From an uncultured Saprospiraceae bacterium (GTDB taxonomy: Bacteria > Bacteroidota > Bacteroidia > Chitinophagales > Saprospiraceae): a DNA stretch of 44,229 nucleotides. A program made the translations under genes and the position numbers. The notes under the pieces are model-generated. The model was given only the letters and a program-made list of their open reading frames with translations. It made no database searches and had not been told where the DNA came from. The DNA lies in the NCBI GenBank assembly GCA_937974575.1, contig CALJVI010000171.1, forward strand, positions 1-44,229. Reading direction: 5' to 3'. Position 1 is the first letter of the stretch; every line of letters begins with the position of its first letter. Shown piece by piece: positions 1-44,229 of the stretch.

Positions 1-774
1 GAAATGTTGTTCCCACTCAATGATCAAATTCTTACCTACGAGGAGTATCTCAATTGGGACTCACCTACGGAATTTAGTGTCATGGATGATTGCGGCGAGA
101 TTGATGAAGACGCTACTACGATTGCTATTACGAGCAATGAAGATTGTGAAGATTATCGTATTCAGTATGCGATTACCTTTGCAGATAGGTGTGGCAATGC
201 AGTTGATTATTCCTTTGAGGTACAGGTTCTAGATGCTGCTCCTAGCTTTACGATGACAGAGCCAACGGAGCTTGATTGCGGATCTACATTTGTGGTATTT
301 GCAGAGGGAGTTGATCCCGCTACACATGATTTTGATTGGACCCTCCATGATCCAAGTGGGACTTGGGAAGTGATGAGTCAGTCCGCTGATCAAATAGAAA
401 TCTTAGCAGGTGATGATACCGCAGAGATTCAATTGACGGTAAATAATGATCTAGGATGTGAAGTTTCTCAAAGACAAACTGTAGTGTGTAATAAGTCAAA
501 CGCAGTAAGAGATATTGCAGCGATCAATGATTTTGTATTAGCACCAAATCCAGTTTCTGATGCATTGACATTGAGCTTCCAGAGTGATAAAGCATTGTCA
601 GGATCATTTATCATTTATGATGTATTAGGTCGTAAGATATTGCAGCAAGATGCGGAGCTATTAGTTGGTGAAAATCAATTCGCAATCCCAACATCCAATT
701 TTGATCAAGGCACCTACCTACTAGAGATAGCCACTAAGGAAGGGTCCCTCATCCAGAAATTTATGAAGCTCTAG
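1..774 (+). CDS. Secreted protein with C-terminal T9SS type A sorting domain (5' end outside window)
   Basis: Frame is open from the window start. C-terminus 'FVLAPNPVSDALTLSF...IIYDVLGRKILQQ...FDQGTYLLEIATKEGSLIQKFMKL' is a typical T9SS sorting domain. Confidence 0.85.
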   Translation, partial: EMLFPLNDQILTYEEYLNWDSPTEFSVMDDCGEIDEDATTIAITSNEDCEDYRIQYAITFADRCGNAVDYSFEVQVLDAAPSFTMTEPTELDCGSTFVVFAEGVDPATHDFDWTLHDPSGTWEVMSQSADQIEILAGDDTAEIQLTVNNDLGCEVSQRQTVVCNKSNAVRDIAAINDFVLAPNPVSDALTLSFQSDKALSGSFIIYDVLGRKILQQDAELLVGENQFAIPTSNFDQGTYLLEIATKEGSLIQKFMKL

Positions 775-790
775 TATTTTTTGGGCGATA

Positions 791-845
791 CCTATACTAA
801 ACAAGGCTACCATGAGAAACTCATGGTAGCCTTGTTTAGTATAGG
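791..845. terminator. Perfect 26-bp inverted repeat with 3-nt loop, probable terminator or structured RNA
   Basis: cctatactaaacaaggctaccatgag / aaa / ctcatggtagccttgtttagtatagg, 17 nt after the stop of the first CDS. No U-tract follows. Confidence 0.7.
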
Positions 846-965
846 TCCGGGCTATGCAGGGGTGCGCTGTCGCTCCCGTCCTACCGTTCCGTTCCTCCAC
901 GGTACGACTGACTCTGGCTTTGCCTCAAGAGGGCTCTCCCGCACAGAGTCACCCTTTCTATCCCT
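846..965 (+). other. GC-rich intergenic element (copy A)
   Basis: GC-rich block in an AT-rich genome, with 'tccgggctatgcaggggtgcgctgtcgctcccgtcc' resembling the core of the copies at 13825, 29340 and 29572. Confidence 0.45.
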
Positions 966-991
966 ATCGCATTTGAAATCTGACTAAATAA

Positions 992-1549
992 TTAGCGAAC
1001 GAATCTCATTTTATAGTCAACACCTACTTTACCTTTTTTGATAAATTCGAGTTTACGTCGGACCATTCTCTTTTTGATGGGTTTGAGCTTTTCGGTGAAG
1101 AGTACACCTTCGATGTGATCGTACTCATGCTGTATTACACGTGCATCGATGCCGTTAAAAGTCTCCGTGTATGTTTTGAAATTTTCGTCTTGGTACTTGA
1201 TTGTGATTTGCTCATGGCGGCTCACGTCACCACGCACATCTGGTATACTAAGACAACCTTCTTCATACTCCCAAGGCTTGCCAACCTCTTCGATCATCTC
1301 CGCATTGATGAATACCTTTTTGAATCCTGTAGGATTCTTTTCGTCTTCATCATTGAGCTGTAGAGTGTCAATGAGAAATAGTCTGATAGGCTTTCCAATC
1401 TGAGGAGCCGCTAGACCCACACCTTTGGCATTATACATGGTCTTCCACATGTTTTCCAAAAGGACATCAAGGTCTGGAAAATCTTTTTCTAGGTCGATTG
1501 CCTTTTTTTTGAGTACAGGTTGCCCAAAGGCATATATAGGTAGTATCAT
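992..1549 (-). CDS. def: Peptide deformylase
   Basis: Motifs GVGLAAPQIG, EEGCLSIP and QHEYDHIEGVLF. Confidence 0.97.
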   Translation of the reverse strand: MILPIYAFGQPVLKKKAIDLEKDFPDLDVLLENMWKTMYNAKGVGLAAPQIGKPIRLFLIDTLQLNDEDEKNPTGFKKVFINAEMIEEVGKPWEYEEGCLSIPDVRGDVSRHEQITIKYQDENFKTYTETFNGIDARVIQHEYDHIEGVLFTEKLKPIKKRMVRRKLEFIKKGKVGVDYKMRFVR

Positions 1550-1552
1550 TTG

Positions 1553-1975
1553 TTAAGCCGTGTAGTGTTTTTTCTCGATATATTGTTGAAGGATGATCAC
1601 AGCAGCGATTTTGTCTACTAGTGATTTGTCTCTACGCTTTTTTTTATTGATGCCACTGCCTACTATAGTGCGTTTGGCTTCACGAGAGGTGTATCTTTCG
1701 TCTTGCAAAGTTACCTTAATAGAAGGATATTTTCCTTGGAATGTGTTGATAAATGCTTTTACCCTTGGAAGATTTTGTGCAGGCTGTCCATTTTCAAGGA
1801 GGGGTTCTCCTACTACGATCTCATCTACTGTTTCGTCAGCAAAGTAGGTAGCTATAAAGTCAAAGAGATTTTTCGTTTCTACAGTATCGAGGCCAGTAGC
1901 AATCATCTGCATAGGGTCGCTTACCGCAATCCCAGTTCTCTTTTTACCATAATCAATAGCCATTATTCGACCCAT
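1553..1975 (-). CDS. ruvX: Putative pre-16S rRNA nuclease / Holliday junction resolvase YqgF family
   Basis: MGRIMAIDYGKKRTGIAVSDP, VVGEPLLENGQPAQN and DERYTSREAKR motifs. Confidence 0.95.
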   Translation of the reverse strand: MGRIMAIDYGKKRTGIAVSDPMQMIATGLDTVETKNLFDFIATYFADETVDEIVVGEPLLENGQPAQNLPRVKAFINTFQGKYPSIKVTLQDERYTSREAKRTIVGSGINKKKRRDKSLVDKIAAVIILQQYIEKKHYTA

Positions 1976-1998
1976 ATTGAATTATTATTGAAAGTGTA

Positions 1999-2628
1999 TT
2001 ATTTTCTACCAAAGTCAGCAGGAATTTCGCCCCACTCTTTAGTCTTCCACTTTAACAATGGGTTTTCGAATTTGTTATTATGCAACCATTGTTCACCTCG
2101 AGCTATGACTTCAAACAAATGCTTAGTTTCGGCATTTCTGACCAGCTTAGTATTGCACCTCTTATAATGAACCCATTTGATAGCATGTTTACTATCAGAG
2201 TAGATAGGTAAGTTACTGTTATTCTTTTTTAAGTAGGCCAATCCGTGTACAATGGCTAGAAATTCACCAATATTATTAGTGCCCATGGGAAACTTTTGGA
2301 TAAACAGCTGGATTTGGGATTTGGTTTCTACTCCTCTATACTCCATAGGGCCCGGGTTGCCACTACATGCGGCGTCTACAGAGATAGTATTGTAGTCAAT
2401 ATCGGCCCTACTGGCATCGGAGATAGGCAGCTTCTTGGTATAAGTTCCTGTAGACATATATTCTACATAACTCCCTCGGTAGGCTTCTTCAGCTGCCTTT
2501 ATGTTGGGAAAGGATTTGTATTGGGCATTTGGAAAGCCCTTGACTTGACGCAAGCATTCTGCCCAGGTTTTATATATTCCTGGTTCATTGCCTTGCCACA
2601 CTACATAAAATTTCTTCTTTGCTGCCAT
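1999..2628 (-). CDS. Ribonuclease H with N-terminal viroplasmin/caulimovirus domain
   Basis: N-terminal 'KKFYVVWQGNEPGIYKTWAECLRQVKGFPNAQYKSF', then an RNase H domain 'ISVDAACSGNPGPMEYRGV...NNIGEFLAIVHGLAYL...IYSDSKHAIKWV'. Confidence 0.92.
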   Translation of the reverse strand: MAAKKKFYVVWQGNEPGIYKTWAECLRQVKGFPNAQYKSFPNIKAAEEAYRGSYVEYMSTGTYTKKLPISDASRADIDYNTISVDAACSGNPGPMEYRGVETKSQIQLFIQKFPMGTNNIGEFLAIVHGLAYLKKNNSNLPIYSDSKHAIKWVHYKRCNTKLVRNAETKHLFEVIARGEQWLHNNKFENPLLKWKTKEWGEIPADFGRK

Positions 2629-2750
2629 AGAACAGGCAAAATAGTAGAATTAGTAGTGAATTAATAAAACTATGAAAAATAAATAGACGATTATTGTGAG
2701 CTAATACATCAAGAATGCAGTTTTTTGCATCTGATAAAATAGAAGGCCGA

Positions 2751-3518
2751 ATGTTTATAGACACACATACACATATATATGTAAAGCAGTTTGATGATGA
2801 TCGAACGGAGATGATCGAACGGGCAATAGCACAAGGGGTAGAATCCTTTTTTATGCCAAATATTGACCGAGAATCAATAGATTCAATGCTTAATTTGGAG
2901 CAGCAATATCCCGATAGATGCTTTGCTATGATGGGCTTACACCCATGTTCAGTAGCTGCAAATGTCGAAGAGGAGCTGTCAGTGATCAAGGAGCATTTTG
3001 ATCTACGAAAGTTTGTAGCTGTGGGTGAAATAGGGATTGACTTGTACTGGGAGAAGAAGTTTCTAGATCAGCAAGTGTATGCCTTTAAGGAACAAATAAA
3101 ATGGGCTATAGCAGCCGATATACCGATTGTGATTCATTGTCGAGATGCTACACCAGAGGTATTGAGTGTATTGCGCGAATGTGCGCACGAGAAGCTTAGA
3201 GGTATTTTCCACTGTTTTGGTGGATCTGTATCCGAAGCAAAGGATATTATCGACTTGGGTTTTTTATTAGGGATTGGAGGAGTCTTGACCTTTAAAAAAT
3301 CTGGCTTAGATAACACGCTGAAAGAGATTGATTTAGAACACATTGTGTTAGAGACTGATTCTCCATACCTGGCGCCAGCGCCATACAGGGGTAAACGAAA
3401 TGAGAGTGGCTACTTGAGGCTTGTAGCAGAAAAATTGGCAGAAGTAAAGGAGTTGCCATTGAGTCAAATCGCTCAGATCACTACTCAAAATGCAAAGAAA
3501 GTTTTCCAAATGACCTAA
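2751..3518 (+). CDS. TatD family hydrolase
   Basis: MFIDTHTHIYVKQFDDDR, GEIGIDLYW, PIVIHCRDA and LETDSPYLAPAPYRGKRNE. Start set to the internal ATG at 2751. Confidence 0.93.
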   Translation: MFIDTHTHIYVKQFDDDRTEMIERAIAQGVESFFMPNIDRESIDSMLNLEQQYPDRCFAMMGLHPCSVAANVEEELSVIKEHFDLRKFVAVGEIGIDLYWEKKFLDQQVYAFKEQIKWAIAADIPIVIHCRDATPEVLSVLRECAHEKLRGIFHCFGGSVSEAKDIIDLGFLLGIGGVLTFKKSGLDNTLKEIDLEHIVLETDSPYLAPAPYRGKRNESGYLRLVAEKLAEVKELPLSQIAQITTQNAKKVFQMT

Positions 3519-3627
3519 AAGATTGTGGAAGCTTAATGAGAGAGGCAAAAATTTTGAATATTAACATCTATTTGCAATATTTGTGGGGTAGTGTATAATG
3601 CACAAGAAGGATTTGTAAGGATCAGCA

Positions 3628-3716
3628 GGAGAGGTGCTCGAGTGGCTGAAGAGGTGCGCCTGGAAAGCGTATAAACCTGTCAAAGGGTTTCGAGGGTTCG
3701 AATCCCTCTCTCTCCG
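3628..3716 (+). tRNA. tRNA-Ser (GGA anticodon)
   Basis: Acceptor stem ggagagg/tctctcc, anticodon loop ctGGAaa, long variable arm, T-arm gggttcgaatccc. Confidence 0.93.
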
Positions 3717-3980
3717 CAATGATTGCCACGATACCATTACTATGTATTCAGCAATTTTACAGATTTTTAGATTCCTTTCAGGAGCTTTGTTATTCACTAG
3801 TGTTCATGAATTGTATATTTAAGATTTAAAAATAAGCCTGGTTTACTTACTTGTTGAATCGCTGCTTGAAAGACAAGTATTGATTTATAGAGAAAGTTTT
3901 ATGGCCTATGTTTATCATATTTATATTTTTTAACGATATTAATGCTTTATTTAAAACCAATTCGTAAAAACTAATCGACT

Positions 3981-4712
3981 ATGCGAAAATTGTTATTCTT
4001 TTCTTTATTGATTTTGGGTGTGATTCTTATCTCCGCCGACTTTAATACACTACTTGCACAGGCAGGTACACCAGATACTACTGGCTTTCAAGCTTTGAAA
4101 GAAAAATTCATTGAAGGTGGATGGTCCTTTATGACCTTCGTACTTATTTGCCTTATCCTGGGCTTAGCTTTCTGTATAGAAAGAATCATTACTTTGAACA
4201 TAGCTACAACCAATACTGACAAGTTAATTGAGCGTATAGATGAAAGTCTTAAGTCAGGTGACGTAAATGGTGCAATGGAAGTATGTAAGTCTACTTCTGG
4301 TCCTACAGCAAGTATCCTTTACGAAGGATTACGTAATGCCAACAAAGGCCCAGCGGCTGTTGAAAAAGCAATCGTTTCTTATGGTTCTGTTCAAATGGGT
4401 CTTTTGGAAAAAGGATTGGTTTGGATCTCTCTTTTTATTGCGATTGCTCCAATGCTCGGGTTTATGGGTACGGTAATCGGTATGATCGGTGCCTTTGATG
4501 AAATTCAGGCAAAAGGTGATATCTCTCCTCAGATTGTGGCAGGTGGTATTAAGGTAGCACTTTTGACTACAGTATTCGGTTTGATCGTTGCGATTATACT
4601 TCAGGTTTTCTATAACTACATCGTAAACAAAATTGACGGTATCGTACTCAATATGGAGGACGCTTCTATCGCTTTGGTAGATGTAATGGATAGAAACAAT
4701 ATTTTCAAATAA
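3981..4712 (+). CDS. MotA/TolQ/ExbB proton channel family protein
   Basis: Three predicted TM segments and the ExbB-type motif 'GLLEKGLVWISLFIAIAPMLGFMGTVIGMIGAFDEIQ'. Confidence 0.93.
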   Translation: MRKLLFFSLLILGVILISADFNTLLAQAGTPDTTGFQALKEKFIEGGWSFMTFVLICLILGLAFCIERIITLNIATTNTDKLIERIDESLKSGDVNGAMEVCKSTSGPTASILYEGLRNANKGPAAVEKAIVSYGSVQMGLLEKGLVWISLFIAIAPMLGFMGTVIGMIGAFDEIQAKGDISPQIVAGGIKVALLTTVFGLIVAIILQVFYNYIVNKIDGIVLNMEDASIALVDVMDRNNIFK

Positions 4713-4730
4713 TCTTAAGTACTCAACTGT

Positions 4731-5219
4731 ATGTATAATTTTCTAACAAAAAAAGGTCAGTTAATGGCGTTCCTATTGGGGGCGATATCCACTATCATCG
4801 TGCTAGTGTCCATTACGACCAATTCAAATAAACATCTTCTTGATGCACCAGATGCAGCAAAAAGAGCTACAGAGATTGCTGATACAGGTATCTTAAATAC
4901 AGGGATTAATATTACTACATTTTTATTAGTTCTTGCTTTAGCTGCTGTTGTAATCTTCGGTCTAGTTAATCTATTGAGCAACTGGAAATCTTCACTTAAG
5001 TTTATCATCGGTTTTGCTGTGCTTGTTATTATGTTCATGGTACTGAAAGGTTCTGCTGAGCATGAGACAGTAGGTAAAATAGTAGAGACTATGAAGGAGT
5101 TCAATATTGATGAAGGATTAAGTAAAGGGATATCTGCCGCTATTAAAGGAACTGTAGCAATGGCTGTTGTAGCTGTTGGCTCTATGATTGTCTTTGAGAT
5201 TATCAACATTTTTAAGTAA
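4731..5219 (+). CDS. Membrane protein of unknown function between ExbB and ExbD
   Basis: ORF with about 4 hydrophobic helices, 18 nt after exbB and just before exbD. Confidence 0.8.
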   Translation: MYNFLTKKGQLMAFLLGAISTIIVLVSITTNSNKHLLDAPDAAKRATEIADTGILNTGINITTFLLVLALAAVVIFGLVNLLSNWKSSLKFIIGFAVLVIMFMVLKGSAEHETVGKIVETMKEFNIDEGLSKGISAAIKGTVAMAVVAVGSMIVFEIINIFK

Positions 5220-5229
5220 ACCCTGATCT

Positions 5230-5793
5230 ATGCTCAAAAGAAAGAAAAATAATAGAGTAAAAAATGAAGTGAATGCCGGCTCTATGGCAGACATCGCTTT
5301 CTTACTACTGATCTTCTTCCTGGTGACTACTACTATTGATATCGATAAAGGTATTACGGTAAAATTACCGCCATGGTCAAATGAAGAAGTAGATCCTACA
5401 AAACTGAATAAGCGTAATGTATTCTCCGTACTCGTGAATGCCGATGATCAACTTCTAGTAAGAGGTGAGATTGCTCAGGTAGAGGAATTGAGAGAACGCG
5501 CAAAAGAGTTTATTGTAAATCCTGAAAACAGAGAAGATCTTGCTGAAAAGCCTACTAAGGCAATTATTTCGTTAAAGAACGATAGAGGTACTTCTTACGG
5601 AACTTATATCCAGGTTTATAATGAACTGAAAGCTGCTTACAATGAATTGTGGACTGAAAGGCTCAATAAAATGCCAGGTTACTCAGAGGCCGTGTTCAAT
5701 AAGGACTTGCCCCTTGATGTGCGAAGAGCTGTGAGAGCTGAGATTCCATTTGTTTTGTCTGAAGCAGAACCTACTAATTTTGGAGAGGAGTAG
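5230..5793 (+). CDS. ExbD/TolR family biopolymer transporter
   Basis: 'NAGSMADIAFLLLIFFLVTTTIDIDKGITVKLPP' typical ExbD N-terminus. Confidence 0.93.
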   Translation: MLKRKKNNRVKNEVNAGSMADIAFLLLIFFLVTTTIDIDKGITVKLPPWSNEEVDPTKLNKRNVFSVLVNADDQLLVRGEIAQVEELRERAKEFIVNPENREDLAEKPTKAIISLKNDRGTSYGTYIQVYNELKAAYNELWTERLNKMPGYSEAVFNKDLPLDVRRAVRAEIPFVLSEAEPTNFGEE

Positions 5794-5826
5794 AAACCAA
5801 ATTGTAAAAGTTTAAAAACGTAAGAG

Positions 5827-6294
5827 ATGTCAAAATTTACTAAAAAACGAGGAAAAGCATCCCCGGAGGTATCAACCGCCTCACTACCGGATATCATCTT
5901 TATGCTTTTGTTTTTCTTCATGGTTGTTACAGTAATGCGTTCTTCTGACAAATTGGTAGACGTAATTGTACCAGAAGCTACAGAGCTTACAAAGCTGGAA
6001 AAGAAATCTTTGGTCAACCAGATATACATTGGTAAGCCAATGGAGCAATACCGTGATATTTATGGCTCTGCTCCTCGTATACAGCTTAATGATAAAATTA
6101 GTGATGAGGATGACATTCCGATTTTCTTGGAAAAACACAAAATAAAAGTGCCAGAAAATCAGCGATCGAAAATAACTTCTTCGCTCAGAGTCGATGGCGA
6201 AGTGACTATGGGTATCGTACAAGATGTCAAAACAGCACTTAGAAAAGCAAATCAATTGAAGGTGAACTATTCTACTAGGCCTAAGGCTAATTAA
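5827..6294 (+). CDS. ExbD/TolR family biopolymer transporter (second copy)
   Basis: 'STASLPDIIFMLLFFFMVVTVMRSSDKLVDVIVPEATEL'. Confidence 0.9.
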   Translation: MSKFTKKRGKASPEVSTASLPDIIFMLLFFFMVVTVMRSSDKLVDVIVPEATELTKLEKKSLVNQIYIGKPMEQYRDIYGSAPRIQLNDKISDEDDIPIFLEKHKIKVPENQRSKITSSLRVDGEVTMGIVQDVKTALRKANQLKVNYSTRPKAN

Positions 6295-6312
6295 AATAGA
6301 CTTTCGAGAAAT

Positions 6313-6352
6313 AAAAAAAGGCGAGGCTTCAATTGAAGCTTCGCCTTTTTTT
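6313..6352. terminator. Bidirectional rho-independent terminator between convergent genes
   Basis: aaaaaaaggcgaggcttcaattgaagcttcgccttttttt hairpin with A-tract and T-tract. Confidence 0.88.
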
Positions 6353-6398
6353 GTAGGCCTTATATTTTTTATAGACCCTATTTTATAGGTCATATTTT

Positions 6399-6863
6399 TT
6401 ATCTGAGTCTGTCAGAAGACTTTACTAGGTGATCATCCTTCTTTATAAATCTCAATGCAAGGATACTAAATACAATACCCAAGATAGGAGATAATAATCC
6501 AAATTCTCCGCTGACCAATGAATCTGCTTTGATAAGTTGGTAATCCATATAAAAGAAAATACTGCACAATACTAAGATCAGAATACTTACAACCAAAGTA
6601 AGTCTCGACAAAGCCATTTGCAAAGGTCTATTGCTGAACATAAATACCGCTACTAGACTAGCCAAAGCAGCTACTATAGCAAGTATTTGAAAAGAGATAT
6701 GATCTTTTATATTAAGTACTCCGTCTGCCAGCATGGCTACATCGGACTGCTGTACAAGCTCTTGAGTACCCGTAACGGTGAAAAATGACATCACAGGTAG
6801 GAATAGTAGGCCTGAAGCTAATGCTGCAAGGAGAAGGAAGACGGTTTGTATACGTTGCCACAT
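6399..6863 (-). CDS. DUF4293 family membrane protein
   Basis: 'MWQRIQTVFLLLAALASGLLFLPV' N-terminus and 4-TM layout typical of the Bacteroidota DUF4293 family. Confidence 0.8.
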   Translation of the reverse strand: MWQRIQTVFLLLAALASGLLFLPVMSFFTVTGTQELVQQSDVAMLADGVLNIKDHISFQILAIVAALASLVAVFMFSNRPLQMALSRLTLVVSILILVLCSIFFYMDYQLIKADSLVSGEFGLLSPILGIVFSILALRFIKKDDHLVKSSDRLR

Positions 6864-7065
6864 AATTTACTTTTTGGGGCAAAGATACCTTTCTACTTAC
6901 TTTTTAAAAAGTATTTGACCTGATACAAATGCAACTGCATGCTACAATCCGATTATCCTTCTCTACTCATTGCTATACAGTGTGTTTTAGCAAATAGATG
7001 GAAGAATTCTATCAAAATTTACGTAGCATAGTGAATATTAAAAGCTATAATATCTACATTCGTTT

Positions 7066-8202
7066 ATGTATTCAGCTCAACCCAGCTTTTGGGAAAAATC
7101 CACATTTCTAGCAGATATTGATATTGCCATCATTGGAGCTGGGTTGGTAGGTACATCAGCAGCAATATATGCTCAAAAAAAGTATCCTAAGGCCAAGATT
7201 GTTGTGTTTGATAGAGGCTTCATAGCCAGTGGAGCGAGTACAAAAAACGCTGGCTTTGCATGCTTTGGAAGTATTTCAGAGTTATTAGATGATCTAGAAG
7301 ATAGTGAGCCTGACGCAGTTTTTTCTTTGATGGCCCGCAGATATGAAGGCTTGACTCATTTGTTAGAATTATTAGATCCTAATAGAATAGATTATAAGGC
7401 TTGTGGAGGATTTGAGCTCTTTAGAGATATAGATCAGAGCTTTGCGCAGAAGTGTATAGATCGTATAGAGTTCTTCAATAAGGAGACAGAACACATAACT
7501 GGACTAACGGAGACTTATAGGCTGGATAAGGCCAAGCTAAGTGCTGCAAACTTTGAGAATACGAATATGTGTATTGCGAATGTTGCCGAAGGGCAGCTGC
7601 ATCCTGGCAAAATGATGCAGGCATTATACGAACAAGCAAAGGAGATTGGAGTACTATTTTATCATGGTATCGAGATCTCTCAGGTAGAGGATCAATCTAA
7701 TCATGCCCAATTGGAATTAGCTAATGGTTGGACGATCAAGGTAAACCAAGTCCTCATAGCGAATAATGGATTTGCTCAAAAAATGATCTCTGACCTTCCG
7801 ATTAAAGCGGTGCGAAATCAAGTACTCGTCACATCCAAGATCCCAAATCTTTCTGTAGAAGGGACTTTTCACATGCATAAAGGTTATTTTTACTTTCGTA
7901 ATGTAGATTCAAGAATTTTGATTGGAGGTGGTCGACATTTGGATTTGGAGCACGAGACAACCGATCAGTTCGGATCCAACTCTTTAATAGAGGATGCTTT
8001 GCAAGCCTTGCTAACAGATGTAATCTTGCCAGGTACATCATTTACCATTGAAGATAGATGGAGTGGTATATTGGGTGTAGGCCCAAGTAAACTGCCCATT
8101 CTAAAAAAGCAAAGTGAGCATATTACTTTAGCAGTTCGTTTAGGTGGTATGGGCGTAGCGCTTGGAAGCTTACTAGGAAAAGAAGCAGCACAACTTATTT
8201 AA
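7066..8202 (+). CDS. FAD-dependent oxidoreductase (DAO family)
   Basis: 'DIAIIGAGLVGTSAAIYAQKKYPKAKIVVFDRG' Rossmann/FAD motif and C-terminal DAO-like sequence. Confidence 0.9.
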   Translation: MYSAQPSFWEKSTFLADIDIAIIGAGLVGTSAAIYAQKKYPKAKIVVFDRGFIASGASTKNAGFACFGSISELLDDLEDSEPDAVFSLMARRYEGLTHLLELLDPNRIDYKACGGFELFRDIDQSFAQKCIDRIEFFNKETEHITGLTETYRLDKAKLSAANFENTNMCIANVAEGQLHPGKMMQALYEQAKEIGVLFYHGIEISQVEDQSNHAQLELANGWTIKVNQVLIANNGFAQKMISDLPIKAVRNQVLVTSKIPNLSVEGTFHMHKGYFYFRNVDSRILIGGGRHLDLEHETTDQFGSNSLIEDALQALLTDVILPGTSFTIEDRWSGILGVGPSKLPILKKQSEHITLAVRLGGMGVALGSLLGKEAAQLI

Positions 8203-8212
8203 TTTATTAGCA

Positions 8213-10015
8213 TTGAAGCATCTCTTATATATCGGTTCATTTTTATTGACCATCTTTCTGGTAGGGGAGTTGACTGCCCAGACGATGCCTAGTCCAGTGG
8301 ATACCAGTAAGGTGACTAGAATCAAGATCAACTTTTCTGATTTTGCAGAAGGCTATAAAGAAGCAGATATGGACATCCGAAAGCTCATGGGCAATGTAGA
8401 GCTTCGACAGGATAGCGTCTTTCTTACCTGTGATACAGCTACACTCAACATCAATGATAACGCTGTAGTCGCAAAGGGTAGTGTCGTAATCCAACAAGGA
8501 GATAGTCTAAATATATTTGCAGATTCTCTGGTGTATGATGGAAATAAGAAAATTGCAAATCTGTATGGAGATGTCATCCTAGAAAACAAAGGGCAAAAGC
8601 TTTTTACCGAATTTTTGACTTATAACCTAGAAACAAAAGCAGCAACTTATACTAATGGGGCTGTCCTTACGGATGGGGCTACTCAATTGAGTAGTGAGAT
8701 AGGATACTACTATATCGATTCCGACCAAGCCTACTTTAAAGAGAAAGTAATTATTGTAGATGACAATTTTGAATTGAAGGCGGATACCTTAGCTTTTAAT
8801 ACAACGAGTAAGGTGGCAACTTTTTTGGGACCGACTCGGATAGATCAGGGGGATGCTAAAATATATTGTGAAGAGGGCTATTATGATATCGTTCAGAATA
8901 AAGCTTTGTTTAGCAAGAATGCACAATACCTCAAAGATGGTCAGTCAGCTCAAGCCAATTCAATGACTTATGACGGCAGTGATGATGTAGTAACATTAGA
9001 GGGAGATGCAAGCTTCCAAGATGAAGATAAAAGTGCAACTGCGGATCAGATCAAGTTTAACCAAAAGACCAAGGTGACGGAACTCTCTGGCAATGCACAC
9101 TTTGAAGATGCCAGTCAATCTATTGATGCGGACACTATTTTATACAATGAAGAAACCAAGAAACTAATTACAAAAGGGAGTTCAGTATTGATCAATCCAC
9201 CTCAATATTTGCGAGCGGATAAGATCGACTTCGATGACGCTACCGGTATGGGCTTGGCCAGTGGTAATGTATATTGGCAAGATAGCGCTCAGCAGATCAT
9301 TATTAAGTGTGATAACGTAGATTACAAAAAGGAGGAGGATTATCTGAAGGCATACGGTGAAAGAACATTGTTGATTTCGATACTAGATGGGGATTCATTG
9401 TATATGACATCGGATACACTGGAATATTCACGTGCAGAAAGTTTTGATCTGGATAGTGCTAAGCAGTTTGTTGCTTACAAAGATGTCCGTATGCTCAAAA
9501 GTGACTTCCAAGCAGTCTGTGATTCATTAGTTTTTAATCAGCAAGATTCTGTTTTTCAATTTTATAAAAATCCGCTTATTTGGTCAGATACCACGCAGTT
9601 TTCTGCTGATACGATTAGTATGAAGTTGACGGATGGGCAGTTAGATTCTATATATTTAGTGCAAAAAAGTTTTATAATTAATACGCCAGATAATTATTTT
9701 TACAACCAAATAAAAGGGCGTGATATCGTTGCACTCTTTGATAAAAATGAAATATTTGAAATGGATGTTTATGGCAATGCGGAATCTATCTATTACTTGA
9801 TAGATGAAAACAATGCCTACATTGCAGTTAATAAATCCATTTGTAGCGATATGGTAGTTGACTTTGGCGACAATAAGGTGGAAAAAATAAAGTGTTTTCC
9901 AAATCCAAAAGCGGAGCTGATTCCTATGAATAAAGCAAAGCACAATGAACTCAAATTGGAAGGGTTCAATTGGGAGTCGAAGCGTAGACCAACAACATTT
10001 ACTGACTTGTTTTAA
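8213..10015 (+). CDS. OstA/LptA-like organic solvent tolerance domain protein
   Basis: Repeated OstA-type segments ('GNVELRQDSVFLTCDTATLNINDNAVVAKGSVVIQQGDSLNIFADSLVYDGNKKIANLYGDV') and a signal peptide. Start taken from the ORF track as an alternative start codon. Confidence 0.85.
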   Translation: MKHLLYIGSFLLTIFLVGELTAQTMPSPVDTSKVTRIKINFSDFAEGYKEADMDIRKLMGNVELRQDSVFLTCDTATLNINDNAVVAKGSVVIQQGDSLNIFADSLVYDGNKKIANLYGDVILENKGQKLFTEFLTYNLETKAATYTNGAVLTDGATQLSSEIGYYYIDSDQAYFKEKVIIVDDNFELKADTLAFNTTSKVATFLGPTRIDQGDAKIYCEEGYYDIVQNKALFSKNAQYLKDGQSAQANSMTYDGSDDVVTLEGDASFQDEDKSATADQIKFNQKTKVTELSGNAHFEDASQSIDADTILYNEETKKLITKGSSVLINPPQYLRADKIDFDDATGMGLASGNVYWQDSAQQIIIKCDNVDYKKEEDYLKAYGERTLLISILDGDSLYMTSDTLEYSRAESFDLDSAKQFVAYKDVRMLKSDFQAVCDSLVFNQQDSVFQFYKNPLIWSDTTQFSADTISMKLTDGQLDSIYLVQKSFIINTPDNYFYNQIKGRDIVALFDKNEIFEMDVYGNAESIYYLIDENNAYIAVNKSICSDMVVDFGDNKVEKIKCFPNPKAELIPMNKAKHNELKLEGFNWESKRRPTTFTDLF

Positions 10016-10019
10016 TAGT

Positions 10020-10781
10020 ATGAAAAATATTCAACTGTATATAAGTTTTTTACTTTGCGTGATTGCTTGCAGTCTTGTAGGACAAGATAATAAAACTGTT
10101 CTTCAGTCTGCCAATCAAGCATTTGAAGCTAAGCAGTATGACAATGCGATTGCTCAGTACCAGGAAGTACTCCAGAGCAATGAATACTCCAAAGCATTGT
10201 ATAATAATCTTGGCTCAGCCTACTTTCAAAAAAGTGATATACCGCATTCCATTTTATATTTTGAAAAAGGACTCAAGCATGATCCATTTGATAAATCACT
10301 TTTGCATAATTTAAGTTTAGCAAAAGAGCAACTCGATAATGATATTGTCCAAATTCCTGAATTTATCATAACCAAAGTATGGAAGTATCTCTATACAAGA
10401 GCCAGTTCGAACACATGGTTTATCTTGAGTTTATTGAGCTTTTTTGCTGCCGTATATGCTTTTAGTCTTTGGCTGCTTCATCATAATAGATCGGTCAAGA
10501 AAAAAGGTTTTTTATATGGTATTGGCTTGCTTCTGCTCGGGGTCCTGATTTTCTTTCTGAGTACATCACAAGCTGCATTTCAGTATAAGCAAATTTCAGG
10601 CATAATTCTTCAGCAGGATATTGCCTTGAAGTCCGCTCCTGAAGCGGCCAATGAAGCCATTTTAACTCTTGCAGCAGGTACTAAAGTTACAGTAGTTGAT
10701 AAGATAGGGGAGTATGAAAAAGTACGCTTAGAAAATGGTCAAATGGGCTGGCTACAATTGGGGAGTTACGAGAAAATCTAA
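10020..10781 (+). CDS. Tetratricopeptide repeat and SH3-like domain protein (BatE-like)
   Basis: Signal peptide, TPR motifs 'AFEAKQYDNAIAQYQEVLQSNEYSKALYNNLGSAYFQKSD', two TMs, C-terminal 'GTKVTVVDKIGEYEKVRLENGQMGWLQLGSYEKI'. Start moved to the ATG at 10020. Confidence 0.82.
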   Translation: MKNIQLYISFLLCVIACSLVGQDNKTVLQSANQAFEAKQYDNAIAQYQEVLQSNEYSKALYNNLGSAYFQKSDIPHSILYFEKGLKHDPFDKSLLHNLSLAKEQLDNDIVQIPEFIITKVWKYLYTRASSNTWFILSLLSFFAAVYAFSLWLLHHNRSVKKKGFLYGIGLLLLGVLIFFLSTSQAAFQYKQISGIILQQDIALKSAPEAANEAILTLAAGTKVTVVDKIGEYEKVRLENGQMGWLQLGSYEKI

Positions 10782-10824
10782 ATTCGTAATTTATCCAAGT
10801 CGCAATTCACTCTTTCTAGTATAG

Positions 10825-11225
10825 AAGCTGCTCTATTTCAGATGAACATATAAGACATGTAAGGAGACATATAAGAGCATGAAAGAAATCTTTGCCAGCA
10901 GTTTGGATCTTCTATGGGTTATGGTTAGAAAGCTGCTCTATTTCAGATAAACATATAAGACATGTAAGGAGACATATAAGAGCATGAAAGAAATCTTTGC
11001 CAGTAGTTTGGATCTTCTATGGGTTATGGTTAGAAAGCTGCTCTATTTCAGATGAACATATAAGACATGTAAGTAGAACTCATAAGAGCATGAAAGAAAT
11101 CTTTGCCAGTAGTCGGCTTTCTTTTCATTGGTCTGTAGTTTAGAAAGCTGCTCTATTTCAGATGAACATATAAGACATGTAAGTAGAACATATAAGAGCA
11201 TGAAAGAAATCTTTCCCAGTAGTGC
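10825..11225. repeat. Four-copy tandem repeat array, period 105/105/110 bp
   Basis: 'aagctgctctatttcagatgaacatataagacatgtaag...cataagagcatgaaagaaatctttgccagtagt' starts at 10825, 10930, 11035 and 11145. Copies 1 and 2 differ at only 2 positions. Confidence 0.93.
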
Positions 11226-11264
11226 TTTTTTACGCACTTATGGATTAAAACTCTAATATGGGGC

Positions 11265-11296
11265 ATAAAAAAAGCCGTACCCTAAAGAGTACGGCC
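11265..11296 (-). terminator. rpmA: Rho-independent terminator downstream of rplU-rpmA
   Basis: Minus strand: gccgtactctttagggtacggcttttttt. Confidence 0.85.
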
Positions 11297-11375
11297 CAAC
11301 AAAAATATAAAGCTATGAAAACTAAAACTAAAGCTAATATAAGCATTATAAGTCTTTTATAGAAGACTTATTTGC

Positions 11376-12056
11376 TTACGCAGGCTCAACCCCACCATCA
11401 AGGTGGTCCTGATATGCCTTTAATTCATCCCATTGTCCGCTGGCGGCTAATTTTGCCTGCTTTGGCCAAGTCGATGGATTGTGGACTGAATATCTAGGTC
11501 CTGCTGCAGTTAGGATTTCTTTTAGCTTAGCAGGATCTGCGGCAGCTAATTCGTCCCAAGTATTGAATCCTCCAGCGTTTAAGTGTTCCGCTATTTTAGG
11601 TCCGATACCTTCTACTATTTTTAAATCGTTTGGAGCATACTTTTTGCCATCAAAAGAGATTTTGTCGCCACTTGCTGGTTTAGCAGCTGGTGCCTCCGGA
11701 GCAGCTGGTGCTACTGGAGCAATTGCTTCAGCTACAGGTGCTTTAGGAGCGCTTTGCTTCTTTTCTCTTACAGGTTTTGTAGGTACTAATGCTTCTCCAT
11801 CATTTAGAGGAGCAATACTTACGTATGTTCTGTTTTTTCTTCCTTTGTAGAACATTACACGTCCGTCGATCTTAGCATGTACTGTGAAATCTCTTCCCAA
11901 GTATGCATTTGGACCAACGTGGTATTTTGTTCCTCTTTGACGTATGATGATGTTGCCAGCTCTTGCTAGTTGGCCACCAAATAATTTTACGCCTAATCGT
12001 TTAGCATTACTGTCACGTCCGTTATCAGTACTACCGACTCCTTTTTTATGTGCCAT
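11376..12056 (-). CDS. rpmA: 50S ribosomal protein L27 with C-terminal Ala/Pro linker and helix-hairpin-helix domain
   Basis: N-terminus '[69 protein letters not shown]' is L27. C-terminal half '[44 protein letters not shown]' is an HhH domain. Confidence 0.95.
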
Positions 12057-12076
12057 CGTTAATTATTATTTAGTGA

Positions 12077-12388
12077 TTAACCGACTATACTGTCGATCTT
12101 AATTTTAGTGAAATGTTGTCTATGACCGTTCTTAACACGGTAACCTTTACGTCTTTTCTTTTTGAAGACGATTACTTTATTGCCTTTTTCATGGCCAAGA
12201 ATAGTAGCTTTTACGGAAGCACCTGAAAGTACAGGTTTGCCTATTTGGGCATTTGCGCCATTACTAACCAAGTGAACTTGATCGAAAGTAACGCTTTTGC
12301 CTTCTTCGGCAGCTAGCTGGTGGACGAAGATCTCTTGACCCTCCTCGACTTTGAATTGTTGACCAGCTATTGTCAAAATTGCAAACAT
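12077..12388 (-). CDS. rplU: 50S ribosomal protein L21
   Basis: '[25 protein letters not shown]...[25 protein letters not shown]'. Confidence 0.96.
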
Positions 12389-12418
12389 AATTTAATGAGT
12401 TTTATTTCAAAATGGACG

Positions 12419-12426
12419 CAAATATA
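12419..12426 (-). promoter_or_regulatory. Candidate Bacteroidota -7 element (TATATTTG) upstream of rplU
   Basis: Minus-strand tatatttg matches the TAnnTTTG consensus about 30 nt upstream of the rplU start. No convincing -33 box. Confidence 0.4.
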
Positions 12427-12451
12427 CAATATATAATCAATAAATGCGAGC

Positions 12452-13756
12452 TTATATCAAGTCTTTGAGTTGAAATTCATACTTGAGGAGCTCTTGTCCT
12501 CTCATGACTTTCAATTTGATCTTTTTGCCCGTTTTGCTCCGGAATATCCTTGTAATGTGATCATAAGTCAGTAAAAATCTAGGTTTTCCATTGATTTTCA
12601 CGATTACGTCTCCTGTTTTGACTCCAATCAGGTCAGCTGGGGAGCCTTTAATGACAGAATTTACGTACAAGGTCTTTTGCTCCATTCCAACGGATATAAA
12701 TCGGATACCACTTTTATCAAAGGAAAACTGCCTTTTCCACTTGCGAGTCGGCTTTAGATAGAATTTTTGATCAGGATAGTCAAATATGACATCAAAACGA
12801 TCCAATATATGGTTTCCGATCAAACCATGTCTGAAAATGATACTGAGCGAATCCGATAAAGGCGTGATCTCTTGAAAATGGCAAACTACATTCTGGAGTT
12901 GTTTATCTCCAATGCCTAAAAAAGGAACACGTCCTACGTATCCTTCCATGACTCCTCCCATCCCGAATCCTAAATTGCCAGGAATTATTTGCGAGGGTAG
13001 GGTAAGACTGGAGTCTGACTTGGTATCTAACAGCATAGCAGTTGATGCTCCTGTGTCAATTAGTAGCTTGAGATCCAATTCAGTACCATTTTCTAGTATG
13101 GTTCTACATACGATATAGGGTTTTGATTTTTGGACAGCCATATCCATTTTTTTGAATCCTCTGGTCTTTTTAGTGTGGGTGTTGTTTTTATATAGCTGAA
13201 TTGTTCTGTTTCGATAATTTATTTTGACCTCATAGTTTCTGAACATGTCTGATCCAATAATACCGTGGACTTCCATGCCTGTAATTTGTTCAAATTTGAA
13301 ATAGTCTTTTTCTAGAACTAGGATATCTTGATCTGGTGCGAGAAGTTCACCAGAAGATAAATGAGTAGATTTTGCTAAGTGTGCATAGAGTGGAGTGCTT
13401 AAATCGGCTCCATAAACGGTGAAGGTCCTACCAAATGGGATATTGAATAGAGAGACCAGTTCTTTGTTGGTAATGATAGTATTATTGGCACCTGTGTCAA
13501 AGATGAATTTCAATGGAAAAATTTGATTGAAAGTCACATCAATGATGATGAATCCATTGACGTATTCAAAAGGTATGGATTCTGTTTTGCTGGAGCCTGG
13601 CAGCTCAAAACCAAGAGATTGTGCTTCAAGTGCTTGGAATGGTGAACACATTAAGCAAATTAAAATTATCCTAAGGTAGAAAGCGATTTTTTTTTCTTCG
13701 GACCGCAGATGAAGTAGTGTTTTCAATAATGTATATTTAGTTTCTTTAAGGTACAA
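12452..13756 (-). CDS. Retropepsin-like aspartyl protease with C-terminal PDZ domain
   Basis: Two aspartyl motifs (FIFDTGANNTIIT and LLIDTGASTAMLL), then a PDZ-like segment 'VNSVIKGSPADLIGVKTGDVIVKINGKP'. Confidence 0.88.
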   Translation of the reverse strand: MYLKETKYTLLKTLLHLRSEEKKIAFYLRIILICLMCSPFQALEAQSLGFELPGSSKTESIPFEYVNGFIIIDVTFNQIFPLKFIFDTGANNTIITNKELVSLFNIPFGRTFTVYGADLSTPLYAHLAKSTHLSSGELLAPDQDILVLEKDYFKFEQITGMEVHGIIGSDMFRNYEVKINYRNRTIQLYKNNTHTKKTRGFKKMDMAVQKSKPYIVCRTILENGTELDLKLLIDTGASTAMLLDTKSDSSLTLPSQIIPGNLGFGMGGVMEGYVGRVPFLGIGDKQLQNVVCHFQEITPLSDSLSIIFRHGLIGNHILDRFDVIFDYPDQKFYLKPTRKWKRQFSFDKSGIRFISVGMEQKTLYVNSVIKGSPADLIGVKTGDVIVKINGKPRFLLTYDHITRIFRSKTGKKIKLKVMRGQELLKYEFQLKDLI

Positions 13757-13824
13757 ATACTAGGATGGAATTTCATAAGTAAGTATAACTTTTAAAGCAT
13801 TTTGCCAAAAAAAATGCTATTTGG

Positions 13825-14008
13825 TAGTATAGATTCTGGGTGGCTGTGTGGGCGAGGAATGTATGAGGGGTAGGAAGGAGCCGCCTGTTAAGGTGGCGTC
13901 TCTGGAGCGCTTTTTAGCGACAGAGACCGGAGTGACAACGGAGTCCTGGATGGCCCGACCCTGACTGACGCCTTTTTTCGGCGGCATGTCTGGGGCATAC
14001 CCAAATAA
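13825..14008 (-). other. GC-rich intergenic element (copy B)
   Basis: Minus strand 'ttatttgggtatgccccagacatgccgccgaaaaaaggcgtcagtcagggtcgggccatcc' shares 5' boundary and core with copy D. Confidence 0.6.
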
Positions 14009-14098
14009 TAACAAACTAAAAAATTATTACAATTCTCTTCATAAGGTAGACATCTGCTGTAAGCTACTAGAAGTAAAAATTGATTGCTATATTTGATT

Positions 14099-15448
14099 AT
14101 GGATTTGAAGAAATATTCTTTTTGGTGTTTGGTAGTATTTTCGATGGCTTGTCTTGGCTGTAAGAATACGGTGGAGTTGAGTAAGTTGGAGTCTTCGCAG
14201 TTGTTGAAAGATCCCAGCTATTTTCATGAGTCTTTGGATCAATTGACTGACATCATAGTCCATGATATATTTTCACCGCCGGTAGCTAGTAGGGTATATG
14301 TGTATCCTTGTGTAGCAGCGTACCAAGTGTTGCAAAGAGATGCGAAAAGCATGTCAGATTTGTCAACTAAGCTGAGGGGGTTGGAAGAGTTTACACCAGC
14401 TATAGATACTACGAATGTGTCATTTGAACTGGCTGCTCATGCTGCGTTTTTTACAGTGGCAAAGGCGCTGATATTTTCAGAAGATCAGTTTGATGTATAT
14501 ATAGATGGGTTTTATCATAAGCTAGACTCTCTGGGGATATCTAAGCGTGTAATTGCTGATTCTAAAAAGTATGGGGAGGAGGTTTCGGAGCATATACTAA
14601 AGTGGGCAGATAAGGATAACTACAAAGAGTCGAGGTCTTTCTCCAAGTATACGATAACTGAAAATCCGACAGAATGGAAACCAACGCCGCCTTCGTATAT
14701 GGAAGGGATAGAGCCGCACTGGAAAACTATAAGGCCGATGCTACTGGATTCTTCTGCGCAGTTTGCGCCTTCGCCTCCTACGCCCTTTGATATGAGTAAG
14801 AATAGTAAATTTTACAAAGAAACGATGCAGGTGTATAGTGCGGTAAAAGATGCCAATGATGAGCATACGCTCATAGCTAGTTTTTGGGATTGTAATCCTT
14901 ATGTAATGAATCAGACTGGGCATATGATGTTTGCTACCAAAAAGATAACGCCAGGTGGTCACTGGATGGGGATAGCAAATATTGCGTCTAGAAAAGCAGG
15001 TCAAAAGCTAGACCTTTCTTTGCGAACTGCGACTTATGTTTCTATTGCTTTGTTTGATGCATTCATTAGTTGTTGGGATGAGAAGTATCGATCAAATCTG
15101 ATCAGACCAGAGACGGTGATCAATGAGCATATCGATGAAGAGTGGATTCCACTTTTGCAGACGCCTCCTTTCCCTGAGCATACTAGTGGGCATAGTGTGA
15201 TCTCGACGGCCTCTGCTATCGTATTGACTGCTATGCTGGGGACTCCATTTAATTACCTAGATGATGTAGAGGTGAAATATGGATTGCCTTCTAGAAAATT
15301 TGAGTCTTTTTTGCAAGCATCAGAGGAGGCTGCAATAAGTAGATTGTATGGCGGTATACACTATATGCCAGCTATAAGTGAAGGCGTCAAGCAGGGAAAA
15401 AATGTGGGCAATATGGTCGTAGAAAAATTGGAATTAAATAAACAATAA
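14099..15448 (+). CDS. Vanadium-dependent haloperoxidase / PAP2-related lipoprotein
   Basis: Lipoprotein signal (VVFSMACLGC). C-terminal phosphatase/haloperoxidase motif 'PPFPEHTSGHSVISTASAIVLTAMLG...RLYGGIHYMPAISEG'. Confidence 0.85.
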   Translation: MDLKKYSFWCLVVFSMACLGCKNTVELSKLESSQLLKDPSYFHESLDQLTDIIVHDIFSPPVASRVYVYPCVAAYQVLQRDAKSMSDLSTKLRGLEEFTPAIDTTNVSFELAAHAAFFTVAKALIFSEDQFDVYIDGFYHKLDSLGISKRVIADSKKYGEEVSEHILKWADKDNYKESRSFSKYTITENPTEWKPTPPSYMEGIEPHWKTIRPMLLDSSAQFAPSPPTPFDMSKNSKFYKETMQVYSAVKDANDEHTLIASFWDCNPYVMNQTGHMMFATKKITPGGHWMGIANIASRKAGQKLDLSLRTATYVSIALFDAFISCWDEKYRSNLIRPETVINEHIDEEWIPLLQTPPFPEHTSGHSVISTASAIVLTAMLGTPFNYLDDVEVKYGLPSRKFESFLQASEEAAISRLYGGIHYMPAISEGVKQGKNVGNMVVEKLELNKQ

Positions 15449-18087
15449 TGACGTGTGTCAGGTGTGTTTTTTTATTTGTCTTTTTTTTGGTGTTGGGTAC
15501 TCTAGATACTGCTGCTCAAAAGCAGATAGATCGACGGATTTCTTATAAGTTTGAAAGTAAGCCCCTAACAAAAATATTATTTGAGCTGTCCAATACGTAT
15601 GATCTAAATTTTTATTTTGATCCGAATGAAATGCCTTCTTTCTTATTGACAGGGGACTATGATGATGAGCAAGTATATCGGGTGGTACAAGATCTGCTCA
15701 ATGGAACGAAGCTCAAAGTGTTGCCCTATAAACAAAAAGGGATAGTCATCATAGATAGGGATAGGGTGAATCTAGAATCAATTGAGGCATTGATAGAGAA
15801 CTGGGAAAATGGTACTCATAGCTATTCTGTCAAATCAACTGTAAAGACCATGAGCTTGTCTCTTGGCAATCCACTAGAAGCGGAGCTGCGGGATCTAAAT
15901 CTGCAAATAAGAATAATAGATGAATTAACAAAAGAGCCTCTGGTAGGGGCAGTCTTGACAAATGAGGATCTCAGTATAGGAGAGAGTACAGACGGTGAGG
16001 GTTATTTGGGTTTGTCGCTAGCAAGTGGGCGACACGAATTGGTCATTGACTATACGGGGTACCAAAAAGTAATGCTGCAATTGGAGCTCTATGAAAGTGC
16101 AAGTTTTGATATTGAGATGAGTACACAAATCTACTCTTTTGACGAGGTGGTCGTGCGGGCAAATTCTCTGGAAGAAAAGATGGAGGGTTCTAAAGCGGGT
16201 TTGGAAGTACTGAGTATGCAAGAGTTGTCTTTCTTGCCACAAGTGACAGGGGATGTAGATCTTCTTAAGTCCATTGAGATTTTGCCTGGTGTGACCTCGA
16301 CTACCGAGCTGTCCCAAGGTTTTAATATCAGAGGAGGGAGCACAGATCAAAATTTGATCATCTTAAATGATGGCATTATCTTTAATCCTACCCATATCGT
16401 AGGGTTTATCTCGGCTTTTAATCCTGATGTAATATCTGAGGTGAACTTGTACAAGGGTTTTGTGGATGCTAGCTTTGGTGGAAGATTGTCAGGGGTTTTG
16501 GATATTAAAACAAATACAAAAAGTAACTCTGATACCAAATGGAAAGGCAAAGGAGGATTGGGTATATCTATGATGAAGTTGAATCTGGAGGGAAATCCTA
16601 GCCCATCATTTGCTGTAAATTTAGCAGCGCGCGGTTCCTTTAATGACTATCTGCTAAGACAGATTGCGAATGTAGAACTGCAAAATAGTAATGCTAGTTT
16701 TTATGACCTGAATGCGAATGCGAATATCAAATTGTCTAAAAAGCATCGTTTGTTTTTTAATAATTATCTGAGTAGTGACTACTTTGAATACAATGATCAA
16801 TTTGGATATGAATGGAAAAACCACCACTCTGGAATGCAACTCAAATCTGATTTGGGTAGTGGTTTTTATTCCAATATTTCGTTAAATTATGGGCAGTATG
16901 ATAGTGAAAATTTCACCTTAAATAGACCAGATGCGTTTAGATTTTCGACGGGACTAAATTATTATAAAGGTATTTTTAAGCTGGATAAAAAATTAAATAA
17001 AGAAGGCTACGTTCGAATAGGAGTGGAGTATCTGAATATCGAAAATGAAGAGGATCGTTTGGAGCCGGAGAAAAATAGTACGATACTAGGAAAGAAGATC
17101 CAAAGAAACGGTGCAGTCAATTGGGCTCCTTTTGCTTCTCTAAGTACCAAGATGTCGGATAAGATGAATGTAGAACTGGGTCTTAGGCTATCTCTACTGG
17201 AGGGGTATTCGGAATATACATTTTTAGAGCCACGAGTTTCTATGAGTTTTCATCCTAGTCCGCAATGGAATTTTAAGGCTAGCTACAATCGCATGAGCCA
17301 ATTTATCAACCAATTTTCTAATACAAATAATGTGCTTCCATCGGATATTTGGGTGTCATCCAATACAAATATCCAGCCTAGTGTGATGAATCAATACTCA
17401 ATAGGGGCAGTACATCTTAGTAAAGAAAAAACTTTTGAATGGAATTTGGATTTCTTTTATAAGGAATTTGAAAATCTGTATGAGGTAGATGATTTTGCGC
17501 AGATTATACTTAATGAAGAATTAGAAAACGTACTTTTAGATGCGGAAGGTATTAGCTACGGAATAGAAGCTTTGGTGAAAAAGAAAAAAGGGAAGTGGCA
17601 GGGATCTCTAGCCTACACGTATAGTAGAGCTTTCCGAAGGGTTATAGATGAAGAGGTACGTATTAATAATGGGGATTTTTTTCCAGCTTCATTTGATATC
17701 CCTCACCAGCTAAATGTATTAGCTGTGTATAAGTGGTTGCCAGTAGCCTCTTTTAATTTTGCCTATATATTCAGGACAGGATCTCCGACTACAGCACCTA
17801 CAGAAAGTTTTATTCAAGATGGTTTTATAGTGCCTTTATATTCCGATAGAAATGGCGAACGGATTAGTTATTATTCAAGGTTAGATTTTTCTATCAATTT
17901 GGATTTGAGGAAGAGCACAAAAAAAGGTTTTAGAAATTCCTTTGCTTTGGGGTTTTACAACTTGTTGGGTAGAAATAATCCAACAAACGTATTCTTTAGG
18001 AGAAGTACATTGGGCAATATTGTCCCATTTCAATTTTCAGTAGTAGGGGCAGTTGTTCCTAACTTTAGTTGGAATTTTATTTTTTAA
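15448..18087 (+). CDS. TonB-dependent receptor with N-terminal STN domain and carboxypeptidase-like regulatory domain
   Basis: STN-like 'RISYKFESKPLTKILFELSNTYDLNFYF', plug 'LLKSIEILPGVTSTTELSQGFNIRGGSTDQNLIILNDGIIFNP', C-terminal barrel. Start codon overlaps the upstream stop (TAATG). Confidence 0.92.
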   Translation: MTCVRCVFLFVFFLVLGTLDTAAQKQIDRRISYKFESKPLTKILFELSNTYDLNFYFDPNEMPSFLLTGDYDDEQVYRVVQDLLNGTKLKVLPYKQKGIVIIDRDRVNLESIEALIENWENGTHSYSVKSTVKTMSLSLGNPLEAELRDLNLQIRIIDELTKEPLVGAVLTNEDLSIGESTDGEGYLGLSLASGRHELVIDYTGYQKVMLQLELYESASFDIEMSTQIYSFDEVVVRANSLEEKMEGSKAGLEVLSMQELSFLPQVTGDVDLLKSIEILPGVTSTTELSQGFNIRGGSTDQNLIILNDGIIFNPTHIVGFISAFNPDVISEVNLYKGFVDASFGGRLSGVLDIKTNTKSNSDTKWKGKGGLGISMMKLNLEGNPSPSFAVNLAARGSFNDYLLRQIANVELQNSNASFYDLNANANIKLSKKHRLFFNNYLSSDYFEYNDQFGYEWKNHHSGMQLKSDLGSGFYSNISLNYGQYDSENFTLNRPDAFRFSTGLNYYKGIFKLDKKLNKEGYVRIGVEYLNIENEEDRLEPEKNSTILGKKIQRNGAVNWAPFASLSTKMSDKMNVELGLRLSLLEGYSEYTFLEPRVSMSFHPSPQWNFKASYNRMSQFINQFSNTNNVLPSDIWVSSNTNIQPSVMNQYSIGAVHLSKEKTFEWNLDFFYKEFENLYEVDDFAQIILNEELENVLLDAEGISYGIEALVKKKKGKWQGSLAYTYSRAFRRVIDEEVRINNGDFFPASFDIPHQLNVLAVYKWLPVASFNFAYIFRTGSPTTAPTESFIQDGFIVPLYSDRNGERISYYSRLDFSINLDLRKSTKKGFRNSFALGFYNLLGRNNPTNVFFRRSTLGNIVPFQFSVVGAVVPNFSWNFIF

Positions 18088-18096
18088 GTAGATAAG

Positions 18097-19128
18097 ATGA
18101 AAAGGTTTTTTTCATTTCTGTGCTTTGCTTTTTTACTCTCTTGTGTAGAGCGAATTGATTTTCCAGTAGGTGAGCCGGAGGAGATAGTCGTAGTGGATGG
18201 AACCTTCTCAGCAAGTAATGGAGAAAAGACAATCCGCTTGTCTAGAACAATGCAGGTAAATAGGCAAGTGGACCTTCCTATAGAAGGTGCAAATGTTTTT
18301 GTAGAGGATGACCAAGGGCTACAAATATCTTATTCGGAAACTCAGCCAGGCGTCTATAAGACTGATGGTATTGCGGATACAGAACGCCAGTATAGATTGT
18401 ATGCTGAATTGCCAGATGGAAGAACCATAAGTTCAAATTATCAATCTGTTCCAGATTCTTTTTCGATCGAAGAAATTACTACACTGGATACATTAACTAC
18501 TTTCTTAAATGAGAATGGTAATGATCAAAGGTTGCGTGCATTAGAATTTTTTGCTAAAGCAAAAAATACAAATGTTGAAAATGACTTATTTTTACGTTTT
18601 CGATATGAAACAGTATATCAAGTACTTGAAACCAAATGTGGGCCATTTCACAATCCAAAAGCATGTTATTTTTATAATGATGAAAGAGCCTTTGCTATCA
18701 ATCTGATAGAGATAGATAGCGATGCATCTGAAGTGGAGTTTGAGACCCTCGTACTTCGCAGGAAAATTGATTATAAATTGACGGAGATATTTGCTCTGGA
18801 TCTAAGCTTGCTTTCTTACAATAAGGAGGAATATGATTATTGGAAAAATCTAAAAAATCTATTTGATCAAGAAGGAAATATTAATGATGTCAATCCAGCT
18901 AGATTATTGGGAAATGTAAAATCTAATGATGGGACAGAAATTTTGGGCCAATTTGCCGTAGTTGGAGAAAGTAGAAAAATTAAAATAGTGGGAAATGCAG
19001 ACTTTCCAACGCAAAGATTACCTTTTTGTGGGGTGGCCGGAAATCTGCCCTGGCCATTGCCAGACGAATGTTGCAGTTGTGAAGGTTTGAAAGGAGCTTC
19101 CTTATTAAAGCCAGATTATTGGCCTTAG
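18097..19128 (+). CDS. DUF4249 family lipoprotein
   Basis: Lipoprotein signal 'FAFLLSCVERIDFPVGEPEEIVVVDGTFS', directly after a TonB-dependent receptor, the usual context of DUF4249. Confidence 0.82.
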   Translation: MKRFFSFLCFAFLLSCVERIDFPVGEPEEIVVVDGTFSASNGEKTIRLSRTMQVNRQVDLPIEGANVFVEDDQGLQISYSETQPGVYKTDGIADTERQYRLYAELPDGRTISSNYQSVPDSFSIEEITTLDTLTTFLNENGNDQRLRALEFFAKAKNTNVENDLFLRFRYETVYQVLETKCGPFHNPKACYFYNDERAFAINLIEIDSDASEVEFETLVLRRKIDYKLTEIFALDLSLLSYNKEEYDYWKNLKNLFDQEGNINDVNPARLLGNVKSNDGTEILGQFAVVGESRKIKIVGNADFPTQRLPFCGVAGNLPWPLPDECCSCEGLKGASLLKPDYWP

Positions 19129-19133
19129 TTGTT

Positions 19134-22103
19134 TTACTTCTTTTCAGAAGTTATTTCAATAATTCCTTTTTGACGATCTAAGCAATAAATATTATTTCTG
19201 AAAATTTTTATTGATCTTACTTCTCCATTTATTTGAGCAGTTGCGTCCTTGCCTGATAGCTTGATCCAATTGTTGTTTTGATATTGCAGGATTTGGACTT
19301 CGCCTGCATCTTGTCTGCCGAGATTAGGATCTACATCAAAAAGGTTTCCACCAAAGATAAAGATATCTTCATACAAGTGTTCAATAGTATAAAGAGGAGA
19401 TAGTTGTAAGGATGAGGGGAGTATCTTTTTATGCCATCCACTATTATTGATAAAATAGCATGATCGCAGTTCTGTAATTTTTTGCTTCTGAGCGGCTTCT
19501 ATTTTTTTATTACCAAGAAGCTCCATAAAGCTTGAATTAACATAGTCGACATTTTTCAGGAATTTTTTCTTTGCATATGGAAGTTGATCTACAAACAACA
19601 TTTGGTTAGGGTATGGTACTTGTCTTCCTTCGGAATAATATGTAACCAGTTTTTCAGTTGAACCATTACGATCAAAGTCATCTTTATAGCTTTGTATGGG
19701 GTGCTTATTACTTGCGCTTAAGGAATGATTTGTGCCAAAATTTCCTCCAATGATATCCTTCTTTCCATTTTGATTTAGATCCACAAGAGATACTTTTGAC
19801 CACCATCCTTCAGAGTCGGGGATATCTTGTCGGCTGTGGTGGTTGTCTTGATCAAAATGAATGATACTAATAGGCATCCACAAACCAGCAACTACCAGTT
19901 CGAGTTTTGCATCTCCGTCGACATCTCCCCAGGCAGCTGATTTTACATCATCCGAAATATTCAATTGGATTTTTGTATACATATTTTTCTCGCTTAGAAA
20001 AACAAAACTCCCCGAAGTAGTGTGTATGAAGAAGTCGTTTTGTTTGTCAAGATTATGATCAGCTTTACTATAGAATAGTATCTCATTTATATTAAGGTGT
20101 GATAATAGGTTATTCGGAAATACAGAAGTTTTAGTGCTGCTTGGGATAAAGTTTCCTTCTATAATAGTTCCCTTTAATATGCTATTTGGAGCAATAACAG
20201 TTAATTCGTTGTTGAGAATTTCCAAGTGATCCGAAGTAGAGTATTCGTTAAAGAGTAACCATTTGTTTGATTCCTGACCATTAAAGACACTCTTGTCAGG
20301 TGTATAACCTTCTATGTGGGTGAGACTTCCTGATTCCTGCTCAGGTTTTGAAATGTCAGTTAGAAGTGAATTCTCTTGTTCAATTGTTAGTAAAGTGTCT
20401 GTGGCACTGGTAATAAATTTTTGAATCGTATGGTCTGGCCAGTGTATGATGAGGGAGTCTGGTTTGCTTAGCCCTAAGCCAAAATGAATGATTCCTTCGT
20501 TGTGGGATAAAAAACCATTGCTAGAATTTAAGCTTGCTGTTTGTGTTTTGCCTTGGCAGTATAGCTCAACCTTCGCACCTATAGCATTTATGTTTGCATG
20601 TATACTTTTTAATTTTACCCTTAGGTAGTGCTTGATTGGCTTGGTGTTTTTAATGATGGTAGCCTCGTCGTTGATATTGTTAATAACTATGTCCAATCTC
20701 CCATCGAGATTCAAATCCGCATAGGCGGAGGAAGTGGATGCGGTTTGTTCTTGGTCAAAGGATCGGATAAATTTTTTGTCCAAACCATCGTTTTCATAAT
20801 ATACGTTAGGGACTTTACCAGAAGGAATATTTTCTAGTTGCTCGAATTTGTTGGGGGACTGTCCATTATACTCGAAATTGACAAAATCCATATCGTTTGG
20901 TCTTTTTACAATACCGTTGCTGATGTATATGTCTTTGTCTCCATCGTTGTCAAAGTCCGCTACCAATGGGGTCCAGCTCCAGTCGCTAGCTTCAATTCCG
21001 TTAAAACAGGCTTGCTCAGAAAAGGTAGGAAATGGGCCCTTATTACTAGAATTGATTTGTAGTGCATTGCGTGGACTTTGATGATGATAACCAAAGCTTC
21101 TTTTGAAATTGTAAATTTGAATATTCTCCCAGCCTCCACTCTTCTTGTAAATCGCATCATCAAATGGTTTCATATCCAAACTTATGATATCCATAGATCC
21201 GTCATTGTTAATATCTTCAATACTGCAACCCATGGAAAAATTGCTGGTATGTCCAGTAGATTTATGGATGGTCTCGGTAAATGTTTTGTCTTTATTATTA
21301 ATGTATAAATAGTCTTGTTCATGAAAATCATTGCATACATATATGTCCATCCATCCATCATTGTTGACATCTGAAGTGGAGACTCCAAGTCCAAAGCCAA
21401 TAGCAGAAGAGTAAATCTGTGCTTCCTGTGTTTTGTCAGTAAATCGGTTGCCCACATTTTCTAAGAGTAAGTCTCCAGCCTCTTCATCTGTAGTATGTCT
21501 AATGGAAGATTTTTTGAATTGATCTGGATCCTTTTCGGAATGCTTTAAAATATAACAATCCAAATCTCCATCATTGTCATAATCAAAGAATGAGCTATGT
21601 GTGCAATAGCCACTAAGGTCAAGCCCCCACGAAGCAGATTTTTCAATGAAGGATTTCCCTTTCTGATTGATGAATAATTTATTGCTAGTCCCCTCAGTAA
21701 GTGCAAGTCTAGATACATAGATGTCCATCCATCCATCTGCATTGATGTCAACCATGTTGACTCCTGTAGTCCAACCTTGCAAATGTTCGCTAGGCAATAG
21801 ATGGGAGGCATTCTCAAATTTGAAATTACCCAAATTGATATAAAGTTGATCAGCTTTTTGATTGGATCCAAAATAGATGTCAGGTAAGCCATCATTATTG
21901 ATGTCTTCTACTGCTACACCACTACCGTTGTAAAAATAGAGATATTCAAGAATGTTTGATTCTGGGCTTTCGATCAGGTCATTGCGAAAATCAATTTTAG
22001 TGAAGTCACTAGGTAATTTTTGGAATGTAGATGATGCTTGCTTATCAGATAGGCAGGCGGTTAATAAAAAAATAAATAAGCTAAGTAGGGTTATCCATTT
22101 CAT
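19134..22103 (-). CDS. FG-GAP/VCBS repeat lipoprotein with ASPIC/UnbV domain (paralog 3)
   Basis: Lipobox 'FIFLLTAC', many 'DINNDGLPDIYFGSN'-type repeats, ASPIC/UnbV-like 'INAIGAKVELYCQGKTQTASLNSSNGFLSHNEGIIHFGLG'. ATGA overlap with the upstream gene. Confidence 0.9.
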   Translation of the reverse strand: MKWITLLSLFIFLLTACLSDKQASSTFQKLPSDFTKIDFRNDLIESPESNILEYLYFYNGSGVAVEDINNDGLPDIYFGSNQKADQLYINLGNFKFENASHLLPSEHLQGWTTGVNMVDINADGWMDIYVSRLALTEGTSNKLFINQKGKSFIEKSASWGLDLSGYCTHSSFFDYDNDGDLDCYILKHSEKDPDQFKKSSIRHTTDEEAGDLLLENVGNRFTDKTQEAQIYSSAIGFGLGVSTSDVNNDGWMDIYVCNDFHEQDYLYINNKDKTFTETIHKSTGHTSNFSMGCSIEDINNDGSMDIISLDMKPFDDAIYKKSGGWENIQIYNFKRSFGYHHQSPRNALQINSSNKGPFPTFSEQACFNGIEASDWSWTPLVADFDNDGDKDIYISNGIVKRPNDMDFVNFEYNGQSPNKFEQLENIPSGKVPNVYYENDGLDKKFIRSFDQEQTASTSSAYADLNLDGRLDIVINNINDEATIIKNTKPIKHYLRVKLKSIHANINAIGAKVELYCQGKTQTASLNSSNGFLSHNEGIIHFGLGLSKPDSLIIHWPDHTIQKFITSATDTLLTIEQENSLLTDISKPEQESGSLTHIEGYTPDKSVFNGQESNKWLLFNEYSTSDHLEILNNELTVIAPNSILKGTIIEGNFIPSSTKTSVFPNNLLSHLNINEILFYSKADHNLDKQNDFFIHTTSGSFVFLSEKNMYTKIQLNISDDVKSAAWGDVDGDAKLELVVAGLWMPISIIHFDQDNHHSRQDIPDSEGWWSKVSLVDLNQNGKKDIIGGNFGTNHSLSASNKHPIQSYKDDFDRNGSTEKLVTYYSEGRQVPYPNQMLFVDQLPYAKKKFLKNVDYVNSSFMELLGNKKIEAAQKQKITELRSCYFINNSGWHKKILPSSLQLSPLYTIEHLYEDIFIFGGNLFDVDPNLGRQDAGEVQILQYQNNNWIKLSGKDATAQINGEVRSIKIFRNNIYCLDRQKGIIEITSEKK

Positions 22104-25100
22104 TTGCTTAGTGTGAATGCTACAGGTTTTTCATTGTTTCGAAAGACTACTATAGCTTCTTTCGATTTGAGATTTATCTTCTTGATATCTCTTATCTGGC
22201 CTTCTACTAAAAAACCTGATTCAGAATTTTGGATGAGCTCAAAATCTCCCTTTCCGTTGCCACTTAAAAATATTCCTCTATTGGCGTCATATCTGCCAAC
22301 TTCGGGTTTGGCCTCATACAAGTTTCCTCCCATGAGGATGTCTTGATGGCCATCATTGTTGAGGTCGTCTACATAGATGGCATAGATAGGAGAGTACTGT
22401 ACCTCCGATGGTAGCTTAGATTTTTTGAATACTCCTCCTTCATTGATGTAAATACAAGTTTCCATTTCTTTCACTTCCAAGGTAAGCATTCGCTCGCGTT
22501 CTTCGGGTGAGAATAAATCTTCCACAGTAGCTAGAGCGTAGTCTTCATACTTCAGTAGTTTTTTCTTTAGTCCTGGTAATTGTTTGAGTAAATCATGTCT
22601 CAAGACAAGAGGGTAGTTTTTTTCACCTTTATAGGTACACATGATTTGCTCAATAGACCCATTCTTGTCAAAATCATTGATGTACATGCAGAGTGGTTTT
22701 TCTACTGATGCTCGAAATCTAGAGTTGGTACCATGATTTCCGGCTATAATGTCCAGATCTCCATCCTTATCCAGATCTACCATTTCCAAAGTGTTCCACC
22801 AGCCTGCAGTGTTCTCAAGTCCATTGCTTTTCTGTATGGCCCATACTCCATCCGCATCTTTGCTAAATACTGTGATGGGCATATACTTTCCACAGGCTAC
22901 TATCTCAGGCTCTCCATCTTGATTCAGGTCAGCCCATTTGAGGTCTGTATATAGTCCTAGGTTTTTCAATTCTGGTGCGAACTTGTTAGTTTTATCGCTG
23001 AATATTTTGCCTTCGTTTTCTATAATGTAGGCGCTACAAGGCACCCCATATTGAAAGGCCTTCAATCTTTCGGAGATTAATAAATCCTTGTCTCCATCAT
23101 TATCCATATCTACAACATCTATGGAGCCGCTGTGAATAAATCCTGTAGGAAGTATTCTTTGCTTGGATAAAGAAAATTGTCCTTTACCATTATTTATATA
23201 GGAGCGATCTATTATGTTTGAAGATTGGTTGCTATATTCTCCCCCTCCACTGCAAACATAAATATCGAGATCCCCATCTTGATCTAAGTCGACAAATGCT
23301 ACATCTCTGTCTTCGTTGTCCTTATGTTTTTCGAGAAGTGCTTCATTGCTTAAATGATACTTGCCATTTTTGAATAAGAGAATTGCAGAAGCTTGACCTT
23401 TTGAACTACAGATAAAAATATCATCTTTCCCATCTTTGTTGAGATCTCCAATGGCCACCTTTGGTCCTTCAGTACTCATCATGTGAAACAGGAGTCTATC
23501 TCTATCAAAATCCACGAACTTGTTTTCCTTATGCTGAAAAGGAAGGTCAAAGAAAGTGCTTTTATCTTCACTTAAGATTTTACTCTTAACAGGGATTGCG
23601 AATTCTTTTGCTACCGCTTTGCTCATTTCCAGATTATGAACTTTATTTATTTCTATATCATTCAGTGCTAAATGACTTCCATTGGGAAAGGTGACTTCCA
23701 CCTTGTCAATCTTATTGTTTGCCCCAAGTCCAAAGTGCATTTTGTAATCCATAGAAGATTGAAACCCTTTTGTTGGCATGAACTGATCATAGTAGACTTC
23801 ATCTCCGACAAACATTTTAACTTTTGTTCCAATGGCAAATTTATTCTCTTTTGTACCCGTAAAAGTGAATTGTATAAAGTTTTGTTTAGGCGCATTGTTT
23901 TGATATACAAAACACGGCATATTGACATTATTTACTACTAGATCAAGATCACCATCATTGTCAAGATCACCATAAGCAGAGCCATTGGAATGGCTGATTT
24001 GATCTACACCATAGTCGGAGGCATGATCTTCAAATTTTAATTTTCCTTGATTAATAAACAGGCGGTTTGGGATACGCTCCGAAGGGATAATGTCAATCAA
24101 CTCTTTGTAGTTAACCTTATTGCCGACAGTCATTTTTTTCATAGTTTCCTGATTGCCTAGATAGTTGATGAAGTCTTGATCTGTCAAGTCCTTATTGATT
24201 CCATTGGCAACAAAGATGTCCCTCATTCCATCATTGTCGAAATCTGCTAGTAGTGCACCCCAACTCCAGTCACTTGCTTCTACTCCAGCAAACCTTCCTA
24301 CTTCTGAAAAGGATCGATCGCCATTGTTTTTGTGCAGCATATTTCTAGTGAATTGATGGTAGTATCCATTTTCAATATTGGCAGCATATTTATCCCAATC
24401 TTCAAAAGTAGTTTTGGTCTTGATTCTTCGTTCATCATTTGGGAGCATTTCGGTAACGAATATTTCAGGTAAACCATCGTTGTCTAGGTCTGCCATATCT
24501 GCGCCCATAGAAGCAACCGAAATGGATTTCATTTGATTTTCTAAGTCTTCAGTAAATGTCCCGTCATGATTGTTAATATATAGATAGTCCTTTTCAAAAA
24601 AATCATTACATATGTATATGTCATCCCAGCCATCATTGTCTAAGTCACCCACTGTAACACCAAGGCCGAAGCCGATTTCTGAGCCATAAATTCCCGCTGC
24701 TTCGCTAATGTCGACATACTTGCCCTTATCATTTCTAAACAGTCTGTCGCCTCCCTTGAGATCTCTTTCATTTCTGATATTTATCTTAGGATTAAAAGAG
24801 CTAATGGCACGATAAGAATTGTTCAATAAGTACATGTCCAAATCTCCATCTTTATCCATGTCAAAGAAAGCACTGTGTGTAGAGTAGCCACTATCGGCCA
24901 AACCATACTCTTCTGCCGACTCCATAAATGTCCCGTCTTGGAGGTTGATAAACAGTTCATTTTTTTTGTTGTCTCCATCTACGTCGCCAGAATTGCAGAC
25001 ATATATATCAAGCCAACCATCTGCATTAACATCTGCCATGCAGACACCGGTAGACCAAGCACTTTTGCCTTCTACTTTTGCGGCCTTTGATTGATCTTCA

Positions 25101-25402
25101 AATTTCCAATCTCCCTTATTTACGAATAGTTTATTTTCTGCTAAGTTAGATGTCATATATACATCAGCCAAGCCATCGTTGTTGATGTCGCCAATAGCCA
25201 CGCCACCACCGTTATAAAAATTACGGTAGGTGTAAATATTAAATTTTCTATCATAGGCCAAATCATTGGAAAAATTTATTCCAGTAGCACTAGGGTCTAA
25301 AAGTTTAAAATACTTATTATTGGAATTCTCTTTCTCTTCTGTAGTACAAGAAGTTAAGATGAATAGCAAGATGAAAGTATGCAACAGGTGGTAGGGCTTC
25401 AT
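22100..25402 (-). CDS. FG-GAP/VCBS repeat lipoprotein with ASPIC/UnbV domain (paralog 2)
   Basis: Lipobox 'LLFILTSC', repeats 'GGGVAIGDINNDGLADVYMTSN...MADVNADGWLDIYVCNSGD', UnbV-like 'FAIGTKVKMFVGDEVYYDQFMPTKGFQSSMDYKMHFGLG'. Confidence 0.92.
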   Translation of the reverse strand: MKPYHLLHTFILLFILTSCTTEEKENSNNKYFKLLDPSATGINFSNDLAYDRKFNIYTYRNFYNGGGVAIGDINNDGLADVYMTSNLAENKLFVNKGDWKFEDQSKAAKVEGKSAWSTGVCMADVNADGWLDIYVCNSGDVDGDNKKNELFINLQDGTFMESAEEYGLADSGYSTHSAFFDMDKDGDLDMYLLNNSYRAISSFNPKINIRNERDLKGGDRLFRNDKGKYVDISEAAGIYGSEIGFGLGVTVGDLDNDGWDDIYICNDFFEKDYLYINNHDGTFTEDLENQMKSISVASMGADMADLDNDGLPEIFVTEMLPNDERRIKTKTTFEDWDKYAANIENGYYHQFTRNMLHKNNGDRSFSEVGRFAGVEASDWSWGALLADFDNDGMRDIFVANGINKDLTDQDFINYLGNQETMKKMTVGNKVNYKELIDIIPSERIPNRLFINQGKLKFEDHASDYGVDQISHSNGSAYGDLDNDGDLDLVVNNVNMPCFVYQNNAPKQNFIQFTFTGTKENKFAIGTKVKMFVGDEVYYDQFMPTKGFQSSMDYKMHFGLGANNKIDKVEVTFPNGSHLALNDIEINKVHNLEMSKAVAKEFAIPVKSKILSEDKSTFFDLPFQHKENKFVDFDRDRLLFHMMSTEGPKVAIGDLNKDGKDDIFICSSKGQASAILLFKNGKYHLSNEALLEKHKDNEDRDVAFVDLDQDGDLDIYVCSGGGEYSNQSSNIIDRSYINNGKGQFSLSKQRILPTGFIHSGSIDVVDMDNDGDKDLLISERLKAFQYGVPCSAYIIENEGKIFSDKTNKFAPELKNLGLYTDLKWADLNQDGEPEIVACGKYMPITVFSKDADGVWAIQKSNGLENTAGWWNTLEMVDLDKDGDLDIIAGNHGTNSRFRASVEKPLCMYINDFDKNGSIEQIMCTYKGEKNYPLVLRHDLLKQLPGLKKKLLKYEDYALATVEDLFSPEERERMLTLEVKEMETCIYINEGGVFKKSKLPSEVQYSPIYAIYVDDLNNDGHQDILMGGNLYEAKPEVGRYDANRGIFLSGNGKGDFELIQNSESGFLVEGQIRDIKKINLKSKEAIVVFRNNEKPVAFTLSK

Positions 25403-25953
25403 TTTTTTACTTTTTCCACATAAGCAAAGTTTCTTACATCTGCGTAGACTTTCATCTCATCGATATCTTTATAGACTCTGATCATGAGTGGACCTATGGT
25501 TTTATAGTGCAAGTGCTTTCCATTAGGTGCTTCTTTTTTATCCAAGGTGGTATTGTATTTTTTCTCAAAAAATTGGATCGTCTGTTGGTATAACTTTTCT
25601 TGATTGAGTTCTTTTGCATTCCATGGAGCCCAAGCGTTGAAATAGAAAATGAAAGGCATTTCGGAGATGACATCTTTTTCAAACTCAGGATAGAAGTTTA
25701 CGATTACTTTTGGATCAAAGTTTAAGGAATCAACATACATGACCATGTTGCCAATTGTCCCATGGCCTGTTTTGCCTTTTTGGTTAAGGTCCCAACAATG
25801 GTCTAAAAAATCCTGTCGTTCCATACCGAAATAAAGCCCCATGACAATGTCATCCAACCCTTCATCATATTTATCAAATGCCTTTCCATTATTAGTACAT
25901 GAAAAAAGGGCAGCTATGCATAGCAATGATAAAATACTTATATATATTCTCAT
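25399..25953 (-). CDS. Small lipoprotein of unknown function embedded in the FG-GAP operon
   Basis: Lipobox 'CIAALFSC' after ATG at 25953 (the ORF track start at 25974 is TTG). Stop overlaps next start (ATGA). Confidence 0.82.
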   Translation of the reverse strand: MRIYISILSLLCIAALFSCTNNGKAFDKYDEGLDDIVMGLYFGMERQDFLDHCWDLNQKGKTGHGTIGNMVMYVDSLNFDPKVIVNFYPEFEKDVISEMPFIFYFNAWAPWNAKELNQEKLYQQTIQFFEKKYNTTLDKKEAPNGKHLHYKTIGPLMIRVYKDIDEMKVYADVRNFAYVEKVKK

Positions 25954-25970
25954 TCTCTTATATGTTTGTT

Positions 25971-28900
25971 TCAATTGATTTTGTAGGTACTTGCTTTGTC
26001 GTTATTCTTCAAGACCAGTAGGTATTTTTCACCTTTTAAATTCAGGGCTAAGATATCTCTAATTTGTCCTTTTTCGAAGAAACCGCTGTCTTCAAAGCTT
26101 AAATACTTAAAACTTCCTTTGGTGTCGTTAATTAGGACACACCCAAATGATGCAGCATTGATTCCATACTCTGGCTTGGCTTCATATTGGTTGCCGCCTA
26201 TGACTAGATCCATATATCCATCATTATTCAGATCAATAGGGCAGACTGTTTTCATTTCTGAGTATTGGACCTCTTCAGGCAATGGCCTAAACTCATAGGA
26301 ATTGTCTGCCTGCTGCATGAATATGCCTGATCTCCATTCGTTTACAGTATATATTTGGGCATTTATCTCTCCCGTCTTATCTCCAAACAACTCTTCCATA
26401 CTGATCTGGGCATAGTCGGCATACTTTAGGGATTTCTTTTTTAGTTTAGGCATTTGCATCAGCAATTCGTCTTTTAGATGAATAGGGTAGTGCTTCCCCT
26501 CTTTTTGCATACAATAGATGATGTCTGTACGACCATTTTTATCAAAGTCAGCAACAAATACATACATCTCTCCTTTAGTCATATTATATAGTCTATTATT
26601 TAGACCCACATTGCAAGCTATAATGTCTTGGGTTCCATTATTATCAATATCCACCAATTGAATATCTTGCCACATACCAGCTGTATGCGCTATACTCGGA
26701 TATGAAATACTAGAGATTACTTTTTCGTCTTTTGTAGGAGTGTAGAATTTCAATGGGCCAAACGAAGGAGCAAGAATGATTTCTTTTTTATCTCCATCAT
26801 TAAATTCTAGATCCTTAAACATGCCCATCTCACGGAGTGGTATACTCATGGCTTTATTATAGGTATAGCCTTTTTTATCTTTTCTGAAGATCATCCCATC
26901 TGCAAGTTCACCATATGCCCCTACTTTCATACTCGGAAAAGCTACCATAGCCTCAGCTCCATGGTCGTCGATGTCTAGTTGGCAAATACCTACACTAGAC
27001 ATTTGAGCACGGAGTGTATTGGGAGTGAATTTATTATTTTGATTTATCAAGATGATATCTTCCAGTGTCTTACTTTTTTTGGAGTATTGAAAACCTCCAT
27101 TTATGAGTATGACATCTTTCGAGCCATCGTTATTTATATCTTTGATTTGCACCTTGTCGGCAAAAATTTTAGACTTATCTTCTGTCAATGATTTTTTGAT
27201 AAGTTGCTTTCCCGTATTTTCAAAGTACTGTACCCCGTTCTTAGCATAGCCAGCTATGATAAGATCTATATCACCATCATTGTCCATGTCTCCCAGCTCA
27301 CCATGAGGACCAGCATTGGAGAGTTTCATTGGGATCATTCTGTTTCTGTCAAAATCTGCGAATGCGATTTGATTATGCTTATAATCAATTATTCCCTCCA
27401 CTTTTTTTAGCAATGCTTGTTCTTTTTTGGAGATACTATTTGTCTGTATGTTTTTGGCTTCTTTTATATGGAATAGATAGGTCGAATCTGCACTTAAGTT
27501 GTGGTAAGAACTTTGTTGTTGATTTGGCCATATGATATGTAGGGAGTCTATTATGGTATGCATACCTAAGCCAATAATGAGGTCATGACTTACGCATGAT
27601 TGATAGCCCCTCATCGGATGATTTTCTATCATCCGCATACCTTGCTGATGGTATAATTTCAACTTTGCGCCAATCGCATTTATATTTTTTTCTGATCCTT
27701 GGAGTTTTACTTTTAGAAAGTGATTATGGATAGTAGTGTTTTTATATACTGTCGCTGGTGCATTGATATTATTGATGACCAGATCAAGATCTCCGTCATT
27801 GTCCAAATCAGCATATGCAGATCCATTCGAAAATCCTTTTGAATTAGGGGGATGACTTTTTACGAATTTGTTTTCTTCATTTTGATGAAAAAAGTAATTG
27901 GACACTGGATCCGAGGGGAATGCATTCATCATAGTAAGGATTACATCTTCCTGTTTATCCTTTAGCATTTTTGTGATCTGCTGAGGGCTGTAAAAATTAA
28001 CATGATCTTGATCCAGCAGATCCTTAAATATTCCATTGGCTACAAAGATATCCTTGAGTCCATCGTTGTCAAAGTCGGCCATGAGTGCGCCCCAACTCCA
28101 GTCGGTAGCCTCTACACCGTGATAGCGACCGAGCTCTTTATATTGGGGGAGATTGTTCTGTACACCTGCATGATACTGTAGTACATTTCTCCCATATTGT
28201 CTATGATACCCTTTGCTTTCATTGAGCTTTACTTTATCATAGGAGTCAAAAACAGTTTTTGATTTATACCTTTCTAGTTGCTCCGGGAGCATCTCTGTTA
28301 CAAAAATTTCTGGCTTACCATCATTGTTCAAGTCGGCAATATCAGCGCCCATAGAGCCGGTACTCAATTCGGAAAAAACCGCTTCACTGCTCTCCTTAAA
28401 AGTGCCATCTTGATTATTGATATAGAGGTAATCTTTTTCAAAAAAATCATTACTGACAAAGATGTCATCCCAGCCATCTTCATTCAAGTCCGATATGCTT
28501 ACGCCCAAGCCAAAACCAATTGCACTGGTGTAGATGCCTGCCTCTTGGGATACATCTACAAATTTTATTTCACCCGTTTCTACTTCTAGATTTTTGAGCA
28601 GTTTGTTTCCTCCTTCCGAGTCTGGTCTCAGTCGTTGATCTTCTATGATGTCATATGCACCGACAGATCTTATACTGTTGTTGAGCAGGTAGCAATCCAA
28701 ATCGCCGTCTTTGTCGTAATCAAAAAATGCAGAGTGAATGGACAGCCCAGTGAAGTCCAATCCAAACTCTTTGGACATATCCGTGAAGCCCAAATTCCCA
28801 TCGTTAATAAAAAATTGATTAAACCTATTTGGGGAGTTCGGGTCTCCTGATTTGCATACATATATATCGAGATGGCCATCATGATTTATATCTACAAATG

Positions 28901-29243
28901 ATACGCCTGTAGACCATACATCTTTGCACTCGACTTGCGCCGCTTGGCTTATATCTTCAAACTCTAAATTTCCTTTATTGAGATACAGCTTATTTTCTAC
29001 CAGATTGCCCGATAGATATATGTCCACGAGACCATCATTATTGATGTCTCCAAGTGCAACTCCGCCACCATTCAGGAAATTTTTGAAAGTATATGGATTA
29101 TATTCTTCGGTAAAAGTAAGTTGATTGTTGAAGTCAATATTGGAGGCGGCAGAATCAACACTCTTGAAAATAAAGTGATGCTCCGACACAGCAGTTTCAC
29201 ATGAGCACAATAAAATTATAGAAATAAAAAAGAGAATTCTCAT
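25971..29243 (-). CDS. FG-GAP/VCBS repeat lipoprotein with ASPIC/UnbV domain (paralog 1, first gene of operon)
   Basis: Start set to ATG at 29243 giving 'MRILFFISIILLCSC' lipobox. Repeats 'GGGVALGDINNDGLVDIYLSGN', UnbV-like 'INAIGAKLKLYHQQGMRMIENHPMRGYQSCVSHDLIIGLG'. Confidence 0.9.
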   Translation of the reverse strand: MRILFFISIILLCSCETAVSEHHFIFKSVDSAASNIDFNNQLTFTEEYNPYTFKNFLNGGGVALGDINNDGLVDIYLSGNLVENKLYLNKGNLEFEDISQAAQVECKDVWSTGVSFVDINHDGHLDIYVCKSGDPNSPNRFNQFFINDGNLGFTDMSKEFGLDFTGLSIHSAFFDYDKDGDLDCYLLNNSIRSVGAYDIIEDQRLRPDSEGGNKLLKNLEVETGEIKFVDVSQEAGIYTSAIGFGLGVSISDLNEDGWDDIFVSNDFFEKDYLYINNQDGTFKESSEAVFSELSTGSMGADIADLNNDGKPEIFVTEMLPEQLERYKSKTVFDSYDKVKLNESKGYHRQYGRNVLQYHAGVQNNLPQYKELGRYHGVEATDWSWGALMADFDNDGLKDIFVANGIFKDLLDQDHVNFYSPQQITKMLKDKQEDVILTMMNAFPSDPVSNYFFHQNEENKFVKSHPPNSKGFSNGSAYADLDNDGDLDLVINNINAPATVYKNTTIHNHFLKVKLQGSEKNINAIGAKLKLYHQQGMRMIENHPMRGYQSCVSHDLIIGLGMHTIIDSLHIIWPNQQQSSYHNLSADSTYLFHIKEAKNIQTNSISKKEQALLKKVEGIIDYKHNQIAFADFDRNRMIPMKLSNAGPHGELGDMDNDGDIDLIIAGYAKNGVQYFENTGKQLIKKSLTEDKSKIFADKVQIKDINNDGSKDVILINGGFQYSKKSKTLEDIILINQNNKFTPNTLRAQMSSVGICQLDIDDHGAEAMVAFPSMKVGAYGELADGMIFRKDKKGYTYNKAMSIPLREMGMFKDLEFNDGDKKEIILAPSFGPLKFYTPTKDEKVISSISYPSIAHTAGMWQDIQLVDIDNNGTQDIIACNVGLNNRLYNMTKGEMYVFVADFDKNGRTDIIYCMQKEGKHYPIHLKDELLMQMPKLKKKSLKYADYAQISMEELFGDKTGEINAQIYTVNEWRSGIFMQQADNSYEFRPLPEEVQYSEMKTVCPIDLNNDGYMDLVIGGNQYEAKPEYGINAASFGCVLINDTKGSFKYLSFEDSGFFEKGQIRDILALNLKGEKYLLVLKNNDKASTYKIN

Positions 29244-29339
29244 AGATTGACGCAAATGAAATAAAACACAAAATATGTAAAATAGCTGTTTAAACCTATG
29301 CAGCTCCAATATGTGTAAATCATCTCATAGTCAAAGTTC

Positions 29340-29513
29340 CAGACAAGCGATAGTAACGGTACGAATCAAAGCATATACCTAGTAGGCTAAGGATGAATGC
29401 AGGATGAGCGAGCGAGCGAATACAAATGAAGACTATAGCATACAGGTCTATGTGAAGGTGAGTAGGAGTGTATAGCGCGGTGCCGCCTCTTTGCGGCATG
29501 GCACATAAATAAT
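29340..29513 (-). other. GC-rich intergenic element (copy C)
   Basis: Minus strand 'attatttatgtgccatgccgcaaagaggcggcaccgcgctatacactcc' aligns with the start of copies B and D. Confidence 0.5.
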
Positions 29514-29571
29514 TTACACATCCCTGGGGGGAATACTTTAAATCTGATCATGACAATCTATATACGATTTG

Positions 29572-29815
29572 TATTTATTTGGGGGTGCCACTGATACGTC
29601 ACCGAAGGGGGTGCCGATCAGTGTCGGGTCGTCCGTTTGTATTCAGCAGTCTACCAGCCTGTAGGCTTAGGTCTTCTCAGCATCTGCTCCCGAATACTCG
29701 GGGATCAGCTACTGCTCATCCCAGCCTACTAGGCAGCTATCCTACTTCATATCACTTCCACCCCTCACCCAAGGCAAATTTGAGGCTTGGGAGGAAAGTG
29801 GGCGAATAAAGATGG
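29572..29815 (+). other. GC-rich intergenic element (copy D)
   Basis: 'tatttatttgggggtgccactgatacgtcaccgaagggggtgccgatcagtgtcgggtcgtcc' matches copy B on the opposite strand. Confidence 0.6.
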
Positions 29816-30150
29816 AAAAAATGTAAATGTATTGTTAGAAGTTCTGTTTCTCTCCTTTTGGCCCATTTTGATTATCTATAAAATAGGAAAAGGTAGATTA
29901 TAAGTTGATAACCAGTATATTAAGGCCCTATACAGGTTCAGTATAAAAATTGGCTATTTACCCTAATGCGTATCTTTAATTTGTCATAGTGTAATAATAA
30001 CACAAAGATATACGTATTTTCTACACTAAGTTTTTAATTTCCTTTGACGTTTATTTAACATATAGGGAAATGAATTGTATTTTCGGGATGTATTACTTTC
30101 GTTAAAAATTATTTTCGAAATATTTTTTTACTTTAAAATTGACATTTCAA

Positions 30151-33108
30151 ATGAAAAAACAAATTACAAAATGGCTTTTGCTATCATGTTTTGTCATGAT
30201 TGGGGTCGCTGGTTTTGCTCAAAAATCAGTAAGCGGTATCATCACTGATGCTGACAATGGAGAACCCCTGATCGGTGCAAGCATCTTAGCAAAAGGAACA
30301 ACAGTAGGTACTATTACGGATATTGATGGATCCTACTCACTCAATGTTCCAGAAGGAACAGAGGCAATTGTCGTTTCTTACACAGGCTACTCAGACCAAG
30401 AAATTCTTATTGGAGACCGTACAACTATAGATGTTGGTCTTGGAGCAGGAACTATACTTGATGAGGTAGTGGTTGTAGGTTACGGTACGCAGAAATCTAA
30501 AGAAATCACAGGTTCTGTTGCTTCTGTCGGAGAAGAGGACTTTAATGTTGGTAACGTTACTTCTGCAGCTCAATTGCTTCAAGGAAAAGTTGCTGGTCTT
30601 ACTATCTCTAAAGGAAATGGTGATCCAAACGGTTCACTTGGAATTAGACTTAGAGGTCTTTCAACTATTGGTGCTCAAGCAGAACCATTAGTGGTTCTTG
30701 ATGGGGTACCTGGTGCTTCTCTTTCTAACATTGATCCTCAAGATATTGCATCTATTGATGTATTGAAGGATGGATCCGCAGCAGCTATTTATGGAACAAG
30801 AGGATCTTCAGGTGTAATCATCGTGACTACTAAGAAAGGATCTAAAGGCAATGCAAAAATAACTTATAGTGGGTATGGTTCTTCTGAATCTATCGCTAGA
30901 ACTCCAGCGATTGCTACAGCTCAAGAGTTTAGAGATGCTGGTGGAAATGATGCAGGTGCATCAACAGATTGGTACAAAGAGATTTCTCAAACAGCTTTAT
31001 CGCAATCACATAATATCGCATTATCAGGTGGTTCAAATAATACAAACTATAGAGTTGCTTTTAATTATCGTGATCAAGCTGGTGTGGTTAAGAATACAGG
31101 CTTTAATCAGTTGAATACGAATGTTTCTATCAACCAAAAAGCACTAGATAATAAGTTGAACTTAGGTGTTAACCTTATTGTGACTGATAGAAATTCACAG
31201 CTTGGTTTGCCAGAAGCATTTAGATATGCTACTACGTTTAATCCAACATCTGCTGTATTTAATGATGATGGAACATATAATAATCCAAGTGGATTTGATG
31301 TATTTAACCCAGTAGCTATGGTTGAACTTGGAGAACTTAACCAAGAAAGAACTGAAATATTAGCAAACATGACTGCTTCATATAATATCACACCTGCATT
31401 GAAGGTGACTGGTACTTATGCAAAGCAAAAGAAGGATACGGATGTATCTGAATACTACCCAAGTAATTTGGTGTACAGAAATGGTCAAAGAACAGGTACT
31501 GCACGTAGAGCGAATGTGAAAACTTCAAACGACCTATATGAAGGAACACTTCAATATATTGGTGAAGCAGGAAATCTAAATTATACATTGTTAGCAGGAA
31601 CATCTTTCCAAAAGTTTAATTCTGGCGGATTCATAGGTGATAACGCTGATTTTCTTTTAGATTTTAATGGTTCAAATCAATTAGGAGATGGTGCTGACAA
31701 AAATGATGGTTCTGCACTTTTAGGTTCTTTCGGTAACTTTTACAGATTGCAAGCACAGTTTGGTAGAGTAAACTTTAATATCGACGATACTTACTTTGTG
31801 TCTGCAAGTGTAAGAAGAGAAGGTTCAGATAGATTTGGTGAGGCTAACAGATATGGAGTTTTCCCTGCCGTAAGTGCTGGTGTAAACTTGGCAAAATTAG
31901 CTAATCTAGAAAATGTTGACAACCTGAAGCTTAGAGTTGGATATGGTGTGACGGGAAACCTTCCTAGTGAGAACTATTTATTTGAATCAGTTTTCGTTCA
32001 AGGACCTCAGTTCTTCTTCAATGGAGGATTTGTTCCATCATATGGACCACTTAGAAATGCTAACCCAGATTTGAAATGGGAAACGAAGAAAGAATTGAAC
32101 TTAGGTTTCGATTTCGCACTTTTAGATTCAAAATTGAATGGTTCACTTGATGTGTTTAACAGAAAGACGGAAGATCTTATCTTGAATACACCTGTACCTG
32201 TACCTCCGAATTTAGCTGCATTTACATGGAAAAATGTTGCTTCTCTTACTACAAACGGGGTAGAGCTACTGCTTAATTATGACGTTGTTAATAATGAAAA
32301 CTTTTCTTACTCTCCAACTTTGATATTTACTACTTACAAAACAATCTTGGATACATACTTGGAAGATACTCCTTCGCAGTTTATTACAAATCTTGGTGCT
32401 CCGGGTCAAAACCTTGTGGGTTTAGGTTTGAACTTACTTGAAGAAGGTAAAGAATTGGGTCAAATAGTGGCACCTGAATTTGCTAGACTTGATGATTTAG
32501 GAAATGCATTGTTTATAGATCAAAGCACTGGTGAAGCAATTGAAAAGACTGCTTTGGAATCTGAAGATTGGATAATAGTAGGTAATGGACTTCCAGATTT
32601 TGAATTGTCTCTTAATAATACATTTACTATTGGCAATTTTGATTTAAACCTATTTTTTAGAGGTGCATTTGGACATAGCTTAGTAAATACTTATAGAGCA
32701 TTTTATGAAGCGTTTCCTGATAATGCAGGAGCTAACTTCGTTAGAACAGATAAAGCAACTGAAGGCTTAAAAGCAGCTTCTTATAGTTCTGAGCATGTTG
32801 AAGATGCAAGTTTCGTTAAACTTGATAATGCTTCTTTGGGTTATACTTTTGATACTGCAAGTTCAAAAATCGGTTCATGTCGTTTATACCTTGCTGGTCA
32901 AAACCTTTTCACAATTACAGGATATACAGGTGTAGATCCTGATGTAAGATTAGGTGATCCTGGATCAACAGATAATGGTAGAAGAGTAAATGGTGATATC
33001 TTTGGATTGGAAGGAGCTCCTTTAAATATATTAGCACCAGGTATAGATAGAAGAAATACATACTTCTCTACGAGAACTGTTACTTTAGGACTAAACATAT
33101 CTTTCTAA
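30151..33108 (+). CDS. SusC/RagA family TonB-linked outer membrane protein
   Basis: Signal peptide, carboxypeptidase-like domain 'VSGIITDADNGEPLIGASILAKGTTVGTITDIDGSYSLNVPEG', TonB box 'LDEVVVVGYGTQ'. Start set to ATG at 30151. Confidence 0.96.
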   Translation: MKKQITKWLLLSCFVMIGVAGFAQKSVSGIITDADNGEPLIGASILAKGTTVGTITDIDGSYSLNVPEGTEAIVVSYTGYSDQEILIGDRTTIDVGLGAGTILDEVVVVGYGTQKSKEITGSVASVGEEDFNVGNVTSAAQLLQGKVAGLTISKGNGDPNGSLGIRLRGLSTIGAQAEPLVVLDGVPGASLSNIDPQDIASIDVLKDGSAAAIYGTRGSSGVIIVTTKKGSKGNAKITYSGYGSSESIARTPAIATAQEFRDAGGNDAGASTDWYKEISQTALSQSHNIALSGGSNNTNYRVAFNYRDQAGVVKNTGFNQLNTNVSINQKALDNKLNLGVNLIVTDRNSQLGLPEAFRYATTFNPTSAVFNDDGTYNNPSGFDVFNPVAMVELGELNQERTEILANMTASYNITPALKVTGTYAKQKKDTDVSEYYPSNLVYRNGQRTGTARRANVKTSNDLYEGTLQYIGEAGNLNYTLLAGTSFQKFNSGGFIGDNADFLLDFNGSNQLGDGADKNDGSALLGSFGNFYRLQAQFGRVNFNIDDTYFVSASVRREGSDRFGEANRYGVFPAVSAGVNLAKLANLENVDNLKLRVGYGVTGNLPSENYLFESVFVQGPQFFFNGGFVPSYGPLRNANPDLKWETKKELNLGFDFALLDSKLNGSLDVFNRKTEDLILNTPVPVPPNLAAFTWKNVASLTTNGVELLLNYDVVNNENFSYSPTLIFTTYKTILDTYLEDTPSQFITNLGAPGQNLVGLGLNLLEEGKELGQIVAPEFARLDDLGNALFIDQSTGEAIEKTALESEDWIIVGNGLPDFELSLNNTFTIGNFDLNLFFRGAFGHSLVNTYRAFYEAFPDNAGANFVRTDKATEGLKAASYSSEHVEDASFVKLDNASLGYTFDTASSKIGSCRLYLAGQNLFTITGYTGVDPDVRLGDPGSTDNGRRVNGDIFGLEGAPLNILAPGIDRRNTYFSTRTVTLGLNISF

Positions 33109-33134
33109 ATCAAAAAATATAAAATTGAAAATAA

Positions 33135-34682
33135 ATGAAATATATAAATAAAATATTGTTTATCACCTTGGCTATGTTAGCCATGCACTCTTGCTCGGAT
33201 CTTGAGCCAGAGTTTGGAGATGTGATTCCAGAAAGTGAATACTTCGCAAATGAAGCTGCGTTTGTTTCTGCTTTGGGTTCAGCATATACAAATCTATATG
33301 GTTTTATGAACCATGGACAACTCTTCTCACTTGATGTAACATCATCTGATGAGGCTGCAATTACTCACAAAGGACCGGATTGGGAAGATGGTGGAACATG
33401 GTTGAGAATGCACAGACATACATTTTCTGATACTGAAGGTGTTTTTGGTAATGTATGGAATTTTTGTTACGGTGGAATTAGTACTTGTAATAGGCTGATT
33501 GCAACTTTTGAAAACGCAGGTGGAGCTGATTCAGCTGCATTTATTTCTGAGTTGAAAGTTTTGAGAGCTTATTACCATTTAGTGATTCTTGACGTTTTTG
33601 GTAATGCACCAATTTTGGACACTTTTGATGTTCCAGAAGGTTTCAAACCAACTACAGTATCTAGATCTGAATTATATGCTTGGGTTGAAAATGAATTCAC
33701 AACTAATGTTCCTGAATTACCGAAGGAAAATTCAAGTGCTACTTATGGTAGAGTTAACTATTACGCTGGACAAGCAATGATGGCTAGCTTATACTTAAAC
33801 GCTGAAGTATACACTGGTACTGCTCAATGGGACAAATGTGTTGCTGCTTGTGATGAAGTTATCAACGCTAATGCATTTTCTTTAGAAGGAAACTACTTTG
33901 CCAACTTTGCGGTTGACAATGCAGGTTCTTCTGAAAACATCTGGGTAATTCCTTACGATGGTGTTAATGCAGGTGGATTTAATCTAGTACAGATGACGCT
34001 TCACTATGAATCACAACAAACTTTTGAGTTAGTTGATCAGCCATGGAATGGATACTGTGTACTCGCTGATTTCTACAACGCATATGAAGAAGAAGATGTT
34101 AGATTGACTGGTGGTTCAAGAGCTTACGGTGTAATGTTGTCTGGTCCTCAGTATTCTTCTAGTGGAGTTTTATTGGAAGATGGTGCTGATTCATGGTACC
34201 CGGATAACGCTTTTGAAGGTAATGAAAGAGCAATTGTATTTAATCCAGAAATTAACGAATTAGCTCCAGGTGCTTATAGAGATGGTGGAGCAAGATTGTC
34301 TAAGTATGAATATGAAATAGGTTCTGTTAATAGTATGAGTAATGATTTTGCAATATTCAGATATGGTGAAATCTTACTAAACAAAGCGGAAGCTATGTGG
34401 AGAATGAATAATGGTTCAGGTCCTGCTTTGGATATGGTAAATATGATCCGTAGTCGTGCTGGATTGGATGGTTTCGCGGCCTTAACTGCTGAAGACTTCC
34501 TTGCTGAAAGAGGTAGAGAACTTTGTTTTGAAGCTAAGAGAAGACCAGATCTTATTAGATTTGGAAAGTGGAATGATGCATGGTGGGAAAAAGGCGCTTC
34601 TGAGCCTTTCAGATCGATCATGCCTATTCCAGCTGATCAAATTTCTTTAAATAGTAACTTGGTGCAAAATCCAGGCTACTAA
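33135..34682 (+). CDS. SusD/RagB family nutrient-binding outer membrane lipoprotein
   Basis: Lipobox 'LAMLAMHSCSDLEPEF', C-terminal 'ERGRELCFEAKRRPDLIRFGKWNDAWW...RSIMPIPADQISLNSNLVQNPGY'. Confidence 0.96.
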   Translation: MKYINKILFITLAMLAMHSCSDLEPEFGDVIPESEYFANEAAFVSALGSAYTNLYGFMNHGQLFSLDVTSSDEAAITHKGPDWEDGGTWLRMHRHTFSDTEGVFGNVWNFCYGGISTCNRLIATFENAGGADSAAFISELKVLRAYYHLVILDVFGNAPILDTFDVPEGFKPTTVSRSELYAWVENEFTTNVPELPKENSSATYGRVNYYAGQAMMASLYLNAEVYTGTAQWDKCVAACDEVINANAFSLEGNYFANFAVDNAGSSENIWVIPYDGVNAGGFNLVQMTLHYESQQTFELVDQPWNGYCVLADFYNAYEEEDVRLTGGSRAYGVMLSGPQYSSSGVLLEDGADSWYPDNAFEGNERAIVFNPEINELAPGAYRDGGARLSKYEYEIGSVNSMSNDFAIFRYGEILLNKAEAMWRMNNGSGPALDMVNMIRSRAGLDGFAALTAEDFLAERGRELCFEAKRRPDLIRFGKWNDAWWEKGASEPFRSIMPIPADQISLNSNLVQNPGY

Positions 34683-34707
34683 TACTAGACTTAAAATACT
34701 TTTTACT

Positions 34708-34740
34708 AAGGTCATCCTCTTTGAGGGTGGCCTTTTTTTA
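34708..34740 (+). terminator. Rho-independent terminator downstream of susD
   Basis: aaggtcatcctctttgagggtggccttttttta hairpin (with GU pairs) plus T-run. Confidence 0.88.
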
Positions 34741-34834
34741 TTGATCGTTTACTTTTAGAGGATAAGAGTTGGAGCTAAAATTTTTCTTAAATAGAGATTT
34801 TGACTATATTAGATTAATAATCATCGAAACTACT

Positions 34835-35920
34835 GTGATAACTAGACTGTTTTTTCTTTTCTTTTTTACTGCCGCTTTTCAGCATCTACTATTTGCTGAA
34901 GAAGGAGTGAATGTTATAGAAATCCGTTACGAAGTATTTGTCGAAAACACGGATAGCATTGGTAGTTACAAGTATAAACTCCCTTACGAGACTTATCATG
35001 TGGTAAGTCCAGACAAGATATTGACCTTGAATAAATATGCTGCCGATATTGATGAGGTTCATATGTTTGATTTGAATGAAGATATTGATTACCGATTATA
35101 TTTTTTGCAAGAGGCGGAGAATCTAGCAGCACAAAGTCCCATTCAAAGAATACCCACTTTAGTGACCAATAGCAATGATGAAAAATTATATCAGATAGGG
35201 GGGATGCTGTGCAAGCGATATGAAATTGTCTATAAAAATTCTACAATTGAAATTTATACCACAGATACTTTTGGGGTGAACTTTACTCCTTTTACTCAAG
35301 TTAGTGGCTATGCGATGCAATACTCGTTTATTGATGAGGTATATGGTCGTGTTACTTATGTAGCAAGATCTATTTCACCTAGTATAGTTGATCCTGCGAT
35401 TTATAGTTTGAACGGATATAAAATTACAGATGAAGTTTTTCCGGAAGATATTCGTGGTTCCTTTGACGAAGTTATTGTAGCACAGGAATCTTCTGCCTTG
35501 TTCAAGTTGAACAAAAAACAGATCTCTTATTCTTTCAAACTAACGGATAAAACAAAGATAGATGAACAGACAAATAAGGATAGTTTGGTTGTCTTTGCCA
35601 TGTGTGGTCATCATAAGTACAGCGGATTGGAAAAGGAGCTGTTGTCTAGCCTAATCCAATCCGTCAATAACAAACGAGTGAAATTTTACTTCTTTGCATT
35701 GAGGTCTAGCTATTCAAAAAGTGAGCTGGCGGAGCTACAGGATTTGGGCTTTGAAGTAGCTTTTTTTAAAGATGTATTTTTATCAAAATTCAAAATAGAA
35801 TACTATCCTACTTATATCTTATTGGATAAGAATAGAAAAGTGATCAAGTACAAGATTGGCACCAATTCAAGTATGCTTTCCTCTTTTACCAATAAGATCC
35901 TAGAACTGAATAAATTTTAA
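34835..35920 (+). CDS. Secreted protein with unknown N-terminal domain and C-terminal thioredoxin-like fold
   Basis: Hydrophobic N-terminus 'RLFFLFFFTAAFQHLLFA'. C-terminus 'SLVVFAMCGHHKYSGLEKELL...KFKIEYYPTYILLDKNRKVIKYKIG' resembles TlpA-type thioredoxin folds. Start uncertain (GTG at 34835 or upstream TTG at 34769). Confidence 0.7.
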   Translation: MITRLFFLFFFTAAFQHLLFAEEGVNVIEIRYEVFVENTDSIGSYKYKLPYETYHVVSPDKILTLNKYAADIDEVHMFDLNEDIDYRLYFLQEAENLAAQSPIQRIPTLVTNSNDEKLYQIGGMLCKRYEIVYKNSTIEIYTTDTFGVNFTPFTQVSGYAMQYSFIDEVYGRVTYVARSISPSIVDPAIYSLNGYKITDEVFPEDIRGSFDEVIVAQESSALFKLNKKQISYSFKLTDKTKIDEQTNKDSLVVFAMCGHHKYSGLEKELLSSLIQSVNNKRVKFYFFALRSSYSKSELAELQDLGFEVAFFKDVFLSKFKIEYYPTYILLDKNRKVIKYKIGTNSSMLSSFTNKILELNKF

Positions 35921-36417
35921 GATTCTAGTATGGACTTGATATCAGCAGGGGAGTAGTTGATGGATTTTAGTGTTTTTTGATCTGTTGTCCTAAATAGTAA
36001 ATACTTATCTCCTTCTTTTCGGAAACTGCAATCTTCTCCTTTGTTTTCTTTATAATGCTTTATAGAAGCTTCTACCTCTTCCATATTGTTGCAGGCTTTA
36101 CTCATATTAGAACGTTGAACTTCTTCAAAAAGCTTGACAAATTTGTCTCCAAGCCCAAATTCTAATACGGCACCAGATAAGACGTACTGGATGTCACAGA
36201 GCGCATCTGCTACTTCAACAAGGTCATTGTTTGCAATAGCCTCTTTAAGCTCGTCTAGCTCCTCCGCAATAAGGCTAACTCTAAGGTCTGCTCTCTCTTT
36301 TGACGGAATAGTTGGTTCTGAAAGTATAGGATGCTTGAAGGTAGTATGGAATTCCGCAACCTGATTGAGGCTATCTATTTTTTGCATAGGTGCTTTATCT
36401 ATCTTAATTGATGACAT
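35917..36417 (-). CDS. MazG-like nucleoside triphosphate pyrophosphohydrolase family protein
   Basis: 'LIAEELDELKEAIANNDLVEVADALCDIQYVLSGAVLEFGL' EExxE/ExxD-type motif. Confidence 0.85.
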   Translation of the reverse strand: MSSIKIDKAPMQKIDSLNQVAEFHTTFKHPILSEPTIPSKERADLRVSLIAEELDELKEAIANNDLVEVADALCDIQYVLSGAVLEFGLGDKFVKLFEEVQRSNMSKACNNMEEVEASIKHYKENKGEDCSFRKEGDKYLLFRTTDQKTLKSINYSPADIKSILES

Positions 36418-36546
36418 AGTTCTCTTTTTGCCAAAAATAGAAAAAAATACGCATTCCTCATTAGATTAAAAAGAGCAATACAGAAAGAACATTACGTCAA
36501 GACCTTTGTGTTTTACAATACAAGAGGAGCCCAAAGAGTAGTAAGC

Positions 36547-37995
36547 TTAGAATATGGCATATACACAACCTACATGCAAGCCAACAATATTATAACGTTG
36601 ATTGATAGGATTTCTATTAGAAGAAAAGGATAGAGTATTATATGTAAAACGTGGACCAATATAGACTTCTGAATGGGTAGATAATTGTTTTTTTAGAAAA
36701 GCACCACCAAAGAATCCAAGGCCTACAGAATTTTTAAATAATTTCTGATCACCGTTAAGATCTGCAAACTCATTCTCAGTGCTTAATATTTTTCCACTCG
36801 TTTTTTGCAAGAAGTTGAATTTTATACCTCCTTCAATATCTAGTGACATATTATTAAAAGCAAAGGTATATCCAATGGCAACAGGCAAGCTAAATTCATG
36901 CAGTTGGTAATGCACTTTTGATTTGCTAGAGATTTTAGTTTCGATAACTGTGTCATCCCATGTTGTGGTCATTGTATCTCCAGCTGCATTGATGGTCACT
37001 TCAGTTATACCTAATATGGTGTCTAGCTGAATTTTGATATCAGTAAAATTCAATTGCTCTGTAATTCTTGTATAGGATAGACCTGGTTTGATATACAAGC
37101 CAGTAACTTGATTTTTAAATTGTAAAGATAAAGACGCATTTATACCTTCTATAGAGTTTTCGTTCTCTAGTCTGTTTTCGTAAATCGAGCGAAAATCTTC
37201 ATCATCTAGTTGTAGAGACTTTAGCGGTATTGAATATCCAACTTCTGGTATAATAGACATATGCCATAGTCGATTACCAAACTTAGGGCAGTCTTTAACC
37301 TTGTCTGCTAAATTAAGTGGTCGACTTTCTGGAAGCTCATTCATAAGCGTCGGAAGAAAATTGATGTTTTCATTTGACCTTTTAGCGATGCTATTGTTTG
37401 AACTGTTGCCCGTACTTAAGTTTGTTTTTTGTAGACTGGTATTCTGTGCGATTATTTTCCGTTGAACGTGAACGTCTGATGTCTTTTGAGCTACGGCTAC
37501 AGGTATGATGGATTTTTCTTCTTTGGTATTAGAAGTAGGAGTATAGCTTGCAGCTTTGTAAGATTCAGTGGTATTTTTGTTTGTTGTTTTCGGAGTTTCT
37601 TTTTTGGAGTCCGTTAATCTTACTTTTTGGATTATTTTTGTTTCTGTTGCAATGGGCTCAGATGTATTTTTAATTGGAGTCTTTATCTCTTTCTCTACAG
37701 TGGAAAGGACATTACTGCTACTGCTATTTAGTTTGCTGTTAGGTGTATTGGTTGATATAATTTCAGTTGTATTTATTGGAGTTGATCTTTCTGCTGTGAT
37801 ATTAGATGGATAGATGAAATATGCGATTGCTGCAATGCAGAACAAAGTAGCAGACGCGGAGAAAAATAAATTTCTATATGATGATCTTGGCTGAGGTGCC
37901 AAATCAAGTCCAGCCAATAGTCGATCCATATCGACCGCTCCTTTGGAGTTATCGGTGTGGGTTTTTATTCTATTTTCAAAATCAAAAATATTCAT
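36547..37995 (-). CDS. Anti-sigma-like N-terminus, single TM, low-complexity linker and C-terminal outer-membrane beta-barrel
   Basis: TM 'LFFSASATLFCIAAIAYFIYPS' at about residues 43-65, then a Ser/Thr/Asn/Lys-rich linker, then 'WHMSIIPEVGYSIPL...GLYIKPGLSYTR...VGLHVGCVYAIF' ending in Phe. Starts 1 nt after the sigma factor stop. Confidence 0.78.
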   Translation of the reverse strand: MNIFDFENRIKTHTDNSKGAVDMDRLLAGLDLAPQPRSSYRNLFFSASATLFCIAAIAYFIYPSNITAERSTPINTTEIISTNTPNSKLNSSSSNVLSTVEKEIKTPIKNTSEPIATETKIIQKVRLTDSKKETPKTTNKNTTESYKAASYTPTSNTKEEKSIIPVAVAQKTSDVHVQRKIIAQNTSLQKTNLSTGNSSNNSIAKRSNENINFLPTLMNELPESRPLNLADKVKDCPKFGNRLWHMSIIPEVGYSIPLKSLQLDDEDFRSIYENRLENENSIEGINASLSLQFKNQVTGLYIKPGLSYTRITEQLNFTDIKIQLDTILGITEVTINAAGDTMTTTWDDTVIETKISSKSKVHYQLHEFSLPVAIGYTFAFNNMSLDIEGGIKFNFLQKTSGKILSTENEFADLNGDQKLFKNSVGLGFFGGAFLKKQLSTHSEVYIGPRFTYNTLSFSSNRNPINQRYNIVGLHVGCVYAIF

Positions 37996-37996
37996 A

Positions 37997-38575
37997 TTAG
38001 CCTTGTTGTACTTGAATAAACAAATTTTCCATTATTCTAAAATCTCTTTCTTCCATCTTTCTCAGTCTTACGATGAGTTTTTCTCTTGCTCTTGCCAATT
38101 GAGATCTAGAGGTAGATTCTTTTATGCCTAGCATTTCTGCTATTTCCTTGTGATGGTATCCTTCTAGGACAAACAACTTGAAGATGATAGCGCAAGATTC
38201 AGGAAGCCCTTCGACGACCTTTAGCAAATCTTCTTCATTGATCTTTGAGACAGCATCAGGTATATCTGTAGTAACATGTAGAACTTGTTCCATCTCATGG
38301 ATATAGAGCTCTCCTTTCATTTTTTTCCTAACACCTAGGGCGCAATTAACAGCAATGCGCTTTATCCATCCATCAAATGATCCCTTATAGGCAAATTTAT
38401 CGATGTACTTAAAAGTGTTAAGAAAACATTCTTGTAATGCATCGTGTGCTAAATCAGGATCGTATACATATCGTTTACATATATTTATTAAAATCGGGGC
38501 GTATCTTCGGACGAGTGCTTCTTGGCACTTCTTGTCTTTATTTTGACATCCTTGTATGATACTATCGAGTTTCAA
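37997..38575 (-). CDS. RNA polymerase sigma-70 family (ECF) factor
   Basis: Region 2 'DPDLAHDALQECFLNTFKYIDKF...GWIKRIAVNCAL' and region 4 'LPESCAIIFKLFVLEGYHHKEIAEMLGIKESTSRSQLARAREKL'. Confidence 0.95.
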   Translation of the reverse strand: MKLDSIIQGCQNKDKKCQEALVRRYAPILINICKRYVYDPDLAHDALQECFLNTFKYIDKFAYKGSFDGWIKRIAVNCALGVRKKMKGELYIHEMEQVLHVTTDIPDAVSKINEEDLLKVVEGLPESCAIIFKLFVLEGYHHKEIAEMLGIKESTSRSQLARAREKLIVRLRKMEERDFRIMENLFIQVQQG

Positions 38576-38626
38576 AAAATAAAATGTGTTTTTTTATTTC
38601 AAAGCAATAATAAAAGATACAAAACA

Positions 38627-38647
38627 GGAAGGAGAAAATCTCCTTCC
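38627..38647 (-). terminator. Hairpin downstream of the SprB-repeat gene
   Basis: Perfect 9-bp stem ggaaggaga/aaa/tctccttcc, T-rich downstream on the minus strand. Confidence 0.7.
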
Positions 38648-38695
38648 GTTAAAAATTATATTAAATTTTATTAATAGCCGTCATATTCAATTTTG

Positions 38696-41269
38696 TTAGA
38701 ATTCTACTACCAAGAATTCTAAGACGCATCCCTCTGCATCTTTATAGGCAACATAGTGTGAACCTACACCAAGCTTTCCTTCTGTATTTTCATTACTCAC
38801 TAAGATGTATTCTTGATTTTCCTTTTTGTAAATATCAATAGTGCAATCAAGACAATCTTGAGCAGTAATATCTGTCGTAATTTGACCATCCAAGCAGGTA
38901 TCACATGAAGGTGCAACACTTGAGGATACAATAAATGAAGATACGTCTATAGCTTCATTTGTATAGGTTTGTGTCGATTCGCAACCATTGTTTAGATCAG
39001 TCATTGTGATGCTGTACGTATCCTCAGTGAAATCAAATACGGTATAAGATCCAAAATTATCTGGTGATAGCGAGGTGTTATAGAGTCCGAATATCTCTGT
39101 TTCAAAATTGCCATTTGGAAAGGTGGAAAGCGAGATGTATTGTGTCAAACCTTCACAGGAGAATTCCGCTTCAAAGACAGGAGCTCCAATGTCTTGCACT
39201 ACAAGGAACTCAAAATTTTGCTCACAACCAGAAGCTGTAGAGGCAACAGTGAGTGTATATATTCCAGGTGTTGATGTTTCCAGTAATTGCTGGTTACTGA
39301 TACTGCTTCCATTACTATCATTCCAAGAATAAGTAAGGTTAGGAAGTGTTTCATTAAAACCAATGAGCACAACATTTTGACTACATGAAAGGGTATAGGT
39401 TCCAGATAAATTGGGTAGATCTAATCCCGCTTCTGGAACAGTCACCTGACCTTCGATTTGACAATTGTTTGCATCAGTTATAGTCATAGCATAGGTACCA
39501 GGCGCAAGGCCATCTATAGTACTTTCGCCATTGATAGGTTGTCCATTGGGGTCAGACCAAGTGAATGTATAAGGAGCCTGTCCATTGGAAGCGATTATGG
39601 TAATTGCTCCTCCTTCTCCAGAGTTACAATCTACCTCTGTAATGTCGAAAGTCCATGCTAGGTAGCTGATTTCTGATTGCACATTAGTGCTTAATACTTG
39701 CTCGCAATCTGTACCATTTTCTACTACGGTTACGGAATAGTTACCTGTGGTAGCCTCTGGGATGGTATTACCCGTAGCACCATTGGACCATATGTAAGCA
39801 TATGTGCCTGTACCATCTACCAATATGCTTATAGAGGCCGTGCTGTCACATACTGTTCCTTGATCGACAATTATTTCTGCTTCAAATTCACAATCAGAAC
39901 AAGTCTCTAGTTGTACAGATGCTATTAGATTGTCATCATCTAGAGTGACAATTTGAATGGCCCCACCTGTATTAGTATTTAAATTTTTACCGAAAATTTC
40001 TACATCTCCAGTATAGCAAGTATGGTATTCAAAGTTGCCATCACGGTCTGTTACGACTATATCAAGGAGGTTGTCTCCGGTGATAACAGCTGCAGAATTA
40101 CCTAGTGGTATGCCATTGCAAAGAACCTTTCCTGTTATTGTTTTACGGTCAATAGAAAACAGCGTAATAGGATCTAATTTCACATCATTACTAAATGGGC
40201 CAATCTCAGTGACGTAATTGGCTGCTTCACCGCAATCCGTTCTACCAGATATCTTTAAAGTAAGGGTTTCATTTTTTGGAATTTTTCCACTGACTACACC
40301 ATTACATGCGTAGCCTTGTCCTGTACCTAGGTTGCCAGCACAAATAGTCACCTGGACATCATTGGCTGGAGTACCATCATCATTAAATATATTTACACAA
40401 AACGTTATTAAAGGGAATGGAACATCACAGTTCCAGAAGCTAAAGTGACTTACTTCACCTACATATTGATCACCTTGTCTAGTGGCGTTTCCTTCTTCTA
40501 TCCAGATTCCTCGCTCTTCATCAAAGTGCCATAGTGGAATGCTTTCAGGCGCGGCTGAAATATCTTTATCTGCTAAAGGAAAAGAAATCTTGGCTGTGTT
40601 TCCTGGCGAGAGATTTAGCTCTTCTCCATTGCCTCCTCTCAATTCTACCGCCACCATACCATACGTGCCAAGCACAACAGTTCTATTGTCTTGATCGCTA
40701 GCAACAAGTCCACCGGGCATCTTGTCCGAAAGGTTGGGGTCATCTGCAGCTAAGCGCTTGGCGGTGACATATACCTTACCAGTATATGCCTCACCAAGTG
40801 CGGTACTTATAGAGTTAGGATTGAACTCAATAGTACCACCTCTCTCTATTTGAATTGTGGCTCCAGCAGATGCCTCAAATGTCTTATCTAAAGACAAAGC
40901 CATCATTTGAATATAACTTCGATTGAGACCAGGGCCTGGGTATATAAAGTCGGATCCAAGTATGAAACCATCTTTTTCTGCTTTGATATAAGTTCCTTGA
41001 GGATCAAGATCAACAGATTCGAAATGAAATAGACCGTCACTATCGCTTTCTACGATTTGGCCAGCAATGATAATAGAGGCATTAGCAATGGGCACGTTCT
41101 CTTCGGTATACACTAGTCCAGCTACTTCTCCCAATTCAGTCGTATGGTTGATAATAGTCCCTATTTGAGTTTGACTTATTATCGAGTCCGTTTCTTCATA
41201 GCTATCCTTGTGGCATCCAGTCAGGATAGCAACAGTCATAGCGAGAATTAAGTATTTAGAATAATGCAT
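38696..41269 (-). CDS. Large lipoprotein with carboxypeptidase-like regulatory domain and SprB-type repeats
   Basis: Lipobox 'MTVAILTGC'. 'GEVAGLVYTEENVPIANASIIIAGQIVESDSDGLFHFESV'. SprB-like 'VDCNSGEGGAITIIASNGQAPYTFTWSDPNGQPINGESTIDGLAPGTYAMTITDANNCQIEGQVTV'. Confidence 0.85.
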   Translation of the reverse strand: MHYSKYLILAMTVAILTGCHKDSYEETDSIISQTQIGTIINHTTELGEVAGLVYTEENVPIANASIIIAGQIVESDSDGLFHFESVDLDPQGTYIKAEKDGFILGSDFIYPGPGLNRSYIQMMALSLDKTFEASAGATIQIERGGTIEFNPNSISTALGEAYTGKVYVTAKRLAADDPNLSDKMPGGLVASDQDNRTVVLGTYGMVAVELRGGNGEELNLSPGNTAKISFPLADKDISAAPESIPLWHFDEERGIWIEEGNATRQGDQYVGEVSHFSFWNCDVPFPLITFCVNIFNDDGTPANDVQVTICAGNLGTGQGYACNGVVSGKIPKNETLTLKISGRTDCGEAANYVTEIGPFSNDVKLDPITLFSIDRKTITGKVLCNGIPLGNSAAVITGDNLLDIVVTDRDGNFEYHTCYTGDVEIFGKNLNTNTGGAIQIVTLDDDNLIASVQLETCSDCEFEAEIIVDQGTVCDSTASISILVDGTGTYAYIWSNGATGNTIPEATTGNYSVTVVENGTDCEQVLSTNVQSEISYLAWTFDITEVDCNSGEGGAITIIASNGQAPYTFTWSDPNGQPINGESTIDGLAPGTYAMTITDANNCQIEGQVTVPEAGLDLPNLSGTYTLSCSQNVVLIGFNETLPNLTYSWNDSNGSSISNQQLLETSTPGIYTLTVASTASGCEQNFEFLVVQDIGAPVFEAEFSCEGLTQYISLSTFPNGNFETEIFGLYNTSLSPDNFGSYTVFDFTEDTYSITMTDLNNGCESTQTYTNEAIDVSSFIVSSSVAPSCDTCLDGQITTDITAQDCLDCTIDIYKKENQEYILVSNENTEGKLGVGSHYVAYKDAEGCVLEFLVVEF

Positions 41270-41480
41270 TGGTTTAAATTTTAGCTTTATAAGTTTGCTG
41301 AGGCCGTGGTCTCTTACCGTGTAATTTTAGTTTATTAGCGTTTTCAGATGTTAGATAGACAAGGATAGAAAAACGCTGCACACCAGCATGATTTTTATTG
41401 ATTTTATGACCTTTTGTATTTGTAATCTATATAATTGCCTGCTTTTGCTGATTTTCTACTAATTTTTCTTTTCTTTAAAA

Positions 41481-42791
41481 ATGGCCACATTAGATCGAAA
41501 ATTGAATACCTACGGGTTGACTATGATAGCTGTAGGAGCTTGTATAGGTTCTGGAATATTTGCCAGTCCTGGACAAATCGCAGAGAGTGTACCTCATCAT
41601 TTATTAGTCATCTTTGCATGGTTATTAGGTGGCTTGATAGCACTTACTGGCGCCTTGACCTTAGCAGAGTTGGGCTCCTTATTTCCAAAGGCGGGTGGAG
41701 TATATGTCTATCTCAAAGAAGCATTCGGGGATTTGGTTGGATTTTTATATGGCTGGGTGATCCTTCTGGTAATTAACACGGGTGCTCTAGCTGCCTTAGG
41801 AATGATATTGGCGGAGTATCTCACCAATTTTTTTCCGATGGGACCTACTTTAAAGGTTTTGACTGCCATCATAGCTATAGTAGTGCTGACTATCATTAAT
41901 GTTACAGGAGTGCATACCAGTCAGATTTTTACCAATCTATTCACGGGGATAAAGTTAGCCGCCATTGCAGGTCTTATCGTTCTAGGCTTTGTGTACGCAG
42001 ACCCTGCTGTAGTGCCTACCGATTATTCTTTTAGCACTATTCCAGGGAATGTGTTTGAAGGCATGATGGCTGCACTCATTGGGGTGCTTTGGGCCATGGG
42101 AGGCTGGCATCATACCTCTTATCTGTCTGGTGAAGCTGTGGACCCTAAAAAGAGCGTACCTCGTGCTATGATTTATGGTGTTTCTATAGTTACCGTTACT
42201 TATATTTTAGTCAATATAGCTTATATGAATCTGCTTAGTTTAGAAGCTGTGGCGGCTACCGATACTGTAGCGGCGGATGCAGTGCGCGACTTGATTCCAT
42301 ATGGTGGGAAGGTAGTAGCCTGCTTTATTGCTATATCGATTTTTGGAACCATTGGCATTTATACGATGTCTGCGCCTCGTATTTATTACGCAATGGCAAA
42401 AGATGGTGTATTTTTTCAATTTCTAGCTGACATACACCCCAAATTTAAGACACCATACAAGGCTATGATAATGCAATCAGTTTGGGCTATTGTTTTATTA
42501 TTGGTTTGGGGTACTTTCCGTAATCTTATAAAGTATGTGGTCTTTATGGATATTGCTTTTATGGGTCTAGCAGGAATTGCTTTATTCGTATTTCGCAGTA
42601 AGCTAAAAGATATAGAAAGACCCATAAAGGTGCCACTTTATCCATTCGTTCCGGGTTTATTTGTGTTGATCTCATTTTTGTTTGTGGCCAGTACTTTATA
42701 TACGGAGCCTAAGCAGTCTATTGCAGGTCTTGCTGTATTAGCACTTGGAGTAGTAGCTTATTTTTTATACAATGGATCCAAGAATAAATAA
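41481..42791 (+). CDS. APC family amino acid permease
   Basis: 'LNTYGLTMIAVGACIGSGIFASPGQIAE...GALTLAELGSLFPKAGGVYVYLKEAFGDLVGFLYGW', 12-TM pattern. Confidence 0.93.
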   Translation: MATLDRKLNTYGLTMIAVGACIGSGIFASPGQIAESVPHHLLVIFAWLLGGLIALTGALTLAELGSLFPKAGGVYVYLKEAFGDLVGFLYGWVILLVINTGALAALGMILAEYLTNFFPMGPTLKVLTAIIAIVVLTIINVTGVHTSQIFTNLFTGIKLAAIAGLIVLGFVYADPAVVPTDYSFSTIPGNVFEGMMAALIGVLWAMGGWHHTSYLSGEAVDPKKSVPRAMIYGVSIVTVTYILVNIAYMNLLSLEAVAATDTVAADAVRDLIPYGGKVVACFIAISIFGTIGIYTMSAPRIYYAMAKDGVFFQFLADIHPKFKTPYKAMIMQSVWAIVLLLVWGTFRNLIKYVVFMDIAFMGLAGIALFVFRSKLKDIERPIKVPLYPFVPGLFVLISFLFVASTLYTEPKQSIAGLAVLALGVVAYFLYNGSKNK

Positions 42792-42829
42792 AAAAAGAGG
42801 CAACATTTCTGCAGCCTCTTTACGGTTGT
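42788..42829 (-). terminator. Terminator-like hairpin, copy 1 of a 42-nt duplicated sequence
   Basis: ataaaaaaagaggcaacatttctgcagcctctttacggttgt. Minus strand reads gaggc...gcctcttttttta. Confidence 0.8.
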
Positions 42830-42913
42830 GATTTCTATTATTTTGATACTAAATTTATTTAATTTCAATGCAGACTGCCACATCTCGCACCTAAAACTCG
42901 AACTGTAATTATT

Positions 42914-43570
42914 TTAATTACCTATTTCAATATCTACATTGAAAAAACGAACAGTCTCGGGGAAATAAGGAAGTGTAGGGTTATCAGTAATATATGTTGC
43001 TTTAAATTTCCCTATTAATTTCCCTTCTTCTTCATTATAATCAATAATTTCTAATACATTTTCTGCATTATCATTTAGAACATAATCCAAAAACGTAATA
43101 TCATAGTCTTGGATCTTATAATAAGTTCTGAACATATTCTCACTATTTTGACCAGATGTTAAATTGTAACAATCGGGTTTTACATTTTTATTAATAGGGC
43201 CAATTGAAATAAATTCAGCTGCATAATAATTATCATCATCTGGATACTTCCAATAGGTAATTAAAGTCAGCCAGAAGGCATCATCATCTTCAGAATAAGT
43301 ATCTGTTGCCAATGCAGATGCCTCCCATTCTTTATTTATCTTAGTTCCTTTTGCGAATCCATCTAGTTGTAATCCTTTATCGGCGATGACAAATCCAGTT
43401 GTATTAGAAACAATGGATTCTATTTCAAAACAGCGTTCCTTGATTTCAGGTATTTCAATGTTGGTAGAGTCAGACATTTCCGTGTCGATAACATCGTTTG
43501 TTATGAGGTTTGATTTTTCACAACTAAGAAAAATACAAACTGTACTCAATAGTAAAAGTAAATATTTCAT
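42914..43570 (-). CDS. Hypothetical lipoprotein
   Basis: Lipobox 'LLSTVCIFLSC' and a 218-aa acidic secreted ORF. No family recognised. Confidence 0.75.
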   Translation of the reverse strand: MKYLLLLLSTVCIFLSCEKSNLITNDVIDTEMSDSTNIEIPEIKERCFEIESIVSNTTGFVIADKGLQLDGFAKGTKINKEWEASALATDTYSEDDDAFWLTLITYWKYPDDDNYYAAEFISIGPINKNVKPDCYNLTSGQNSENMFRTYYKIQDYDITFLDYVLNDNAENVLEIIDYNEEEGKLIGKFKATYITDNPTLPYFPETVRFFNVDIEIGN

Positions 43571-43578
43571 ATAGGAAT

Positions 43579-43701
43579 TTATTTTTGAAGAAAGATCTTT
43601 TCAGCATTGTAGTAACCATCTTGATTTATAGAAACAAGAAAATAGATTCCATCAAATTCTTTTACTAGTCTACCAAAAACTAATCTAATAATTAGATAAC
43701 T
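43579..43701 (-). pseudogene. Remnant of a T9SS C-terminal sorting domain
   Basis: Minus-strand translation from the first in-frame stop: SYLIIRLVFGRLVKEFDGIYFLVSINQDGYYNAEKIFLQK*, resembling the end of a T9SS type A domain with no coding body upstream. Confidence 0.6.
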
Positions 43702-43970
43702 CTAAGTTGTTAAATAATAGATTTCTGAATCCTAATTTAGCGGAAACACGAATTTAATAAAGAATGAAGTTCTATGAGAACCATTTATGTTAGTAAGACT
43801 TATACTGTACTCTTAGTTGATTAATTTGTTTGAAAAATCGAGCTTGCGATTTTCTTTCACTGAAGTTAATAAAAATTATCTTTTTATACAGGCTGTAAAT
43901 AAACTTATTTTCTTGTTGATATGATTTAGCTCCACAAGTATTAATGATTAAATGGAGAAATAGGGAAGAC

Positions 43971-44012
43971 ATAAAAAAAGAGGCAACATTTCTGCAGCCT
44001 CTTCACGGTTGT
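43971..44012 (-). terminator. Terminator-like hairpin, copy 2 of a 42-nt duplicated sequence
   Basis: ataaaaaaagaggcaacatttctgcagcctcttcacggttgt, 41/42 identical to 42788-42829, downstream of the minus-strand ORF ending at 44040. Confidence 0.82.
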
Positions 44013-44039
44013 ATAGGATATATTGGATTAGTGGAAATT

Positions 44040-44229
44040 CTAATTCATGATGAAATCTTTGATCGTACTAGACTTAGTCTGTCTATTCCTAACGAGCTCC
44101 AAGTCTATGGTCATTCTTTCAAATTTGAGTTCAAATCTTTCTTGATCAAGCACCTCAGTTAGGGCTTTGGTGCTTTGATGATGAATACTCAATATGTGTC
44201 CAATGTCATTTTTGAATTCTCTCAATAAT
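44040..44229 (-). CDS. C-terminal part of a protein truncated by the window edge, function unknown
   Basis: Minus-strand ORF reaches the window end and is followed by a terminator hairpin. Confidence 0.5.
   Translation of the reverse strand, partial: LLREFKNDIGHILSIHHQSTKALTEVLDQERFELKFERMTIDLELVRNRQTKSSTIKDFIMN

Follow-up and report, generated by a model that had tools for sequence, protein, structure and literature searches.

A scattered, apparently undescribed non-coding repeat family of Bacteroidota with covariation that points to folded DNA

The window, a stretch of 44,229 nucleotides from an uncultured Saprospiraceae bacterium, contains a GC-rich interval at positions 13825-14008, which raises the question of what kind of element such an interval represents. 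The first-pass annotation, which was made from the letters alone, described it as copy B of a dispersed family with ordered blocks and suggested a mobile or structured non-coding element that is also present in other Bacteroidota. The blocks were found where the annotation had placed them in copies B and D, and the two 200-bp bins containing B and D have a GC content of 0.54, versus about 0.38 elsewhere. Further copies were searched for and found both in the source genome, an incomplete assembly (89.7%, 314 contigs) in which genes were called with a simple codon model, and in other genomes. A covariance model (R1) was built from an alignment (A1) of 37 copies, and the best 150 of 437 genome candidates were scored with it. 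This yielded 145 matches, the 37 training copies among them, and together with copy D, which came from a window-only search, the total is at least 146 copies in 3.3 Mb, a lower bound because 150 of the 437 candidates were scored. The similarity exceeds that of controls: the head motif (≤2 mismatches) occurs 123 times in the genome versus 34 times for the reversed control, and a pairing-demanding descriptor gave 52 matches at a score of ≥12 in 0.9 Mb and none on the reversed sequence. The descriptor requires perfect P1 and P3 helices (see below), so counts drawn with it cannot test these pairs. The GC-rich stretch is thus a member of an apparently undescribed, scattered non-coding repeat family.

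The covariance model and the descriptor identified three copies in the window (Table 1), and no copy C, as the annotation had named it, could be identified. Copy B, for which the model match spans 13857-14008, belongs to the training set of R1, and copy D and the third copy lie outside it. In 28 genome copies located by the head motif, the block order is fixed: TTTGGG is followed by four bases that vary and by CC, after which come a variable hairpin, GGGTCGGGCYATCC, and a second block; the copies end with variable hairpins, CTTCCTATCCCT, the reverse complement of the four bases, and C. In terms of structure, TTTGGG leads into a 4-bp closing helix (P1) of free sequence, which is followed by a hairpin that varies between copies, TC, and a second helix; further variable hairpins and a T come before the partner strands, and a C ends the element. 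On the minus strand, copy B runs exactly from TTTGGG at 14005 to the C at 13861; the annotated interval therefore holds the whole copy, but its tract 13825-13860 lies outside the element. The order of the blocks was read correctly, but folding involves the complement of the described strand, and the pyrimidine-rich end, although present, provides the partner strand of both closing helices and is not a separate tract. The copies often contain long perfect palindromes of up to 27 bp, and the C.T mismatch is shared without exception by 119/119 phylum copies. The third copy starts ~5 bp past a stop codon.

Table 1. Copies of the element in the window and the parts of copy B, in window coordinates.
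Feature	Position	Strand	Evidence
Copy B, entire element (TTTGGG ... CATAC)	13861-14005	-	R1 E-value 9.9e-27
Invariant head TTTGGG, 5' limit	14000-14005	-	Conserved in 51 own and 114 phylum copies (flank logos)
P1 5' strand (TATG), free in sequence but complementary to the tail	13996-13999	-	A1 columns 10-13/240-243, 100% paired, first position with 4 pair types
P2, variable hairpin stacked on P1	13959-13995	-	Alignment; elsewhere perfect palindromes up to 27 bp
TC linker and P3 5' strand GGG	13954-13958	-	Covaries with CCC (other copies GAG/CTC, AGG/CCT)
C.T mismatch, TA/TA-type pairs, TCC bulge, P3b 5' strand AGGA	13944-13953	-	Alignment
P4: C-G/G-C switching pair 13943-13928 and mini-hairpin 13939-13932	13928-13943	-	Columns 124-139 (CG 25, GC 12, unpaired 0) and 128-129/134-135
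Variable hairpins P5/P6	13880-13927	-	Present when the complement strand is folded as ssDNA; alignment
3' strands of P3b and P3, TCCTTCCTACCCCT (pyrimidine-rich tract of the first-pass annotation)	13866-13879	-	Covariation
P1 3' strand CATA, then the final C, partner of the third G in TTTGGG	13861-13865	-	Columns 9-13/240-244
Copy D, long variant without the P4 TCC mini-hairpin	29578-29770	+	R1 E-value 7.8e-11, descriptor score 13
Third copy, P1 CGAT/ATCG, 27-bp perfect P2 palindrome	780-970	+	R1 E-value 1e-17, descriptor score 14

The element is about 75-220 bp long, and its copies are highly diverged. No two distinct copies of the source genome are more than ~72% identical over their aligned length, and the single pair that is 100% identical is probably one stretch at two contig ends; with no near-identical copies, there is no sign of recent spread. 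All six close pairs of copies are arranged tail-to-tail. One copy of the same genome (L032:6388-6601) contains ~75 bp of AT-rich sequence within a variable hairpin loop. A short form of ~95 bp, with a GGTG closing helix and without P4, was observed at L051:2344-2436 and L064:6147-6244 and, on the minus strand, near position 1500 of L013 and L010. Each short-form copy is followed by a second conserved block (CTCTACGCG..TCCG..TTTGCCGTGCTTTGATGCC..GGCATGTCGCGA), which may be a second domain or a second repeat family.

Covariation in A1, assessed with the kind of model that the annotation had proposed, was strong. The 23 pairs gave 94.8% standard pairs, and 188 double-compensated cells were counted, compared with 44.9 in shuffles and 12-31 in slid-partner controls. 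P1, with four free positions and a G-C pair, was 100% paired, and as many as four pair types occurred at a position; P3 alternated among GGG/CCC, GAG/CTC, and AGG/CCT, and one P4 pair switched between C-G (25 copies) and G-C (12 copies) with no exceptions. An independent phylum alignment gave 68 double-compensated cells versus 24.5 in shuffles, with four types at the N-N' pair; in this descriptor-selected set the pairing of P1 and P3 was imposed by the selection, and that of N-N' and P3b was not.

We examined the distribution of the family with a phylum model (R2, from alignment A3), which detected the element in 31 of 198 genomes, 27-33 copies being found in several Flavobacteriaceae-type genomes, as the annotation's suggestion of a presence in other Bacteroidota would have it. 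Within the same genus, G002, G004, and G005 gave at least 70-71 matches each from 71 scored candidates, and G001 and G003 gave none; a second model also found none in 110 kb from these two genomes. A DNA pattern searched against GTDB genomes matched at least 119 stretches, distributed over Flavobacteriales, Cytophagales, Sphingobacteriales, Chitinophagales, Bacteroidales, and Saprospiraceae; the matches listed also include one genome of Fibrobacterales and a few records that name no phylum. Of these loci, 112 hold the full element, though the tail was outside the pattern. Carriage by phages is near absent, only 2 of 2.9 million viral contigs carrying the element. The phylum-wide patchiness and the near absence from viral contigs indicate that the element is widespread, patchy, and chromosomal. 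In Rfam 15, the window gave a single tRNA at the gathering score, and seven loci searched at E-values up to 1 gave two chance-level matches (E about 0.5-1) and nothing else. No description of the element was found in the literature, which was searched by sequence strings and by topic.

The history of individual copies could be followed at orthologous sites. Relatives whose flanking proteins are 58-92% identical carry elements at corresponding sites with rewritten hairpins, near Gfo/Idh, SulP, tsaD, thrS, fusA, and pepP and 1 kb off lipA (names taken from protein starts). Differences in the closing helix mostly affect both arms, as in the change from ACTT/AAGT to GCTT/AAGC at fusA, and P3 changed from GAG/CTC to GCG/CGC at the pepP site. 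Among relatives of the query species at a Flavobacterium crtZ locus, seven have the element, three have spacers of 10, 38, and 42 bp in its place, and one retains a head and tail remnant; the empty sites are from species too distant for the exact junction to be read. These compensated changes at orthologous sites, together with the present, empty, and remnant states at crtZ, indicate inheritance with a maintained fold plus gain or loss. Between two Flavobacterium species at this locus (L316 in G436 and L318 in G460), the hairpin arms are near-identical and the loop is inverted (AGAAAAA versus TTTTTCT), which is a signature of inverted-repeat recombination or template switching. In many Algoriphagus genomes, an element with differing hairpin arms adjoins ileS (L182, L191, L193, L229, L231, L233, L264, L270).

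The called copies are intergenic and occur in convergent, co-directional, and divergent intervals alike. The annotation had noted that copies lie upstream of, and are co-directed with, the nearest gene, which failed as a rule. Among the 55 own copies with two called neighbors, the downstream gene was co-oriented in 33 and not in 22, and the upstream gene was co-oriented in 32 and opposed in 23; in the phylum set, the downstream gene was co-oriented in 51 and not in 53, and the upstream gene was co-oriented in 42 and opposed in 62. There is thus no clear preference of orientation relative to genes. Where the upstream gene is co-oriented, the head often lies 2-20 bp past its stop codon. The flanks are T-rich before the element and A/G-rich after it (51 own and 114 phylum copies). 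Direct repeats between the flanks were no longer than in permuted pairs (4.18 versus 4.17 and 4.03 versus 3.93), indicating no target-site duplication, and no inverted repeats between the flanks were detected. A role as terminator or promoter was rejected because placement lacks a consistent orientation; an intrinsic terminator is further contradicted by the occurrence of all orientations, divergent regions included, and by a T run that precedes the element and an A-rich end that follows it. Copy D precedes a region (30139-34682) with an open reading frame whose product begins like a SusC-type TonB-dependent receptor and, after it, a 515-amino-acid frame that may, judging from the start of its sequence, encode a SusD-like partner.

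With respect to the replication strand, the copies of G000 showed no bias (22/19), and G210 gave 8/8 for matches of ≥50 bits. In G237:C1 (27 matches), all high-scoring copies between 0.49 and 2.21 Mb are on the minus strand, and nearly all of those beyond, up to 3.37 Mb, are on the plus strand. The copies change strand at ~2.28 Mb, which does not coincide with the switch in GC skew at ~1.52 Mb, and the runs fit only if dnaA marks the origin. We do not claim a replication-strand bias, because G143 does not fit a bias of the G210/G237 type and GC skew places the switches of G237 elsewhere.

We hold with moderate confidence that the family is a REP-like, DNA-structured extragenic element whose folded single strand or cruciform would be recognized by a structure-specific enzyme. 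The absence of target-site duplication, recent spread, a demonstrated replication-strand preference, and a cognate enzyme in our searches counts against this explanation. Its main rival, which we consider rather improbable, is a DNA-structure site maintained by the host, at which a nucleoid protein, a topoisomerase, or a repair protein binds a cruciform or hairpin, as gyrase or IHF does at some BIMEs, and which is not mobile now and is kept by selection locus by locus. Such a site fits the vertical persistence at orthologous positions with changes that keep Watson-Crick pairing, the ~94% Watson-Crick pairing at core pairs of highly diverged copies, the conserved loop nucleotides, and the intergenic location of all called copies. 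However, the family was undetected in G001 and G003 of the same genus and in most Bacteroidota, indicating that it is dispensable, and no rule emerged that ties the position or orientation of the copies to genes or replication.

We next asked whether the fold belongs to DNA or to RNA. RNA under selection would show common G.U and rare A.C on its strand. In the core pairs of 86 distinct copies, read on the written strand, we counted 1762 Watson-Crick, 15 G.T, 28 A.C, and 61 other cells, and in the palindromic hairpins, which were found without a preference for G.T, 1247, 3, 11, and 38, respectively; combined, 18 G.T and 39 A.C stand beside 3,009 Watson-Crick cells. Alignment A2 was fitted to the structure of the model, so pairing was favored in it, but not Watson-Crick over wobble pairs specifically. 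The T and acceptor stems of tRNAs at the same loci, a small control, gave 22 G.T, 1 A.C, and 183 Watson-Crick cells, and G.T differed between elements and tRNA stems with a Fisher p of about 6e-17. The share of G.U would be ~1.3% on the complement strand and 0.6% on the written strand, versus 10.7% in the tRNA stems, and wobbles make up about 1% of the P1 cells. A single P3 pair is exceptional, being C.A on the written strand (G.T on the complement) in 14 of 84 copies, copy B included.

Folding predictions distinguished the two strands. As single-stranded DNA, the complement strand was more stable than the written strand in 79 of 85 copies, and it recovered a larger fraction of the consensus pairs, both with DNA parameters (0.51 versus 0.25) and with RNA parameters (0.38 versus 0.19). 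For copy B, the fold of the complement (z = -3.2; 1 of 200 shuffles equally stable) resembles the structure derived from covariation, and that of the written strand (z = -1.5) does not. The conserved unpaired bases on the complement read GA, GGA, G.A, and GAA, purine-rich motifs of a type that stabilizes loops in RNA and DNA alike. A structured RNA, such as a ribozyme or regulatory RNA made from the complement of the strand that had been annotated, would explain the branched fold with its purine-rich loops, the covariation, and the one P3 pair that would alternate between A-U and G.U. We nevertheless regard it as unlikely, since G.U is nearly absent on either strand, P1 included, fewer consensus pairs are recovered with RNA than with DNA parameters, position and orientation relative to genes are inconsistent, and no Rfam family matches. 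The scarcity of G.T, which is rarer than A.C, and the better folding of the complement with DNA parameters point to folded single-stranded DNA, not RNA. The annotated alternative of a mobile or structured non-coding element is thus borne out in its strong covariation, but the pattern is of the DNA type and not that of a transcribed RNA.

We compared the family with known repeat systems. It resembles REP sequences, BIMEs, and REPINs as a high-copy, extragenic, non-coding repeat with a DNA-level fold, tail-to-tail inverted pairs, and vertical persistence. REPs, however, are single hairpins of 20-40 nt that carry a GTAG/CGTC foot and flank a RAYT gene, whereas this element is branched, 75-220 bp long, and closed by a free 4-bp helix, without a foot, a flanking RAYT gene, or a master sequence among its highly diverged copies; the limits in the copies examined are TTTGGG and N4-C, and the GT[AG]G (or CGTC) tetranucleotide is absent. 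MITEs and other small mobile repeats (ERIC/RU, Correia, BOX, the P. gingivalis MITE) are likewise short, non-autonomous, intergenic, and of similar length, and presence/absence polymorphism at an orthologous site was found here too (crtZ in Flavobacterium), but the element lacks a conserved terminal inverted repeat and a target-site duplication, and we found no parent insertion sequence for it. A classical MITE was rejected, as P1 is complementary within a copy and differs between copies and target sites are not duplicated. IS200/IS605 ends and integron attC sites are recognized as a folded single strand, as is proposed for this element, and tolerate sequence change if the fold is kept. The single imperfect attC hairpin with R/L boxes, the two separate subterminal hairpins of IS200/605, and its Y1 transposase were not seen here, and no lagging-strand preference was shown. 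Bacteroidota RNA motifs in Rfam are intergenic and covarying as well, but none matched the window copies at the gathering score, and G.U is nearly absent from the covarying pairs of the element.

RAYT subclass 2.6 of Bacteroidetes is reported to be flanked by "atypical secondary structures", and no GT[AG]G has been reported for it either (PMC6006769). That the element is the cognate REP of a RAYT (TnpA-REP) transposase, notably of this subclass, is very improbable: the phylum, the number of copies, their extragenic location, the inverted pairs, and the folding at the DNA level suit REP biology, and an element lies about 740 bp from one subclass 2.6 gene, but this spacing is about what element density gives by chance, two subclass 2.6 genes in the element-rich relative G004 are flanked by different short hairpin units (CCACGG..CCGTGG with TACACGTRTCNAACTTAG), no RAYT gene was found in 0.88 Mb around phylum loci or in 0.9 Mb of the source genome, PF01797 (Y1 transposase) had no match in the element-rich genomes G000 (89.7% complete) and G017 (97%), and a GTAG foot is lacking. 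The assignment to subclass 2.6 was rejected because its genes carry this different repeat. The repeat units at the G004 genes (L290:1-2400, L291:1400-3200) are inverted, such as CCACGGCTCCAGCCGTGG..TACACGTGTCTAACTTAG, and are probably the "atypical" REP of the subclass.

The REP-like explanation could operate as follows. In an element that is single-stranded or extruded as a cruciform, P1 and P3 would close the complement into a branched fold that has internal loops rich in purines and a GAA-type mini-hairpin and that brings both ends together. A putative structure-specific DNA-processing enzyme would recognize this fold and, by analogy with RAYT enzymes acting on REP sequences, may have spread the element in the past into T-rich intergenic sites, after which the settled copies are passed on vertically. 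The arms and hairpins would stay Watson-Crick through selection on the DNA fold, hairpin-templated copying, or both. More tentatively, we suggest a Bacteroidota-wide class of folded DNA that is distinct from REP/RAYT and has its own structure-specific enzyme, with a branched fold whose sequence-free closing helix would be kept at more than 100 chromosomal sites by hairpin-templated correction or selection. Such a class would be the DNA equivalent of a structured RNA family.

The element is a common and apparently unnamed feature of Bacteroidota chromosomes, with dozens of copies in several Flavobacteriaceae and more than 140 in the source genome. The scarcity of G.T relative to A.C offers a clean criterion for separating DNA-level from RNA-level structure, which would keep such repeats from being filed as regulatory RNAs. 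If the proposed explanation is true, folded single-strand DNA elements would extend past REP, IS200/605, and attC hairpins to a complex fold that is branched and covaries much as an RNA does, and a structure-specific DNA enzyme would be predicted.
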